In this document: one piece after another, positions 1 to 64,000 of the stretch
How the letters are laid out: every line of letters begins with the position of its first letter
Numbering within the stretch: the stretch's first letter is position 1
Assembly (NCBI RefSeq): GCF_002087085.1
Contig: NZ_MWQY01000002.1
Coordinates: 186,001 to 250,000, forward strand
DNA: 64,000 nucleotides
Reading direction: 5' to 3'
Origin: Marispirochaeta aestuarii
GTDB taxonomy: Bacteria > Spirochaetota > Spirochaetia > JC444 > Marispirochaetaceae
Translations under genes and position numbers: made by a program
The notes under the pieces: generated by a model
Told to the model about the DNA's origin: nothing
What the model saw: only the letters and a program-made list of their open reading frames with translations
The model's database searches: none

Positions 1-1028
1 GCAGGGGTGTCTTCCTCGGGGGAATAGATAAAGAAACCGGCCCACAGAAAGCGGCCTGCTTTCAGGAAATCCTCCACCTCCCGGCGGTGACGACGGGTCT
101 CCCCGGGAAAACCGAGAAGAATGGTGGTGCGAAAAACCGCTTCAGGAAGGAGTTTTCGGATCCGCGCAATAAGTTCAAGATAGGTGTCTGCAGTACCCCG
201 ACGTCCCATGCGCCGGAGAATATCCTCTGAGGCATGCTGGAAGGGAATGTCAAAGTAGGGCAGAATCCTTGAATCCGCCTTCATGACGGGCAGGATCTCC
301 TCAGGGAAGCGATCGGGGTGGATATAGAGAAGGCGCACCCAGAAATCCCCGGAAAGGGAGCTGATCCTCCGGAGCAGCTCAGGAAGCTCCTGAGCTCCCC
401 TGTCCCGGCCGAAGGAAGCCAGGTCCTGGGCGACGAGGTTTATTTCGAATATTCCTCTGGACAGAAGTTCCTCAATCTCCTCCAGGATGTCCTCAATCCG
501 CCGGCTGACAACCGGTCCCCGGATAAGGGGAATGGCGCAGTAACTGCAGCGGTTGTCACAGCCCTCGGCGATCTTTACGTAGGCCGTCCCCTTCGAGGAG
601 AGAAGAAGGTTCCGTCGGAGCTCTCTGGGGGCATCAGGGAGGACCAGTACCGGCCGGCCGTCCTCTTCCAGTTCCCCCAGCACTCTTATAACCGCCTGAA
701 GGTCCCGGTTGCCCGCGACGGCATCCGCTTCGGGAAGGGCCATGGTATGGGCATAACGCTGAGCGAGGCAGCCGGCAAGAACGATCTTCTTCTCGGGATA
801 CCGGGCCTTGAGCTCCATGGTAACGGAGATCGATTCCTCCTTTGCCGGCTGAATAAAGCCGCAGGAGTTGACAATAATGGCGTCCGCAGCGGACTGGTCC
901 TCCGTATACGCATACCCCTCATCTTCGAGGAGCCGGATAAGGTATTCCGCATCTACCTGGTTTTTTGCACAGCCCAGATTGACTATGGATACGGCATGTA
1001 TGGAGAAGGAGTTGTTATCGTGTGTCAT
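1..1028 (-). CDS. rimO: Ribosomal protein S12 methylthiotransferase RimO (partial)
   Basis: Radical SAM methylthiotransferase that would add a methylthio group to the conserved aspartate of ribosomal protein S12. Reading the minus strand from ATG at 1028 gives the family N-terminal segment with VNLGCAKNQVDAE, whose Cys starts the UPF0004 domain, then AGCLAQRY, and the radical SAM cluster motif CDNRCSYC near 550-570 followed by IPLIRGP. The frame stays open to base 1, so the C-terminal end, including the TRAM domain, lies outside the window. It sits 16 bp downstream of the rodZ-like gene and is probably the last visible gene of that operon. RimO is preferred over MiaB because of the NLGCAKNxVD and IPxIRGP signatures. 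Confidence 0.9.
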   Translation of the reverse strand, partial: MTHDNNSFSIHAVSIVNLGCAKNQVDAEYLIRLLEDEGYAYTEDQSAADAIIVNSCGFIQPAKEESISVTMELKARYPEKKIVLAGCLAQRYAHTMALPEADAVAGNRDLQAVIRVLGELEEDGRPVLVLPDAPRELRRNLLLSSKGTAYVKIAEGCDNRCSYCAIPLIRGPVVSRRIEDILEEIEELLSRGIFEINLVAQDLASFGRDRGAQELPELLRRISSLSGDFWVRLLYIHPDRFPEEILPVMKADSRILPYFDIPFQHASEDILRRMGRRGTADTYLELIARIRKLLPEAVFRTTILLGFPGETRRHRREVEDFLKAGRFLWAGFFIYSPEEDTP

Positions 1029-1044
1029 TAAGCCGGATTATCCC

Positions 1045-2139
1045 TCAGTACAGGGGGTAGAGAACCAGTTCGTACTCTCCGTCGGTGATCCGCCACTTCA
1101 GCAGCCGGGCTGTCACCTGTCCGGAGCGACCAAAGGAGACCTCTTCACCTTTTATTCGTCCCTGGACCGCCCCCCCGTTGGAAGCCCAGATCTTCAGGCT
1201 GTTGCTGAAATTGAGGCGCAGGACCTCATCCCGCTGAAAAAAGCGTTCCTGCCTGGGTTCGCCGTCGTATTCATAGCGGAACAGGCAGTTTCCCCGGAAG
1301 GATGCCGTCAGGGTTATTACCTCCGGAGAAGGCGCCCGGTACAGAACCTGGGGAGGAACCTCCCGGGAAGCCAGCTGAGTGGTCCCGACGGGAATATCCT
1401 CGGTTATTACTGCCGGCTGCTCAGGGCCTGTAACCGCCTTGTCCAGACGAAGAACCGTCGTGCCGGCAGCGGAATCTATGTCCCGCACCAGGAGATTCAG
1501 ATCATCCCGCCCGTCGCCGTTCAGATCGAGTCTCCGCTCTTCCCCGAGATTCAGGGAAGTCTCTTCTCCCGCCAGGGAAAGGCTCACCTGATCACCGGCT
1601 TCAAGCAGAGAAATGCTGTACTCCGGTCCAAGATCGGGGATTTCAATCCTGGTTCCCGTTTCAAAACGCTGTTCCACGATTTCATCTGTGAAAAGAAAAA
1701 GCGATTCATCCGCAGAAGCGGGAACTTCCCTGACCTGTTCCTGGGCTGCAGCTTCCCCGGCAGAGGAAGATACCGGCTTGTTCAGACGCGGAAAAAACAG
1801 AAACCCCGCGCCCACCGCAGCGAGAACAGTGAGCCCGATAAGGATTAGCAGGACCGGCGAGGGGCCCCGCTTTACCAGCAGCTCATCCATGGGGACCGGC
1901 TGTTCCTGAATCTTGAAATTCTTATACAGAGAGATCATCTCGTTAACATCGAGGCCCAGATAATCGCTGTAATTTCTCAGAAATCCGATCAAATACGGTT
2001 CACCGGGGAAGGCGGAAAAATCCTCCTGCTCCAGGGCCTCGAGATAACTCTTTGCGATGTTCGTATCCCGGCACACCTGGTCCAATGAGTAGCCTTCTTC
2101 CTGGCGCCGGCTCCGTAACTTTTCTCCTATGGATTCCAT
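1045..2139 (-). CDS. RodZ-like cell-shape protein
   Basis: A 364-residue bitopic membrane protein. Residues 1-70 form a Cro/C1-type helix-turn-helix of the RodZ kind (GEKLRSRRQEEGYSLDQV start, LGLDVNEMISLY end). A single membrane segment lies at about 95-116, and the remaining 245 residues are a predicted extracytoplasmic domain. In other bacteria RodZ links the MreB cytoskeleton to the cell-wall synthesis complex. The long C-terminal region has VEQRFETGTRIEI and repeated beta-type segments and resembles a DUF4115-type tail near its end. It lies between a LolA-like gene (6 bp upstream) and rimO. The HTH-TM architecture is clear; a true RodZ role is inferred. Confidence 0.75.
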   Translation of the reverse strand: MESIGEKLRSRRQEEGYSLDQVCRDTNIAKSYLEALEQEDFSAFPGEPYLIGFLRNYSDYLGLDVNEMISLYKNFKIQEQPVPMDELLVKRGPSPVLLILIGLTVLAAVGAGFLFFPRLNKPVSSSAGEAAAQEQVREVPASADESLFLFTDEIVEQRFETGTRIEIPDLGPEYSISLLEAGDQVSLSLAGEETSLNLGEERRLDLNGDGRDDLNLLVRDIDSAAGTTVLRLDKAVTGPEQPAVITEDIPVGTTQLASREVPPQVLYRAPSPEVITLTASFRGNCLFRYEYDGEPRQERFFQRDEVLRLNFSNSLKIWASNGGAVQGRIKGEEVSFGRSGQVTARLLKWRITDGEYELVLYPLY

Positions 2140-2145
2140 TCCTAC

Positions 2146-2850
2146 CTACTCATCGGGGAAGATAAAATTATCAATAACATACGATGACGAGGGACTCTCA
2201 TAGTCGAATCTCGCCTCGGGAATGTTCTGATTTGTTTTCAGATTTTCAAGATCTATCTGGATCTCATCGTAATCCTTGGTTATTCCGCTCAAGCGCCGGA
2301 TAAATCCGTTTTCGCCCACGGACATTTCAATCTGCCGAAACCCCTCGTCGGTGTTTTTCCAGACCAGATTAAGCTTTATTACCTGCTCCCTGGAATCGGC
2401 CTCCAGAGGAACATAACCGGGGGTTTCCTTGTAGGCGATACTGTAGCCCTGACGAAAAAGACGCAGCCCCTGGGCATCGCTGTCTGATCCGGAGAGTCTC
2501 TGATTGAGGGTAACACTCTGTTCCGGCAGATATACCGTAAGCAGGCTGCCGTCGGAGACAATAACCTGGTCCTCGGGTTCAGTAAAGTTGATCCGTATGC
2601 GATTGGGATTCTTGTAGTAGATAACCCCGGTCAGAACGCTGTCGGGCTGGGTGATGGTAATGTCCGCCTCGTAATCCTGAATAAACTCATACCTCTCGGA
2701 CATCTGGTCGAAAAACTGGGATGCCGTCAGGATTTCCTGGGAAAAGAGGGGAACGCCGCTGCCGCATAATCCGAGCACGACCATTACAACAGAGATATAT
2801 ATAAACCTGTTAATTCTTTTATTCGTCCGCATTAGAACCATCTTACTCAA
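2146..2850 (-). CDS. LolA-like outer-membrane lipoprotein carrier protein
   Basis: A 234-residue exported protein (228 if the in-frame ATG at 2832 is used) with a hydrophobic signal segment ending near GVPLFSQ. The mature part matches the LolA fold pattern: helix with FDQMSERYEFIQDYEADITI, then GVIYYKNPNRIRINF, DGSLLTVYLPEQ and a late EIQIDLENLKTNQNIPEARF segment. LolA proteins ferry lipoproteins across the periplasm. Spirochaetes often carry divergent LolA/LolB-like proteins, so substrate specificity is not certain. It lies between the TPR/zinc-ribbon gene and the rodZ-like gene in one minus-strand operon. Confidence 0.75.
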   Translation of the reverse strand: MSKMVLMRTNKRINRFIYISVVMVVLGLCGSGVPLFSQEILTASQFFDQMSERYEFIQDYEADITITQPDSVLTGVIYYKNPNRIRINFTEPEDQVIVSDGSLLTVYLPEQSVTLNQRLSGSDSDAQGLRLFRQGYSIAYKETPGYVPLEADSREQVIKLNLVWKNTDEGFRQIEMSVGENGFIRRLSGITKDYDEIQIDLENLKTNQNIPEARFDYESPSSSYVIDNFIFPDE

Positions 2851-2863
2851 GAGATACCATTTG

Positions 2864-5302
2864 TCAAGATTCTCCTATTTTCCGCAGAATAATCCTGCGC
2901 AGGGCCGGATCGTTGAGTTTCAGATACCCTCCGCATTCGCAGACAAAACGGGAATTCTCCAGTCGTTGGGAAGCACAGGAGACGCAATAGACCCGTCCGC
3001 ATTGTTCACACTTTCCCGCAGGGGCGTCGGGAGGGGGTTCGCCATGGAGACGCAGGGGGGGAACCGGATCATTGCTCTTTGCCTCCCGCCACTCTCTGCC
3101 GCAGGATGAACAGCAATAGCTGTCATAGGCGGCATCCTGGAATCTCTGTTTCAACAGCAGGAAGCGCCGGCCGGGTTCCGGCAGCGCCTTCTCCGCGGCC
3201 GTGATGGCTTCTTCCGCTTCGGGGAATTTTCGCCGGGTAATCAGGAGTTCGATCAGGTTTTCATGGGCCTCGGAAATCCCGGGTCGGATGCGTATGGCTT
3301 CGGTGTAGGCGGTTTCCGCCCTGAGAAACTCACTCTTCATCCAGGCGCAGTTGCCGATTCCCGTCATTGCGGCGGGATCTTCCGCCTCCTCGAGAACTTC
3401 CTGATACAGTTCCTCCGCCCGGCTGATCATATCCACTTTAAGACAGGCGGCGGCACAGTTCATACGATAATCCCTGTTCTCCGGCGCCATTCTGATTACC
3501 TTCTCATAGAGCCGGACAGCGCCGTCAAGATCGCCCCGGGAGACCAGCAGGTTTGCCCGCTGATTCAGAAGGGCATGGGATTTCCCGGCCCATGCTCCGA
3601 GGTTGTCCAGGTAAGCGATTCCGGCCTCCGGGCCCTCCTCCAGGCTAATCAGATAGGCCATGTTCGCCTGTATCTCCTCCTCTTCCGGGGCCGCGGCGAG
3701 AGCCGCGGACAGCAGCTCCCGTGCTCCGGACAGGTCCCCCTTCTGGGCCCGCAGGAGACCCGTCAGGTTAAGAGCCCACTGGTTACCCGGGGCCAGGGAC
3801 CGCGCTTTTTCCGCCTCATCCAGGGCATCCAGCCCCAGGGCATGCAGATTGTCGGCGAGTTTGAGCCAGTACAGGTAATAATCCGGCTCCGCCTGGGCCG
3901 CCTGAAACAGAAAATCAACTGCTTCATGACGCCTGCCTTTCATGGCAAGCAGTGTCCCGTGTAAAAAGAGGACCGAGCTCTCCTCATATCCTTCCCGGAT
4001 CAGGGCCTCGAAGATTTCTCCGGCTTTTTCATAATCCTCCCTTCCGAAAAGGACCTTGGCCTCCAGGGCGCGAAGCTCCGGACTGTCCCCGGCGAGTTCC
4101 CGTATGGCAGGGAGAATCCCTTCCAGGTCGAAATAGGCCTCTTCTGCAAAATAGAGTCCGGCGGCGGTCATGTAATCAGACAGGGCGGTCCCGGAATCCC
4201 CCATCCGCTCCCTGGCCCGGGCAGCGTTGACAAATAACAGAGGGATCCCGCTGTTTATCCCGCAGGCCCGCGTGTAGGCGTCCGCGGCGTTTTCCCAGTT
4301 CCCTACCCCGAACTCACCGTGGCCAAGAAGGTTCCAGATCATTTCGTCGTCGGGAAATTTCTCGACTTGCTCCCTCAGGTAATCCTTGAGCTCCAGAAAA
4401 CGGTTTTCCATGTACAGAAGGTTGGCCTTTTCCCTGACGGCCTGGAGATAATCAGGATCGATCTTCAGGCACTCCTCAATAGCTGTCAGGGCCTCGGGAA
4501 AGAGTCCGAGCTGAAGGCAGCATTCTGCGAAGAGGAAATACTCATCCCGTCCGGGGGCTCCCTGAGAGAAGGCCCTGCGCAGCTGTACAAGGGCGGCGGC
4601 AAAATGTCCTATTCCATGGAGAGACTCGGCAAGGGCGATGCGCCGAGGTCGCGGCGGGTCCTGTACCCGTGCCCAGCGGTAATATGCCGCTTCCACCTCG
4701 ATGGGAATTGAATTGAGATCAAGCTTTTCCAGGAGAAACTCTGCATGGTCTGATTCACCGTAATTCTGTCCGCCGAAGGCTATTCTGCCGCTGTGAAGAT
4801 TATCATCGGAAAACTCCCCTACCCACTCGCCGTTTATGGTGAACACAAAGGAATCGTCCCTGGCAATAAGCCCCAGGCGGAGAAGCCCTTTTTCCGGAAG
4901 AGGGGCCGGAGTCCAGGGTATGAGGGTCATGGGCGAATCGTTAAAAACCAGATCAAACCGGAAGTAGCCGTGATTGGAGACGAGAAAATAGTAGTAGCCT
5001 CCGTCCTCGATATACCGCAGAAGAAAACCCGCAGCAGAATAGCCGTTCCCGTCGGGAATACGTATGTCAGCTTCGAGGTACAAATCCCGGTAGCGATACA
5101 GGGGATCAGTGACCCAGGCAAAAACATTCTTCCGGGTCAATTGCAGTTGAAGAGCGCCCTTTTCCTGAGAAGCTTTATAGCCGTGCCCCTCTTCCCGGGG
5201 GGGAAAACGGCGGCGGCTGAGACGTGAAAACGATGTTTTCCATCGTTCTTCCACCAGATCATCAGGATCATGTTGCTGCTTTTTCCGAAGCCAGTTGAGC
5301 AT
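2864..5302 (-). CDS. TPR protein with N-terminal lectin-like and C-terminal zinc-ribbon domains
   Basis: An 812-residue protein with no signal peptide. Residues 20-200 are a beta-rich region (GYYYFLVSNHGYFRFDL, FTINGEWVGEF) resembling a concanavalin-like jelly roll. Residues 205-720 hold many TPR-type helices (LGHGEFGVGNWENAADAYTRA, AEELYQEVLEEAEDP). The C-terminal ~80 residues contain two or more CxxC pairs (CCSSCGREW, CEQCGRVYCVSCA, CECGG), so a zinc ribbon is likely. It is the first gene of the TPR-lolA-rodZ-rimO operon and divergent from pyrH. The combination suggests a scaffold. The function is unknown; I do not recognise a named family for the whole protein. Confidence 0.8.
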   Translation of the reverse strand: MLNWLRKKQQHDPDDLVEERWKTSFSRLSRRRFPPREEGHGYKASQEKGALQLQLTRKNVFAWVTDPLYRYRDLYLEADIRIPDGNGYSAAGFLLRYIEDGGYYYFLVSNHGYFRFDLVFNDSPMTLIPWTPAPLPEKGLLRLGLIARDDSFVFTINGEWVGEFSDDNLHSGRIAFGGQNYGESDHAEFLLEKLDLNSIPIEVEAAYYRWARVQDPPRPRRIALAESLHGIGHFAAALVQLRRAFSQGAPGRDEYFLFAECCLQLGLFPEALTAIEECLKIDPDYLQAVREKANLLYMENRFLELKDYLREQVEKFPDDEMIWNLLGHGEFGVGNWENAADAYTRACGINSGIPLLFVNAARARERMGDSGTALSDYMTAAGLYFAEEAYFDLEGILPAIRELAGDSPELRALEAKVLFGREDYEKAGEIFEALIREGYEESSVLFLHGTLLAMKGRRHEAVDFLFQAAQAEPDYYLYWLKLADNLHALGLDALDEAEKARSLAPGNQWALNLTGLLRAQKGDLSGARELLSAALAAAPEEEEIQANMAYLISLEEGPEAGIAYLDNLGAWAGKSHALLNQRANLLVSRGDLDGAVRLYEKVIRMAPENRDYRMNCAAACLKVDMISRAEELYQEVLEEAEDPAAMTGIGNCAWMKSEFLRAETAYTEAIRIRPGISEAHENLIELLITRRKFPEAEEAITAAEKALPEPGRRFLLLKQRFQDAAYDSYCCSSCGREWREAKSNDPVPPLRLHGEPPPDAPAGKCEQCGRVYCVSCASQRLENSRFVCECGGYLKLNDPALRRIILRKIGES

Positions 5303-5389
5303 TGCCTTAGTATACGGAAGGGCACCCCGTCAGTCCACACCCGCAGCAGGCTGCTTGCCATCCTCGAAGGCGACGGGTATAGTAATTTC

Positions 5390-6076
5390 ATGGTAAGCAT
5401 CATTTCACTCGGCGGCTCCATTGTCGCACCGGATACCCCGGATGTACCCTTTATTCAGCGATTTTCCGCCCTCGTCCGGGAGTACCTGGCAGAAAAGGAG
5501 GACCGCAGGATTATTCTCATAGTCGGAGGAGGCGGACCCGCCAGGGCTTATCAGCAGGCCTACAGAGACATAAGCGGGAAAACCCATTCGGAGGAGCAGG
5601 ACTGGATCGGCATCATGGCAACCAGGCTCAATGCCCAGCTGATACGGGGAGTATTCGCTGACCTGTGCCCGGACCCGGTAGTGACCGACCCGACGGCGGT
5701 CCGGGAGATGACCGGAAGGGTACTGGTCGCCGCAGGCTGGAAACCAGGCTTCTCCACTGATACCGACGCCGTCTACCTTGCTGAACAGTTCGGTGCCGAC
5801 AGGGTGATCAACCTTTCCAACATAGCCAAAGTCTATACCGATGATCCCAGAACAAATCCGGAGGCCGAACCCCTGGACAGGATCTCCTGGGAAGAGTTTC
5901 GAAGGATGATCGGCGACGAGTGGACTCCCGGCCGCAACGTGCCCTTTGATCCTGTGGCCACAAAAAAGGCGGCCGAACTCGGCCTCAGGGTGATATGCGC
6001 CGCCGGAAGGGACATTGAAAACCTTGCCCGGCTTCTGCGGGGAGAACGGTTCGAGGGAACCCTTATCGGCGAATAG
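5390..6076 (+). CDS. pyrH: UMP kinase, archaeal type
   Basis: Amino-acid-kinase-fold enzyme phosphorylating UMP to UDP. From ATG at 5390 the protein is 228 residues, beginning MVSIISLGGSIV, the usual start of the family; the open frame further upstream has no such match. Visible motifs are VGGGGPARAYQ, DWIGIMATRLNAQL, KPGFSTDTDAVYLAEQ and the Asn-rich NLSNIAKVYTDDP turn. These fit the archaeal subfamily of UMP kinase better than the E. coli type. The gene runs divergently from the TPR protein at 5302, and its end overlaps the convergent radical SAM gene by 14 bp. The ribosome-binding site is weak. Confidence 0.88.
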   Translation: MVSIISLGGSIVAPDTPDVPFIQRFSALVREYLAEKEDRRIILIVGGGGPARAYQQAYRDISGKTHSEEQDWIGIMATRLNAQLIRGVFADLCPDPVVTDPTAVREMTGRVLVAAGWKPGFSTDTDAVYLAEQFGADRVINLSNIAKVYTDDPRTNPEAEPLDRISWEEFRRMIGDEWTPGRNVPFDPVATKKAAELGLRVICAAGRDIENLARLLRGERFEGTLIGE

Positions 6077-7022
6077 CGCCCTTCCGGTAATGCCACAGGA
6101 CCCGGGAGTAGTCATCCGGAAAAGGATTCGACCGGGTGAAATCGGGCAGCCATTCCGCCGTGCCGGAGGGTTCCTGAAGGAAGCCCTCCTCGATTCCCGC
6201 TTCCGCGAGAGCATCCGAAAGAAGCTCGTACTCGAAGGCTGAGATCCCCCGCTCACATCCGGGATCCCGGGGATTCAGGTACTGGGTCATCAGCGAGAAG
6301 ATCCCCCGTGAACCGACATTCCGTCCATACCAGCGGATCACATCGAGACTCTCCTCAATATATTCAGGCAGCACCAGGTGACGGACTATAACCCCGCGTA
6401 CAAGGGTTTCGCCGTCATACGCGGTATCCCGGTCCTTCAGCATCACGGGCAGCACCTCACGGATGACATCAGGATAATCCCCCCGCCCTGTTTCTCGTAT
6501 CGCCAGAGTAGAGGAGAGGGTTTTGATGTCCGTCAGGAAAATATCGATCCAGGGCTTGAGCATATCAAGGGCAGAGGCAGACTCGAAGCCTGATGTATTC
6601 CACACCGTCGGGATTCCAAGTCCCCGGGAGCGGGCGATTTCCAGAGCATAAACAATGGAGGGGATAAACTGGGTAGCGGTAACGAAGTTAATGTTGGCAG
6701 CTCCCTCAGTCTCCAGATGAAGCATTATCTCCGCCAGCTCTTCGGCCGAAACGCCTCTGCCGGCCCCCTCCCGGCTCAGCTGCCAGTTCTGGCAGTCCCG
6801 GCAGCCCAGGGTGCAGCCGCTGAAAAAAAGAGCACCGGACCCCGCTCCGGCAACAAGGGGAGGCTCTTCTCCCCGGTGCAGGGTTGCACAGGCCAGCCTG
6901 ATTTCGGAGCTCTGCCCGCAGAAGCCGGTATGCCCTGTGGTCCTGTCGATACTGCAGACTCTGGGACACAGAGAACAGAGTCGATAACCGGCAGCCGGGA
7001 ATGATTGACTATAACTGTTCAT
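6063..7022 (-). CDS. PflA-like radical SAM protein
   Basis: A 319-residue radical SAM enzyme with the cluster motif CTLGCRDCQNWQ, preceded by an extra Cys-rich segment (CSLCPRVC, GFCGQ) that often binds a second cluster or zinc in PflA/YhcC-like proteins. The core continues with FVTATQFIPSIVYAL and DIFLTDIKTL. Related proteins are annotated as pyruvate-formate-lyase-activating-like or AmmeMemoRadiSam-associated radical SAM proteins; the substrate is not known. There is no adjacent formate lyase or glycyl-radical gene. It overlaps the convergent pyrH gene by 14 bp. Confidence 0.82.
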   Translation of the reverse strand: MNSYSQSFPAAGYRLCSLCPRVCSIDRTTGHTGFCGQSSEIRLACATLHRGEEPPLVAGAGSGALFFSGCTLGCRDCQNWQLSREGAGRGVSAEELAEIMLHLETEGAANINFVTATQFIPSIVYALEIARSRGLGIPTVWNTSGFESASALDMLKPWIDIFLTDIKTLSSTLAIRETGRGDYPDVIREVLPVMLKDRDTAYDGETLVRGVIVRHLVLPEYIEESLDVIRWYGRNVGSRGIFSLMTQYLNPRDPGCERGISAFEYELLSDALAEAGIEEGFLQEPSGTAEWLPDFTRSNPFPDDYSRVLWHYRKGAIRR

Positions 7023-7199
7023 CTTCTATAATCCTTGCTTACTGTTCGGAATCCTGGAGAAGAATAATGAATACGCGCCTGAGTTGCAGTTGTTTCCCGG
7101 GCACTTTCGCCTATCCGCCAATATTTATCGCTGAAACGGTCTCTGTCAACAGACAGGGCCCTCTTCGGAAAGAAAGCTCCGCAGCAAAGGTTTTTCAGT

Positions 7200-7529
7200 T
7201 CATTTGTTCAGATCACAGCAATCCAGGCGTTTGTTGCCGAAGGACTTCTTGTTGGCGGATATCATCCGGTCGAGAAAACGGGTCCACAGGTTCTTCCGCT
7301 GAGTCCCGGCAACGTCTATCGGATAGCCGATCTCTCTGAAAGTTGCACATACATCGTCCCAGCTTAACAGGTAGGGATCATATATTACCTCCGCCGATCC
7401 TATCGCGAGATTCTCTATTCTGAGCCCCTCCGAATCTGCGAGGCTGCTTTTAATCTTTTCGATACAGCGGTGACAGTGCATTCCCCGGATTATCACATCT
7501 GTTCTTGCTGATACATATCCGTTTTCCAT
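7200..7529 (-). CDS. Heavy-metal-associated (HMA) domain protein
   Basis: A 109-residue protein from ATG at 7529, chosen because AGGAGGAGCTC lies just in front. Residues 10-75 fit an HMA ferredoxin-like fold with the metal site GMHCHRC (CxxC with an intervening His) and the usual strand SAEVIYDPYLLSWDDVCATFREIGYP. The last ~30 residues are basic and end in a CC pair. It could be a copper chaperone or a regulator of metal transport; no P-type ATPase gene is near. It is divergent from the interrupted gene at 7714. Confidence 0.82.
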   Translation of the reverse strand: MENGYVSARTDVIIRGMHCHRCIEKIKSSLADSEGLRIENLAIGSAEVIYDPYLLSWDDVCATFREIGYPIDVAGTQRKNLWTRFLDRMISANKKSFGNKRLDCCDLNK

Positions 7530-7713
7530 GAGCTCCTCCTTTCTAATGCCAGCATGCAGGTATACCCAACAATTCTGCGGGTGGAGCAAATATGCATCCA
7601 CATCAATACCTGCCTATTTTACTAAAATATACCATGCCCGGGTAGGGTATCAAGGCCGCGGGGCCGGTTCTCACCCTGTTTTATCCTGCAGATTTTCAGG
7701 ATATACTGGCCAT

Positions 7714-8013
7714 ATGGGGGCTGCAGTATACAGAAAAGCCGCGACGTTGATGCTTGCCGCATGCTTTCCGGTTCTGGGGATAGATTTTCCCGATCAGAGC
7801 GATATCCCCTTCCGGGAGGAAGAGGTTTCCGCCATAAGCGGGAAAACTGCCCTACTCCCCCGTATATCCGGCAGCCTGAGTTATGAGAACGTCATTACCC
7901 GGGATGATACCCAGGTATTCAATCTGCGCTGCGGTATTTACGGAACCGCGGTTCAGTATGACACTATTGGTCTGGGATTTTTTTTCGATTCCATACTTCT
8001 GGCGGGTCCGGTA
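7714..8013 (+). pseudogene. Exported protein, 5' fragment, split by group II intron
   Basis: First 100 codons of an exported protein starting MGAAVYRKAATLMLAACF, a signal-peptide-like segment, followed by beta-type sequence (SGSLSYENVITRDDTQVFNLRCGIYG). The gene is interrupted after codon 100 by the intron at 8014-9912; the frame runs only three codons into the intron before a stop. Joining 8013 to 9913 gives LLAGPV-KGTETPA in one frame, 286 residues in all. The protein family was not recognised; alternating beta segments suggest a barrel or porin-like outer-membrane protein. The intron lies on the opposite strand, so this transcript cannot be repaired by splicing. Confidence 0.78.
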
Positions 8014-9912
8014 ATCGAGTAGGCGGGGATCAATAATTATTGATCCCAACCTCTCACACCACCGTACGTACCGTCCGGTATACGGCGGTTCAACTAAACA
8101 GACTATGGTACCTGAAATCAAGTACCCCCCGATCAGCCTCCATGCGTTTAGCATAGAGATTCTTGTAATATCCTAATACATCAAGCAGTCCGAAATGTGT
8201 GTGAATCGTCTTGCTATGTAATAGGCAATTCATTGCACCGGCCATCTTCCAGTAGGAGTTACTCCCAAGCTTCCAATGTTTTAAAACCGAGTCACTTACC
8301 CCCAATTGCCTCAGGCGATGTTTACGGTTTCTCCCATTCTTCCACTGTTTCCATAGATACTGGCGAATACGCCTTCTCGTCCATTCCATCAATTGTTCAA
8401 GGTATTTCTTCATGGAACTTCTAGCAAAGTATCCGATCCACCCTCTGAGCATACTGTTCAGCTCTCTAATAACCGTATCGATCTTCACCCCACGATTACG
8501 TCGGGTTATCAACCTGATTCGGTCTTCCAGCTTTTTCAGTTTCTTTTTGTTAGGAATAACCATACCAAGACGCTCACGTTTCCCGTATGTCAGGAAAGTA
8601 AAACCGAGGAAGGACGAGCCTGAGGCTCTCCTCGCCTCCGTCTTATCCACATTCACTCTCAGCTTCAGTTTCCGCTCAAGATAACTCTTTGCATTATCCC
8701 TCACTCGGTACGATGATCTCTTACTCTTTGTGAAGATATTGCAGTCATCTGCGTATCTGACAAAACGAAGTCCCCGATACTCCAGTTCCCTGTCATATGG
8801 GGTCAGGTAGATATTTGACAGCATTGGAGACAGCGGACCGCCCTGAGGAGTTCCCAAAGCTGTTGCCATCATACTGCCGTTCGTCATTACTCCGCTTTTC
8901 AAGAATACGAAAATGAGTCTCCTGATGTCCTTGTCTTCCATGTGCTTGTCCACCAATCCCATCAAGATGTCATGGTTGACGGTGTCGAAGAATTTGGAGA
9001 GATCCAAATCTACAACATGCCGGTAGCCTTCGGACATGTAGGTCTGTGCGAGTCGAACCGCATCCTCAGCGCTTCTGTTTGGGCGGAACCCGAAACTGTA
9101 ATCACTGAATGTCGGCTCGAACACCGGCGTCAGAACCTGGACCATTGCCTGTTGGATTACACGATCAATTGCCGTGGGTATCCCCAGAAGCCGTACTCCT
9201 CCACTGTCTTTGGGAATCTCTACCCGCAGTACAGGCTGTGGTTTGTACTTCCTGCTCACAATCTGTTTACGTATCTCAGGCCAGTGTGCATCGAAGTAGC
9301 CAGGAAGTTCGCTAACTTCCATTTCATCTACCCCGCAAGCGCCTTTGTTCGCCACCACTTTTCTGATGGCTTCCTGGATGTTCGCAAAGGAAATCAGTTG
9401 TTCGCACAAATTGGTGTTCGGTCTTGACTTGTCTTCCTTTCTCATGTGTTCCTTCCCATCTTGTATCATCCCCTGTTCAGGCATTCGCCGTTCGGATTCA
9501 CAGATGGACCTTTCCTCTTTGAAAGGCATTTAGTTGTTCGGCCCTTCACGATGTTTCCTCATCCCTACTATGGCCTCGGCTGACTTCTCATGGCGAGCTT
9601 TACTCCACCTATCATTACCAATATTGCAGGCTAAGATGTCCATGAGACCTCCCCCGTTAAGAATAATGACTTTCCTTCCAGGCAACCGCCACATTTACTG
9701 CATCAGTTGTAGTGTGGATTTCGTCACTCTTTGTAAACTCGTCCACTGATACAGCCTTATATGTGATTTCTGTCCGTCGGTTCGGAAGTTTGCCTCGGAC
9801 TTCCTTCAGACCCAGCCTCGCGACTACGCCCTTGTCGTCAGCTAGCAGTCTCTTTCACACTACCACCTGCAACGGACTTTCACCGTTTAGTCATTACCCA
9901 TGCAGGGCAAAC
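8014..9912 (-). mobile_element. Group II intron carrying a maturase gene
   Basis: The element is 1899 bp on the minus strand. The 3' end reads CTACTCGAT, ending AT at 8014, preceded by a domain VI-like hairpin (GGGATCAAT / ATTGATCCC, 8032-8047) and a domain V-like helix (8050-8094, with GAACCGCCGTATACC and GGTACGTACGGTGG). The 5' end begins GTTTGCCCTGCATGGG at 9912, resembling the GTGCGCCCGGCATGGG start of known introns. Excising exactly 8014-9912 restores a single reading frame in the host gene, which supports both borders. The encoded protein has reverse transcriptase and maturase regions but no endonuclease domain, as in bacterial class C or D introns. Domain positions were read by eye. 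Confidence 0.88.
8090..9529 (-). CDS. ltrA: Group II intron reverse transcriptase/maturase
   Basis: A 479-residue protein on the intron sense strand. The reverse-transcriptase palm has VVDLDLSKFFDTVNHDIL, GTPQGGPLSPMLSNIYL and the catalytic RYADD motif, followed by FLGFTFLTY and the maturase region with LNSMLRGWIGYFA. It ends in HFGLLDVLGYYKNLYAKRM, with no HNH endonuclease, so mobility would rely on replication-fork priming. An internal ATG at 9445 is preceded by GGAAGGA and could be the real start (about 451 residues). It helps splicing and retrohoming of its own intron. No inactivating changes are seen. Confidence 0.93.
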   Translation of the reverse strand: MPFKEERSICESERRMPEQGMIQDGKEHMRKEDKSRPNTNLCEQLISFANIQEAIRKVVANKGACGVDEMEVSELPGYFDAHWPEIRKQIVSRKYKPQPVLRVEIPKDSGGVRLLGIPTAIDRVIQQAMVQVLTPVFEPTFSDYSFGFRPNRSAEDAVRLAQTYMSEGYRHVVDLDLSKFFDTVNHDILMGLVDKHMEDKDIRRLIFVFLKSGVMTNGSMMATALGTPQGGPLSPMLSNIYLTPYDRELEYRGLRFVRYADDCNIFTKSKRSSYRVRDNAKSYLERKLKLRVNVDKTEARRASGSSFLGFTFLTYGKRERLGMVIPNKKKLKKLEDRIRLITRRNRGVKIDTVIRELNSMLRGWIGYFARSSMKKYLEQLMEWTRRRIRQYLWKQWKNGRNRKHRLRQLGVSDSVLKHWKLGSNSYWKMAGAMNCLLHSKTIHTHFGLLDVLGYYKNLYAKRMEADRGVLDFRYHSLFS

Positions 9913-10473
9913 AAAGGAACAGAAACCCCGGCTTCCGCCGCCGAGTTCTGGTTGAATGCAGTTCAGTACGAGTACGGAATAGAAAGCCGGATACGGCTTG
10001 AAGACTGGGATCTTTCCGCAGGCTATTCACGATCGAGCCTGCACCCCCTGCGAGCTGGATTTGCTGAAACCGCCTATGATGTACTGAAAGCAGGCGCAGT
10101 GCTTCCAGCCGTCCGTACGGGAGGTATCCTGGCCCGGTTTTCCCTCCACGGGGGCTATCATACCCTTTTCGATTTCTGGAAAAGCAGACTCCCGCGCTAC
10201 AGGGTACAATACAGCCTGGCGCCCCGTATATACCTGGAAACCCGGGCCCCCTCAACTGTGTATGCCCGCTTTGAACCGACGCTGTTTTTTCTCAGGTCGG
10301 GGGATGCCGGCTATGATGTCTTCTGCGAAACTGGGCTGCAGCTGAACGGCACGGGGGGCGCCGCATCGTTCTATTTATGGTCACGCTTCTGTGACGATAC
10401 CGAACTCCTGGCGGAATCCAGGGACCGATGCGCTGTTACCGGCCTGGGAGTCCGGATTTCCACCTCACCTTGA
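9913..10473 (+). pseudogene. Exported protein, 3' fragment after group II intron
   Basis: Remaining 186 codons of the gene begun at 7714. The coding sequence resumes at AAA GGA ACA (KGTETPASAAEF) and continues with beta-rich sequence (FLRSGDAGYDVFCETGL, GAASFYLWSRFCDD) to the stop at 10473. The open frame that extends into intron sequence upstream has no valid start of its own. If translated at all it would need a start inside this fragment. Together with the 5' part it encodes about 286 residues, likely a secreted or outer-membrane protein of unknown function. tRNA-Leu follows about 50 bp downstream. Confidence 0.75.
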
Positions 10474-10499
10474 CAGAGGTACAGGGGGCGGAGTATTCT
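10470..10499 (+). promoter_or_regulatory. Promoter of tRNA-Leu
   Basis: TTGACA (10470-10475), 18-bp spacer, TATTCT (10494-10499), 24 bp before the tRNA start. It lies just past the stop of the interrupted gene, so the tRNA is probably transcribed on its own. Confidence 0.65.
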
Positions 10500-10523
10500 C
10501 CTTCAGGTTAACATTTTACGCCC

Positions 10524-10607
10524 GCCGGCGTGGCGAAATTGGTAGACGCGCTAGACTCAAAATCTGGTGGGGGCAACTCCGTGTCGGTTCGAGTCCGACC
10601 GCCGGTA
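10524..10607 (+). tRNA. tRNA-Leu (CAA)
   Basis: An 84-nt class II tRNA. Acceptor strand GCCGGCG pairs with CGCCGGT (G-U first pair) before discriminator A. The anticodon loop CTCAAAA gives anticodon CAA, decoding UUG. The T-arm is GTCGG/TTCGAGT/CCGAC, and a long variable arm (GGTGGGGGCAACTCC) is present as expected for leucine. CCA is not encoded. The 3' part recurs 283 bp downstream. Confidence 0.95.
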
Positions 10608-10639
10608 AATCAAAAGTCGTCGCAAGACGGCTTTTTTTA

Positions 10640-10790
10640 GGGCGCCACTAAAAACGTGGTATTTTTGTTACAGGCAAGGCGGAGGGATTTTGTAGCGCCC
10701 GCAAACTCTTGTGATAACAAGAGTTGAGGACCGCGGGAAATCCCGACAACGCAGCATAGAGCAAAAAGAGTAGTTTTTAGAGGTGACCAC
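10640..10790. repeat. Long imperfect palindrome (cruciform) behind tRNA-Leu
   Basis: Nested inverted repeats: CACTAAAAAC near 10645 with GTTTTTAGAGGTG near 10774, GGGATTT near 10685 with AAATCCC near 10738, and a perfect inner hairpin AACTCTTGT-GATA-ACAAGAGTT at 10704-10725. No coding frame is convincing. It looks like a mobile repeat of the MITE or REP kind; copies elsewhere in the genome would confirm this. Confidence 0.6.
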
Positions 10791-10797
10791 ATTCCAT

Positions 10798-10887
10798 CGG
10801 ACTCGAACGCAGTCCAGGCGATTGGCCCGAAGGGACTATCGTAAGCAGCGAATCGCGAAGCGATGCAGCTGTCGAGTCCGACCGCCG
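10798..10887. repeat. Inverted and direct copies of the tRNA-Leu 3' end
   Basis: 10872-10887 repeats tRNA positions 10589-10604 exactly (TCGAGTCCGACCGCCG). 10798-10809 holds an inverted T-arm match, reading GTTCGAGTCCG on the other strand. A hairpin with ATCGC-GAA-GCGAT lies between them. No integrase gene is present in the window. Confidence 0.6.
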
Positions 10888-10890
10888 CCG

Positions 10891-11403
10891 CTATAATTCG
10901 CTCAGCCTGCGCCGGTAGGCCTGTGCTTCCTGCTGCCGTCCCAGAACTTCACAGGTATCGGCAATATTGAAGAGGGCGTCTTTGTGGTTTTTATCTGCGG
11001 CCAGGGCCTTCTCGAAGCAGGCCAGAGCCTTTTCGTATCGTCCCTGGACAAACTGAAGGGCGCCGATATTGTTCTGAACGGTCGGATCCTTCGGATTGAG
11101 TTCCTCGGCCCGGCTATAGGCTCTGGCGGCCTCCCCGTAGTTTCCCGACTGGAAGTGAATGAATCCCAGCTGATTCCATGCTTCTGCGTCGTCACCCCGG
11201 ATTTCCAGATATCTCAGCATCCGTTCCTCGGCAGGCTTGAATCTGTCCATCCGGCTTAAGGCAATGGCACTGTTGAAGAGCGCCGAAAGATGATCAGGAT
11301 CGGACTCGAGAACCCGGGCAAAGCAGCGTTCCGCCTCCTCCGGATTATCGAGGGACAACAGGTCCGCCCCCTTGTTAACAAGGATATGAAGCTTCTCATC
11401 CAT
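10891..11403 (-). CDS. TPR-repeat protein
   Basis: A 170-residue protein with four or five TPR units (NPEEAERCFARVLESDPDHLSAL, NYGEAARAYSRAEELNPKDPTV, RYEKALACFEKALAADKNHKDA). The start is the ATG at 11403, one base after the stop of the HPr gene, not the longer frame that would run through that gene. No signal peptide, so it is probably a cytoplasmic adaptor. It is the last gene of the minus-strand signalling operon. Partner unknown. Confidence 0.82.
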   Translation of the reverse strand: MDEKLHILVNKGADLLSLDNPEEAERCFARVLESDPDHLSALFNSAIALSRMDRFKPAEERMLRYLEIRGDDAEAWNQLGFIHFQSGNYGEAARAYSRAEELNPKDPTVQNNIGALQFVQGRYEKALACFEKALAADKNHKDALFNIADTCEVLGRQQEAQAYRRRLSEL

Positions 11404-11404
11404 A

Positions 11405-11683
11405 TCATTCTCCCCGGGGAGGAAAATCAAAGTTCTTACCAAACAGATCGGTAAGGGTCGACAGCATCTCATCCTCTCCCGGGCCGTCGACGCTGATCCG
11501 CACATGGTCTCCCTGATAGAGTCCCATGGCAATCAAACCCATTACATTGGTGAGGTCCGTCACCATTCCCTTGCCTTCCACGGAAATCTTCCCCGGATAT
11601 CCACCGGCAGCCTGGATTATGAGACCCGACGGCCGGACATGAATTCCCGCGAAGTTCCGCACTTCAACATTAGCATGAACCAT
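11405..11683 (-). CDS. HPr-like phosphocarrier protein
   Basis: A 92-residue HPr-family protein. The active-site loop GIHVRPSG places His at position 15 and Arg at 17, as in PTS HPr. The helix that normally carries the regulatory serine reads DLTNVMGL, so position 46 is Asn rather than Ser. Phosphotransfer through His15 is plausible, but HPr kinase regulation through Ser46 is not. No PTS enzyme I or II is present nearby; the gene sits in an operon with Hpt and receiver proteins. Many spirochaetes carry HPr-like proteins with a regulatory rather than a transport role; this is inference. Confidence 0.88.
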   Translation of the reverse strand: MVHANVEVRNFAGIHVRPSGLIIQAAGGYPGKISVEGKGMVTDLTNVMGLIAMGLYQGDHVRISVDGPGEDEMLSTLTDLFGKNFDFPPRGE

Positions 11684-11719
11684 TCTGGATGAAAGTATGC
11701 ACCCTTTAACAAAAAATGT

Positions 11720-12850
11720 CTAACCTGCAGAATCTTCGCTGTCCAGAATACGAAGCCTGGCCAGTTCCCTGCGTATCTTCGTGCGGGTTACAGGCTTCAG
11801 AATATAGGCGTCCGCCTGGTCTGCAAAGCTTTTCCGTATGCTTTTGTGCTCCGCCACGGTGGTAACAACGGCGATGCGCGACCTGTCCAGTCCCGCTATA
11901 CCATGGTCATCCTCCAGAGCCCGGATACCGGAAAGCACATCGAGACCGGATATCTCGGGAAGCAAAAGGTCCAGGATGACCAGATCGTAGGCTTTTCCCT
12001 CCTGAAGGGCCGTTCTGAATGCCTCCAGGGCTTCCCTGCCGTCCACCGCGACATCGCAGGCGCCAAAGTTGCTCAGTACGGCAGACTCGAGATGCCTGGT
12101 GGTAAAATCATCCTCCACAATAAGGATATTCAGCTCCCCGGACCGGACAGGGGACTTGTCCTCAAGGGGAACCTTCGGCTCTGGAGCAGTCGAAGCATCA
12201 GCATAGGGCAAAAGAGGATCGAATATCTGCTCTTTCAGTTCCTCGATCTTCAGAGGACTCGAGAAGATGATGGTAAGGGTGATCATTTCCTGACCTTCGG
12301 GCCACTGGTCCGGTTTCGGTACTACTTCAATGAGGGTTCCGAGGGATTCCAGAGTCCTGAATACAGGCAGTTTCCAGAACCGTTCCTCCTGAAGGGAGGA
12401 TTTGACGGTTTTCTGGATCTGCCACAGCCCGCTGTTATCCTTCGAAGAAGAAGAGGCGGCAGGACGCACAGGAGCATCCGGCCGTTGACTCGCCGAAGAG
12501 GCATCTATCCGGAACTCCTGCTCTGTATCCGACTCCAGATTCAGGCGCACCACATCCAGGGCGGACAAAAAGCTGTCCAGCTCCTCACCGGCAGGCAGGG
12601 TACCGGTATTTCGATGGGAATCGAGGATATGCTCCATGGAATGAAGCATTTTTGATGAAACAGGAAACCCCGCCATACCCAGAGAACTCTTCAGGCTGTG
12701 GGCGCTGCGGAACATGGAGTGGATCTGTGCAAGAGCGTCGATATCCCTCTTTTCACTGCCCTGCAGTTCTTCAAAATTCAGAAATTCCTGTTCCAGTGTA
12801 TCAAGATGATCAAGTATCTCCGCCATGAAGGCTTCGTGTTGGGAATCCAT
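11720..12850 (-). CDS. Hpt and receiver domain signalling protein
   Basis: A 376-residue protein from ATG at 12850; a TTG start at 12898 inside the upstream gene is possible. The N-terminal Hpt domain has the phosphorylatable His in FRSAHSLKSSLG. A middle region of ~130 residues contains a beta-type segment with MITLTIIFSSPLKIEELKEQIFDPLLPYAD. The C-terminal receiver domain has ILIVEDD, DLVILDLLLPE (phospho-acceptor Asp) and YILKPV. So one chain carries both a phosphodonor and an acceptor, with no kinase domain. It is in an operon with another Hpt protein and a cNMP-binding protein. Confidence 0.85.
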   Translation of the reverse strand: MDSQHEAFMAEILDHLDTLEQEFLNFEELQGSEKRDIDALAQIHSMFRSAHSLKSSLGMAGFPVSSKMLHSMEHILDSHRNTGTLPAGEELDSFLSALDVVRLNLESDTEQEFRIDASSASQRPDAPVRPAASSSSKDNSGLWQIQKTVKSSLQEERFWKLPVFRTLESLGTLIEVVPKPDQWPEGQEMITLTIIFSSPLKIEELKEQIFDPLLPYADASTAPEPKVPLEDKSPVRSGELNILIVEDDFTTRHLESAVLSNFGACDVAVDGREALEAFRTALQEGKAYDLVILDLLLPEISGLDVLSGIRALEDDHGIAGLDRSRIAVVTTVAEHKSIRKSFADQADAYILKPVTRTKIRRELARLRILDSEDSAG

Positions 12851-12879
12851 ATTAAATGTTTCATCCTGGGCATGAAGTA

Positions 12880-13236
12880 TTAGAAATGGGAACGCCAATT
12901 CCCTTCTTTATAATATGCGATGAGGGCCCTTATTTCAAATACCAGAGAAGAAAACAGGCTGCTGTATTCCGCATCCCGTCCTTCCCTAACTGCAGCCTCA
13001 AGGTTTTCGGCGGCGGAAACAGAAGGTCCGGCAGCGATGGAAACAAGCATGCTTTTCGTTTGATGGACTTTATGCCGAAGCTGACGATGTTCATTCCGGC
13101 GAATCAGGGTACGGATTTCTTCCATATCATCGAAAACCCTGTTCTGCACCATCTCCATGAGTTCCATAAAAAGATCAGTATCTCCTTCGTAGATTTCCTG
13201 GAGCATAGACTGGTTAAAGGGAGTCTCCATTCTCAA
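12880..13236 (-). CDS. Hpt-domain protein
   Basis: A 118-residue helical protein with the Hpt-like motif VHQTKSML, placing the phosphorylatable His at about residue 58, inside a four-helix pattern (LFMELMEMVQNRVFDDMEEIRTL; LFSSLVFEIRALIAYY). Its start overlaps the cNMP-binding gene end by 4 bp. It most likely passes phosphate between a sensor kinase elsewhere and the receiver of the next gene. The match is to the general Hpt fold, not to a named protein. Confidence 0.65.
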   Translation of the reverse strand: MRMETPFNQSMLQEIYEGDTDLFMELMEMVQNRVFDDMEEIRTLIRRNEHRQLRHKVHQTKSMLVSIAAGPSVSAAENLEAAVREGRDAEYSSLFSSLVFEIRALIAYYKEGNWRSHF

Positions 13237-13733
13237 TCTCCCCGGATTTCACTCACCAGGGCGTCGAAGATGGTAAGCATATCCACCGTCGTTTTTCGCA
13301 GGCGGGATGCGATGATCTTGGCAATGGCCCGGGTAACCGGCAGCCCGATGGCTGAGTTCCTGTCGCCAAGTTCCAGGAAATCCTTTTTTGAAATAACCAG
13401 AAATTCGGAATCCATGGCGGCCACCACCGTGGCCGAGCGCTTATCGTCATCTATCAAAGCCAGCTCCCCGAAAAAGACGTTATCCTCCGCCTTGAGCCCG
13501 ACAACCGTATAATTATCTCCGGCCCGGGTCCGCTTGAGAATCTCCACCCCGCCGTTCAGAACGATGAACATTTCATCTCCAAGCTCCCCTTCCCGGATTA
13601 TTGTCTCTCCCTTTTTATATCCCCGGATCCGGCATATCCTTTCAAGTTCTTCCATGTAGTCTGAGTGAGACCTGATTGCTTCGAAAAGACTGATTTTCTC
13701 AAGACGTTCCCGTATGTCCTGATTACTGCTCAT
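13233..13733 (-). CDS. Cyclic-nucleotide-binding domain protein
   Basis: A 166-residue protein that is essentially one cNMP-binding domain: GETIIREGELGDEMFIVLNGGVEIL, FFGELALIDDDKRSATVVA with the phosphate-binding FGELALI...RSATV cassette, and C-terminal helices. There is no HTH, so this is a stand-alone sensor and not a CRP/FNR regulator. It overlaps the K+ channel gene by 4 bp and the Hpt gene by 4 bp. The pairing with the channel suggests nucleotide control of the channel by a separate subunit; this is an inference from overlap. Confidence 0.85.
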   Translation of the reverse strand: MSSNQDIRERLEKISLFEAIRSHSDYMEELERICRIRGYKKGETIIREGELGDEMFIVLNGGVEILKRTRAGDNYTVVGLKAEDNVFFGELALIDDDKRSATVVAAMDSEFLVISKKDFLELGDRNSAIGLPVTRAIAKIIASRLRKTTVDMLTIFDALVSEIRGD

Positions 13734-14902
13734 TGGGGGACCTTCCGGCTTTCAAGAACAATGGCCATAGAGTGGGGCTGAATCGGGTAGTCGTCGGGGG
13801 GAACAAAGAGGGGACGATTAACCTCCAGCTCCTTGACCTTCTGCAGGTTGGTTACCAGGGCTGAGACATCGGAGGTTTTCTGGGCGTTTCTGAGGGCCTC
13901 CATTTTCATGCGGTTCGGCGTCCCGGTGTTCTCCAGAAGCCCCAGCAGAATCATGCTGCCCTTTTCTTGAAAACCGTTCCGATACTGACTGTAACTCTTT
14001 CCCACGAACTCCCGGGGAATTACAGCGGTGCTTAAGCGGGCACTGCCGTTTTCTCCCGCCAGAAGATCCTGAATAATATGGGACATGCCGTTGGTTACGG
14101 AGGAACGGGAGAGAATACGTCTGGAGAGATCCCGGGAAAAGATGATTTCATCACAGCCGGCATGCTTCAGGTAGCTTTCGTATTTCCGGTCAAGGAGCTC
14201 AGCGGTTGTATAGACATCCCGGGCAATTGCCTTGATGGTCAGGACCGTCATGACCGTTTTGGAATCCACCTCCGATGGAACCGAACTCTCCCAGGTATCC
14301 GCCAGGATCAGGACCTTACGGGCATTTCTGACATTGGCCCTCTTGAGGGTTGCTTCGGAGAAATAATCTCCCCGAACGAACTTCAAACCCTTCAGGTCTA
14401 TCTCTTCTTTTATCTCTTCAACCTTGTCGGGTTCAATATTCGACAGGAGCACCAGCCGGTCTCCCTTCAGATCGCTGCTTTCCAGAATATCCAGCAGAAT
14501 GTCCCGCATGTGGTCCTTCCAGCCGCATACGATAAGATGATCACTTAGTTTGGGAAAATCCATCAAGCCCCTCCTTGCGCGGGAATTTCGTTCCACAAAA
14601 ACGGATGCCAGCGATCCGGACAGGGCACTGGTGGCGGCAATCCCCAAAAAGATGGAAACCACGGCAACAAGACGTCCCGGAAAGGTTACCGGAACCTTGT
14701 CGCCATACCCGGTTGTGGAAAAGGTTATTACTGCCCACCAGAACCCGTCCAGAAGGTCAGAGAACTGGGTATTAATACTGCTTTCAAAGAGATATACCAG
14801 TCCGCCGGTTATCAGGAAAACTGCAAGAAAGAAGAGCGCCATCTGCATAAAGGGGGAATTAAGAAGATTTTCGAGAAAACGCTGCAGACGGCGAAAGGGC
14901 AT
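13730..14902 (-). CDS. Two-TM potassium channel with RCK domain
   Basis: A 390-residue ion channel. TM1 at about 20-38, a pore helix with WWAVITFSTTGYGDKVP (selectivity filter TTGYGD at 63-68), TM2 at about 77-103, then a TrkA-N/RCK-type Rossmann region (LIVCGWKDHMRDILLDIL, VFVRGDYFSEATLKRA-like, VLILADTWESS) and a C-terminal regulatory part. It resembles MthK/Kch-type channels. The cNMP-binding gene overlaps its 3' end and the OmpA gene lies 2 bp upstream of its start. Confidence 0.9.
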   Translation of the reverse strand: MPFRRLQRFLENLLNSPFMQMALFFLAVFLITGGLVYLFESSINTQFSDLLDGFWWAVITFSTTGYGDKVPVTFPGRLVAVVSIFLGIAATSALSGSLASVFVERNSRARRGLMDFPKLSDHLIVCGWKDHMRDILLDILESSDLKGDRLVLLSNIEPDKVEEIKEEIDLKGLKFVRGDYFSEATLKRANVRNARKVLILADTWESSVPSEVDSKTVMTVLTIKAIARDVYTTAELLDRKYESYLKHAGCDEIIFSRDLSRRILSRSSVTNGMSHIIQDLLAGENGSARLSTAVIPREFVGKSYSQYRNGFQEKGSMILLGLLENTGTPNRMKMEALRNAQKTSDVSALVTNLQKVKELEVNRPLFVPPDDYPIQPHSMAIVLESRKVPQ

Positions 14903-14904
14903 GA

Positions 14905-16116
14905 TCAGTTCTCCAACAGGGTAATCTCAACCCTGCGATTAAGCCTGCGGCCGGCTTCGGTATCGTTTCCAGCCACAGGTTCCCGGGCGCCCATACCGCG
15001 TATTACGATCTGGTCCTCCCGGCGGGCGCCAAGTTCTATCAGCGCCCTGGCCGTTACCCTGGCCCGCTCCAGAGAAAGGCGTTCCCGGCCGCTCTCCGTA
15101 CCAGCCAGAGCAGTATGACCGGTAATCAGCACGTCCCGATCCGGGTAGCGTTTAAGGATCTCCGCCACTGCTCGAATCTTTTCCTCTTCCCCGGGAACAA
15201 AACGGGATGAGTCGGGGAGAAAGCGGATATTATGCAGGGCAATGGTTATACCCTGTTCGTCCACCCGTACCTCGGAGTCTTCTACCTTGTCTTTTTCCAG
15301 GGAATTACGGATTTCCTCGGCGACCTTTTCCTTTTCCATCTTTTCCGCCTGAATGACCTCGGCCGACGCCGTCCCGCGGAAAATCCAGGAGGTACCGTCA
15401 TTCAGCTGCATTACCAGCTCGAACTCCTCGGTATAGGCCGCGAGATACCCTTTTTCATTGTCCCAGTAAAGGTGCTGCGCCGAAAAACCGGAAATCTGCT
15501 CCGGGGCCAGCCCCCGGCTTACGGGGAAACGATGGTATACCTGATACGTGGCATCGATGGCATGGAACATTTTATCCTTATACTCTTCCAGCCCCAGGTA
15601 CTGATACGCCACGTTAATGGGGAATCGCACGACGCCCAGGCCGCTGCCGGAGTCCCGGAAGTCATGGACCTCCTCGCCGACCCCCACCCAGGTTTCCCCG
15701 GGAGCGACATCCCGTTCCGGGAACCTGGGAACTCCCCGCACAACGGGAAAACTGTATCTGTCGGGAACATCCATTTCGCCGTAGGCATTCCGGCGATAGG
15801 CCGTGGGGTGCTCCTCGCTCCACTGGTAAACTCCGGCATCCCCGGTGGAACGGTTGGCGATCTGGAAAACCCCTTCCAGCTCCCCTGTTTCACCCCGGAC
15901 ATCCTTGATTGTGTAGGCAATCTTGTAGCGCAGCTCCGACTGCTGAACAGCCTGCTGACGGCCATACCGCTGGATAACGGTCTCATCCACCTGGGCGACA
16001 GCCCGGAATTTTGCCCCTGAGACATACTGGAAGCGAAAAACCTCGGCTTCCAGTCTGTTTCCCGCCAGCAATCCGGTCAACAAAAGGAGCAAGGAGCTTA
16101 TCTTTGATATTTTCAT
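14905..16116 (-). CDS. OmpA-family outer-membrane/peptidoglycan-binding protein
   Basis: A 403-residue exported protein from ATG at 16116 (AGG-rich stretch in front). A hydrophobic signal segment ends near LLAGNRLEAE. The central region (YSFPVVRGVPRFPERDVAPGETW and beta-type sequence) is unassigned. The last ~120 residues are an OmpA/Pal-type domain: VLITGHTALAGTESGRERLSLERA, IVIRGMGAREPVAGNDTEAGRRLNRRVEI, with the peptidoglycan-binding Asp and Arg positions. It is the first gene of the signalling operon and divergent from the DEAD-box-like gene. Confidence 0.88.
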   Translation of the reverse strand: MKISKISSLLLLLTGLLAGNRLEAEVFRFQYVSGAKFRAVAQVDETVIQRYGRQQAVQQSELRYKIAYTIKDVRGETGELEGVFQIANRSTGDAGVYQWSEEHPTAYRRNAYGEMDVPDRYSFPVVRGVPRFPERDVAPGETWVGVGEEVHDFRDSGSGLGVVRFPINVAYQYLGLEEYKDKMFHAIDATYQVYHRFPVSRGLAPEQISGFSAQHLYWDNEKGYLAAYTEEFELVMQLNDGTSWIFRGTASAEVIQAEKMEKEKVAEEIRNSLEKDKVEDSEVRVDEQGITIALHNIRFLPDSSRFVPGEEEKIRAVAEILKRYPDRDVLITGHTALAGTESGRERLSLERARVTARALIELGARREDQIVIRGMGAREPVAGNDTEAGRRLNRRVEITLLEN

Positions 16117-16132
16117 TCTCACGCCTACTTCC

Positions 16133-16161
16133 TTGACAAATATATGTCCAAGCTTATATCT
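16133..16161 (+). promoter_or_regulatory. Promoter of the DEAD-box-like gene
   Basis: TTGACA (16133-16138) and TATATC/ATATCT (16155-16161) with a 16-17 bp spacer. A transcript from here starts near 16170, after the ATG at 16144, which supports the later GTG start at 16189. Confidence 0.5.
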
Positions 16162-16188
16162 TCAAATTGTATTCCACAGGAAGCCGAT

Positions 16189-17724
16189 GTGTTTGACAAG
16201 TTAAGCCAGCCCCAGTCAGAAGAGTTGTTCGCGTTGCTGAGCAATGCCGGATATTCTCGTCCCACTCTCCTCCAGGCAAAGGTCGTTCCAGCCGTACTCG
16301 GCGGAAGGGATCTCCTGGTTGAGACTCTCTACGCCGACGGGAGGACAGCAGCGTACCTCCTGCCCCTTCTTGTCTCTCATGGCCTCGAAAGTACCGGCTC
16401 CCAGGCTCTGATCATAACACCTTCGCCGGATCTCGTAAAAAAGACCTCCCTCCAGTACCGGCGATTCACCCGGGGGGGCAGTAGCGTGCCTCCCATAACA
16501 ACCCTGGGTTGGGACAGTCCGATAAAGCGTGAAGCAAAACGACTTGCCGGGACTTCCGGTATCATTGTCGGCACCTCAGCCCGTATAATTGACCACCTGC
16601 GTCGCAACTCTCTGAACACCCGGGAAATGCAGAGGGTTGTTATAAGTCTGGAGAACCCGGTCAATAAAGAGGACTTCATGCAGGATGTGCTCTTTATTCT
16701 CTCCAAGGTCCCCAAAAAGAGCCAGATAATCGTTTTTACCCCCAGCCTGAAAGAGACCGGTGTACTGGAAAACCGCTTACGGCACCCCCTGATTATCTCC
16801 TCCGAGGACTGGGACCGGGACAACAGGATTCAAAGTGTATATGAAGCAGCCGATGCCGTGCACAAGGCGGAGCTGCTTTTAAGTCTCTTTCTAAGCAGAA
16901 GAATCACCCGGGGCGGAATCTTCTGCCGAACTATGGCTGCCTTAAAGACCCTGGAAAAGAAGCTTAGCAAGGAGGGAATCCGCAGCCGTATTATTTCCAC
17001 CCGTACTTCTCCGCGAAAAAAGGAAGAAATCTTTCAGCTTTTCAAGGACGGAAGTATCCCCTGCATTCTTACAGTCTCAATTTCTGTTTTAACCGAGATC
17101 GAAGAAATTGGATGCGCGGTCTTTTTTAATCTTCCATCCCCCCCTGAAGCATATACGGATATCACCTCCGTACTGATACAGGACCTGAATGCAAAGATTG
17201 TCACCTTTGTCACGAAGGAGGAGTCGGCGACACTTCAGTTTTTACAGGAGAAAAACAAGATGAAAAAAGAGAACTTCCCCGATGACCTGGAGGTCTTTCG
17301 GGGCAAGGTCGAAGGTATTCTGCAGTCCATCCGTTCCCAGGAGGATCCTGAAGAACTAAACCGGTATCGAAAAATGATAAAAAAAATGGTCCCTTTCGGA
17401 ATGCGCGGATATTTAAGCGCTTATCTGATAAAGGAGTCTCTCGGAAACACAGTTCGCGGGGACAAGCCCTTCAGGACGGTTTTCGTATCCATCGGACGCA
17501 ACCGGCGTGTTTTCCCAAAGGACCTTTCGCGGCTCTTTACCCAGACCCTGGGTATAGATATGGGAGAGGTTGGGAGCATCAAGGTTCTGGATAACTATTC
17601 CTTTATTGATATTCCGGCTCACCTTGCGCAATCCGCCATAGACAAACTTGACGGCAGCGATTTTCACGGACGAAAAATAACCGTAAATTTTGCACGCAAG
17701 AAGGAGGAAAAAGTCCTCCGCTGA
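16189..17724 (+). CDS. DEAD-box-like RNA-binding protein with eroded ATPase motifs and DbpA-type C-terminus
   Basis: A 511-residue protein from GTG at 16189 (AGGAAG in front; an in-frame ATG at 16144 lies upstream of the likely transcription start). The fold follows DEAD-box helicases: FDKLSQPQSEELFALL, RPTLLQ (Q motif Gln kept), LLPLLV. Motif I reads YADGRTAAY where GSGKT is expected, motif II reads SLENPV where DEAD is expected, SAT is TPS, and the HRIGRTGR box reads PPEAYTDI. The last ~75 residues match the DbpA RNA-binding domain (VFVSIGRNRRVFPKDL, VGSIKVLDNYSFIDIP). It cannot be an ATPase of the usual kind; a structural or rRNA-binding role is inferred. Confidence 0.8.
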   Translation: MFDKLSQPQSEELFALLSNAGYSRPTLLQAKVVPAVLGGRDLLVETLYADGRTAAYLLPLLVSHGLESTGSQALIITPSPDLVKKTSLQYRRFTRGGSSVPPITTLGWDSPIKREAKRLAGTSGIIVGTSARIIDHLRRNSLNTREMQRVVISLENPVNKEDFMQDVLFILSKVPKKSQIIVFTPSLKETGVLENRLRHPLIISSEDWDRDNRIQSVYEAADAVHKAELLLSLFLSRRITRGGIFCRTMAALKTLEKKLSKEGIRSRIISTRTSPRKKEEIFQLFKDGSIPCILTVSISVLTEIEEIGCAVFFNLPSPPEAYTDITSVLIQDLNAKIVTFVTKEESATLQFLQEKNKMKKENFPDDLEVFRGKVEGILQSIRSQEDPEELNRYRKMIKKMVPFGMRGYLSAYLIKESLGNTVRGDKPFRTVFVSIGRNRRVFPKDLSRLFTQTLGIDMGEVGSIKVLDNYSFIDIPAHLAQSAIDKLDGSDFHGRKITVNFARKKEEKVLR

Positions 17725-17751
17725 TGTACCTGTTCCCTCCATAAAGCTTCA

Positions 17752-17785
17752 CCGTCCCTTCGGATAATCGAGGGGGCGGTTTTTT
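17752..17785 (+). terminator. Rho-independent terminator
   Basis: Stem CCGTCCC / GGGGGCGG followed by TTTTTT, 27 bp after the stop of the DEAD-box-like gene. The run of T on the plus strand shows it serves that gene. Confidence 0.75.
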
Positions 17786-18974
17786 ATACCAGAATGAACC
17801 AGAGAAGCGTAAATATCACCAGCAGATTGATAAGCAGGGCCGTCCCGAATATGGCGGCCCCCAGAATCTCCCTGAACCGGGCCCCCCGGCTGCAGCGCTC
17901 GGAAAGGGATCGGGGCTCTCCGGGAATCATGATGCACTCGGCAAAGGGATCAGCAAAGGATGAACCGGCCTGCTGTGAGCAGCCAAAGGCATAGAAAACA
18001 GACCTGTCCAGGGAATCACCCACAATGATTCTGCTGGTTCGGATCTTAGCTCCCGGGCAGCCGGCCAGCGCAGCATCCAGACCGCGAAAGGTCTGCAGAC
18101 GGTACACCCTTCCATCGGGCAGAAAAGCCCGGCTGCCGTTCCTCATACCCACAGCCTGTCCGAAGCGCCGGGCCGGTAATGCCAGCAGGTCCCTTTCGGC
18201 CCGCAGATAGCGTCCGGCCCTCCATATACGCCGGTAAAGGCTGAACAGCAGCAGTCCCGGGGGCAGCAGGGGAGCAAGGGGAGCAAGGCTCATGGTAAGG
18301 GATATGTGGGACAGATACAGAAAGCCCGGCGACCTGAGATAGATATACGTCAAAATAAAGAGACTAAAGGAAGCCAGGGTAAGGGAAACCGGTGTCAGCT
18401 GATTCCAGTACTCGTTTCGCTGCCGGCCGGACCAGATTGACCGGCGCAGAATCGTGCCGGGATCACCGTCGTAAATCAGGACAAGGAGTTCCCCTCCTTT
18501 TTTATCCCCGGACCTGAAAACCGGCCGGGAGTTAACCATGACCAGTTCCCCGGAGACCATGATACGGGTGCCTTGAGGAAACGAAGTAATACGATTTGCC
18601 GGAATATGCGTGGGAGAGGCATCAGCGAAGGCCTGCTCATTATCTTCGAGCAGGTCCTCATCCTCATAAGCGTTGAGTGCCGGAAGGGTAAAAACCTCGA
18701 CTCCCTTCAAATCCACCTGTACAGATAGTGAACCATCGGTCAGCCATATCTGCTCATCCCCCTGTACAGCCTCGATCTGGCCGAAAAACCTGAAGGACTC
18801 CCCGTCAAGCACCTCGGTGCGCACCCTCGGGTAATTAATAATGGGGTATTCCATACTCTGATAAACGGCATCCCGGAATTTCCTCCACTGCCGGCGTACG
18901 CGAAAACCTCCGAAAAGAGGAAGAATAACGTAGCCAAGGAGTACAATCCCGGCGATCAACAGTAATCGTTCCAC
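17784..18974 (-). CDS. Multi-pass membrane protein of unknown function
   Basis: A 396-residue protein with a hydrophobic segment at residues 1-22, two or three membrane segments in the middle (about 200-255, SLTLASFSLFILTYIYL and LAPLLPPGLLLFSLY) and one at the C-terminus (ALLINLLVIFTLLWFILV). Between the first and second lies a soluble beta-rich region (EVLDGESFRFFGQIEAVQGDEQIWLTDGSLSVQVD, RIMVSGELVMVNSRPVF) reminiscent of an OB-like fold. Not recognised as a named family; no catalytic motif. Divergent from the MBL-fold gene at 19003. Confidence 0.7.
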   Translation of the reverse strand: MERLLLIAGIVLLGYVILPLFGGFRVRRQWRKFRDAVYQSMEYPIINYPRVRTEVLDGESFRFFGQIEAVQGDEQIWLTDGSLSVQVDLKGVEVFTLPALNAYEDEDLLEDNEQAFADASPTHIPANRITSFPQGTRIMVSGELVMVNSRPVFRSGDKKGGELLVLIYDGDPGTILRRSIWSGRQRNEYWNQLTPVSLTLASFSLFILTYIYLRSPGFLYLSHISLTMSLAPLAPLLPPGLLLFSLYRRIWRAGRYLRAERDLLALPARRFGQAVGMRNGSRAFLPDGRVYRLQTFRGLDAALAGCPGAKIRTSRIIVGDSLDRSVFYAFGCSQQAGSSFADPFAECIMIPGEPRSLSERCSRGARFREILGAAIFGTALLINLLVIFTLLWFILV

Positions 18975-19002
18975 TTATTGCACAACCACGGAAAAATGAA
19001 TT

Positions 19003-19686
19003 ATGCTTAAGCTTAACATGGTTGAACGCATTATTGTAGGTCCTCTCAGTTCAAATGCCTATATATACTCGGAATGGAAAAAGGAGTGTCTCCTTATAGA
19101 TCCGGGTGGAGATATGGAAGAGATCCTTTCTCATATGGCAATAAAGAATCTTAAACCCCTCGGCATTATCTGTACCCACGGACATCTTGATCATGTGGCG
19201 GGGGCGTATGAGCTTCAGCGTCATTTTCGCGAACGTGACCTGGAGGTCCCGGTGGCGATACACGGTGCAGATGCCCACTATCTTGGCAAAAATGCCGCAG
19301 AATCCCACAGAATCAGCTTTGAACAGATCGGAATCGACCTGAAATCAGTTCTTATGGATTATGAGCTGCTCTTTCCTGAACCTGATATCATCCTGGAGGA
19401 CGGTAAAACAGTACTGACCTCAAGTCTTACGGTACTCCATACCCCCGGCCACACTCCGGGCAGCATCTGCCTCTATTCCGAAGCCCAGGGCATTCTTTTT
19501 TCCGGAGATACCCTCTTTTTCGAAGGGGTCGGCAGAACGGATCTTATGGAGGGTGACGGGGAATCGATATTGAAAAGTATTCGGGAAAAGCTGCTGATAC
19601 TGCCCCAGGAGACCATGGTATTCCCCGGTCATGGTCCGAACACGAGCATTGAACGGGAAATAAAGAATAATCCTTTTTTACAGTAA
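19003..19686 (+). CDS. Metallo-beta-lactamase-fold hydrolase, glyoxalase II-like
   Basis: A 227-residue MBL-fold enzyme with the metal site THGHLDHVAG (HxHxDH), a further His in TPGHTPGSIC, an Asp in FSGDTLF and a final PGHGPNT. The pattern fits the hydroxyacylglutathione-hydrolase-like group. The substrate may be a thioester; the short C-terminal part lacks the extra glutathione-binding helix domain of true GloB. The ATG at 19018 is an alternative start. Confidence 0.88.
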   Translation: MLKLNMVERIIVGPLSSNAYIYSEWKKECLLIDPGGDMEEILSHMAIKNLKPLGIICTHGHLDHVAGAYELQRHFRERDLEVPVAIHGADAHYLGKNAAESHRISFEQIGIDLKSVLMDYELLFPEPDIILEDGKTVLTSSLTVLHTPGHTPGSICLYSEAQGILFSGDTLFFEGVGRTDLMEGDGESILKSIREKLLILPQETMVFPGHGPNTSIEREIKNNPFLQ

Positions 19687-19701
19687 TAACGGAACAGTGC
19701 G

Positions 19702-20100
19702 CTAAAGATTGAAATCCGCCAGCAGTCCTGTGCTGACTCCGGGATGTGCAAAAGGATTGGTTTCCGCCTTCAGGTAGGCCCGGTGCAGTTTGTCCGAAAG
19801 CTCCCGGATCAGGGCGTCCCGTCCCTGGTCGGAGAGTCCCGTAAGGTCTTCCCTTTTCGGGAGGCTTGCGGAATCCCTGTCCTTAAGTTTGACAAGTCTG
19901 TCGATGAGATTATCCAGGCTCCTGAGCTTCGAAAGAGAGAATCCCCCCGCTTCGCTGGGCCGACCATATACATGCTTAAAGCGCGCGTATAAGGCCTGAG
20001 AACCGGAGACGGGCAGACCGACACGGGAGGAACCGACGCTTCCGCGAACCAGACTGCTTAAAGGAATTGTTCTGTTTACAGTGGAACTCTGTACCTGCAC
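19702..20100 (-). CDS. Small conserved-looking protein of unknown function
   Basis: A 132-residue, mostly helical, charged protein without signal peptide. N-terminal ~35 residues are Ser/Gly-rich and probably disordered; the middle has LRSLDNLIDRLVKLKDRD and the C-terminus RDALIRELSDKLHRAYLKAE. No catalytic or metal motif and no recognised family. It lies between the MBL-fold gene (convergent) and the DksA-like gene on the same strand. Coding is supported by consistent codon use and length only. Confidence 0.55.
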   Translation of the reverse strand: MQVQSSTVNRTIPLSSLVRGSVGSSRVGLPVSGSQALYARFKHVYGRPSEAGGFSLSKLRSLDNLIDRLVKLKDRDSASLPKREDLTGLSDQGRDALIRELSDKLHRAYLKAETNPFAHPGVSTGLLADFNL

Positions 20101-20185
20101 AGATCCCGGTACTCCCTTTCAAGAAATATTCGGCCCCAGGGCCTGTTTCTATTTTCGGAATACCGGAGGAGGGGTTTAGTAAAAT

Positions 20186-20542
20186 CTATCTGTTACGTCT
20201 TTCGTCGGAGCTCTTGCAGTCAATACACATCAGTGCATACGGGATAGCCTCGAGCCGTTCCCTCGGAATCTTCTTATTACAGCGCATACAGACGCCGTAA
20301 CGCTCATTCTTGATTCTCGACAGGGCGGAATCTATGAGCCGGAGTCGTTTAACATCGTTGGTGCTCAAAGTTTCCAGGGTTTTGCGATCAATGTCATCCG
20401 CCGCGACATCCACCAAATCCTTAGGATCCATGTCACGCACGAGGTTTTCGAAATCCTCGCTCTCACTCATAAGATTGTTGACAATCTCTTCCTTGAGGGT
20501 GATGAGCTTTTCCTTCATCTGGTCCACGAACGCTTTATCCAT
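20186..20542 (-). CDS. DksA/TraR-type C4 zinc-finger regulator
   Basis: A 118-residue protein from ATG at 20542. It has an N-terminal coiled coil (FVDQMKEKLITLKEEIVNNL), a middle region with DMDPKDLVDVAADDID and a C-terminal four-Cys zinc finger (CMRCNKKIP ... CIDCK). DksA proteins bind the RNA polymerase secondary channel and modulate rRNA and amino-acid promoters with ppGpp. The coiled-coil tip residues differ from E. coli DksA, so it is called DksA-like. An upstream in-frame start at 20584 lacks family similarity. Confidence 0.86.
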   Translation of the reverse strand: MDKAFVDQMKEKLITLKEEIVNNLMSESEDFENLVRDMDPKDLVDVAADDIDRKTLETLSTNDVKRLRLIDSALSRIKNERYGVCMRCNKKIPRERLEAIPYALMCIDCKSSDERRNR

Positions 20543-20645
20543 AATCCTACCTTCGCTGCATGTATGCCCTAGGCAATATGGCAAGAGAATATGAAGGAAA
20601 TGCTTAAAAATGTCAAGGCGCGAATCCCGGGGAATTCCCTTCGGC

Positions 20646-20675
20646 TTGACAAAGAAAGGGGCAATGTCCTACTAT
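20646..20675 (+). promoter_or_regulatory. Promoter of infA
   Basis: TTGACA (20646-20651), 18-bp spacer, TACTAT (20670-20675), about 25 bp before the infA start codon. The match and spacing equal those at the two tRNA genes. Confidence 0.7.
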
Positions 20676-20699
20676 TTCCCCATACTTGCAGGAGGAATT

Positions 20700-20918
20700 G
20701 TGGCTAAAGAGGAAGCTATTGAAGTCGAAGGTATTGTAAAGGAATCTCTTCCGAACACCATGTTCAGGGTGGAACTGCAGAACGGACATGTCATTCTTAC
20801 CCATCTCTCCGGCAAAATGAGAAAACACTACATCCGGATTGTCCCAGGAGACAAAGTCCGGGTTGCCCTGTCTCCCTATGATCTTACCCGGGGACGCATT
20901 ATCTACCGGGAACGATAA
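20700..20918 (+). CDS. infA: Translation initiation factor IF-1
   Basis: A 72-residue S1/OB-fold protein, the normal length of IF-1. It starts at GTG (20700) behind AGGAGGAATT; the ATG further upstream in the same frame lies before the promoter -10 region. Family signatures are [42 protein letters not shown] and [18 protein letters not shown]. It binds the 30S A site during initiation. The gene is alone on the plus strand with its own promoter; the Smr gene is convergent 10 bp beyond its stop. Confidence 0.95.
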
Positions 20919-20928
20919 ACACCCCTTT

Positions 20929-21381
20929 TTAGCGCAGAATAATCCATACAGCCCCCTCTCCCCCCATTCCGGACTGCGGTACTCCGTGTTCACCGCAAAA
21001 AGGAGACTCTGCAATGTAGCGGCGCACCTTTTTGCGCAGGATCGAATCTCCGGTATCCGAATGGTTTCCCTTTCCATGGATTACCAGCACCTTCCTGAGC
21101 CCCCGTCTTTTGCTTCGCAGCAGAAATCCGTCAAGCTCCTTCAGGGCCTCCTCAACTGTATATCCGTGAAGATCCAGGCTCTCCTGGGGCGCCATGCGTC
21201 GAAGGGTTTTACGGGAGGGGCTCTTTTTACCACGGGGGGGCCGGTCAGCATCCTTGAGGGGAAGGGGTTTTTCTTCAAGCCAGCGATTCATGACCTCTTC
21301 ATAGGCCGCCTGCTCTCTTTTTTTTCCCCTGTCCCGGGAGTTCTGCTGTTCCCATTGCTCAAGGATGTCTCCAAAGTTCAT
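20929..21381 (-). CDS. Smr-domain protein
   Basis: A 150-residue protein. The C-terminal half is an Smr domain with SLDLHGYTVEEALKELDGFL, VLVIHGKGNHSDTGDS and LRKKVRRYI. These carry the DLHG and HGKG motifs of the MutS2-type nuclease domain. The N-terminal 60 residues are charged and low-complexity. Stand-alone Smr proteins are often RNA or DNA endonucleases; the substrate is unknown. The start overlaps the end of the batD-like gene by 4 bp (21378), so it is probably the tail of the Bat operon. Confidence 0.88.
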   Translation of the reverse strand: MNFGDILEQWEQQNSRDRGKKREQAAYEEVMNRWLEEKPLPLKDADRPPRGKKSPSRKTLRRMAPQESLDLHGYTVEEALKELDGFLLRSKRRGLRKVLVIHGKGNHSDTGDSILRKKVRRYIAESPFCGEHGVPQSGMGGEGAVWIILR

Positions 21382-23429
21382 TCCCGCTCCTTATTATCCT
21401 GAAACAGATCATCTGAACGAAGAATATCCCCGCTGCCGACCCAGCCTTCCACTCCATAAGCCGTGGAAAGAAGAAGAAAATCTCCGGACTGCTGGGTAAC
21501 TTTGACCGTCAGACCTTCGGGTAATTCAAGCCATGCTTCCGCTGAATCTCGCGGTATGCGGCGACTGACCACATCGGAGGCTACAACCGCCACCGGAGTG
21601 CTGCGGACATATGCGGCATGTCCGAAGAGTCCCGCCGCGGCAAAACTCAGGGTTCCGAAGAGCAGCGAGACAAGCAGCAGATAGGAACGTTTGAAGAACA
21701 TGGCAAGCACAGCGGCCAGAAAGAAAAGATTATAAAAAATGAGCAGAAGAATAAAGGATACAGCCGGTGGGAAATAGGCAGGAAGCTGGTATTGACGGAT
21801 ATACTGATCAGAATCAGTCAGACTGTCCCAGAAGGAACGAACCCGCTGGTCGGGTACGGCACATCGGGCGGAGGCAATAACGGTATTGACAGCTTCTGCC
21901 CGCTTTCCCGTCCCCTCCAGGCATAATGCCCAGTTAAAAAGAAGCCTGCCGTTCCGCGGGTGTTCAGAGGCCATTTCCCTGTAGACAACGGAAGCAGCCT
22001 GATAATCCCGCTGCATAAGGAGATCTTCAGCCCCCCTCACCTGGTCAAAATCCATCAGCTCACCGGAGGCAGAGAGCATAAAGAGCGCCAGCGGAGCAAG
22101 AAGCAGAACCAAATACTGGAGAATCCGTCTTCGCCGGACCCTGAACAGAAGGAGAAGCATGGGACCGGGAACAAAAGCAAGATAGATATAGCGAAGCCGG
22201 AAGAGTTCAGTCGACTGGGCGGCCAGAATCTCATCCGGGGTATAACGAAGATCCGATAAACTGAAGGTTTCCTCCTGGATGGAAATCTCTCCGCCGGAGA
22301 GTACCTGCAGCGTCAATCTCCGCTCGGGAAGGGAAACGACCCTGTTATCCCGGGGATCGAAAAAGGGGAAAGCTGGAATATGGATCTCATAATCCCCCTC
22401 CTCTTCTGCCTTGAGTAGATACCGGGTCTCCCTGGAACCCTGGTATCCTCGCTGAGAGGCCCGGTAGTCATGGGTCTCCTCGCTGCGGACAAGAACGAGA
22501 CCGGCGAAATCAGGTTCAGGAGGAGTCAGATATGCAAGGTTGCCTTCCCCCGTTATACGCACGGTCAGCTGAACAGTCTCTCCCACCCTGGATCCTTCCG
22601 GAAGAGGAGAGACATCGATATCAAAGCGTCCCACCCCGCCGGAAACCGCAACATCGCCGGGTAAGGCTTCGACATTTACCGCAACCGCGTCGGATGTTCC
22701 GGAGATACCTTCCGCAGTAACAGAAGCCTTGTTTAAAAAGAAGCGTCCCGCACCAGTGGGAGTAAAGAGGTATCCCGTAACAGGCACTGTATAGAGAACT
22801 GTATCGCCATAGAGGCGCCGGCGGATTTCTCCAAGTTCCGGGGCCTCCTCGAAAAGCCCCCCCCCGGATGCGGGTACGGAGACCCGCTCAGGAAGCAGAA
22901 TCTCCTCCTGATTTCTCATTACCAGAACAGCCGGAATTGTCTGTCCTTCGTAAAATGGTCCCTCCGGGATTTCCCATTCCAGTTCCAGCGGAAGGGACAG
23001 AACGCTGTTGCGGTAGCTTCCGACCCTCTGGATTCCCACCCCGGTTCTGCGGGATTCCGAACCAACAGCAAAGGGGATACGGGGAAAAAGGATTCTTCCG
23101 GTCCGGTTGGAAAGCAGAATATAACTGACGGAAACGGCGGGGTAGCTGGTTCCATCCTCTCTGCTTTTGACGATTCCCCGGATATTCGGCCCCGCATACA
23201 GACGTATCCCCACCGGATAATCCCACTCCTCGATGCTGACCATCGAAGCCGAAGGTACATCCACTTCAAAGGAGAGGGTAAAGCGGTCATTCAGGCCCAC
23301 CGGGTTCGGTAAAAACGAGAGCTCCGGATCATCCTGGGCAGAGAGAGAGGGGGAAAAAAACAGTACAAGGAAAAGACCTACCAGAAAGGTCCGCTGCTTT
23401 CCTGGTCCCCGCCATGCTGGGATACCCAC
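21378..23429 (-). CDS. BatD-BatE-like fusion protein
   Basis: A 683-residue exported membrane protein. The N-terminal signal segment is followed by BatD-type beta domains (NPVGLNDRFTLSFEV, GETVQLTVRITGEGNL, then TM segments near the middle). After about residue 460 comes a TPR region (ASVVYREMASEHPRNGRLLFNWALCLEGTGKRAEAV) and more TM, then a C-terminal SH3-like domain (ELPEGLTVKVTQQSGDFLLLSTAYGVEGWV). In Bacteroidetes and Leptospira, TPR-plus-SH3 is the layout of separate BatE. The start is GTG at 23429, overlapping the TPR lipoprotein by 52 bp. Roles in oxidative-stress tolerance are known only from other species. Confidence 0.8.
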   Translation of the reverse strand: MGIPAWRGPGKQRTFLVGLFLVLFFSPSLSAQDDPELSFLPNPVGLNDRFTLSFEVDVPSASMVSIEEWDYPVGIRLYAGPNIRGIVKSREDGTSYPAVSVSYILLSNRTGRILFPRIPFAVGSESRRTGVGIQRVGSYRNSVLSLPLELEWEIPEGPFYEGQTIPAVLVMRNQEEILLPERVSVPASGGGLFEEAPELGEIRRRLYGDTVLYTVPVTGYLFTPTGAGRFFLNKASVTAEGISGTSDAVAVNVEALPGDVAVSGGVGRFDIDVSPLPEGSRVGETVQLTVRITGEGNLAYLTPPEPDFAGLVLVRSEETHDYRASQRGYQGSRETRYLLKAEEEGDYEIHIPAFPFFDPRDNRVVSLPERRLTLQVLSGGEISIQEETFSLSDLRYTPDEILAAQSTELFRLRYIYLAFVPGPMLLLLFRVRRRRILQYLVLLLAPLALFMLSASGELMDFDQVRGAEDLLMQRDYQAASVVYREMASEHPRNGRLLFNWALCLEGTGKRAEAVNTVIASARCAVPDQRVRSFWDSLTDSDQYIRQYQLPAYFPPAVSFILLLIFYNLFFLAAVLAMFFKRSYLLLVSLLFGTLSFAAAGLFGHAAYVRSTPVAVVASDVVSRRIPRDSAEAWLELPEGLTVKVTQQSGDFLLLSTAYGVEGWVGSGDILRSDDLFQDNKERE

Positions 23430-23968
23430 TGGGACTCCTCCTTGCGTTTAATATACTGTAGAATTCTGTCGACCTCTTCCACCGAGGTATCCCCGCCGCT
23501 TACCGAGCCGGCAGAGGGAAGCGCCCGTTCTTCTTCCTGCTGGCTGCCAAGCCTCAAAAGGGTCAGCTCCATGTTTCTTTTTGCCTCTCTGCTGTCGGGT
23601 CGCAACAGAAGGGCTTTTTTGAAACTTTCGAAGGCGGACCGGTACTGGCTGAGCTCATAGTAGAGGTTTCCCATATTGAAAAGGGTCCTGAATTTGAGTT
23701 CCGGATTCTCCCCTTCCAGGGCCCTGGTCCATTCATCCTCCGAAGCGGTGGTCTCACCCAGGGCATAGAAGACGTTTCCAAGGTTGTAATGGATAACCTC
23801 ATCTTCGTTCAGCTCGTTTTCCAGGATTCCCAGGTAAGAAACCGCGGCAGACTGATATCGCCCGTTTATGTACTCATAGTTCCCCTTAAGGACCTGCCAG
23901 TGGGTTCGATAGGGGGTACAGGACAGGAGCAACAGGGGAAACAGCAGTATTAAAAGGTTTTTTTCCAA
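23378..23968 (-). CDS. TPR lipoprotein, BatC-like
   Basis: A 196-residue protein with a lipoprotein signal (LLLLSCTPYR; Cys at residue 17). It carries two TPR units (FRTLFNMGNLYYELSQYRSAFESFKKALLLRPDSREA and the one before it) and a charged tail. It matches the position and layout of BatC, and its end overlaps the BatD-like start and its beginning overlaps the VWA gene (batB) by 19 bp. The partner is probably one of the VWA proteins. Confidence 0.8.
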   Translation of the reverse strand: MEKNLLILLFPLLLLSCTPYRTHWQVLKGNYEYINGRYQSAAVSYLGILENELNEDEVIHYNLGNVFYALGETTASEDEWTRALEGENPELKFRTLFNMGNLYYELSQYRSAFESFKKALLLRPDSREAKRNMELTLLRLGSQQEEERALPSAGSVSGGDTSVEEVDRILQYIKRKEESQWVSQHGGDQESSGPFW

Positions 23969-24924
23969 GGTATTACCCGCACCAAAAAGTAAATATACAG
24001 AGCGAAAACAGCGATCAGCAGGTAGGGCCGATACGCCGATTCCCGCGGTTCATTGTAACGTACCGACGAGGATCCGAAAACAGCATCCAGTTTGCTCATA
24101 AGGGCAGGATCGTTCAGAGAAAAATACTCCCCTCCTGTCTCCTCTGCCAGATAGCGCATGTTATCGGCATTCAGCCGGGTAACGACCCTGTTGCCCGATG
24201 AATCACGCAGCTCCTGTTCGTCCTCCAGGGGTATTGCTGCGCCTTCGACCGTTCCCGCTCCCAGGGCTACAATCCGGATTCCCCTTTGCCGGGCGGTCTC
24301 GAGTACGGGCTTGACGGCCCCGCCGAAGTTTTCACCATCGGAAAAAACAAAAAGGAGCTTTTCGCTTTCCACTTTTCCCGGAAAGGCATCGAGGGAAGCG
24401 ACAAGCCCGGCTTTCAGATCGGAACCGCGGCGGGAGAGCACCTGGGGGCCGATATTCTGAAAAACCGTTTCAAACATTGCCAGATCCTCGGTTATGGGGA
24501 TCATCTTGACACCGATCTCCTGAAACACCACCAGGGAAAAACGTGAGGTTCCGCCCCGGGACGCGAGAATCCCCCGCATGACCTCCACGGAGCGCTCAAG
24601 CCGTGACGGTGAGGAATCCCGGGCCAGCATGCTTAAAGAAACATCCAGGGCAAAAACGATATCCCGGGACTCGATGGTCCTGATTTCCGGACGTCCCTTT
24701 CTTTCCGGATCCGCTGCGGCGAACAGGGTGAATACAATGAAGAGGACAAGGGCCAGGGAGGAAAAAAACCATTTTACCGTGAAAATATCCAGGTAGTTTC
24801 CCGCTCTCCAGCGACCGAGAAGGTATTCCAGATCCCGTCTGCCCCTCAGAAACTCCAGCCACAGCAGAATAATCACCGGAACCAGGAGCAGAAGGCAAAA
24901 GAAAAGGTGGGGATATCGAAACAT
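23950..24924 (-). CDS. batB: VWA-domain membrane protein BatB
   Basis: A 324-residue protein with two N-terminal membrane segments, one C-terminal one (YRPYLLIAVFALYIYFLV), and a VWA domain between them. The metal-ion-dependent adhesion site reads DVSLSM, with the later Thr and Asp positions (SRRGSDLKAGL, FVFSDGENFGG). The VWA faces the outside if the topology is as usual for Bat proteins. It follows batA by 2 bp and overlaps the TPR lipoprotein gene. The symbol is given by position and domain order. Confidence 0.85.
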   Translation of the reverse strand: MFRYPHLFFCLLLLVPVIILLWLEFLRGRRDLEYLLGRWRAGNYLDIFTVKWFFSSLALVLFIVFTLFAAADPERKGRPEIRTIESRDIVFALDVSLSMLARDSSPSRLERSVEVMRGILASRGGTSRFSLVVFQEIGVKMIPITEDLAMFETVFQNIGPQVLSRRGSDLKAGLVASLDAFPGKVESEKLLFVFSDGENFGGAVKPVLETARQRGIRIVALGAGTVEGAAIPLEDEQELRDSSGNRVVTRLNADNMRYLAEETGGEYFSLNDPALMSKLDAVFGSSSVRYNEPRESAYRPYLLIAVFALYIYFLVRVIPWKKTF

Positions 24925-24926
24925 GG

Positions 24927-25928
24927 CTAGAGGACCTCCCGCAGCAGATACTTGCGGATAAACAGATGCAGCAGCACGGCTATTCCTCCTGCAAGCAGAA
25001 AGTAGCGGTAGGAGGCTTCGGTTTCGGTCCTCACCTTTACCCTTTTTTCCGTGACGGTCACCGAGTCGATGGAGCGAAACACTGTTTCCAGAGCCCCGGG
25101 AGTGGAAGCGGAATAGAAGCGTCCGCCGGTAGTCTCCGCTATCATCCGCAAAAGCTCCTCATCGTAGCTGCCGGAGAAGACCCCGCGAAATATTTTTCCC
25201 GTCTCGGGATCCGTATACTCTCCCGGTACGTCCCCGGGGCTCCCGATTCCGATGGCGAAGATCTTTATTCCCAGAGAAGACGCTACCTCCGCTGCGCTGG
25301 CGGGGGTTATTTCTCCGGCATTGTTTTCTCCGTCCGTCAAAAGGACGATTATCTTTTCCTGGGCGCTGCTCTGGCGCAGATGCAGGGAAGCCACGGCAAT
25401 CCCCATGCCGATGGCCGTCCCCCGGCCCAGACTCATGAGCTGAAGATCATCCAGCACCCTGAGGTACGCACTGTAATCCAGGGTGGGGGGAACCATGAGG
25501 GCCGCCTCATCGGAGAATACCACCAGACCGACTGGATCATTCTCCCTGGAGCGGATAAAGGAATTGATTACCTCCCTGGCGGTATTGAAACGGTTTTCCG
25601 GGTAAAAATCCTGAGCCGCCATACTGGGAGACTCATCGAGAACAAAGATGATATCGATTCCGCGGGTCAGATATACCCGCTCCTTCGTAATCCGGCCGGG
25701 ACCGGCCAGAGCCAGTACCAGAAGCACAAACCCTGTCCAGAAAAGGAAATGGGAAAGAAAACTCAGAAATCGCAGACTGAAGGGGCTCTCCTGAAAGGAG
25801 TCTCCCCGCCATACGGAAAGGGAAAACGGGACCCGTCCTCCCCGGCCCTTCCAGAAATGGGCGAAGAAGATCCCGGGTAAAAGAAGTCCCAGGAGCAGAA
25901 GGTAAGCCGGACTCTCAAATATCCACAT
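24927..25928 (-). CDS. batA: VWA-domain membrane protein BatA
   Basis: A 333-residue protein from ATG at 25928, placed behind AGGAGGACGCAG. Two N-terminal membrane segments, a VWA domain with DESPSM (MIDAS), GRGTAIGMGIAVASLHL, VLLTDGENNAGEI, and a C-terminal membrane segment ending in KYLLREVL. It starts inside the end of the preceding gene (14-bp overlap). In other spirochaetes this gene follows a MoxR and a DUF58 gene, as here. Confidence 0.88.
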   Translation of the reverse strand: MWIFESPAYLLLLGLLLPGIFFAHFWKGRGGRVPFSLSVWRGDSFQESPFSLRFLSFLSHFLFWTGFVLLVLALAGPGRITKERVYLTRGIDIIFVLDESPSMAAQDFYPENRFNTAREVINSFIRSRENDPVGLVVFSDEAALMVPPTLDYSAYLRVLDDLQLMSLGRGTAIGMGIAVASLHLRQSSAQEKIIVLLTDGENNAGEITPASAAEVASSLGIKIFAIGIGSPGDVPGEYTDPETGKIFRGVFSGSYDEELLRMIAETTGGRFYSASTPGALETVFRSIDSVTVTEKRVKVRTETEASYRYFLLAGGIAVLLHLFIRKYLLREVL

Positions 25929-26823
25929 CTGCGTCCTCCTGCTTATCCCTGTCCCGTAATCGGCACTCCTCTTCCACTGCAGATGCAAGTTCTCCAAGAC
26001 GCAGAATATCGTCGCCCTTGCGGGCGCTTCCCGCCTCGACCCCGGCGAATTTTATCATGTCCGCGTACTCAAGAAAATGGATTAGACGCATGGCGATATC
26101 CCCCTTCGGGAAAAGGCTCTGCATCATGGACCTGATCTCATGAATCGTAGTGGTTATACAATCCCATCCGGTCCGCCGGCTGATATAGCTGCGCACCGAA
26201 TCGGAGAGGCGGTAATAAAAATCCCTGTCCGGCATCATGAGCGCCTGGGAACTCAGCTCCTTTAAATCCCGCCTCAGACGCCAGTACGGACGTTTCCGGG
26301 CCAGAAGAACAGCCGCCGAACGCAGCCGCTCCCGCAGGATGCCGGAAACGGCAATGAGGGCAAGGGGTCCTATCAGTACAACCAGGACTGTAATAATCAG
26401 GAGGGTGAAGGTGCCGGGAAGGTACAACTGTCCCCGGATGTCCTCCAGTTCACCCTCGTTTTCCAGGATAGAGCTTGTATGGATCTTCATTCCCGAAAGC
26501 ACATAGGAACCGAAATCCAGTTCAGGCAGGGTCCGGGTTCCCGGAGAAAAGGAGGAAAAAAAGATGCGCAGTTCATGATTACCCCCCCGCTGTTCAACCC
26601 GGGCCCCGTGGAAGAAAACCCAGTCAACCGCAGGCAGCACAGCGGGAGGTCGTATTGTATCAGCCTCGTCGGAACGCAGGATAATCCGCAATTCCACCGT
26701 GTCGCCCACATAGAATTCCGGGGGAAGCAGGTGCACCGAGACGACCTGGGGAGCGGCATACAGAAGCGAGGCTACACAGGTGAGGAAAAGGCTTAGTACC
26801 GCCCGTAATCCGGCTGAAGTCAT
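25915..26823 (-). CDS. Bat-locus membrane protein with one TM segment
   Basis: A 302-residue protein with a signal segment (VLSLFLTCVASLLYAAPQ), an extracytoplasmic beta domain of about 110 residues (EFYVGDTVELRIILRSDE), a TM segment (FTLLIITVLVVLIGPLALIAV) and a cytoplasmic helical part (RDFYYRLSDSVRSYISRRTGWDC). It resembles DUF4381-like proteins that accompany Bat operons. Its start overlaps the DUF58 gene end by 4 bp. Function within the complex is not known. Confidence 0.72.
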   Translation of the reverse strand: MTSAGLRAVLSLFLTCVASLLYAAPQVVSVHLLPPEFYVGDTVELRIILRSDEADTIRPPAVLPAVDWVFFHGARVEQRGGNHELRIFFSSFSPGTRTLPELDFGSYVLSGMKIHTSSILENEGELEDIRGQLYLPGTFTLLIITVLVVLIGPLALIAVSGILRERLRSAAVLLARKRPYWRLRRDLKELSSQALMMPDRDFYYRLSDSVRSYISRRTGWDCITTTIHEIRSMMQSLFPKGDIAMRLIHFLEYADMIKFAGVEAGSARKGDDILRLGELASAVEEECRLRDRDKQEDADVDI

Positions 26824-27695
26824 GAAACGCGCCTCCGGGTCTTGAAAAAGGCCAGAACCTTGGCGACGGGATCATCACTGGTGTCCACGGAAAGCACCTG
26901 AATTCTGCGGCGGCGGCACTCACGACGAAAGATCACATCCTGGGTATCCCAGAAATCGCCGTAGGCACTGCGAAAGGCAGGACTGACCCCTCCGGCCAGA
27001 AGGCTGTGACCCCGTTCAGGATCCTGAAGAACAAGACTGCCCTTGAGGGGCAGTACCTTGTCGCCGGGATCGCTTATCCGGACGGCAATAACGTCGTGTT
27101 TGCGGGCCAGAAGGGTCATTTCGTTCCAGCCGGTGGCGGTGCGGAAATCAGAAAAAACAACGCAGATTCCCCGGGATTTCAGGGATTCGTAGACCGTCTT
27201 GAGGGCCAGTCCCAGCTCGGAACCTGCTCCCCGGGGTTTCAGATTTTCCATATCCTCAATAAGACTGGCCACGTGTTTGCGACCCTTGGAGGGGGGAACC
27301 CATTTTTCAATGCGGTCGGAAAAGAAGACCCCCCCCACCCGATCATTATTGTGGACCGCGGCAAAGGCAAAGATCGCCCCCAGGATCATTGCCATGTCCC
27401 GTTTACTGATATCGCCGACCCCCTGATCCAGGGAGGCTGAGACATCAAAGACGAGGGAAAGAACAAGCTCCCGTTCTTCCCGGAAGGTCTTGGCGTAGGG
27501 GCTCCCCATACGGGAGGAGACGTTCCAGTCAATGTTCCGGACATCGTCACCCTCGGAGTATTCCCTGACTTCGTCGAATTCCAGACCGGGACCGCGAAAA
27601 ACGGAACGATAGTTTCCGGCGAAGAGACCTTCCAGGAGCTTGGCACTGACAAGAGGCAGATTACGAATGCGTTGAAATAGGCTCTCTTTCTCCAT
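26820..27695 (-). CDS. DUF58-family protein
   Basis: A 291-residue cytosolic-looking protein of the DUF58 family, usually linked to MoxR ATPases. Typical segments are GPGLEFDEVREYSEGDDVRNIDWNVS and the VWA-like core LSLVFDVSASLDQG, GVFFSDR and ICVVFSDFRTATGW. It lies 12 bp from the MoxR gene and overlaps the next gene. It probably acts as the MoxR partner on the VWA proteins downstream. Confidence 0.88.
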   Translation of the reverse strand: MEKESLFQRIRNLPLVSAKLLEGLFAGNYRSVFRGPGLEFDEVREYSEGDDVRNIDWNVSSRMGSPYAKTFREERELVLSLVFDVSASLDQGVGDISKRDMAMILGAIFAFAAVHNNDRVGGVFFSDRIEKWVPPSKGRKHVASLIEDMENLKPRGAGSELGLALKTVYESLKSRGICVVFSDFRTATGWNEMTLLARKHDVIAVRISDPGDKVLPLKGSLVLQDPERGHSLLAGGVSPAFRSAYGDFWDTQDVIFRRECRRRRIQVLSVDTSDDPVAKVLAFFKTRRRVS

Positions 27696-27707
27696 GGATA
27701 CAGATAA

Positions 27708-28694
27708 TCAGGGAACCGGTACGGCCCGGAGTATCATGGTTATTACATCTTCGCTGCTGAGCTCCTCCGATTCAGCTTCATAGGAGAGAATTATCCGGTG
27801 CCGGAGCACATCGTAGGCGGTCTCCTTGACATCCTCGGGGATTACGTAGTTCCTGCCGGCAAAAAGGGCTTTAACCTTGGCCGCCCGGTACAGAAACAGG
27901 GTCGCCCTGGTGGAGGCACCGTATTCGATATACCGGGTATAGCCGAAGCGTCCGGCGTCCTTCTCCCGGGAGGCCGTGACAATGGAGACAATATACTCCT
28001 CGATCCTCTCGTCCACCTTGATCGCCGCGGCTGTCTCCTTGATGATATTCAGGATTCCCGGAGTCAGGACCTTCTGAATAAAGGATTTCTGCTCCACCCC
28101 CATGCGCCGCAGAATGGCAAGTTCATCCTGGGGGTCCGGATAGTCGATCTTGAGCTTCATCATGAAGCGGTCCAGCTGGGCTTCGGGCAGGGGATAGGTA
28201 CCTTCACTCTCGATGGGGTTCTGGGTGGCCAGGACAAAGAAGGGCTTGGGAAGATAGTGGGTCTCGTCCCCGATTGTAACGTGCCGCTCCTCCATGGCCT
28301 CCAGAAGAGCCGACTGGACCTTGGCGGGAGCGCGGTTTATTTCATCGGCCAGGACAATGTTGGCGAAAACCGGTCCCTTTCTCGCGACGAACTCCCCGGT
28401 CTGCTGGCGGTAAATCATGGTCCCGATCAGGTCCGCAGGCAGAAGGTCGGGGGTGAACTGGAGCCGCTTGAAGCTTGCATCCAGGACCTCCGCCAGGGTT
28501 TTTACAGCCAGGGTCTTGGCCAGCCCCGGCACCCCTTCCAGGAGTACATGACCGCCGGCAATCAGGCCCATCAGCATACCGTCGACCATGGACTCCTGGC
28601 CGACCAGTCTTTTGGCTATCTCTTTGCGGCAGCGAATTAATTCGGTACTCGCCCGTTCGACATCAACTTCGGTTCTGTTCGCGGTGCTGCTCAT
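27708..28694 (-). CDS. moxR: MoxR-family AAA+ ATPase
   Basis: A 328-residue AAA+ protein. Walker A is in GVPGLAKTLAVKTLAE, Walker B in LADEINRAPAKVQSALLEAMEE, sensor 1 in FFVLATQNPIE, with the family segment YPLPEAQLDRFMMKLKIDYP. It is a chaperone-like ATPase for metal or VWA-domain partners in known systems. It is the first gene of the Bat locus; 37 bp separates its start from the argJ stop on the same strand, so argJ may be transcribed into the operon. Confidence 0.93.
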   Translation of the reverse strand: MSSTANRTEVDVERASTELIRCRKEIAKRLVGQESMVDGMLMGLIAGGHVLLEGVPGLAKTLAVKTLAEVLDASFKRLQFTPDLLPADLIGTMIYRQQTGEFVARKGPVFANIVLADEINRAPAKVQSALLEAMEERHVTIGDETHYLPKPFFVLATQNPIESEGTYPLPEAQLDRFMMKLKIDYPDPQDELAILRRMGVEQKSFIQKVLTPGILNIIKETAAAIKVDERIEEYIVSIVTASREKDAGRFGYTRYIEYGASTRATLFLYRAAKVKALFAGRNYVIPEDVKETAYDVLRHRIILSYEAESEELSSEDVITMILRAVPVP

Positions 28695-28731
28695 AGTAAT
28701 GATCCTTCACGCTTACGTTATGTTCTTTTGT

Positions 28732-30048
28732 TCAGCTGCGGTACTCGGCGTTCTCCCGGATATACTCATAGGACAGATCACTGCCCCATACCCGGGAAGA
28801 GCCCGTTCCGCTCTGTAAGTCTATCTCAATTAGTACCGTTTCGTCATGCTCCGGGTAACCTTTTAGCTCGGGAGAGAAGGATTTTTTCTCCAGATAGGAT
28901 GAAAGCCTCGTTTCAAGTTCCGGAGAGATACGGAACTCACCGCCTGAAAAGATCAGCTCTCCCCCCAGGCGGATACTCAGAGCCTTTCCGTCCAGGGGTA
29001 TTCCATTGTTTCCGGCATAATCTCCCAGGGACGAAACAAGGCGTCCGATGTTCGGGTCGTTGCCGTAGATGGCCGTCTTGACCAGGGGGGAATTGACCAC
29101 GGCCTTGGCAAACCCCCGGGCCTCTTCCCTGCACCGGGCGCCTGAAACAGCCACCTCGATTACATGGGAGGTACCCTCTCCGTTCCGCACGATATCCCGG
29201 GCAAGACCGGTGCACACCTGCCGCAGGGCTTCGACAAAATCGCCGTATGCAGGAGCAGGCGACCTGCGGGACGAGAGCAGGATACACATATCGCTGGTAC
29301 TCTGGTCTCCGTCCACGGAAACGGCATTGAAGGAATCCTCCACAACCTCCCCCAGGGCCCTGGAGAGCTCCTCCCGGGACAGGTCAGCATCGGTCATTAT
29401 GAAAGCCAGCATGGTCGCCATGTTCGGTTCTATCATACCCGCGCCCTTGGCTATTCCCAGCACCGTGGCCTCTCCCGCAGGAACCGAACGGATCTTGGGA
29501 AAGCGGTCGGTGGTCATGATTCCCCTGGCAGCGGGAAGGGCTGATTCAGCCTGAAGGCTCTTTATCAGCGTTGGCAGGGAAGCATCTATCTCCGGAACCG
29601 GAAGCTTCCAGCCGATAACCCCGGTGGAGGCATAGAGCCACTCCTCAGATTTACCCCCCGCCGCCGCCGCCAGGCTTTCGGTTATCCTGCAGGCGTCATC
29701 GAAACCGCCGGGAGCGCATACGTTGGCCACCTTGTTGTTGACGAGAATCCCCCTGATCGAGGGACCGTCTATACGTTCACGGCACAGGAGAACCGGTGCT
29801 CCGGGGAAGGCGTTGCGGGTAAAAACCCCGGCGGCGACACCTTTACCATCACTGAGCTCGATGAGAGAAAGATTCATCCGGTAGAGCTTGTCTCCGGGAA
29901 GTTCCCGGGGATGAAAGGTCAGGGCGACGCTTCCCGCACGGAAGCCCCGGGGAAGCGCAGAACGTGTCTTGAGAACATCTTCATAATCAACTATGCTTTT
30001 ACAGGCGGCCATCCGATTGTTATAGTACGTCAGGGATTCGTATTTCAA
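28732..30048 (-). CDS. argJ: Glutamate/ornithine acetyltransferase ArgJ
   Basis: A 438-residue enzyme moving the acetyl group between N-acetylornithine and glutamate in arginine synthesis. The self-processing site and nucleophile lie in EPNMATMLAFIMTDA (Thr in ATML). Further family segments are RNAFPGAPVLLCRER, NNKVANVCAPGGFDDA, ASTGVIGWKLP and FNAVSVDGDQSTSDM. The ORF opens with TTG at 30048; an ATG at 30012 is an alternative. No other arginine gene is near. Divergent from the nitroreductase. Confidence 0.93.
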   Translation of the reverse strand: MKYESLTYYNNRMAACKSIVDYEDVLKTRSALPRGFRAGSVALTFHPRELPGDKLYRMNLSLIELSDGKGVAAGVFTRNAFPGAPVLLCRERIDGPSIRGILVNNKVANVCAPGGFDDACRITESLAAAAGGKSEEWLYASTGVIGWKLPVPEIDASLPTLIKSLQAESALPAARGIMTTDRFPKIRSVPAGEATVLGIAKGAGMIEPNMATMLAFIMTDADLSREELSRALGEVVEDSFNAVSVDGDQSTSDMCILLSSRRSPAPAYGDFVEALRQVCTGLARDIVRNGEGTSHVIEVAVSGARCREEARGFAKAVVNSPLVKTAIYGNDPNIGRLVSSLGDYAGNNGIPLDGKALSIRLGGELIFSGGEFRISPELETRLSSYLEKKSFSPELKGYPEHDETVLIEIDLQSGTGSSRVWGSDLSYEYIRENAEYRS

Positions 30049-30083
30049 GGGTTTTTTCGCCCAATCTCAGGGAGGTGTTATCA

Positions 30084-30659
30084 ATGAATTTTACCCGGCT
30101 TGTCAGGGAAAACCGGAGCTACCGGCGTTTTAACGAAGCAGACCCCATTCCCCGGAAACTCATGACGGAAATGGTTGACCTGGGAAGGATCTGCCCCAGC
30201 GGGGCCAACAGGCAGCCCCTGAAATACATGATCGTCTCGGATCGGGAAACACGGGACAGAGTGTTCCCCCTCCTGAGCTGGGCAGCCTACCTCAAGGACT
30301 GGACGGGCCCTGCAGAAGGAGAGCGTCCGACGGGGTACATTGTAATACTCGGCGACACGGAGATATCCCAGTCGCCTTCCGTCGACCTGGGGATCTGTGC
30401 CCAGACCATGCTGCTCCTGGCTGTCGAAGCAGGATACGGCGGCTGCATGATCGCTTCGGTAAAGAAAGACTCCCTTAAGGAGCTGCTTGAAGTCCCCCCG
30501 GGACTCGAGGTTCTCCTGGTAATAGCCCTGGGAAAACCCGGGGAAGACGTCGTTCTTGAGGAAAAGTCCCCCGAAGGGGATATATTCTACTACCGGGACA
30601 GTGAAGACCGCCACCACGTGCCCAAGCGTCCTTTGAAGGAAGTACTCCTGCGGAAATGA
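30084..30659 (+). CDS. Nitroreductase-family flavoprotein
   Basis: A 191-residue FMN-dependent oxidoreductase-like protein from ATG at 30084, behind GGAGGTGTTATCA. Motifs are VRENRSYRRFNE (FMN phosphate-binding Arg-rich start), LGRICPSGANRQPLKYMIVSD, TMLLLAVEAGYGGCMI and VIALGKPGEDV. The electron acceptor substrate is not predicted. Its stop overlaps the next gene by 4 bp (ATGA), so the two are translationally coupled. Confidence 0.86.
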   Translation: MNFTRLVRENRSYRRFNEADPIPRKLMTEMVDLGRICPSGANRQPLKYMIVSDRETRDRVFPLLSWAAYLKDWTGPAEGERPTGYIVILGDTEISQSPSVDLGICAQTMLLLAVEAGYGGCMIASVKKDSLKELLEVPPGLEVLLVIALGKPGEDVVLEEKSPEGDIFYYRDSEDRHHVPKRPLKEVLLRK

Positions 30660-31498
30660 TTCCCCTCACAAACTACCACACCCACAACAGCCTGTGCGAC
30701 GGGACCGGCGAACTGGAAGAGTACCTGGCGACGGCCCGACGCAAGGGCTTTGCCGCCCTGGGCTTTACGAGCCATGCTCCCCTGCCCTTCATCAATGACT
30801 GGACCCTTGCGGAGGCGGACCTGGAAACCTACTGCAGCAGAGTACGGGAGCTGCAGAAGAACAGCGATCCGGAACTCTACCTGGGGCTGGAGATCGATTA
30901 TATACCCGGCAGAATGGGCCCGGCGGAGGAACGCTGGAAACAGTACCGGTTCGATTACACCATCGGTTCGGTTCACATGATCCCGGTGGATGGAAAAGCC
31001 TGGTCCATTGACGGGCCGGATGATGAGTTCCTTCATCTGTACCGGAACGTGTATAACCGGGACGGGACGGCCATGGCAGTGGAATACTACCGCCTCCTTG
31101 AGGAGATGATCCATAAGGGAGGCTTCACGATTCTCGGCCATCTTGACCTGATAAAGAAAAAGAACCTCAAAATGCATTTCCTGAACGAAGAGGCGCCCCG
31201 ATATACGGATGCGGTACTTCGGGTTCTGGACAGCCTTGCAGACAGCGGAATATTCATGGAAATCAACTCCGGCGGCCTGTTCCGGGGAGCTACTGAAGGG
31301 GTCTACCCCTCCTTCTCCATTCTGCAGGAAGCCCGACGGCGGGGAATCCCCCTGGTAATAAACTCCGATGCCCATACCCCGGAGGCGCTGGATTTCCATT
31401 TCAACGAAGCCTGTGACCTTGCCCGGAAGGCCGGCTACCGGAGGACCATGATGCTCCTGAACGGAGACTGGCGGGAGATCCCCCTGGGAGAAGCCTAG
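30656..31498 (+). CDS. PHP-type histidinol-phosphatase-like enzyme
   Basis: A 280-residue PHP-domain hydrolase. Metal motifs visible: NYHTHNSLCDGTG, FTSHAPLPF, EIDYIPG, GSVHMIP, LGHLDLIKK and NSDAHTPEAL, which match the HisK/HisJ group of histidinol-phosphatases. Several PHP phosphoesterases share these, so the substrate needs testing. Start ATG overlaps the nitroreductase stop; the next gene begins one base after its stop. Confidence 0.85.
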   Translation: MIPLTNYHTHNSLCDGTGELEEYLATARRKGFAALGFTSHAPLPFINDWTLAEADLETYCSRVRELQKNSDPELYLGLEIDYIPGRMGPAEERWKQYRFDYTIGSVHMIPVDGKAWSIDGPDDEFLHLYRNVYNRDGTAMAVEYYRLLEEMIHKGGFTILGHLDLIKKKNLKMHFLNEEAPRYTDAVLRVLDSLADSGIFMEINSGGLFRGATEGVYPSFSILQEARRRGIPLVINSDAHTPEALDFHFNEACDLARKAGYRRTMMLLNGDWREIPLGEA

Positions 31499-31499
31499 G

Positions 31500-32348
31500 A
31501 TGGAAGGGTCCCACGACAACATCGAAAGGGAACTTGAGGAATGCCGCAGGGCATACCGAAAGCGCACCGGTCAATTCACAAAACTCCTGAAACAGTCGAA
31601 GGAGATGACCGCCAACCTGCGCCTGAACTTTGACGGTATCGTGCATCTTCTGGGAGATGTAATCAGCCAGGCTTCCCCTTTAATGGGAGGACACACAAAG
31701 AGGACCGCGGCCCTTGCCCGCAGCATTGCCCAGGCCATGCGCTTGAATCCGGACCGCAGACGGCTTGTCTTCTACGCCGCCAGTCTCCACGACCTGAGTC
31801 TTGCAGGCAGGGAGCAGAACTGGCTCGACGAGGAGAACCGGGATTGGCTTGACCATCCCGACCGCAGTGCAGATCTTATAGCAGTGGTAAAGAACCTGGG
31901 AAGAATTGCAGCAACGGTAAGGTCTCATCACGAATACTACAACGGAGAAGGCTTCCCCAGAGGGCTCAGGGGCGAAGAGATCCCCCTGGAAAGCAGAATA
32001 ATTACCGCCGCCCTCAGCTATGACAGAAGTGTTGCCCTCAGGAAGGTCCCGGTGGATACAACTCTTGAGAACATGGAGGCAGGCGGCCGCTTCGATCCCC
32101 AGGTGCTGGAACATCTTTCTTCCATTATACGAAGCGAAGACGAGCGTCGTCGCAGGGGAGACCGATTGATACTGCTGGAGGAACTGACCCCTGGAATGGA
32201 GCTCGCCGACGATCTGATTCTCGCAAACGGTCTGGTTCTGTATCCAAGGGGTACAATTCTGGACGAGGAGACCCGTACACGGATCATCAACTTCGACGGC
32301 ATGTTTCCGAAATCCGGCCTGATCCGGGTTTACGGGGCAGGACAGTAA
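31500..32348 (+). CDS. HD-GYP-like signalling phosphodiesterase
   Basis: A 282-residue protein with a coiled N-terminus and an HD domain of the HD-GYP type. HTKRTAALARSIAQAM, AASLHDLSL (HD), then HHEYYNGEGFPRGLRGEEIPL where the usual GYP reads GFP. The Tyr-to-Phe change and the altered dipeptide may weaken cyclic-di-GMP hydrolysis, but the metal residues appear present. A C-terminal ~70-residue part (LTPGMELADDLILANG) is beta-rich and of the PilZ-like or c-di-GMP accessory type. It follows the PHP gene in a probable operon. Confidence 0.75.
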   Translation: MEGSHDNIERELEECRRAYRKRTGQFTKLLKQSKEMTANLRLNFDGIVHLLGDVISQASPLMGGHTKRTAALARSIAQAMRLNPDRRRLVFYAASLHDLSLAGREQNWLDEENRDWLDHPDRSADLIAVVKNLGRIAATVRSHHEYYNGEGFPRGLRGEEIPLESRIITAALSYDRSVALRKVPVDTTLENMEAGGRFDPQVLEHLSSIIRSEDERRRRGDRLILLEELTPGMELADDLILANGLVLYPRGTILDEETRTRIINFDGMFPKSGLIRVYGAGQ

Positions 32349-32358
32349 AGGCACATTC

Positions 32359-33477
32359 ATGAAAGAGGAAATACTCAGTTCCATAAAGGATCGGGAAACC
32401 TTCAAGCGGATAGAGAAAATCTATACCACCGCCCCGGTGAGAAAACTCAGCGATGAGGATAAAATCGTTATCTTCTCGGACCTGCATATGGGAAATCGAC
32501 GAAGGGTAGATGACTTTCGCGGCAATTCCGAGCTTTTTTACCGGCTTCTGAAGGATTATTACTGGCCCCGGGGCTACACCCTGATTTTGAACGGGGATAT
32601 AGAAGAGCTTCAGAAATTCAATATGCCGGTCATCAGGAAACGCTGGAACGAAGTATTCAAGCTGCTCGAGGATTTTCACAGCGCCGGACGACTGATCAAG
32701 ATCATCGGCAACCATGACCTTGAACTTTCCACAGGGCGCTTTGACAGCATCAACGCCGATCTTCTCGAAGCCCTTCGCTACGATTACAAGGGACAAACCA
32801 TCTTCCTGCTCCACGGCCACCAGGCTGCGGACATTTTTCACCGCTACAACGATTTTGTGGGCTTCATGGCAAAATATCTGGCTTATCCCCTGGGAATAAA
32901 AAACCGGACCGCCGCCCATAACTCCAAGCGGAAATATACCGTTGAACGCAGGATCTACCGTTTTTCCTACCTGAAAAAGATCGTCTCGATTATCGGGCAT
33001 ACCCATCGCCCCCTTTTTGAAGGCCTCAATAAACGGGACTCCCTGCGTTTCTCCATCGAACGGCTCCTGAGGAACTATCCGGAAATGGATGAGAAGGAGA
33101 AAACCTTCGCCCGGAGCCAGATACTGGTTCTGAAGGACGAACTGGAAAACCTTGAAAACCGGGAGAAAAACTCACCGGAATCGAGCTTTTACCACAGTGA
33201 GGACCTTGTCCTGCCGAACCTCTTCAATTCCGGGGCAGTTATCGGCAAACACGGCGCCACGGGGCTCGAGATCGAGCGGGGAAACATCCGGCTTGTCCAC
33301 TGGTTTGACGAATCGGTGCGCTCCCGGAAACGTTATATGCGGGATGTCCCGGCAGAAAACCTGCCCGGCACAACCTATAACCGCCGCACGATTAAACAGG
33401 ATCATCTGGAATACATATTTAACCGCATAACCCTGCTGGGCTGGGTTGAATCGATGGAAGAAGAGACGGAGGATTGA
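32359..33477 (+). CDS. Metallophosphoesterase, LpxH-like
   Basis: A 372-residue calcineurin-fold phosphoesterase. Metal motifs are FSDLHMGNRR, NGDIEELQ, GNHDLELS, LLHGHQAAD and IGHTHRP. The layout resembles UDP-2,3-diacylglucosamine pyrophosphatase but the protein is longer (LpxH is about 240 residues) and has an added C-terminal region of about 120. Substrate uncertain. The start ATG is 10 bp past the previous stop. Confidence 0.8.
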   Translation: MKEEILSSIKDRETFKRIEKIYTTAPVRKLSDEDKIVIFSDLHMGNRRRVDDFRGNSELFYRLLKDYYWPRGYTLILNGDIEELQKFNMPVIRKRWNEVFKLLEDFHSAGRLIKIIGNHDLELSTGRFDSINADLLEALRYDYKGQTIFLLHGHQAADIFHRYNDFVGFMAKYLAYPLGIKNRTAAHNSKRKYTVERRIYRFSYLKKIVSIIGHTHRPLFEGLNKRDSLRFSIERLLRNYPEMDEKEKTFARSQILVLKDELENLENREKNSPESSFYHSEDLVLPNLFNSGAVIGKHGATGLEIERGNIRLVHWFDESVRSRKRYMRDVPAENLPGTTYNRRTIKQDHLEYIFNRITLLGWVESMEEETED

Positions 33478-33519
33478 TATGTCTTGCAGGACCCTGCCGA
33501 TCCGGATTACCCTGAGGGC

Positions 33520-33786
33520 ATGAACGACTCCCCGCAGATTCTCTACCCCGCCCGGATTATGATGAAGGTTATCATGAGCGCCAAGGAGACGGAAGAAGAG
33601 AACCGACGGCGTATACATGATACCGTGGCCCCCCTGGGATACCAGCCCTCGGGATTCAGTTCCAGGCTCAGCAGGAAGGGTCGATGGATGAGCATTAGTT
33701 TTTTTGCAGAAGTTGAGTCCAACAGCGCCCTTCAGAAGTTGTACCAAACCCTCGCGGAGCTACCAGGCGCGCAGGTTGTTCTCTGA
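33520..33786 (+). CDS. DUF493-like small protein
   Basis: An 88-residue protein from ATG at 33520; the frame also has TTG at 33484. The central strand-helix-strand pattern (YPARIMMKVIMSAKETEEENRRRIHD, FSSRLSRKGRWMSISFFAEV, LQKLYQTLAELPGAQVVL) is that of the DUF493/YbeD ACT-like fold. Family members are thought to regulate or stabilise partners; no function is established here. It ends one base before the convergent HD-domain gene. Confidence 0.65.
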   Translation: MNDSPQILYPARIMMKVIMSAKETEEENRRRIHDTVAPLGYQPSGFSSRLSRKGRWMSISFFAEVESNSALQKLYQTLAELPGAQVVL

Positions 33787-34407
33787 TCAGCTGTCCATGG
33801 AAACAACGTTTCCGGAGGCAGTGAAAACCTCCGGTAATCCAGGCTCCCTGAACTCCACAAGCCACTGCCGAAAAACAGGTCTGCAGAAATCAGGCAGTTT
33901 TTTCAGCACCCGTTCCGGACTCTTCTCCTCTTTCAGACGCCCCGGCTTTTTGGAATAAAAGCAGTCGGCGTAGCAGATCAGCTTTTCTTCCCAGCTTTCC
34001 GGCAGCATGTCCCGGGAAGGAAGGTCCATACCCTCCCGTAAGATGTCATCCCGGCTTACACCGGTCAGAAAGTGCCGTTCGCACACAAGGGCATGCCGGA
34101 CCAGTTCCTGTTCTTCCAGAAGACGACGGCCGATAATTCCGTGATGAATATAGGGCGCCCTGCCAAAACAGCCCAGGGAGGGAACATCCGTTTCGATCAT
34201 GCCGATATCGTGAAGCACGGCAGCTTCATAGAGAAAATCGAAATCCGTCTCCACCTCAGGGAAACGCCGGGCGACTTCCTGCGCCTTTGCTGCAACCGCC
34301 TCCCCATGGGCCAGCAGAATCACTTCCGCTTTTGATCCCGCTGCATAATACCTGCGGATAGTCTTTTCAATCACCCCGGCACCCGGCTTTTCCTCAGGAT
34401 CCTTCAT
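33787..34407 (-). CDS. HD-domain phosphohydrolase
   Basis: A 206-residue HD-superfamily protein. Motifs are LLAHGEAVAAKAQEVARRF, AAVLHDIGMIETDV (HD) and PYIHHGIIGRR, with a later YADCF Asp. It belongs to the HDIG group of uncharacterised nucleotide or RNA phosphohydrolases. It overlaps the HAD phosphatase by 14 bp upstream, so the two form one transcript. Convergent with the DUF493-like gene. Confidence 0.82.
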   Translation of the reverse strand: MKDPEEKPGAGVIEKTIRRYYAAGSKAEVILLAHGEAVAAKAQEVARRFPEVETDFDFLYEAAVLHDIGMIETDVPSLGCFGRAPYIHHGIIGRRLLEEQELVRHALVCERHFLTGVSRDDILREGMDLPSRDMLPESWEEKLICYADCFYSKKPGRLKEEKSPERVLKKLPDFCRPVFRQWLVEFREPGLPEVFTASGNVVSMDS

Positions 34408-35224
34408 TCAGCGCAAAGGCCTCGGGAATAAAGCGCCTGATGGCTTCGGCCACTCCGTCGTCCTGATGGGAACAGGCGGTCACGTAGTCGGCGATTTTCT
34501 TGATCTCATCCTTGCCGTTGGACATGGCCACCCCCACGCCGGCCCAGGAGAGCATACCGTAATCATTCATGGAGTCCCCGATGGCCATCACCTGTTGAGC
34601 ACCCAGTCCGAGTTCTTCCGCGACGAAGGCCAGAGCGGTTCCCTTGTCTGCGTCAGCGCGAAGGACCTCGAGAAAATAGGGCTTGGAGGTGAAGATGTTT
34701 GCCTTGTCGCCGAGGGCCGCTTTCAACGCCTTCTCAACCCCGGGAAGAACGGCGGGATCCCCGGGAATGACGAACTTGCTGCGGGGAATCGTCAGGGACG
34801 CGGCGAAGGAATCCACCTGGTGCCAGCGCTGTCCGGTGAGCAGACAGTCGCGCTCGGTATACTCGCTGGGTCCGGAGACGTAGATATCTCCCTCTCCGTA
34901 GTACTGCATGGTCAGCCCGAAGCCCCGCACAATCTCCCAGGCCTCCATGCCCAGAGCCGGCTCCAGAGGTTTGTCCAGGATAATATCCTCATTATGGGTG
35001 GAAATCACCGTTGCACCGTTATTGACGATCATGTAACCAGGGCGGCCCCACATATCGAGTTCCCGGCCGTAGCGCCGCATGGAAAAGAGGGTTCGACCCG
35101 ATGCGAGCATTACCGTGACACCGGCGGCCTCGGCGGCACACACCGCCCTGCGGTTCTCTTCGCTTATAAAAAGATCCTCCGTCAGGAGGGTATCGTCCAG
35201 ATCGAGAGCAAGTAACTGTATCAT
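34394..35224 (-). CDS. Cof-type HAD-family phosphatase
   Basis: A 276-residue HAD hydrolase of the Cof (IIB) type. Motif I LDLDDTL, cap-domain sequence, motif II in MLASGRT, motif III Lys in DADKGTALAF and motif IV GDSMNDYGMLSWAG are all present. The substrate is a small phosphate ester, not identifiable from sequence. Upstream, 35225-35313 holds only a short hairpin next to the hydroxyacid dehydrogenase end. Confidence 0.9.
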   Translation of the reverse strand: MIQLLALDLDDTLLTEDLFISEENRRAVCAAEAAGVTVMLASGRTLFSMRRYGRELDMWGRPGYMIVNNGATVISTHNEDIILDKPLEPALGMEAWEIVRGFGLTMQYYGEGDIYVSGPSEYTERDCLLTGQRWHQVDSFAASLTIPRSKFVIPGDPAVLPGVEKALKAALGDKANIFTSKPYFLEVLRADADKGTALAFVAEELGLGAQQVMAIGDSMNDYGMLSWAGVGVAMSNGKDEIKKIADYVTACSHQDDGVAEAIRRFIPEAFALNEGS

Positions 35225-35271
35225 GCATTTACTGTAGCAAGAGGACGGGAGTGATTCAAGATCAGGAAACC

Positions 35272-35300
35272 CCGGGGGAATCCAATCGCTCTTCCCCCGG
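35272..35300 (-). terminator. Hairpin after the 2-hydroxyacid dehydrogenase gene
   Basis: CCGGGGGAA at 35272-35280 pairs with TTCCCCCGG at 35292-35300. On the minus strand it follows the dehydrogenase stop by 14 bp and is followed by GGTTTCC, so the T-run is short; termination is likely but not certain. Confidence 0.5.
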
Positions 35301-35313
35301 TAAAATCTATTGC

Positions 35314-36366
35314 TCAGCGGGGATTGAATGAAGGGGTTATTTTATCCTCAGGGACCTTTCCTTCAAGAACCTCGGGATTCACAATTGAATCGGGAAGCCT
35401 TCCCTCAACCTGATGGAAAACGGAATCCACGTTCTGCTTCATAACCATCCGGATAGCATCGGTATTGTTCGCAGCCCCGGCGATATGGGGAGTAACGATC
35501 GCCGTCCTGCACTTGAGTAGAGGATTGCTGTCAACATCCGGCTCATCCTCGAAAACGTCTATTCCCGCGCCGGCAACAACTCCCTCCTTCAGAATCCCAG
35601 CCAGAACAGCATCCGAATAGATTCCGCCCCGGCTGGTGTTGATAAAGAAAGCGGAGGGTTTCATCATGCGAAAATGATCCTCCTTCAGCATACCCCGGGT
35701 ATCATCCGTCAAGGGCACATGCAGACTCACGTAGTCGGAACTTTTAAGGACCTCATCCAAGGACAGGAGCTCTACACCCAGCTTTTTAACGGCGTCCCGG
35801 TCGACATAGGGATCATAAGCGATCACCCTCATACTGAAGGGTGCTACCAGCCGAGCAACGGTCTGGCCGATACCGCCGCAGCCGATCAGCCCCACGGTGG
35901 AACCCTGGATACAGCGGGTCATGTATTTGCCCTTGTCCCGGAACGAGCTCTCCCGTATGTAGTCGTTGAAGAAAGGAAGCCGGGTGGTAAGGGCGAGGAT
36001 GTAACTGAGAACAAGTTCCGCAACCGGTTCCCGTATGCCGTAGGGAGCATTGCTGAGGATGACCCCGTTTTTATTACAGGCGTCGATATCCACGTTCTCG
36101 AAGCCGGCTCCGAACCGGCCGATCCATTTGAGCCGGTCGTTTCCCTCCAGCGTGGCCGGGCCCACATTCCGGTGCCCCATGAGGATGTAATAATCAACAC
36201 CGGACAGCTCAGCGGAAGAGACCATCTCGCTGTGGGGGCTGTCCGGGCCCAGAAGGACCTTTACCTCGAAGCGGTCGTCCCCCTTGAGACGCTCGAGTTC
36301 TTCCCGGAAGCCTTCCGACTTTTTGCTGTAATCCATCTCGACTGCAACGGTAATTTTACTGTTCAT
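35314..36366 (-). CDS. D-2-hydroxyacid dehydrogenase, SerA-like
   Basis: A 350-residue NAD-dependent dehydrogenase. The Rossmann motif is VGLIGCGGIGQTVARL; catalytic Arg in NTSRGGIY, Glu in DVFEDEPD, His in TPHIAGAAN. It resembles phosphoglycerate dehydrogenase or related enzymes, but there is no ACT domain and the length is short for SerA with regulation. It follows the NHL-repeat gene by 9 bp on the same strand; the pair may degrade a hydroxyacid. Confidence 0.86.
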   Translation of the reverse strand: MNSKITVAVEMDYSKKSEGFREELERLKGDDRFEVKVLLGPDSPHSEMVSSAELSGVDYYILMGHRNVGPATLEGNDRLKWIGRFGAGFENVDIDACNKNGVILSNAPYGIREPVAELVLSYILALTTRLPFFNDYIRESSFRDKGKYMTRCIQGSTVGLIGCGGIGQTVARLVAPFSMRVIAYDPYVDRDAVKKLGVELLSLDEVLKSSDYVSLHVPLTDDTRGMLKEDHFRMMKPSAFFINTSRGGIYSDAVLAGILKEGVVAGAGIDVFEDEPDVDSNPLLKCRTAIVTPHIAGAANNTDAIRMVMKQNVDSVFHQVEGRLPDSIVNPEVLEGKVPEDKITPSFNPR

Positions 36367-36375
36367 GCTAACCCC

Positions 36376-37338
36376 TTATATGTTTATTTTCTTCAACTTG
36401 CGAAAACATCTTACTTCCTGCGGAGGGACCTGTACCGACCCGAAGAAGGTATGGGAAACCTCTCCCATGTAAATGTCGCCCCGGGAATCCATGGTGATCC
36501 CGTGGGGAGCATACATCTGGTCCGGGGCTTCGTCCCCTGCGTAATCCGCGCCGAAACGCGCCAGCTGCCTGCCCCTGGTGTCGTGAACGGAAATACAGGC
36601 CCCGATACGGGGATAGTTTTCGTTGACCTTGAGCGAGGTCGGCAGCTGACCGATCAGAACCAGCTGCTCCGACCCCTCGGTAATATGCAGCGCGCAGGGA
36701 CGGTGCATGTCGTTCCACTGAGTAATGAATTTTCCCTTTTCATCAAAGATCTGTATTCTGTGGTTCTCGCGGTCCGCAACGTACACACGGCTATCCCTGT
36801 CGGTACAGATCGAATGAACCAGGTTGAACTCTCCCTGCCCCGTACCGAAATCTCCCCATGAAAAAAGCAGCTGCCCGTCAGCAGAGTACTTGTGGACCCG
36901 GGCATTGCCGTAACCGTCGGCAATATAGAGAGCCCCTGTTTCGGGTTCCAGAGCGACCTTGGTAGGCCGGTTGAAAGGCCGGTTGCTCAGATACTCAGCC
37001 GGTTTATTCGGCACCCCGAGGGTCATCAGGACCTTTCCGTCGGGTGAACACTTCCGCACCGTGTGATCCCCGTCATCCGCACAATACAGCATGTCGTCAG
37101 GACCGATGGTCAATCCGTGGGGACGGGAGAAGAGCCCCTCGCCCCAGGAATCGACAAGGTTTCCATCCCTGTCGAAGACGGTCATCGGGTGCCCTCCGCG
37201 ATTGAACACATAGACGCGGTCCCGTGAATCGACGGCCACGTCCGACGCGTCGAGAAATTTCCACCCCTCCGGGAGTTTAGCCCAGTCAAACTCAGCACGA
37301 AAGCCAAAATCCCCGTCGCTAATTAGATTACCAGTCAC
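36376..37338 (-). CDS. NHL-repeat protein
   Basis: A 320-residue beta-propeller protein with repeated NHL units (DRVYVFNRGGHPMTVFDRDG, RPHGLTIGPDDMLYCADDGDHTVRK, SRVYVADRENHRIQIFDEKG). It has no signal peptide. Similar proteins are annotated as peptidyl-alpha-hydroxyglycine lyase-like because of the propeller, but no such metal site can be confirmed. First gene of the pair with the dehydrogenase. Three 11-bp direct repeats lie just upstream of its start. Confidence 0.78.
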   Translation of the reverse strand: MTGNLISDGDFGFRAEFDWAKLPEGWKFLDASDVAVDSRDRVYVFNRGGHPMTVFDRDGNLVDSWGEGLFSRPHGLTIGPDDMLYCADDGDHTVRKCSPDGKVLMTLGVPNKPAEYLSNRPFNRPTKVALEPETGALYIADGYGNARVHKYSADGQLLFSWGDFGTGQGEFNLVHSICTDRDSRVYVADRENHRIQIFDEKGKFITQWNDMHRPCALHITEGSEQLVLIGQLPTSLKVNENYPRIGACISVHDTRGRQLARFGADYAGDEAPDQMYAPHGITMDSRGDIYMGEVSHTFFGSVQVPPQEVRCFRKLKKINI

Positions 37339-37353
37339 ATCATACTCCTGAAT

Positions 37354-37386
37354 AGTTCATAATGTATTCACAGTGTATTCATAGTG
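37354..37386. promoter_or_regulatory. Three tandem 11-bp direct repeats
   Basis: AGTTCATAATG, TATTCACAGTG and TATTCATAGTG follow one another without gaps at 37354-37386, in the space between the NHL gene and rph. The 11-bp step is one helical turn, as expected for a regulator binding repeatedly to one face. No binding protein is known. Confidence 0.5.
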
Positions 37387-37459
37387 GGACCTTATCAGTG
37401 TGCTGTCAAGAAAATATCCATCTGGAATTACCGGGGAGTTTTATGCTACGATCTTCCGG

Positions 37460-38149
37460 ATGCGAAATATCCACTTTGAAACCGACTACATCAAGAACCC
37501 CGCGGGCAGCTGCCTGGCCAGCTTCGGGGATACCAGGGTGATCTGCACCGCTACAATTGAATCGAAGGTGCCCCCTTTCCTGGAAGGCAAGGGGACCGGC
37601 TGGCTCACCGCTGAGTACGCCATGCTTCCGGGAAGTACCGGAGGCGGCCGAAAACGACGGGACGGAGCCAAAAGGGACGGCCGGGGGGTGGAAATAAGCC
37701 GCCTTATCGGGCGGTCCCTCCGGGCAGCGATAGACCTTGCATCCCTGGGAGAGACGAGCATCGTCATAGACTGTGACGTTCTGCAGGCCGACGGGGGCAC
37801 ACGCACTGCTGCCATATCCGGCGGATGGGTCGCCCTTTACAGGGCCCTTCAGAAACTGGCGGAGATCCAGGGAACAAGCGGTCCGGAGGCCTATCTCCTG
37901 GGTCAGGTAGCTGCGGTAAGCGTTGGCATTGTCGATGGAGAGCTGATCTGTGATCTGGACTACTACCATGATTCCCGGGCAGCGGTGGACATGAATGTAG
38001 TAATGAGGGACGGCTCCCTGGTGGAAGTCCAGGGCACCGGGGAAAAGAACGTCTTTGAACGAGAGGCCCTGAACCGACTGCTCGATTCCGCGGAGGAAGG
38101 GATAGCCCGAATACGCGAAGCCCAGCGAAGAGCCCTGGGAATCTCCTGA
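37460..38149 (+). CDS. rph: RNase PH, with unusual N-terminus
   Basis: A 229-residue phosphorolytic exoribonuclease trimming tRNA 3' ends. Conserved segments are GSCLASFGDTRVICTATIE, WLTAEYAMLPGSTGGR-type (GGGRKRRDGAKRDGRGVEISRLIGRSLRA), DCDVLQADGGTRTAAISG and MNVVMRDGSLVEVQGTGE. The in-frame ATG at 37460 starts at RNIHFE, so the usual RxDGR segment before it is absent. An out-of-frame ATG at 37443, with GGGGAG in front, reads MLRSSG and looks like the missing start, which suggests a deletion or frameshift of the N-terminus. Confidence 0.85.
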   Translation: MRNIHFETDYIKNPAGSCLASFGDTRVICTATIESKVPPFLEGKGTGWLTAEYAMLPGSTGGGRKRRDGAKRDGRGVEISRLIGRSLRAAIDLASLGETSIVIDCDVLQADGGTRTAAISGGWVALYRALQKLAEIQGTSGPEAYLLGQVAAVSVGIVDGELICDLDYYHDSRAAVDMNVVMRDGSLVEVQGTGEKNVFEREALNRLLDSAEEGIARIREAQRRALGIS

Positions 38150-38158
38150 GAAACAGAA

Positions 38159-38185
38159 GAGCCCGCCTGAATAATCGGCGGGCTC
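38159..38185. terminator. Hairpin between rph and the lipoprotein gene
   Basis: Perfect stem GAGCCCGCC / GGCGGGCTC (38159-38167, 38177-38185) between convergent genes. There is no long T-run on the plus strand, so it may act mainly as a bidirectional hairpin. Confidence 0.55.
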
Positions 38186-38220
38186 ATGTATCAAGCCTTA
38201 CACATTACAGATCCCGGTAA

Positions 38221-39057
38221 TCAGTAGGATTCCAGGCGGGTCGTATACCCGCGTTTGTGAGACAGCAGCTCACCCACAAGGCTTGAATTGTCGCTGACAT
38301 TCTGCCAGGAGTATTTTACCAAGTCTCCGGGAACATCCTTCACGAGCCACCATTCATAGCGTACTTCGTAGGATTCCGAAGCTTCCGCGCCATCCTCGGC
38401 AGTATAGGAATCCTCGATCAGCACGTGCTCAGCCTGATAGGTCCCGGCGGGAACAACAACCCTCTCGGTTCCTGTAACATATTCTCCGTAGTCACCCTCG
38501 AAATACCCGACCTCGGGTTCCTCTTCCATCTCCTCATCGTCTGCAGTTTCTTCCGCAGATTCATCCTGCTCAGGCACCCATTCCCGAATCGCATCGGTCT
38601 CGGGATCGTGATAGCGGAATTTAACAATAGTATAATCAGAGTCCAGCAGGGCCTCGGAGATGAACTCATCTTCGCCCTCCGCCCTGTAGGCAAGAAACCA
38701 CCAGGCAGTACCGTCGGTATTCCGCTTCAGCAGGGCCCGTTCAACCTCCAGGGTCTCGCTTCCATCGTTATCCTTTGCCGTCAGTATCCAGGCGACCCCT
38801 TCTCCCTCGGTAAAATCCTCGTAGCCGTAGCCATAGCCCCCGGCATAAAAGACCTGAGTGTAGATAAGAGTGGCAAGAACCGCATCTTCCAGTTCGCCGA
38901 TACCCATGGCGTCCGCCACAGCCTGGCCCATGCGAGCTTCCGTCTTTGCCATGAGATTGCCGGATACAATGTCATCCACAGAAACACATCCGGTAAAGAC
39001 CAGAATCAGGGCAGAACCAATCAGAACAGCTTTACTGAGCTTCTTGATAGGCTTCAT
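38221..39057 (-). CDS. Lipoprotein of unknown function
   Basis: A 278-residue lipoprotein: signal segment with lipobox VFTGCVS (Cys at 24). The mature part has a Gly/Tyr-rich stretch (FYAGGYGYGYEDF), then beta-type sequence and an acidic insert (EEMEEEPEV). No recognised family. A divergent promoter pair with tRNA-Arg lies upstream at 39111-39140. Single gene with hairpin behind it. Confidence 0.75.
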   Translation of the reverse strand: MKPIKKLSKAVLIGSALILVFTGCVSVDDIVSGNLMAKTEARMGQAVADAMGIGELEDAVLATLIYTQVFYAGGYGYGYEDFTEGEGVAWILTAKDNDGSETLEVERALLKRNTDGTAWWFLAYRAEGEDEFISEALLDSDYTIVKFRYHDPETDAIREWVPEQDESAEETADDEEMEEEPEVGYFEGDYGEYVTGTERVVVPAGTYQAEHVLIEDSYTAEDGAEASESYEVRYEWWLVKDVPGDLVKYSWQNVSDNSSLVGELLSHKRGYTTRLESY

Positions 39058-39110
39058 TTTGTTCTCCTTTGTAAATATTTAAATCTGTTAAGGTTGCTCT
39101 ATCAAAAAGC

Positions 39111-39140
39111 ATAGTAACATCCTGACAGGTTGTAAAGCAA
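39111..39140 (-). promoter_or_regulatory. Promoter of the lipoprotein gene
   Basis: On the minus strand TTGCTT (39135-39140), 18-bp spacer, TACTAT (39111-39116). It is back-to-back with the tRNA-Arg promoter and has the same -10 and spacer. Confidence 0.5.
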
Positions 39141-39144
39141 AACA

Positions 39145-39174
39145 TTGACACCGACACCGGATATTTACTACTAT
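39145..39174 (+). promoter_or_regulatory. Promoter of tRNA-Arg
   Basis: TTGACA (39145-39150), 18-bp spacer, TACTAT (39169-39174), 10 bp before the tRNA. Confidence 0.7.
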
Positions 39175-39184
39175 GCATCTGCAC

Positions 39185-39256
<72 letters not shown>

Positions 39257-39258
<2 letters not shown>

Positions 39259-39293
39259 AAAAAATAGCCGGCCTTTTGGCCGGTTATTTTTTT
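39257..39293 (+). terminator. Rho-independent terminator of tRNA-Arg
   Basis: GCCGGCC-TTTT-GGCCGGT stem flanked by A7 and T7, directly after the tRNA. The symmetric runs would let it work in both directions. Confidence 0.9.
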
Positions 39294-39309
39294 ATGCCTG
39301 ATGTGTGCT

Positions 39310-39823
39310 GAACGCATGACAGCGTTGAGAATCGCGCCAAGCAGTTCGCAACGCGAACTGCAAGCCCAAGCTTGCGGCAGGGTTTTCCGCAGGAAAATCC
39401 CGAGAGCAAGCGCAGCGGCCCGGGGCACGTGTTTATCCCCCCGCCGAACGCATGACAGCGTTGAGAATCGCGCCCAGCAGTTCGCAACGCGAACTGCCAG
39501 CCCAAGCTTGCGGCAGGCGGAAGCGTCAGCGTCCGCCGAGAGCAAGCGCAGCGGTCGGGGGCACGTGTTTATCCCCCTGCCGAACGCATGCATGCGTTCG
39601 AATCGCGCCCGGCAATCCGCTCCTGCGGATTGCAAGCCCAAGCTTGCGGCAGGGTTTTCCGCAGGAAAATCCCGAGAGCAAGCGCAGCGGTCGGGGGCAC
39701 GTGTTTATCCCCCTGCCGAACGCATGACAGCGGTGAGAATCACGCCCAGCAGTTCGCAACGCGAACTGCCAGCCCAAGCTTGCGGCAGGGTTTTCCAAAG
39801 GAAAATCCCGGGAGCAAGCGCCG
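39310..39823. repeat. 136-bp tandem repeat array of nested hairpins (3.8 copies)
   Basis: Units at 39310-39445, 39446-39581, 39582-39717 and a cut one from 39718. Each begins GAACGCATG with a T-arm-like GCGTT(C/G)GAATCGCG, then a hairpin (CAGTTCGC/GCGAACTG, or CAATCCGC/GCGGATTG in unit 3), a GCTTGC/GCAAGC stem enclosing another hairpin (GGTTTTCC/GGAAAATCC, or GGCGGA/TCCGCC in unit 2), and a GGGGG/CCCCC stem. Both hairpins differ in sequence between units but stay paired. The ORFs that cross this array are not considered genes. The array fills the gap from the tRNA-Arg terminator to 39895. Confidence 0.9.
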
Positions 39824-39895
39824 GATCGATATGCTCCTGATTCGATTCTTTCAAAATACTCCCTTCGGGTGTATTATTTATACAGGGCTGCAGGC

Positions 39896-41321
39896 ATGAA
39901 AAAAAACCTTTTGCTGCTCATTCTCTTCCTTGTTCTTATCGACACTCTCACCGCACTTTCGGGAATTGAACTCTATAACCAGGGACGCCTGTATGAGGCA
40001 AAAGAGGCCCTGGAACATGCAGTCCAGTCCCACCGGGCGGGAGTAGCGGAAATGGCTGTCCTTGGCATGACCTATACCCGCCTTGGAATGTATTCAAAGG
40101 CGGAGCAGATACTGGATGAGGCCCTTGCCCGGGCACCGGAGGATCCCCGGGTGCTCAATGCACTGGCCATGCTGGAGTTCAGCACCGGCAATTATTCGGC
40201 TGCTTTCGACTGGCTCGACCGCACCGGGAAGGGGGGGGACGAATTTTCCCCGGAGCACGCAAACCCTGGTTGAGACACTCATTAATCGGGCAGTTCATCT
40301 GTACCAGGAGGGGAATTTCGACCAGGCTGCCGGGGCCCTGGAGGAGGCCCGCAAACTGGACCCGATCAATCCACGGGTCATTGCCATGCTTATCCAGCTG
40401 CACAGGCAGGAGGGACATTCCGAAGGACTCATAGAGCTGTACCGGGATTTTGTTAAATTAGAGCCGGAGAATGCACAGGCCCATGCCGAACTGGGGGTTC
40501 TCCTGGAAGAAACCGGCCAATCCTCAGCCGCGGAAGCATCATTTCTGCAGGCTGAACTCTACGGCACCGATGAGCCCTATCCCTACCTGTACCTGGCACT
40601 TCGCGCAGTCCAGGGCCAGGTACCGCTTTCGGAGCTGCGCACCCGGCTCCATCTGGCTATCGGGAAGGCCGTCCACAAGATTGCTTCTATCCGGCTCCAG
40701 GCGGCCGGGACCTTTCAACAACACAAGGGAGACCTGAGCACCGAGGAACTCGAAGCATTACAGGAGCTTACAAGCCATACTGAACAACCGAAACAGATAC
40801 TCAGAGAGTCCCTTGTCCTGCTGAAAGAGAGTTACTCCCGGCCGGCGGAGTACAAACTGGACCTGCAGCGGCTGATTGAATGGTATCCCCACAGTATAGA
40901 GCTACGTTGTACCCTGGGCAGCTTCATGGAGGAGCAGTCCCGTCATGACGAAGCTCTCGCACACTGGCGGGAGATGATCTCAGATTTCCCGACCTTAGCC
41001 GAAGCCCATGCTGGAATGGCCCGCAGTCTGAATGCCCTCGACCAAAATCAGGCGGCAAAGGTGGCTTACCGCCGGGCACGGGATCTCGACCCGGAAAACC
41101 CCGGGTTGTACCGTGGGCTGTATCAGCTATACGCCGCCGAAGGACGGAAGCAGGAGCTGCTGCAGCTGTATGCAGATATTTACGAGCGGGAACGCACCAA
41201 TTCAACGCTTATCCGTTCCTGGGCCGAACTGGAGGAAGATCTCGGACTCACGGAACAGGCCACGGTCCACCGCCTCCGGGCTGCTGAGCTGGAGCAGCGT
41301 CGGGAGAACGGACAGGAGTAA
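39896..41321 (+). pseudogene. TPR-repeat envelope protein, frameshifted at a G8 run
   Basis: The 5' frame (ATG 39896, 125 residues, stop at 40273) begins with a signal segment (NLLLLILFLVLIDTLTALS) and TPR units (GRLYEAKEALEHAVQSHRAG, MYSKAEQILDEALARAPEDP). The rest of the TPR protein continues in another frame to 41321 (GNFDQAAGALEEARKLDPIN, NQAAKVAYRRARDLDPENP). The two frames meet at eight G bases (40231-40238). With seven G the whole would be one 474-residue protein. So the gene is off as read: by phase variation, a real mutation, or a sequencing error. It converges on the outer-membrane-like gene with 14 bp between stops. Confidence 0.85.
40231..40238 (+). repeat. Homopolymer G8 tract in a coding region
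   Basis: Eight G bases at the frameshift point. Poly-G tracts change length by slipped-strand pairing and act as on/off switches in several bacteria, including Treponema. Confidence 0.8.
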
Positions 41322-41335
41322 CGAAAAAGAATCCA

Positions 41336-43156
41336 CTAAAAATCATACACAAGATTCAACGAAAAAACCCAGTACAGTTTATCTTCGTCATTCTCCTCAT
41401 AACTGCTCAAAGTAAAATCCCCATTCAGGGAGTACCCTCCCCGGAGAGGAACCTTCACTCCCGAACTGATATCCTGCCGCAGTCCCCGATAGCCGTGGGC
41501 TATACCATAATCCGCTGTTAACGAAACTGGAGCTCCCTTTCCCGCGAGAGAAAGCCCGGTGGTATAATGATAGTAGTTCCCTGGATCTCCATCGATGGAT
41601 ACGCGGTTTATCCATTCCCACTGAAATCCGACCCGTCCGGAAAGCGCCTGGTTCAGCGGGAAGGCAACTTTCATCAAGGCCGACGAGAGGATATCGTCTC
41701 CGGTGGAATCGCTGCTCACATCCACCGTCTCCGAGGCATCCACCCTGTACTCAATAAAATTGATAAGGGGCTTGACGCTAAGCCCGGCGGCATACTGCTG
41801 TTCCCATTGGGCTGGCTCATCCTCTTCCCTGATGCTGGAGAGTGCGGCGGAACTCCGGTAGCTCAGTCCCGGGTCCGGAGAATGACGGAAATCGAGTTCC
41901 ACCTCCTGGTTCCAGGTTTCCCCCTCCACCTGCCAGACATATCCCCCCTGATACTCCCCATCCAGATTCATCCTCTCCGTCGGCATAAGGGCCGCCTTCA
42001 GCTGCCAGTCAATGGTATCCTTTACACGGTCTCCGTTTTCGCTGCGGATAAAGCTTGAAGAACTGTTTCCCGATATCTCCGTAAGTTCTTCTCTACCGTG
42101 CCAGCCAAGCAGGAGCAGCAGATCATGGCTCAGGTTCCCGCCCTCGGCCTTTGTAAAGGTATACTCCGGACCGGCAAACCAGCCTTCCGGGGGCAGATAA
42201 TTCAGCCCTACTCCGCTCCTCCAGGAATTCTGGTAATCTTCATAATCAACCCCTTCTCCACTGCTCCAGGCATCCACCCGGGAAGCTTTAAGAGTGGTAT
42301 CGAAAAACTCCCGGGGAGCCCAGTTGATTCCCAGACCGGACTCCATGCTGGTGGAGCGCAAATCGGAGCTGTCTGTTTCACTGCGGTTGTAAAGGGGGCT
42401 CAGACTCACCAGTACAGCCAGCTGCTCTTGTACAGGCACGGAGACTGTGAGTTTGCCGACGGTGGCAAGACTTTCAGTCATCTCTTCCCTGTCATTTTCA
42501 TAGTCGAGATTGCCCCGCAGGTCCACACCAAGGGTCCCGATCGTACCGACTGTCTTGAAGCCAAGTTCATCGCTGCGGCTTGATTCAGTCTCTATACCTT
42601 CATCCTGGCGGTTTACCCAGACAGATTGATACTCCAGACTCATGGGCATGGTTTCAAGCAGTCCCGATGAAACTGCAGCAGAAAATCGGGCATCCGAATC
42701 TTCGGTGGACAGATCTTCAGCAGTACTCAGGCTCTGGCTGAAACCTCCCGAGGTTTTCAATTGAAAACTCTCCAGGTCGAGGGCCAGGGTCCCGTCATAC
42801 TTCTGATCTTCCTTTACCGCCGACTGTACCCGCAGCGCCGCTGCATCAAAGGAAAGAAGGGCATCGCCGCCCAGAGGCTGCATCAGGGTCACCATGGAAT
42901 CGGTGGTAAAATCGTACAGTGTATCCCCGCTCTGGTCACGTCCTCCTTTACCGCCGACTGAAATCCTGCCGCTCAAATCCACACGGCCCGACTCCCGGAC
43001 CTGCACCGGATCAGAATAGGGGTTGCGCCAGGTGGCGCTTCCCGCCTCTTCTCCGGAGGGAGGAGGCTGACGAATAATCTGAACCTGGGGAACGACTGCC
43101 TGCAGCGACAGCAGGAGGCTTACGCACACCGCGCCCAGCAGTCGTTCCGGCTTCAT
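41336..43156 (-). CDS. Outer-membrane beta-barrel-like protein
   Basis: A 606-residue exported protein. It starts with a signal segment (LLGAVCVSLLLSLQA), followed by a Pro-rich linker and long alternating beta-type segments (SLEYQSVWVNRQDEG, LDLESFQLKTSGGFSQSL, MNLDGEYQGGYVWQV), and ends in Phe (FSLNLVYDF), as outer-membrane barrels do. There is no TonB box or POTRA domain. Start overlaps the FN3 gene stop by 4 bp (ATGA), so it is translated with the two upstream genes. The family is not recognised. Confidence 0.72.
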   Translation of the reverse strand: MKPERLLGAVCVSLLLSLQAVVPQVQIIRQPPPSGEEAGSATWRNPYSDPVQVRESGRVDLSGRISVGGKGGRDQSGDTLYDFTTDSMVTLMQPLGGDALLSFDAAALRVQSAVKEDQKYDGTLALDLESFQLKTSGGFSQSLSTAEDLSTEDSDARFSAAVSSGLLETMPMSLEYQSVWVNRQDEGIETESSRSDELGFKTVGTIGTLGVDLRGNLDYENDREEMTESLATVGKLTVSVPVQEQLAVLVSLSPLYNRSETDSSDLRSTSMESGLGINWAPREFFDTTLKASRVDAWSSGEGVDYEDYQNSWRSGVGLNYLPPEGWFAGPEYTFTKAEGGNLSHDLLLLLGWHGREELTEISGNSSSSFIRSENGDRVKDTIDWQLKAALMPTERMNLDGEYQGGYVWQVEGETWNQEVELDFRHSPDPGLSYRSSAALSSIREEDEPAQWEQQYAAGLSVKPLINFIEYRVDASETVDVSSDSTGDDILSSALMKVAFPLNQALSGRVGFQWEWINRVSIDGDPGNYYHYTTGLSLAGKGAPVSLTADYGIAHGYRGLRQDISSGVKVPLRGGYSLNGDFTLSSYEENDEDKLYWVFSLNLVYDF

Positions 43157-45132
43157 CGCACCTGAACCTCCTGCCGCCGGCCTTCATTGCCGGAGGTATC
43201 AACGGCGCTCACCGCGTACACAATTCCCGCCCTGCCGCTGCGGTCCAGGTAGGTCGGCCTCCCCTCTATCCGGGCCAGCAGCCGGGTGGGTTTTCCCCCG
43301 GGATAATCGGAGCGGTAGACCATATACAGCTTTACATCAGAGTCCGGCGACGGTTCCCAGCGCAATCGAACGCCCCTTTTATCCAGATCCGCCGAAAGTT
43401 CCACCGGCGGACGCGGCGGGTTTATATCCGTCGGCACTATCTCCAGGACTATGCTGGGCTCGCCCTCGTTTCCGCTGCTGTCCAGGGCTGTTACCTGATA
43501 CGAATAGGGAATTCCCCGTTCAACTCCTTCATCCAGCCACTGGACAGCTGTTGCAGGCATCTCCGCCACCACGGTGTAACGCCTGCCCTGGCTGCGGTAA
43601 ATGCGGTATCCGGCAAGGTCGAAGCAGAGCAGAGGCTGCCAGGAGATCCGCACCGAACCTTCTCTGGTGGGGCGCAGCGCAAAGCCTGCGGGGCTCCCGG
43701 GGGGGATCTTGTCGGGTATAGTTACTGCAACCACCTCCCTGGGCCCCTCGTTATAGGAGGCATCCACGGCGGATACCCCGTAGACCAGGGATTTTCCCGG
43801 TTCCAGGCCGCGCTCAGCATAACCGGAATCGGTATATGAGACCCGCCGGTCGGGCTGAAGCGGAGAGGCGGTGATCCTCATCAGGGTGGAGGCATCCGCT
43901 CCGCTGTAGACGTAGTATCCGGACAGGTCCGCATCCGACGGGCCCCGCCAGGAAAGCTCCACGCTGCGGGCCTCTTCGTCCACCCTGGCGGACAGTCTTT
44001 CAACTGCCCCGGGCGGCTGCATATCCTCCGCCAGCAGCGGGGCCGGACCGGAGAGGGGGCTCTCGTTTCCCCGGCTGTCCACCGCGCGTACCCGGTAATA
44101 GACCGGGACTCCCCGGGGAGCATCCTGGTCCACAAAGCGCGGTTTATCGTATGAGACGGGCCTGTCGTTCAGCTGCTCCAGGTCTGCCTCGTCATCCACC
44201 GAGAAGCTGCGAAAAACATCGTAGTGGCTTACATCCAGCTCCGGCGACATTTTCCAGATAAGCAGGACGTCGTCTCCCCGGTCCCGGGCTTTCAGACCCG
44301 TGGGTACCAGGGGTGCCGTTGTGTCTTCGATGCGCAGCTCCCCGCTTTCTGTCCGGGAGCTGATGACACCGATGATATCCTGGGCGACTACCCCATAGGT
44401 ATAGCGCTCACCGATCTGCACCTTGTCGTCAAAGGCGTTCAGATAGCCGTCGATTCTCAGGACTGGTGCAGGACTCAGAACTTCGAAGGGCCCGCTGCCG
44501 CGACGCCGCAGTACGACAAATCCTGCGGTCATGTCCTCCTCGCCCCCTGCGAAGGCAGGATATTCCCACTGGATGGATACAATACCGTCCGAGTATTCCG
44601 CCGTCACCTTTTTCGGCGCCGGCGGCTGTTCGGCATCGCCGAGGCGTATTCGTTTCTCATACCGGCCGATCTCGTCCCCGGAGGAGTCGAAAAGCAGGAC
44701 TCGATAATCATAGCGCTGTCCGGATTCAACATTGGTGTCGACCCAGGTTCGTCCAAGGGCCAGGCGCAGACCATGGCTCAGAAGAGCATACGCCTGGGCC
44801 AGGTTCCGGTCCATCCTGAGCCTGCGCCAGACCACCTGGGGATCCATACTGTCCAGCTTCCGGGAAATCCAGCGGAAGTCGCTGCCCATCAGCTGCACCG
44901 CTTCATGAGCGTTCTCTGCAGCAGTCACCGGCTCCGGGGTCTGCAGCTCATAATCGCGGTCCCGGCGCCCCTTTCGATAGACCCTGAAAGCATGCACGGT
45001 GGGGGGAGTATCTCCCAATACCACCAGTATTCTGTCAGTGGCCGGGACCAGGTAGACCAAAGGAGCATCCTGCGCAAGGAGAACCGAAGCGCACAGAAGG
45101 AACAAGCCGGTGCAGACACGCACTTGTTTCAT
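43153..45132 (-). CDS. Exported FN3-repeat protein
   Basis: A 659-residue exported protein with a signal segment (GLFLLCASVLLAQ) and about five fibronectin type III-like domains, marked by the repeated DTTAPLVPTGLKARD, PPGAVERLSARVDEE, PPGSPAGFALRPTRE, PPRPPVELSADLDK and the WxxxxxxDxxxYxVYR pattern after each. No enzymatic domain. The start overlaps the giant gene stop by 4 bp. It probably links or binds at the cell surface; partners are expected in this operon. Confidence 0.85.
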   Translation of the reverse strand: MKQVRVCTGLFLLCASVLLAQDAPLVYLVPATDRILVVLGDTPPTVHAFRVYRKGRRDRDYELQTPEPVTAAENAHEAVQLMGSDFRWISRKLDSMDPQVVWRRLRMDRNLAQAYALLSHGLRLALGRTWVDTNVESGQRYDYRVLLFDSSGDEIGRYEKRIRLGDAEQPPAPKKVTAEYSDGIVSIQWEYPAFAGGEEDMTAGFVVLRRRGSGPFEVLSPAPVLRIDGYLNAFDDKVQIGERYTYGVVAQDIIGVISSRTESGELRIEDTTAPLVPTGLKARDRGDDVLLIWKMSPELDVSHYDVFRSFSVDDEADLEQLNDRPVSYDKPRFVDQDAPRGVPVYYRVRAVDSRGNESPLSGPAPLLAEDMQPPGAVERLSARVDEEARSVELSWRGPSDADLSGYYVYSGADASTLMRITASPLQPDRRVSYTDSGYAERGLEPGKSLVYGVSAVDASYNEGPREVVAVTIPDKIPPGSPAGFALRPTREGSVRISWQPLLCFDLAGYRIYRSQGRRYTVVAEMPATAVQWLDEGVERGIPYSYQVTALDSSGNEGEPSIVLEIVPTDINPPRPPVELSADLDKRGVRLRWEPSPDSDVKLYMVYRSDYPGGKPTRLLARIEGRPTYLDRSGRAGIVYAVSAVDTSGNEGRRQEVQVR

Positions 45133-48100
45133 CGCACCCTCCTTACCCCCGGAATTCGACCGTCGGAGTCCTGCCGTTCATCCAGCTGTATCAGGTCACC
45201 CTCCTTGGGGCGGACCAGCTCGATTATCACGGGAGCAGCCCCCCACTGAAGTCCGGTACCGTTTTTCACCTCGAAATCGATCCGGTATTCCCGGCCGTAC
45301 TCAAGCCCGGGAGCCGGAAAATTACGGATTCGTATGGGCAGCGACACCCCTCCCTCGGGGGTCGACTCCACCGCTATCCATTCGCTGCTTACCCACTGCT
45401 GCACCGGCCCGCCCAGCACGCGGAAGACACTGTAACGGTAGGCCTGAATCCCGGATTGACGGTCGGAGGCTTCCAGGCGGCAGGAGAGCTGGTCTGTACG
45501 GTATTGCTGAGAATTCGCCAGGAGCCTGACAGAATCCGGAGGACTCGAATCAAATATGATCGGGATCGAAGCAGCCACACTGCTCAGGCCTGCCCCGTTG
45601 GTCACGCGGACCACAGCGTACACCCGTCCCTGCAGGTTCAGACCGGTTCGGGTTATTGCATACTCCGTATCCAGCCCGGAATCGAAGACCAGGGGATCGC
45701 CTATCTGAATCATCCCGCTGGGGCCCATGGGCACCATGCCCCCTTCCGCGGCGGCGGCCTCGTCCTGCCCGGCATCTCCGGCCCCAGGGGGAGGCAGATC
45801 ACCAAAACTGCCGCCGTGTCCTTTACCGAGATAGTAGGGGGGCTCGCTCACATCGATCTCGACCCAGTCCAGGATATCCGGGCGCCACTCATCTTCGTTT
45901 AAAGCCATGCTGCTGATCCCGTAGGCGTATTTGACGATGCCCGACTCTTCGTCAGAAACGCTGTTCCAGCCAATGGACAACTGTGATCCATCCGTGGAGT
46001 TCTGCTGGGGCGCGGTAATCACCATGGTAACCGGCGGCGGAGTCGAATCATTGAAACTGAACTCCAGCCCTTCGCTCACCGTGCTTTCGAGGCCGACGCT
46101 GTTCGCCGCTTTTATTGACAGGTAAAAGGTTTCTCCCTCAGCAAGGGGCAGGTTGGCAACCCGTCCGAAATCGAGGCCCATTTCGGTCCACGGAAACAGG
46201 TCATCCGCTGCCGGGGACCTGCCGAGAGCCATATAATGAGCGACTATCTCCGTTTCAGGCTCCTCTGCAAAGCTGTACTCGAAGCGGATGGAGTTGGGAT
46301 ACTCATCCACCGTTTCCTGCACCAGCTGGAGTATTGCCTGCCCCTCCGGCGGGGTAAGGTCTACCAGGACAGGATCGGAGGAGTGTACGTTCTGCAGCCC
46401 CACCCCGTTGGTCACCCGGACGCTTACCACGTACTCATGTCCATGCTGCAGATTGAGGTTCTTTATAAGTGCCGTCGTGCGTCCCCCGGCATCGGTCCAG
46501 GAAAGCACATCCGTCGGCACATCCGGCAGGGCGTCCCCTCCGCCGCCGAAATACCCCGGCTCTCCGGCCGGCTCCAGGGCGGAACCGAAACCAGGCAGAT
46601 AGATCACGCCTTCACCGCCGTTATCCATAACTGAATCTTCATCCCCTTCAGGTGCAGAGACAGTGCCCACGGCATATTCGTACTTGCGAATGCCGGATTC
46701 GGGATCTATGGCGCTCCATTCGGCGTACAGCTCCTCCGGATTCGATGTGATCGATTCCGCCAGGGTCACCACCGGCCAGGAGGGGATGCTGTCGTCGCTG
46801 ATGTCCAGAGAGCTGATAAAGGGCTCTGCGTCATCTTCGGGGTCGAAGAAATGCATCTCGATGTCCCCCCTCCGATGGGTACTCAGGCCCCCGGCCCCCC
46901 GCGCCCGCAGGTCGAACTGGTAGTCCCGCTGGATTCTGTACGCCTGGAAGATCACATCCGCGGTGCTTGTCTGCATACCCGTCGAACGCCAGGGTTCATC
47001 ATAGCCGAAGGGGTGGATTTTTACCGCGTATTCCACAACCCCGACAGGATGCCCGGCTTCAAAATCCGTCCGGAAAAAGGCTGAGTACTGGTCTCCGCTG
47101 ACAAGCTCACCGTCCATCAGCTCGATCTCCGGCAGCTCGAGATACGGAGCGATTTCGCCACGTCTGGATTCGAAATAATCGCTCACCGGCACACCATCCT
47201 GAAGTTCTCCGAAAGGCCTGGCCGTTTTTTCATCTCCGATTACACGGGGCCCCGGGGTTCTGCCTGCAAGGACAGCACCACCGTCCCGCATCTGCAGGAT
47301 ATCGCTGTTTCCATCCGACGGCATGGAACCCGTCCCGTAGACCGCCAGCTTGTCGTAGATCTCATAGAGCAGCGAGTAGAGATCTGCCTTGCGGTCAAAA
47401 ACCGTATCCGAGATACCCGTTGCGGTCGCCCAGCTCTCACGAATAACAGTGCTGCTTTGATGAAAAGAGTCGATGGAGGAAGTAATCCGGTCCTCCGACA
47501 TCTCGATGGTCAATTCCCAGCCCCGCTTCGGCAGGTACCACCACAGCTCCATGCCGGTATCGATAAAACCCCGAGGGGTGCCTATATTTGCTTCATCGAT
47601 TGAATAATCCGCTTCCCCGCCCTGGGCCTCGATCAGCAGGTTGATCAGGGCTACGCGGCGAATATTCCACTCCCTGATTTCATTTGCACTCAAATTGGCG
47701 GCAGTCCAGCCCATCAACTCCCGGAGGACCTGCTCGGTGGGTGCACTTGTTATTCCCACAAAACTTCCGCTGCCGGCTATCTCGTCAGGAATCTCGGTAT
47801 ACTGCATCTCCTGCAGATTTTCGGTGGCCAGCTCGGCGTTTTCTAACTGGAAACGGATGTAGCGCTCAATGTAGTCAACCATGCTGTTGTGAATTTCACT
47901 GTAGCGCTCCATCAGAGCCGTAAAGGACTGCTCACTCTCAAAGAGAATCTCGTCAAGACGCTGCAGCTTTGAATCGAGCAGACCTGCCCGCTGGATAAAA
48001 GCGTCCTGGTACTCGGCAAAGCCCCCGCGCATACCCTCCATCTCCTGCTTCTGCTGCTCGAACTTTGCTTCATCGATATCAAATCCAACCTGTACAGTGC

Positions 48101-51100
48101 GGGTACCCGTGCCTACCGGCACAGTGGCGGTTTCCATCCCCTGGATCGGATTCCCTGTGGTGGAGAGGTCACGGATATTCGGCAGATCCTCCAGTACGAT
48201 CTCTTCATACTCTTCGAGGCGGGCGAGGACCTCGTTCTGCAGCTCCTGAAGATCAGCCAGCTCCTCATTCAGATCCTGCCATATCTGTTCCAGCTCGGTC
48301 CGCAGATCGACAAAGGCCTGACCTTCATCTCCGAAGAGCATCTCCTGAATCTCCTGCAATTCATTCGGCAAGGCCCCGGGCCAGCTTTCCACCTCCGCGG
48401 CGGCAAAACTCCAGGCCAGTATATTTCCCACCCAGCCGGAGCGATCGACCAGCGCCAGTCCGGCGGCCTGACGTTGCTCCTCATTGAGCTGATACAGACT
48501 CATCATCGCTTCAGACAGGGCATCGACAAGCTCGGATTTGGCGCTTTCCATCTCTTCGGCCATATTGCGGGCGTCTTCTATCAGCTGATCGTAGGCGTCG
48601 TTGCGCCCCTTGCCCCCGTCGATATCATTACCGCGGATACTGACCCAGAGGCTGCCCTTGTACACGGTGACCCAGCACGCCTTGAAATGAACCCGCCCGA
48701 CGGCATAAATGAGCACATCCGTACCCTGGCCGATAAGGGCACCCTCCACGCCGGCCTTGGCCGAGACAAGCCCCCAGAGCAGGGAGCCTCCGACCTCTAC
48801 ATCCGCCCAGGCACCCCAGGTATCAGGGTCAGGAACGACATAGAACCAGACCATCCCGCTGAACTGTACGTACCCGGAGACAAATTCAATATCCACGCCG
48901 GTCTTGACTGTAGTTTCCACCATGAATCCCGGCGGGCCGATAAAGAAACTGCCCGAAGCAATATCCGCCCCCAAAAGCGCGACGTTCACGCCGCCCATAA
49001 TGCCCCAGGCATCATCATCGTAGGCGTAGAAGGCAAGATCCCCGTCAATGGTAAATATATCGAAGAGGTTCGCCTGGAGTACGTTATTGCCCTCCGCGTA
49101 CCAGGGGTTCCAGCTGATCAGGAAGTAGGAGCGGCCGTGGAGCATCCCTTCCAGAGCGCTCACCTGGGCATCCAGACTGAAGTAGTTGGCAGTCAGGGTA
49201 ATCAGGGCCTCTCCCTGCACCAGGGTCCGCTCGGCCACGTAGACCCCGGCTAAAAGCATGACGGCGAAGCCTCCGGGATCGCCGCCTCCGGCCGGCCGCA
49301 TGTCGGCTATATCATCGTCCAGTTCCGGCCGGTTAAAGCCGGTCACCGCAAGGACTGTGCTGATGTCCTCATTGGTGGGATTTATGAACACCCCGCCGCC
49401 GACGCTATCCAGGAAGACCGAGGGGGCCACCATAATACCCAGGCCCTCGACCATTACAAACAGGCCCAGGGTCGGCTCACCGGCCCGCGGCTCGGGGGTC
49501 CCGTCGAGGGCGGTATCGGGAATTACCCCGATTTTACCCACCGCAGCGCCGGAAATTTGCTGCATGGTAATGCCGCCGGCAACCCGCAGATAGGTGCGGT
49601 CGTACTTTATGTCGGCGAACAACTCGCAGCCGGAGACCTCCATGCGGGCTTCCCGCAGCACGAAACTGACCTCATCTTCGATACTGTAAAAAAGAAACTG
49701 CTCGAACCCACCGCTCATAATCGAGGAGTCCCCGGAGCCAATGTTGATCGAGGCACCCAGAATCTCGAAATAGTTTTCCACCTTGATTACCGCCGGTTCA
49801 TCGCCGATGGCCGGCTGGCGATTGGTTCCCTCGCCGGTGGTCTGGTCCTCGGTATAGCTGATCTCTCCGCTGCCCCAGTTCACTTCGTTCACCCGGACGG
49901 AGACAAAATCCATAATTTTCAGATCCGTGCCCTGTATATCCGGTGCGCCCATATCACCGTCCAGACCTATGCGCAGATTGACAAAGCTTATGCCGCCTTC
50001 GACGGCTTCAACCTTGAGTCGGAAGGATCCGCTGAACAGGAAGGCGAAGTTTCCATCGCCGTACTGCAGAGCCAGGTTATCGAGAGTAACTGCAACAGCG
50101 CCCAGATCGAGGCTTTTTCCGGAGACCAGGTTGATGGCCCCCTCCATGGAAGGCCAGACCACATCCCCGTCAAAGCTGATCTCCAGGCCCTTAGTCAGCG
50201 TAAGACCACCGGCAGCCCCGACAGTGATGGAACCGAAACTGATACGATTCCCTTCTCCGCTGAGCATAGTGAGATAAATATCCGCCCCCAGCACTACCTT
50301 GCTGTGGTCACGATTGAGGGTTCCCTGATTGATTATCAGGTCCAGACCAAGGTAGGTAAGATCCACCGTTGCAAAACCGAAGTCCCACTCCGTGGCATCA
50401 TCTTCGCTTATCCCCTGTCCGCCGCCGCTCAGCTCGTCGATGGGGACCAGACCGCCCAGTACGTTTCCCGCAGTATCAAATCTCAGGGCGAAGGTGGTAC
50501 TCATGCCCTCGGCATCGAAGGGGGCAGGAAGGTTCTTTATCTGGCCCCGAAGCTTGAAGGCCAGTTCATCGTCCTCCAGTTCAAGTCCGGCCTCGGTAAT
50601 GGTGAGTATCCCGGGGATAAGATCGAAATCCTCCGAAACGGTAATTCCCCCCTCAAAACCACCGTCGGTATAAAAGGTGAGCCCTGAAAAGCTGACCAGC
50701 TCCTTCTCTTCGGTGTTCATCCCCTCCTTCTCGTTCCAGGCAATGCTGCCCGACAGGGCAAAGCCGTAACGACCAGCAGCTTGATCCTCGATAACCGCCA
50801 GCGCCCGGTTCTGATCCACATCGTGCAGCCTGAACCTGACCCCGAAGGCCTCGAAATTTTTCGAATTATTCTTGTCCCAGGAGGAACCTGCCAGCTCCAG
50901 CCCGTCCACGGTAATCGGCATCTCAGGGATAACGACGATCTCGGTATCCAGCCGGGGAATAAAGAGGGTGGAGCGGGCGATCAGTGGGCTGCCGTCTGTA
51001 CCCCACTGCCAGGCGACCCGGCCAACCTTTATATAGCCTTGAGCAGCCTCGGCTATCATCTGGCCGGCACCCTCTTTTTCTACAAATCCGCCTGCAATCA

Positions 51101-52487
51101 CCGGTACATTCGGTGCATTGTTCATGTACTGCACCACCAGGCCGCTTACATCAGCCTGGGGCAGGACCAGGTCATCCATGGAAAGAACTTTGAGAGAGGC
51201 GCTTCCGTTGAAGGTGTACTGCACCCCGCCGTTGATATTCTGTGCCTCTGCGGTACCGGAAAACTCGCTCAGCTCGGCGACGCCAGGGACCAGTGTCAAT
51301 ATATCCGGCGGGAAGGGCGGCTCCCCGGCAGACACCATGTAGATACTCTCGGTGCTGTACCCGTCGAAATTGATCAACTCCACCCGCACCGTGTGCAAAC
51401 CAGGTTCGTCGGTGGGAAGTTCCGCTTCGATTTCTATAACCGTGCTGCCATTTACAGATGCCGCAAAGGCCGGCTGCCCGGTCCATCCCAGCGAATCGTC
51501 CACATAGACCTGCCCCAGCACCGATCCGGAACCAATTGCATCTATGGTAATACGCGAGTTGATGACCGACTCTCCACGAAAATAGGGTGATTCCGGCAAC
51601 TCCAGAGAGAGATCCCGTACCTCCAGGCTGACAGGGGGCGCACCGCTGACAACCGCTGGAACATTCAGAGTCGCGCTGAGCGGATTCCCCCAGGCATCCT
51701 GACCGCTTACCACATATCGCAGGGTAAAGGAGCCCTCCGTACCGGAGCCCAGGGCCTTGGCTCGATCAAGAGCATCCATTTCGACTGTACGGTTCAGGGA
51801 TTCGGTAAAACCGGAAGAGACCTGGAGGTCGATGTTTTCGGTGAAGCCGCGGTCCTCTCCCCACTCCGGATAGATGCGGTCCTCCCGAATCGATGTTATA
51901 TCGCAGGTCCCCGTACCAAAGGCGCGTATGTCAATCTCGAGACTCTTGCTGGACTCACCGGCGCTGAAAACCAGTGAGGAGGGACTCGCCGACAGGCTTA
52001 TCCGGCCGGCCGTGCCGTCATCCTCCGGTTCTTCCGGCGGTTCTTCGCCGCCGAGAATCAGAACGCCGTCGGACTGCCCGGTGGCCACTTCCGAAGCATA
52101 ATTTACCACAATTGCTACAACCTCAAGATAATAAGTCTCTCCAGGCTCCAGCTGCGAATACAATCCGCCGGTATTCTCATCAATTTGCTCATCAGTGATT
52201 TCTACAATAAAAGGCAGCTCCGGAGGATTTGCATCAGGGATCTCCGGGTAATTGCCTCCGTATAGAGGGGTTGCAAGCCCTTCCTGATAGAGCCTGTAAT
52301 TGTAGATCTTCAGTTCTTCGGTATATCCATCCCAAATCGACGGAGGCGCGAAAAAGACCCCCTCGTACAGAGTCGTGCTTTCTTGAGTATCGATATCCGA
52401 CCCTGAATCCGATCCGTCAACAACTGTGATCTGGGCGAAAAGAACGGCGGGAAAGAGTAATAAAACAGAAAGGAATGCTCTCTTCAT
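45129..52487 (-). CDS. Giant exported protein with beta-rich body, coiled coil and FN3-like C-terminus
   Basis: A 2452-residue protein with a signal segment (LSVLLLFPAVLFAQ). Residues 20-420 contain Ig/FN3-like regions. A long body of about 860 residues (430-1290) has repeated amphipathic beta-segments without strong homology to me. Residues 1290-1565 are rich in helix and coiled coil (EEMESAKSELVDALSEAMM, LQELQNEVLARLEEYEEI). The C-terminal ~600 residues carry three related modules with DPESGIRKYEYAVG, ESGIVKYAYGIS and SGIQAYRYSVF. First gene of a three-gene operon; the next starts inside its stop. It is probably cell-surface or periplasmic. No catalytic motif found. Confidence 0.85.
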   Translation of the reverse strand: MKRAFLSVLLLFPAVLFAQITVVDGSDSGSDIDTQESTTLYEGVFFAPPSIWDGYTEELKIYNYRLYQEGLATPLYGGNYPEIPDANPPELPFIVEITDEQIDENTGGLYSQLEPGETYYLEVVAIVVNYASEVATGQSDGVLILGGEEPPEEPEDDGTAGRISLSASPSSLVFSAGESSKSLEIDIRAFGTGTCDITSIREDRIYPEWGEDRGFTENIDLQVSSGFTESLNRTVEMDALDRAKALGSGTEGSFTLRYVVSGQDAWGNPLSATLNVPAVVSGAPPVSLEVRDLSLELPESPYFRGESVINSRITIDAIGSGSVLGQVYVDDSLGWTGQPAFAASVNGSTVIEIEAELPTDEPGLHTVRVELINFDGYSTESIYMVSAGEPPFPPDILTLVPGVAELSEFSGTAEAQNINGGVQYTFNGSASLKVLSMDDLVLPQADVSGLVVQYMNNAPNVPVIAGGFVEKEGAGQMIAEAAQGYIKVGRVAWQWGTDGSPLIARSTLFIPRLDTEIVVIPEMPITVDGLELAGSSWDKNNSKNFEAFGVRFRLHDVDQNRALAVIEDQAAGRYGFALSGSIAWNEKEGMNTEEKELVSFSGLTFYTDGGFEGGITVSEDFDLIPGILTITEAGLELEDDELAFKLRGQIKNLPAPFDAEGMSTTFALRFDTAGNVLGGLVPIDELSGGGQGISEDDATEWDFGFATVDLTYLGLDLIINQGTLNRDHSKVVLGADIYLTMLSGEGNRISFGSITVGAAGGLTLTKGLEISFDGDVVWPSMEGAINLVSGKSLDLGAVAVTLDNLALQYGDGNFAFLFSGSFRLKVEAVEGGISFVNLRIGLDGDMGAPDIQGTDLKIMDFVSVRVNEVNWGSGEISYTEDQTTGEGTNRQPAIGDEPAVIKVENYFEILGASINIGSGDSSIMSGGFEQFLFYSIEDEVSFVLREARMEVSGCELFADIKYDRTYLRVAGGITMQQISGAAVGKIGVIPDTALDGTPEPRAGEPTLGLFVMVEGLGIMVAPSVFLDSVGGGVFINPTNEDISTVLAVTGFNRPELDDDIADMRPAGGGDPGGFAVMLLAGVYVAERTLVQGEALITLTANYFSLDAQVSALEGMLHGRSYFLISWNPWYAEGNNVLQANLFDIFTIDGDLAFYAYDDDAWGIMGGVNVALLGADIASGSFFIGPPGFMVETTVKTGVDIEFVSGYVQFSGMVWFYVVPDPDTWGAWADVEVGGSLLWGLVSAKAGVEGALIGQGTDVLIYAVGRVHFKACWVTVYKGSLWVSIRGNDIDGGKGRNDAYDQLIEDARNMAEEMESAKSELVDALSEAMMSLYQLNEEQRQAAGLALVDRSGWVGNILAWSFAAAEVESWPGALPNELQEIQEMLFGDEGQAFVDLRTELEQIWQDLNEELADLQELQNEVLARLEEYEEIVLEDLPNIRDLSTTGNPIQGMETATVPVGTGTRTVQVGFDIDEAKFEQQKQEMEGMRGGFAEYQDAFIQRAGLLDSKLQRLDEILFESEQSFTALMERYSEIHNSMVDYIERYIRFQLENAELATENLQEMQYTEIPDEIAGSGSFVGITSAPTEQVLRELMGWTAANLSANEIREWNIRRVALINLLIEAQGGEADYSIDEANIGTPRGFIDTGMELWWYLPKRGWELTIEMSEDRITSSIDSFHQSSTVIRESWATATGISDTVFDRKADLYSLLYEIYDKLAVYGTGSMPSDGNSDILQMRDGGAVLAGRTPGPRVIGDEKTARPFGELQDGVPVSDYFESRRGEIAPYLELPEIELMDGELVSGDQYSAFFRTDFEAGHPVGVVEYAVKIHPFGYDEPWRSTGMQTSTADVIFQAYRIQRDYQFDLRARGAGGLSTHRRGDIEMHFFDPEDDAEPFISSLDISDDSIPSWPVVTLAESITSNPEELYAEWSAIDPESGIRKYEYAVGTVSAPEGDEDSVMDNGGEGVIYLPGFGSALEPAGEPGYFGGGGDALPDVPTDVLSWTDAGGRTTALIKNLNLQHGHEYVVSVRVTNGVGLQNVHSSDPVLVDLTPPEGQAILQLVQETVDEYPNSIRFEYSFAEEPETEIVAHYMALGRSPAADDLFPWTEMGLDFGRVANLPLAEGETFYLSIKAANSVGLESTVSEGLEFSFNDSTPPPVTMVITAPQQNSTDGSQLSIGWNSVSDEESGIVKYAYGISSMALNEDEWRPDILDWVEIDVSEPPYYLGKGHGGSFGDLPPPGAGDAGQDEAAAAEGGMVPMGPSGMIQIGDPLVFDSGLDTEYAITRTGLNLQGRVYAVVRVTNGAGLSSVAASIPIIFDSSPPDSVRLLANSQQYRTDQLSCRLEASDRQSGIQAYRYSVFRVLGGPVQQWVSSEWIAVESTPEGGVSLPIRIRNFPAPGLEYGREYRIDFEVKNGTGLQWGAAPVIIELVRPKEGDLIQLDERQDSDGRIPGVRRVR

Positions 52488-52602
52488 TAAATCGTCACTT
52501 CTAATCTGCGCTGGTTCGCTGAAACAAATTCAGCAGCAACTGCAGTGACAATAAAAAAGCATTCCTTCGGTGAGCCAGTGCGGTTCTTATAACCTGACTC
52601 TA

Positions 52603-52631
52603 ATTATAAACCCGGCGTATCCTTCTGTAAA
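52603..52631 (-). promoter_or_regulatory. Promoter of the giant-protein operon
   Basis: On the minus strand TTTACA (52626-52631), 17-bp spacer, TATAAT (52603-52608), about 115 bp before the start codon. The leader of that length holds no obvious attenuator. The rest of 52488-52647 holds no gene. Confidence 0.7.
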
Positions 52632-52647
52632 GTGCTTAATGAGAACA

Positions 52648-53856
52648 TTATTCAATAGATATGCTTCTGTTTCTCCCCGTTCGTTTGGCCTCGTAGAGGG
52701 CGGCATCGGCACGCCGGAGCAGGGTCTCCTCCGTATCTTCTTCCCTGCAGACGGTGACACCGAGGCTCATGGTCACATTCTGTTCGATCTCGAAATCCGC
52801 TTCCTCTATAATATTCCTGATCCGTTCTGCAAAGCTTAGGGCATCCTCCAGACCGGTATGGGGACAGAGCAGGGCAAACTCCTCTCCCCCCCAGCGAAAG
52901 AGCTGGTCCGTATCCCGCAGGCTTTCATGGATGATATGGACAAACTTTTTCAGCACCACATCACCCCGGTAATGTCCGTAGGTATCGTTTATCTGTTTGA
53001 AATGATCGATATCGCAGAGAATAAAGGCCAGGGGCAGTCGATACCGCTGAGAACGATTCAACTCTTTTTTGTACTCCTCTTCAAATTTCAGCCTGTTGGC
53101 GGCACCGGTCAGGGGATCGGTGTTCGAAATCTTACGGATCTTCCGTTCCATTTCAACCCGCTCCTGAACATCCCGTCCGCTGGCATAGAAGAGCTTTTTT
53201 ACCGGATCATAGAGTATCCGCCAGGAGACCCAGTTATATTCGCCGTCGGCTTTCCGTATCCTCAAATCCACCTGGGGCAGGATCTTTTCCCGTATCAGTT
53301 TTTCCTGGGTTTCAAAGAAACTGTCCGTGTCATCCTCATGGATCTGCTCCTGGATCAAACGTCCTTCCAGGTTTTCGGGATTAATGCCGAGAAGATTCTG
53401 CCAGGCGCTGTTCGCCTGTCTGATGACTCCGGACTCAGTTATGATGCAGAATAGATCGATATTTACATTGAAGAATATCTCCTTCTCGTTCTGAAGCTCC
53501 TTCTCCCGGGTCACGTCGTACTGTACTGCCGCAAAGTAGAGTATTCTGTCTTTGGCATCGCAGATGGGCGTAATAAACTGAAGGGCTGTATATTCGGAAC
53601 CGTCCTTCCGTCGGTTAATTATCTCTTCCTTCCAGGAGACCTTTGCAAGCAGCCTGCTCCACAGCCGCTCGTAGTAGTCTCCGGACATCCTGCCGGATTT
53701 GAGGATGGAACTCTTTTTTCCCAGGGCCTCTTTTTCTGAATAACCGCTCACCTCGGTAAAGGCTTCATTTACATAGAGAATCACACCCTCGGGATCAGTC
53801 ACATAAAGTGGAGAATCCAGCTGATGAACAATCTGCTTAAAAAAACTTTTCTTCAT
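52648..53856 (-). CDS. PAS-GGDEF diguanylate cyclase-like protein
   Basis: A 402-residue protein from ATG at 53856 (GAGGTACAA in front). Two PAS-type domains (LYVTDPEGVILYVNEAFTEVSGYSEKEALG, IFFNVNIDLFCIITESGVIRQANSAW) and a C-terminal GGDEF domain with the active-site loop RWGGEEFALL, preceded by DPLTGAANRLKFEE. GGEEF is catalytically competent in other enzymes. A c-di-GMP signal is thus likely. It has no membrane segment and is divergent from the NrpR-like gene. A longer frame starting at 53877 has no better ribosome-binding site. Confidence 0.9.
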   Translation of the reverse strand: MKKSFFKQIVHQLDSPLYVTDPEGVILYVNEAFTEVSGYSEKEALGKKSSILKSGRMSGDYYERLWSRLLAKVSWKEEIINRRKDGSEYTALQFITPICDAKDRILYFAAVQYDVTREKELQNEKEIFFNVNIDLFCIITESGVIRQANSAWQNLLGINPENLEGRLIQEQIHEDDTDSFFETQEKLIREKILPQVDLRIRKADGEYNWVSWRILYDPVKKLFYASGRDVQERVEMERKIRKISNTDPLTGAANRLKFEEEYKKELNRSQRYRLPLAFILCDIDHFKQINDTYGHYRGDVVLKKFVHIIHESLRDTDQLFRWGGEEFALLCPHTGLEDALSFAERIRNIIEEADFEIEQNVTMSLGVTVCREEDTEETLLRRADAALYEAKRTGRNRSISIE

Positions 53857-53889
53857 TTGTACCTCTAAGGATATCATACTCCAGGCAAT

Positions 53890-53915
53890 CGGGAAATCTC
53901 AAATATTGATTCCCG
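53890..53915. promoter_or_regulatory. Inverted repeat between GGDEF and NrpR-like genes
   Basis: CGGGAAATC (53890-53898) faces GATTCCCGG (53908-53916) across a 9-bp AT-rich centre, in the divergent intergenic region. This could be an operator for autoregulation of the NrpR-like gene; archaeal NrpR sites are GGAA-N6-TTCC, so the spacing differs. Confidence 0.4.
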
Positions 53916-53999
53916 GACCTGATTTCGAAGGCGCTGCCGGCCTCAGAATATCGATTTTTCCGTCTTTACCCCGCGCCGTTTTCACAGTAGCATAGCCGG

Positions 54000-55013
54000 A
54001 TGAAGGATCAGATTGAACGCAAACGCCTTGCCATACTCCATGTCCTGATCGAAAACAAGCGTCCCGTTTCGAGCAAGGAGATCGCCGCCGAGCTGGCGGA
54101 ACAGGGTTATACTATAACCGAGAGGACCGTACGTTTCCACCTGCAGGCCATGGACGATGAGGGCTTAACCCACTATATAGGAAAAAAAGGACGGGTTCTG
54201 ACGGACCTGGGCAGGGAGGAGCTTTCCCGGGCTCGGGCTCATGAAAAGGTGGGCTTTCTTTCCTCCAGAATCTCCCAGATGACCTATTCCATGAACTTCG
54301 ATTACCACAGCTGCACCGGGAAGGTGGTTGTCAACGTGAGTTACATCTCCCGGGATTACGCGGCAAGAAGCGCGGAACTCATGAGCAGGGTCTTTCAGGC
54401 AGGCTACGCCATGGGCACAAAGCTCTGCCTTTTCGACGAGGGAGAAGAACCGGGAGAACTCAGGATTCCCCGGGGCTACGTAGGCATAGGAACCATCTGC
54501 TCCATCAGCCTTAACGGCGTTCTCCTCAGGGAAGGGATTCCTGTCACCTCCCTCTTCGGAGGACTCCTGGAACTTCGCAATCATCGGCCCAGCCGTTTTG
54601 TGGAGATTATCAATTACGACGGAACAACCATCGATCCCCTGGAGATATTCATTAAGAGCGGCATGACAGATTACCTGGGTGCCACCTCATCAGGTACCGG
54701 TCTTATCGGCGCCAGTTTCCGGGAGATACCGGCGGAGGCCCGGGAAAAAACCCTGGAGATCGATGCCGCTCTGGATGCCCTGGGCATGAGGGGTTTCTAC
54801 ATGGTGGGACAACCGGGACAGACGCTGCTGGATATTCCCGTGGGCTACGGCAATGTAGGGGCGGTAATAATCGGCGGACTGAATCCCGTGGCAATCCTTG
54901 AAGAAAGCGGAATTCCCGTCCAGTCCAAGGCCCTGTCGTCCCTGGTGGATTATGACGTCCTTTTCGACTACCGGGAACTGCCTGAACGGATGAAGAAAAC
55001 AGTAAAATTTTGA
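54000..55013 (+). CDS. NrpR-like nitrogen repressor
   Basis: A 337-residue regulator. Residues 1-70 are a winged helix (KRLAILHVLIENKRPVSSKEIAAEL, TERTVRFHLQAMDDEGL). The rest matches a single NrpR/DUF128 domain (GYVGIGTICSISLNGVLLREGIPVTSLFGGLLE, GYGNVGAVIIGGLNPVA). Archaeal NrpR represses nitrogen genes and releases DNA on binding 2-oxoglutarate; some have two such domains. The next gene is gdhA, which uses 2-oxoglutarate and ammonium, so control of gdhA is a natural hypothesis. No amino-acid-binding residues can be verified here. Confidence 0.82.
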   Translation: MKDQIERKRLAILHVLIENKRPVSSKEIAAELAEQGYTITERTVRFHLQAMDDEGLTHYIGKKGRVLTDLGREELSRARAHEKVGFLSSRISQMTYSMNFDYHSCTGKVVVNVSYISRDYAARSAELMSRVFQAGYAMGTKLCLFDEGEEPGELRIPRGYVGIGTICSISLNGVLLREGIPVTSLFGGLLELRNHRPSRFVEIINYDGTTIDPLEIFIKSGMTDYLGATSSGTGLIGASFREIPAEAREKTLEIDAALDALGMRGFYMVGQPGQTLLDIPVGYGNVGAVIIGGLNPVAILEESGIPVQSKALSSLVDYDVLFDYRELPERMKKTVKF

Positions 55014-55014
55014 C

Positions 55015-55028
55015 GGCAACGCGTTGCC
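55015..55028. promoter_or_regulatory. Perfect 14-bp palindrome before gdhA
   Basis: GGCAACGCGTTGCC begins two bases after the nrpR-like stop and lies 133 bp before the gdhA start. There is no T-run after it, so it is unlikely to be a terminator. It could be an operator for the NrpR-like protein. Confidence 0.45.
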
Positions 55029-55139
55029 ATCATCTTGATGCACTCCACAATATTCTCTATACTTTTTTCAAGGTCCTGGTCTTTTTTTTCACACCTCATT
55101 TGCATAAGCAGAAGATCATGGGACCCAATCAAATTCTGA

Positions 55140-56507
<1,368 letters not shown>

Positions 56508-56531
56508 GTATAATGACTGACTCTCTCACGA

Positions 56532-56555
56532 CCCGCTCTTCGGAGCGGGTTTTTT
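56532..56555 (+). terminator. Rho-independent terminator after gdhA
   Basis: CCCGCTC-TTCG-GAGCGGG with a T-run right behind, about 25 bp after the gdhA stop. Confidence 0.9.
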
Positions 56556-56604
56556 GTTTCTTCCCTTGCGGGAAGCCCAGGGAATTCCCTACAATGGTTC
56601 CGGT

Positions 56605-59172
56605 ATGTCCATAGATCATGCAAACCTCTCCACCGGCATCGGGGGACTGGACAAGATAATCCGGGGCCTCCTGCCGGGGGACAACATCGTTTTTCAGGTG
56701 CCCAGCATCGGCGACTATCTGCGTTTTGTCAGACCCTATGCCGAATTTGCCTCCGACCGGGACCAGAAGCTGGTATATTTTCGCTTTGCCTCCCACGCAC
56801 CCCTGCTGGATGCCGGAGAATACCCGGGGATTCAGATCAATACCCCGGACCCGGCGGAGGGCTTCGAGCCCTTTATTTCCAGCATTCATTCCGCCATAAA
56901 GAAAAACGGACGAGGGGGCTATTATGTTTTCGATTCCCTCTCGGAGCTGACGGATAAGTGGTACTCCGACCGCATGCTGGGGAACTTTTTCATGCTTACC
57001 TGCCCCTACCTGCTGGACATGGAGGCCCTGGCCTATTTCGGAATTCTCCGCCAGGAACACTCCCACAACGCCCTGCATCCCATCCACAATACGGCCCAGG
57101 TTATCCTGGACGTCTACAACAGCGAGGGACAGCTCTACATTCACCCCTTGAAGGTACAGCAGCGCTACTCTTCAACCATGCATATGCTGCACCGTGAAGA
57201 AGAAGGGAACTACCTGCCGGTAACCAACAGCGCGCTGAACTCGCGGATACTCTCCTTTTCTCCCTTCCAGAGCGAGTCCGGCTCCTACGAAGACAAGGAC
57301 ATGTGGAACCGCAACTTCACCCAGGCCCATCAGGCCCTGCTCCATCCCACCCCGGATGCCCGCCGGCAGGAAGCTTTTCACACCGATCGTCTTCTAAAAA
57401 TGGCGGTAACCCGGGATGAACGCTTTTTACCCCTGGCCCGGCAATACTTCTCCCTGAAGGACCTGCTTACCATCGGAAGAAGGATTATCGGCACCGGCCT
57501 TATCGGCGGAAAGTCCACGGGCATGCTCCTTGCCCGGGCCATGCTGCAGAAGAAAGACCCTGCCTTGAGCCGCTGCCTGGAGGTCCATGACTCATTCTAC
57601 GTGGGATCCGATGTATTCTATACCTACATGGTGATCAACGGCTGCTGGTGGATACGGCACCAGCAGAAGGAGATCGACACCTTCCTTTCGGTGGCGGAAT
57701 ACGCCCGGAGGGTTATCCTGACCGGCCAGTTTCCCGAGGATATAATCCGCAAATTCTCGGACATGCTGGACTACTTCGGGCAGTCTCCCATCATTGTAAG
57801 ATCCTCCAGCCTGCTGGAAGACAATTTCGGCAACGCCTTCTCGGGCAAATACGAAAGCATCTTCTGTCCGAACCAGGGCTCCCGGGAAAAACGGCTGGAA
57901 AACCTGCTCACCGCCATAAAGACAATCTATGCAAGTACTTTAAGCGAAAAGGCCCTGCAGTACCGGGCACACCTGGGAATTCTGGACAAGGATGAACAGA
58001 TGCCCCTGCTTATCCAGCGGGTATCCGGGGACCTTCATAAAAACTTCTTTTTCCCCGCCGTGGCCGGAGTGGGATACTCCTATAATCCCTACGTCTGGGA
58101 CAGGGAGATCGATCCTGAGTCCGGGGTCATCCGGATTGTCTACGGCATGGGTACCCGGGCCGTAGACCGTTCCGACGAGGACTACACCCGGGTGGTTGCC
58201 CTGAATGCGCCGGAAAAACGGCCGGAAACCGGAATGGATGAAATCCGACGCTATTCCCAGAGACGGGTTGACCTGCTGGACCTGGAGGCCAACCAGCTGG
58301 TGGCGGCGGAGTATCAGGATATGGAGGAAGCCGTCTCCCCCAACGAGAAGAGCCTTCTTACCAGTCTTGAACGGGAGACCCAATCCCGATATATCTCCTT
58401 TACCGGACTTTTCCGGAATACCCCCTTTATTAATGACATGCGGAAGATCCTCAAAACCCTGGAGGAGGCCTATACTTACCCTGTGGATGTGGAGTTTACC
58501 CTGAACTTTACCGCCCCCGGAGAATACCGCATCAATATTGTCCAGTGCCGTCCCTTCGAGGTCCGGCGCAACATCGAAGTGGACCTGGATTTTTCCCGGG
58601 CAGAGGCGGAGAAGGTACTTATGGCCTCTCCCTCCGGGACAGTAATCGGGCGCAACCGGGAGATCCGTCCCCAGCGAATCATTTATGTTTCCGGAGAAAA
58701 ATACGGCCCCCTGACGGTATCCAAGAAACACTCCACCGCCCGGACAATCGGCAGGGTAATGAAGAACTCCGACCCCTCCATAAAAACCATTCTCATCGGC
58801 CCCGGCCGCTGGGGAACCACCACGGTCTTTCTGGGGATTCCGGTCTCCTTCTCCGAAATAAGCCGGGCAGCCTGCATATGCGAGGTCGTGGACATGGGGG
58901 AAAACCTGATTCCGGATGTCTCCCTGGGGACCCACTTCTTTAACGACCTTGTGGAGCTGGACATACTCTACCTTGCCCTGTATCCACGTAAGGAGGGAAC
59001 CATCTTTCAGCCGGAACTCCTCCTTGAACGCCCGAATCAGCTGCTCTCCATTATCGATGACGAGGAGTCCAGGGATCTTGAGGATGTGGTACACGTGGTG
59101 GATACGGACCCCGAAAAGAGCCTTTTGGCGGCGGACCTTATAAATCAGCACTATCTGCTTTCCCTGGAATAG
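56605..59172 (+). CDS. KaiC-like domain fused to PEP synthase ATP-grasp domain
   Basis: An 855-residue protein from ATG at 56605. Residues 1-250 resemble a KaiC/RecA-type domain (STGIGGLDKIIRGLLPGDNIVFQVPS). The place of the GxGKT loop reads VPSIGDYLRF, so no P-loop remains. Residues 270-850 match the ATP-grasp part of PEP synthase/PPDK (GLIGGKSTGMLLARAM, PIIVRSSSLLEDNFGNAFSGKYESIF, NIVQCRPFEV). The phosphohistidine domain and the PEP-binding barrel are absent. So neither the pyruvate-phosphate reaction nor KaiC ATPase is expected in the usual form; a kinase or regulatory role is inferred. It precedes PFK. Confidence 0.78.
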   Translation: MSIDHANLSTGIGGLDKIIRGLLPGDNIVFQVPSIGDYLRFVRPYAEFASDRDQKLVYFRFASHAPLLDAGEYPGIQINTPDPAEGFEPFISSIHSAIKKNGRGGYYVFDSLSELTDKWYSDRMLGNFFMLTCPYLLDMEALAYFGILRQEHSHNALHPIHNTAQVILDVYNSEGQLYIHPLKVQQRYSSTMHMLHREEEGNYLPVTNSALNSRILSFSPFQSESGSYEDKDMWNRNFTQAHQALLHPTPDARRQEAFHTDRLLKMAVTRDERFLPLARQYFSLKDLLTIGRRIIGTGLIGGKSTGMLLARAMLQKKDPALSRCLEVHDSFYVGSDVFYTYMVINGCWWIRHQQKEIDTFLSVAEYARRVILTGQFPEDIIRKFSDMLDYFGQSPIIVRSSSLLEDNFGNAFSGKYESIFCPNQGSREKRLENLLTAIKTIYASTLSEKALQYRAHLGILDKDEQMPLLIQRVSGDLHKNFFFPAVAGVGYSYNPYVWDREIDPESGVIRIVYGMGTRAVDRSDEDYTRVVALNAPEKRPETGMDEIRRYSQRRVDLLDLEANQLVAAEYQDMEEAVSPNEKSLLTSLERETQSRYISFTGLFRNTPFINDMRKILKTLEEAYTYPVDVEFTLNFTAPGEYRINIVQCRPFEVRRNIEVDLDFSRAEAEKVLMASPSGTVIGRNREIRPQRIIYVSGEKYGPLTVSKKHSTARTIGRVMKNSDPSIKTILIGPGRWGTTTVFLGIPVSFSEISRAACICEVVDMGENLIPDVSLGTHFFNDLVELDILYLALYPRKEGTIFQPELLLERPNQLLSIIDDEESRDLEDVVHVVDTDPEKSLLAADLINQHYLLSLE

Positions 59173-59209
59173 CTTTCAAAGCCCGGGAGAATGATCTATA
59201 CTTTTTTCC

Positions 59210-60385
59210 ATGAGCAAGCAGGAATCAAAAACACGCTGTATCGGTATCCTTACCTCCGGCGGGGACTGCCCGGGTCTTAATGCGGCCATCCGCGGAGTGG
59301 CCAAGGCTGCCATTAACCGCTACGGAATGAAGGTAATCGGGTTCCAGGACGGCTTCCGGGGCCTTGTGGAAAACCGAAGCATTATTCTTGACGACCGCAA
59401 CGTCTCCGGGCTCCTGACCATGGGCGGAACGATTCTCGGCACCAGCCGGGACAAACCCCACAAGATGCCCATCGGGGGTAAAAAGCAGGATATGACCGCC
59501 GCGGCGGTGGAGAACATCAAGCGTCACCAGATTGACTGCCTCGTATGCCTGGGGGGCGGGGGCACCCAGAAGAACGCCTATCACCTCCACAAAAAGGGGG
59601 GAATTAATGTACTGACCCTGCCCAAGACCATCGACAACGATGTAGCCCGGACGGACACCACCTTCGGTTTCGATACCGCCATGTCCATTGCAACCGAAGC
59701 CATCGACCGCCTTCATACCACCGCAACCAGCCATCACCGCATCATTGTCTGCGAGATCATGGGTAACAACGCCGGCTGGCTGGCCCTGGGATCGGGAATC
59801 GCCGGCGGAGCGGACGTAATTCTTATTCCCGAAATTCCCTACAACCTGCATGCCGTAGCCGAGCACCTGATGGAACGCCGCCGCACGGGCAAGCGTTTCT
59901 CCATCATCGCCATTGCCGAAGGGGCCAAATCCGTGGAGGAAGCGCAGGCCATCGCTGAAGGAAAGACCAGGAAGACCTCTCCCAGACGAGAGGAGGTTAA
60001 ATTCGACGAGCACGGTTTTGCCTATCATCCGGTAAAAGAGCCCAAGGCCTCCCAGCTGACCCGGCAGATCCAGGAACTGACGGGGATCGAGGCCCGGGTG
60101 ACCTTTCTTGGTCACGTTCAGCGGGGCGGAATTCCATCCCCCACGGACAGGCTCTACAGCACCCTCCTGGGAACCAAGGCCGCGGAACTGCTGGCCCGGG
60201 GGGAATACAACGTTATGGTTGCCATAAAGGGAAGAAGCTGCCAGGCGGTTCCGCTGAAAAGTGTGGCGGGAAAAAAGAAGCTCGTGCCCCTGGACCACCC
60301 CTGGATCCAGAGCGCCATGCTCGTGGGCACCTGCCTTGGGGACCGCAGCATAATCGCGGAACCGCAGAGGGAAGAGGAAGAATAA
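59210..60385 (+). CDS. pfkA: 6-phosphofructokinase
   Basis: A 391-residue PFK. Family motifs are [63 protein letters not shown] and GHVQRGG. The substrate-determining positions read GGGGT (usually GGDGS in ATP-PFK and GGDDT in PPi-PFK) and PKTIDND, with Lys where ATP-PFK has Gly. The Gly/Lys pair is typical of the long, group III type PFKs, which may use ATP or PPi. The phosphoryl donor should be tested. A weak ribosome-binding site. Confidence 0.88.
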
Positions 60386-60403
60386 AGAGGAATAAGAGTT
60401 GAG

Positions 60404-61585
60404 TTATCTGTGCGGATCCGCCAGTATCCGCAGCTCCCCCTCCCCCGGAGGCAGATCGATCAGATACCTGTCCACTACTTTCCCCTCCGCCTGACGGGTA
60501 AAGGCCAGAGGCCTCCCCGTCTCCGTCTCATCCACCCGTTTTATCCGGAAGTTTTGTCCGATTTCCACCACCAGGGTCAGCCTCTGGTTGTAAATTCCGG
60601 GATCCAGGGCCGAGGAATAGTCGACGGAAATCACCCGCCCTGCCCTGGCTGTTTCCAGGACCAGGGCATCCCGCTGCATAACATAGCGGGCCGCCTCGCC
60701 GAAGGGGGCGAACCAGATATCCTGCTCTTTAAGGCTGTCCAGAATCCGGCGGAAGACCTCCAGGCTGAGGGCCTCCCATCCCAGGGCGGAGGAATCGATG
60801 GTGCCGTCGTCAACGCCGTGGAAATTCGGTATCAGCCATCCTCCCCTGGAATAGACCTCTTCCAGAATGGGACGCAGCTCCGCCTCACCGTCGGAGGAGA
60901 GAATCCCCCTGGCCCCGATCCGGTAAATGTTCTCCGGGCTCCCCCCGTTGACTCCGCCGTAAAACCAGTCCTCCGGTCCCGCTTTGACTCCCCCGGCTCT
61001 GGCGGCGATGTACAGTTTTTCTGCCAGGGCAACCGCTTCCTCGGAACTGCGCCAGTAGGGCCAGCCGAGACTGACGGCGGGAACCCAGGGCAGCTCATCC
61101 ATCAGTCTCTCCCGGGACCGGGACAGTTCCTCTGCCGCCTCTGCGGGATTTGCGGCAAGATCGATGTGGTGAACCGTGTGGCTCGCGACTTCGTGCCCCC
61201 GCCATGCCAGGTCCCGGGCCTGTTCCCAGCTGAATAGCCGCCGCAGGAAGGGGCCGTCCTGCCAGGCTCCCCGGTCCACAAAACCCGTTACAACGAAAAA
61301 GGTTCCCCGGATGCCCCGTTTATCCAGTTCCGGTGCCGCCACGGCATACTGGTCCAGGGTACCGTCGTCAAAGGTAAGGGAACAGGCGGCGGCATGATCC
61401 TTGTACCATCTTGCGGGATAGATTCGAAGAGGTGTCGGCTCCTCCTCTGCCCTGGTGCCGGCTCCGGAAATCCCGGCACAGGAGAACAGGAGGATGCAGC
61501 AGATCAGTGCAAGGATTCCTTTAAGGCAGGAAATAATCCTCCGGAGCCTGATCCAGGTCCCAGAATTTAATCTGATAATACTCAT
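60404..61585 (-). CDS. Polysaccharide deacetylase lipoprotein (NodB-type)
   Basis: A 393-residue lipoprotein with lipobox LLFSCAG (Cys at about 36) and a NodB domain: SLTFDDGTLDQY (metal Asp), GTFFVVTGF, ASHTVHHIDL (the HxxxH pair), LGWPYWRSSEEA. It would remove acetyl groups from a cell-wall or exopolysaccharide in the periplasm. Its first 65 bp overlap the end of the PIG-L gene, so the two are co-translated or the start is later. Longer than the minimal NodB domain, with a beta-type C-terminus. Confidence 0.86.
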   Translation of the reverse strand: MSIIRLNSGTWIRLRRIISCLKGILALICCILLFSCAGISGAGTRAEEEPTPLRIYPARWYKDHAAACSLTFDDGTLDQYAVAAPELDKRGIRGTFFVVTGFVDRGAWQDGPFLRRLFSWEQARDLAWRGHEVASHTVHHIDLAANPAEAAEELSRSRERLMDELPWVPAVSLGWPYWRSSEEAVALAEKLYIAARAGGVKAGPEDWFYGGVNGGSPENIYRIGARGILSSDGEAELRPILEEVYSRGGWLIPNFHGVDDGTIDSSALGWEALSLEVFRRILDSLKEQDIWFAPFGEAARYVMQRDALVLETARAGRVISVDYSSALDPGIYNQRLTLVVEIGQNFRIKRVDETETGRPLAFTRQAEGKVVDRYLIDLPPGEGELRILADPHR

Positions 61586-62759
61586 GGTCGTATTCCTCTA
61601 TCATTTGAACAGCAAACAGCGAAGCGTCTGCCTGGGTAGCATGGGATTCCAGGGCCTGTCGCTGAATATCGGTGACCCCGGCCCGGGGAAAGGCTGCTGC
61701 ATCGGGATAGAACTCTTTCTGCCGCGGGTCGACACTCACAAGATGGGCCAGCGGAAACGCAAGCTTTTCCTGCCGCAGTCTGGAGACTGCCTCCGCCACT
61801 ACCAGTCCCACTGCTTCATGCTCAAAGTGCTCCCGGGCCGGGGAAGGTCCATCCGGCGATACCACAACAGCAGGTTCGAATCTGCGGATAAGCGTCTCGA
61901 TCTGACTGACCAGGCTCTCCTCTCCCCCCCAGATCATCATTACCTCCCGGGGACTCATCTCCTGGCTGATACTGTTGTAGGGATGGTTCTTCAACCCCAG
62001 GCGCAGATACCAGTCGTTTCCGAGAAGGCCGAGAGCCCGCTGTACCTCCGCGAGCCGCAGGGTGGAAAGATCCCCCCGGGGTCCGGCGTATCCTTCCTGA
62101 AAAATCCCGGATTCCCCGTCGGTAAAGAGAACAAGGGCCGTATCAAGGTCCTTAAGGTCACAGTGGGCCATGAGGGCGCCAAAGTCGATGGACTCATCGT
62201 CCGGATGGGCATGGATAAAGAGTATATCCGCCCTTTCTCCCGGCTCCTTACCGGACAAGGAACTGAGGTCGTCAGTTTCCGGCAGCAGAGCGGCGGTTTC
62301 CACACCGGGCTGCGTCCCTGTTTCCCGGGGAACATGAAAATTGGCAAAAAATGCAGAAAGCCCGACGCTTATTCCAAGAACGAGAACGACAACTGCGGCA
62401 GCGGGCTTCCAGGGGAATCCCGGCCCCGACAGGACCTCCTGATGCTCTTCGAAAAAGCCCGTAAAGCTGATCTTCAGCTTTCCATAGCGGAGAAAGGAGC
62501 CCTGACTCAGTCTGCCTGAACGTCCTTCGACACCGGCAATCAGAATCCTCCTGCGGGAACTGACCCGGAGGCTTCCGCCTTCGGGGGCGAAGCAGAGTTC
62601 ATCGGAGTACCGGGGACCTTTCCCCGGAACAGCGATAAAATGGCGCAGATCAATGTCGCTTTCATGGGAAAAACCGCAGCAGAATCTCTCGACAGGCAGA
62701 TCGACTACATGCCAGACGCCATCGGGAGCATCCAGCCGTATACGAAGGTACCGACGCAT
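61521..62759 (-). CDS. FHA-like, TM and PIG-L deacetylase protein
   Basis: A 412-residue protein from ATG at 62759 (ATG at 62801 in the same frame gives 426 residues). The N-terminal ~110 residues resemble an FHA or related beta-sandwich domain (DLPVERFCCGFSHESDIDLRHF). A TM segment follows (WKPAAAVVVLVLGISVGLSAFFA). The C-terminal domain is PIG-L type with IHAHPDDESIDFGALMAH and PDGPSPAREHFEHEAVG, the zinc-site motifs. The topology puts the deacetylase outside and the FHA-like domain inside. Followed by the NodB gene with 65-bp overlap: two different deacetylases in one operon. Confidence 0.82.
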   Translation of the reverse strand: MRRYLRIRLDAPDGVWHVVDLPVERFCCGFSHESDIDLRHFIAVPGKGPRYSDELCFAPEGGSLRVSSRRRILIAGVEGRSGRLSQGSFLRYGKLKISFTGFFEEHQEVLSGPGFPWKPAAAVVVLVLGISVGLSAFFANFHVPRETGTQPGVETAALLPETDDLSSLSGKEPGERADILFIHAHPDDESIDFGALMAHCDLKDLDTALVLFTDGESGIFQEGYAGPRGDLSTLRLAEVQRALGLLGNDWYLRLGLKNHPYNSISQEMSPREVMMIWGGEESLVSQIETLIRRFEPAVVVSPDGPSPAREHFEHEAVGLVVAEAVSRLRQEKLAFPLAHLVSVDPRQKEFYPDAAAFPRAGVTDIQRQALESHATQADASLFAVQMIEEYDHEYYQIKFWDLDQAPEDYFLP

Positions 62760-62806
62760 TATGGCTGAGGATCTCGTTGTGAACAGTTTCGGCAGCTGCA
62801 TATACG

Positions 62807-62834
62807 AAAAATGCCGGGACCTTACGACCCCGGC
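62807..62834 (-). terminator. Rho-independent terminator of the small exported protein gene
   Basis: On the minus strand GCCGGGG ... CCCGGC followed by TTTTT, after the gene at 62865. Confidence 0.75.
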
Positions 62835-62864
62835 ACTGTAACTATTCTTGGGAACAGTACAGAA

Positions 62865-63503
62865 TTACATGCCGAAACTGGCAGCCATTCCGTTGGTTCG
62901 AAGGGCTATCCATTCGCCCTTCATGGGTTTGCCGTCTCCGATGTCAAAATAGACATAGTATCCGGGATACAGGTCACTGTAGATTCTCACCCGGCCGGTT
63001 AAACCGTTTACAACGATCCGCACAGGTACCTCGGTATCAAGGTTTTCCGCATTCAGCAGATAGGCGTATTTATTCAGATCGATGCTCTTGACCAGGTCCA
63101 TTCTGGTATGGCTGACACTGTGATACACCTGAGCGCTTAAACCTTTGGGTATATTGTCAGAAACAGGATCCGCATCATAGTTCAGCCATAACAGATAGGA
63201 TTTTCCGCTTCCCCAGGATTTGCGGGGATGAACAGAATCGGCAAAAACGTGTATGCCGAATCCACCGTGCAGGTCCTCTCCGCCTCCCTCGTAACGAACA
63301 TTGAAAGCGTAAACCATCGGCCCGGCCTGGGGGATTCTGATGTTTGCCTTCGCCAGTGGTTCATCCTCATCCATCTGGTAAAGACGGTCCCCCAAAAGCT
63401 TCCAATCTCCCTGGGCAAACTGATGTTCCGGCATGGGAAAATCCAGACCGAACATCGGGATCAGCAGTCCCAGGATTGCGAAAAGGGTTATAACCTTCTT
63501 CAT
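62865..63503 (-). CDS. Small exported protein of unknown function
   Basis: A 212-residue protein with a signal segment (ITLFAILGLLIPMFGLDF). The mature part is beta-rich with conserved-looking aromatics (YLLWLNYDADP, GRVRIYSDLYPGYYVYFDIGDG). The layout is that of a small lectin- or jelly-roll-like exported protein. No name recognised. It has its own terminator and is divergent from the OsmC-family gene. Confidence 0.75.
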   Translation of the reverse strand: MKKVITLFAILGLLIPMFGLDFPMPEHQFAQGDWKLLGDRLYQMDEDEPLAKANIRIPQAGPMVYAFNVRYEGGGEDLHGGFGIHVFADSVHPRKSWGSGKSYLLWLNYDADPVSDNIPKGLSAQVYHSVSHTRMDLVKSIDLNKYAYLLNAENLDTEVPVRIVVNGLTGRVRIYSDLYPGYYVYFDIGDGKPMKGEWIALRTNGMAASFGM

Positions 63504-63634
63504 AATGCTTCACCTTCCTCTCTATGTATTGAAGTATATTAATCAGACTTCTTCTATGGTAGGTCACTCCCCGGATGTCGTCAAGTTTTTTTTCCGCAAG
63601 TTCTTTCCATAAGAGGCGGAGATTCCCGCACAAC

Positions 63635-63664
63635 TTGCCTCGAGGTACTCCCCTCCACTACTTT
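63635..63664 (+). promoter_or_regulatory. Possible promoter of the OsmC-family gene
   Basis: TTGCCT (63635-63640), 18-bp spacer, TACTTT (63659-63664), 41 bp before the start. The -35 is a weak match. The remaining bases 63504-63634 hold nothing recognisable. Confidence 0.35.
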
Positions 63665-63704
63665 ATACGTATAGAGAAAGATACTACACGCAAGGAGCGC
63701 GCTG

Positions 63705-64000
63705 ATGAAACAGACAATTTCCTGTGAGTGGAAGGGAGAGATGGCCTTTGAAAGCAGATTGGGAAATCACACGGTCCGTATGGACGCCGATGCCGAATCG
63801 GGAGGCAGCGACAGCGGGGTACGTCCCAAACCGCTTCTCCTGACAGCCCTGGCAGGCTGTTCCGGTATGGATGTGGCCGCCATGCTGTCGAAGATGAGAC
63901 AGCCTTTAAGCTTCTTTAACATGCAAGTCGATGCTGAGACCAGTGAAGAACATCCCAAAACCTATACCCGTATTGAGCTGGTCTATCAATTCAAAAAATC
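63705..64000 (+). CDS. OsmC-family protein (partial)
   Basis: The first 98 residues of an OsmC/Ohr-type peroxide-related protein, cut by the right edge. Start ATG at 63705 has AAGGAGCGCGCTG in front. The LLTALAGCSGMDVAAML segment contains the first catalytic Cys of the fold; the second Cys would lie beyond the window. OsmC proteins reduce organic hydroperoxides; the group here is closest to YhfA/OsmC-like, but the partial length limits this. Confidence 0.85.
   Translation, partial: MKQTISCEWKGEMAFESRLGNHTVRMDADAESGGSDSGVRPKPLLLTALAGCSGMDVAAMLSKMRQPLSFFNMQVDAETSEEHPKTYTRIELVYQFKK

Follow-up and report, generated by a model that had tools for sequence, protein, structure and literature searches.

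A hairpin-rich tandem array behind tRNA-Arg in Marispirochaeta aestuarii, read as a variant of the tRNA-linked repeats, and its structured counterparts across the spirochaete class

The tRNA-linked repeats (TLRs) of E. coli were described by Egan and Landy (1978) and Rudd (1999; both cited in PMC8144298). E. coli K-12 carries 22 TLRs at ten loci, their hallmark being 18–19 bp that exactly repeat the 3′ end of the tRNA or rRNA gene upstream; the group takes in the tyrT/RttR (rtT) repeats and rrA/rrB/rrF, and has no settled function (PMC8144298). Neither origin nor function has been agreed on since 1978. Inspecting the tyrV and proK loci of E. coli, we find an antisense part of the T-arm, then hairpins, then an exact 18–19-nt copy of the tRNA end, the same plan as at the spirochaete loci reported here. 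E. coli genomes match a 73-nt piece of the tyrT repeat at between 1 and 9 sites each, with a median of 2. Our literature search for such repeats in spirochaetes found no description; the TLR architecture is far more widespread in this class than we found described.

The window (64 kb of contig C2, from a 4.2-Mb Marispirochaeta genome, G000) contains one array detected by Tandem Repeats Finder, at 39306–39821 (period 136, 3.8 copies, score 760). This agrees with the preliminary description, which had reported a four-unit 136-bp repeat behind tRNA-Arg. The host gene, tRNA-Arg(CCT) (39185–39258, + strand; ARAGORN and Rfam RF00005), ends in CGAATCGCGTCGGGGGTA (last 18 nt, C56–A73) and is followed by a terminator-like hairpin with a T-run (39259–39294, +), read from the sequence and recovered in folding. 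The array sets in about 50 nt 3′ of the gene, past this terminator. The stretch at its edge (39296–39319, +) copies the tRNA 3′ end imperfectly and in antisense; its T-arm part, GAACGCATGA, is predicted to pair with the tRNA T-arm. We dropped a protein-coding reading of the array, as the frames overlap in several registers and the 136 bp of a unit do not make a whole number of codons.

The four units, all on the + strand, start at 136-bp spacing (39309–39444, 39445–39580, 39581–39716 and 39717–39825), the last ending early, at about 39825, just past its core. Each bears both sense and antisense pieces of the tRNA 3′ end, a point absent from the preliminary description: an antisense T-arm (GAACGCATG), a sense T-arm part (GAATCGCG, at 39329 in unit 1), the core and an acceptor-like part ((G)GTCGGGGG; GGCCCGGGG at 39417 in unit 1, GGTCGGGGG at 39553 in unit 2). 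The T-loop of unit 3, GTTCGAATCGCG, is identical to that of the tRNA. The core is laid out as a hairpin (H1), a conserved linker, a stem (A) with a conserved internal loop and a second hairpin (H2). In the first copy (39334–39417, +; 101.5 bits with the covariance model R1, and recovered in folding), these are H1 at 39341–39361, linker AAGCCCAAG, stem A at 39370–39375/39406–39411 and H2 at 39380–39401. The other copies, also on the + strand, lie at 39470–39553 (83.5 bits), 39605–39689 (95.1 bits) and 39742–39825 (94.9 bits).

Comparing units reveals paired changes at both hairpins. H1 is GCAGTTCGC-AAC-GCGAACTGC in units 1, 2 and 4, and GCAATCCGC-TCCT-GCGGATTGC in unit 3, two base pairs being altered on both arms. 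H2 reads GGGTTTTCC-GCA-GGAAAATCCC in units 1 and 3; in unit 2 it is exchanged for a different self-complementary sequence, GGCGGAAGC-GTCA-GCGTCCGCC. Both observations had been made in the preliminary description and are confirmed. Its statement that the units are of identical length holds for the period of 136, but in unit 3 the equality conceals two offsetting changes, a deletion of one nucleotide in the T-arm mimic and an insertion of one in the H1 loop. The folding z-scores of the units (−1.9, −2.1, −3.7 and −3.1) are by themselves only moderately unusual; the structural support is the comparison between copies.

The preliminary description placed the array in none of the standard repeat classes. 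On the architecture, we disagree: it is that of the E. coli TLRs (PMC8144298). Like these, the spirochaete repeats lie behind a tRNA gene, tandemly or singly, with one to five copies per locus and several loci per genome, and combine an antisense T-arm part, hairpins and a copy of the host 3′ end. The window array differs in that an 85-nt core interrupts its copy of the tRNA end, leaving no contiguous 18-nt match, and the spirochaete families differ in their reach, to about 28 kinds of tRNA plus tmRNA. We take the window array for a TLR-like variant in which a structured insert divides the copy of the tRNA end. Rfam's RtT (RF00391) is the same kind of element, yet no Rfam family, RtT included, matched at the spirochaete loci.

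The match to the host tRNA recurs at other loci. In a second genome of the genus (G001), a complete acceptor end, GTCGGGGGTA, follows the core and is itself followed by a terminator. In a distant family (G121), the core sits directly behind tRNA-Arg and is delimited by 12 nt that repeat the tRNA end. Arrays at tRNA-Pro, tRNA-Leu and tRNA-Met carry the ends of those tRNAs instead, and own-tRNA 3′-end pieces were found in the tRNA-linked arrays that were inspected. The window itself holds a degenerate element of like plan behind tRNA-Leu(CAA) (10524–10607): within 10640–10890, an antisense T-arm (CGGACTCGAAC), hairpins and a sense tail (TCGAGTCCGACCGCCG) of that tRNA occupy 10798–10888 (+), recognized by the own-tail match. 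At four tRNA-Pro loci (L028, L060, L074 and L095), the terminator palindrome reaches into the acceptor end (AGCCCGA...TCGGGCT), so that RNA made by read-through could base-pair with the 3′ end of the tRNA.

Further copies, which the preliminary description had proposed to look for, occur at other sites of this genome and among sister species. A BLAST search with one unit located the core at three more sites in the genome and in both other Marispirochaeta genomes, with no match among 57 other genomes of the class. The covariance model of this type I core (R1, built from 18 copies) finds about 12 copies per genome in the three Marispirochaeta, two in a sister genus and a few in more distant genomes. 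These amount to about 22 loci, 15 of them by manual tally directly behind tRNA-Arg(CCT), tRNA-Pro(GGG/CGG), tRNA-Leu(CAG/TAA) or tRNA-Met. In a set of 39 distinct copies drawn from several genomes, double changes are seen at every one of the 20 modelled pairs and 95.9% of cells are paired, against 67.7% in shuffled controls and 26–48% when the register is slid; the alignment was fitted to R1 and is biased towards the model, the margin still being large. The earlier view that structure is kept and sequence is not stands on this covariation. Copy number at tRNA-Arg is 4, 3 and 1 across the three Marispirochaeta genomes.

Surveying the regions downstream of tRNA genes, we found further tRNA genes that are followed by a copy of their 3′ end, the hairpins there being different. 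This second family, of the same plan as type I (type II, model R2), has matches in 68 of 297 genomes of the class, spread over 37 of 112 genera. Of 122 examined copies, 113 lie just 3′ of a tRNA or tmRNA on the same strand: 106 behind tRNAs of 28 kinds, typically 50–70 nt away, and 7 behind tmRNA; a further 7 are at contig edges. The sense tail matches its own tRNA (score at least 12) in 92% of 91 first elements, and other tRNAs in 3%; for the antisense T-arm, the corresponding figures are 75% and 4%. Tails have a sharp start, at −17 to −19 (about C56), and most extend as far as N73, the discriminator base, so that the 18–19-bp identity typical of E. coli TLRs is found in type II. All 18 modelled pairs show double changes. 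Types I and II are two structured families supported by covariation, and neither gave an Rfam match. The tmRNA loci with a type II element and a copy of the tmRNA 3′ end are L134, L144, L146, L175, L186, L192 and L222.

How do such repeats come to lie where they do? The alternatives named in the preliminary description, a functional folded element or a mobile structured repeat, are still the apt pair. The reading we favour, at about even chances, is that the array is a TLR-architecture variant, a non-coding, non-autonomous and structure-dependent element that inserts and duplicates behind tRNA genes. It is supported by the covariation in both types, the location behind tRNA and tmRNA genes, the own-tRNA tail and the discreteness of the tails, together with the filled and near-empty spacers and the near-perfect type II hairpins described below, the differing copy numbers at tRNA-Arg and the ordinary nature of the adjoining genes. 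Spreading would proceed by structure-dependent insertion recognizing the T-arm region; the tRNA would remain intact, since each insertion would leave or carry its 3′ end in copy. The substrate would be a folded strand, in all likelihood of single-stranded DNA, in which the antisense T-arm copy pairs with the sense one. Tandem copies may come from repeated insertion or unequal exchange, and transcription would occur only by read-through of the tRNA terminator. As a guess, the enzyme might be a tyrosine recombinase acting in trans.

Past the tail, 47 of 77 cases show sequence with no relation to what follows the tRNA itself, and the tail is therefore a discrete copy rather than a piece of a larger tandem duplication; 23 of the 77 run on into the same trailer. 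A direct repeat of the tRNA 3′ end flanks the insert in type II and, over 12 nt, in the G121 copy of type I. At a syntenic tRNA-Ser cluster within one genus, a single spacer measures 7, 48, 186 or 232 nt, being filled or near-empty according to species, and sites therefore change on a short time scale. In the clearest filled/empty pair (G204/G174), the trailer stays beside the tRNA, and simple integration at the T-loop consequently fits poorly; neither this nor an 18-nt target duplication, both of which we considered, cleanly fits that spacer comparison. A separate candidate, a scaffold for an RNA-guided nuclease that would use the tRNA end as its guide, was ruled out by reasoning, as the intact tRNA gene would be cut.

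Could the same data arise with no selection or mobility at all? Tandem slippage and template switching at palindromes might keep the hairpins perfect and copy adjoining tRNA sequence, a mutational by-product that would account for hairpins that are perfect though their sequence varies, for terminator palindromes that reach into the tRNA end (tRNA-Pro, for example) and for the 23 of 77 tails that look like plain tandem duplications. We consider this unlikely, given that 47 tails are discrete, that unpaired linkers and loops are conserved between genera and that one type II core is found at 28 tRNA kinds plus tmRNA.

What pairs with what offers a tentative view of whether the insertion-element reading or a function at the RNA level explains the structure. 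In type II, 73 of 84 distinct second hairpins (hp2) are perfect, with G-T and A-C mismatches equally rare; over the whole model, these number 27 and 43. Near-perfect hairpins in which G-T is as rare as A-C point more to a constraint or repair acting on DNA than to RNA folding. Type I leans the opposite way, with G-T over A-C at 20:5, much of this coming from one bulged motif. Were the units instead transcribed past the tRNA terminator and cut into small regulatory or processing RNAs, with the tRNA-end copy as processing signal, their pairing would be kept by the working of the RNA. The strong covariation of both types agrees with this, as does the constant placement of type II on the tRNA strand; in E. 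coli, three TLRs located behind rRNA operons give rise to sRNAs that have a defined size and are bound by Hfq and CsrA, and a role as processing signal has been proposed for the tail copy (PMC8144298). Yet type II has few G-U pairs with no excess over A-C, occurrence is patchy among close relatives, a whole hairpin is swapped in unit 2, type I occurs in both orientations relative to the tRNA (opposite at tRNA-Pro, unlike type II) and no function is known for most of the E. coli TLRs. We hold such an RNA role to be improbable on balance, if still the strongest of the competing accounts.

The insertion-element reading is in turn weakened by the RNA-like lean of type I mismatches and the inverted copies at tRNA-Pro, and because no enzyme, no autonomous copy and no copy in viral contigs was found. 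Examining by eye the neighbourhoods of 30 elements, we saw no extended, autonomous copy, and none of the longest frames beside them looked recombinase- or integrase-like. About 1 kb from one Marispirochaeta tRNA-Leu array lies a recombinase-like gene. Viral contigs gave no match to either core pattern, type I or type II, and plasmids gave matches to tRNA only.

A further alternative is integron-type recombination. Like attC, the spirochaete repeats keep structure over sequence, and cassette-like arrays with toxin-antitoxin-like genes occur in both systems. The antisense–hairpin–sense unit would then be an attC-like site and the tRNA T-arm the insertion point, with the genome's integron integrase acting on them. 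All three Marispirochaeta genomes encode full-length integron integrases, toxin-antitoxin-like genes lie between the units of one array, and type II and integron integrases co-occur (33 of 297 genomes with both; odds ratio 4.3; p = 1e-6, uncorrected for phylogeny). Unlike attC arrays, the window array has no attC boxes (R″ GTTRRRY/R′ RYYYAAC) on either strand of 39300–39830. No significant R2 match falls in the 10–20 kb around the integron integrases of four genomes, genome-wide R1 matches sit away from integron regions, and 35 of the 68 type II genomes have no integron integrase match. Integron-type recombination is hence a very improbable source of these arrays. The integrase of the window's genome (394 bits) lies at G000:C4:3117–4061 (L157, L163), and the repeats near it resemble ordinary attC sites.

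Other mobile systems compare only in part. Islands and phages integrated at tRNA genes (attL/attR) likewise carry the tRNA 3′ end as a direct repeat on their distal side and leave the tRNA intact; the repeats here are, in contrast, geneless and about 130–200 bp long, with an antisense T-arm and conserved hairpins. REP/BIME and MITE-like hairpin repeats are also short, non-coding, palindromic and dispersed, whereas the spirochaete repeats are bound to tRNA 3′ ends and each matches its host tRNA.

Whether the resemblance to E. coli extends to common descent is a further matter. By eye, rrB and the spirochaete repeat have in common CGGCCCGGAGGG and a hairpin with an AGGA loop; a profile comparison of type II with the E. 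coli TLRs (model R3) gave a best E of 0.26, below a chance match and not significant. Only tentatively, and with the balance against it, do we suggest that TLRs from different phyla form a single class of mobile elements; free of genes, these would home by a folded strand to the T-arm of a tRNA or tmRNA gene and adopt the 3′ end of the tRNA entered; the window array would be a derived form with a second structured module inside the tRNA-end copy. With a class-wide spirochaete counterpart (68 of 297 genomes as carriers, 28 tRNA kinds plus tmRNA, a sharp junction near C56, gain and loss within a genus), it becomes testable how a gene-free repeat gains the tail of each tRNA that it follows.

Some loci carry further features. 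At L019 (G001:C422:261152–264240), a toxin-antitoxin-like pair (DUF4258-like and zinc-finger antitoxin-like, by eye) separates a tRNA-Leu element from a 3′ half of tRNA-Leu that has more elements with it, and antitoxin- or RelE-like genes are near L005, L027 and L203. A third type of repeat follows tRNA-Cys and tRNA-Val (L082, at G000:C2:115480–116550; L121; L076). It too obeys the own-tail rule, with other hairpins (TGCAAGGCGGGCGGCCATAGGCC), and stands in three tandem copies behind tRNA-Cys in G000.
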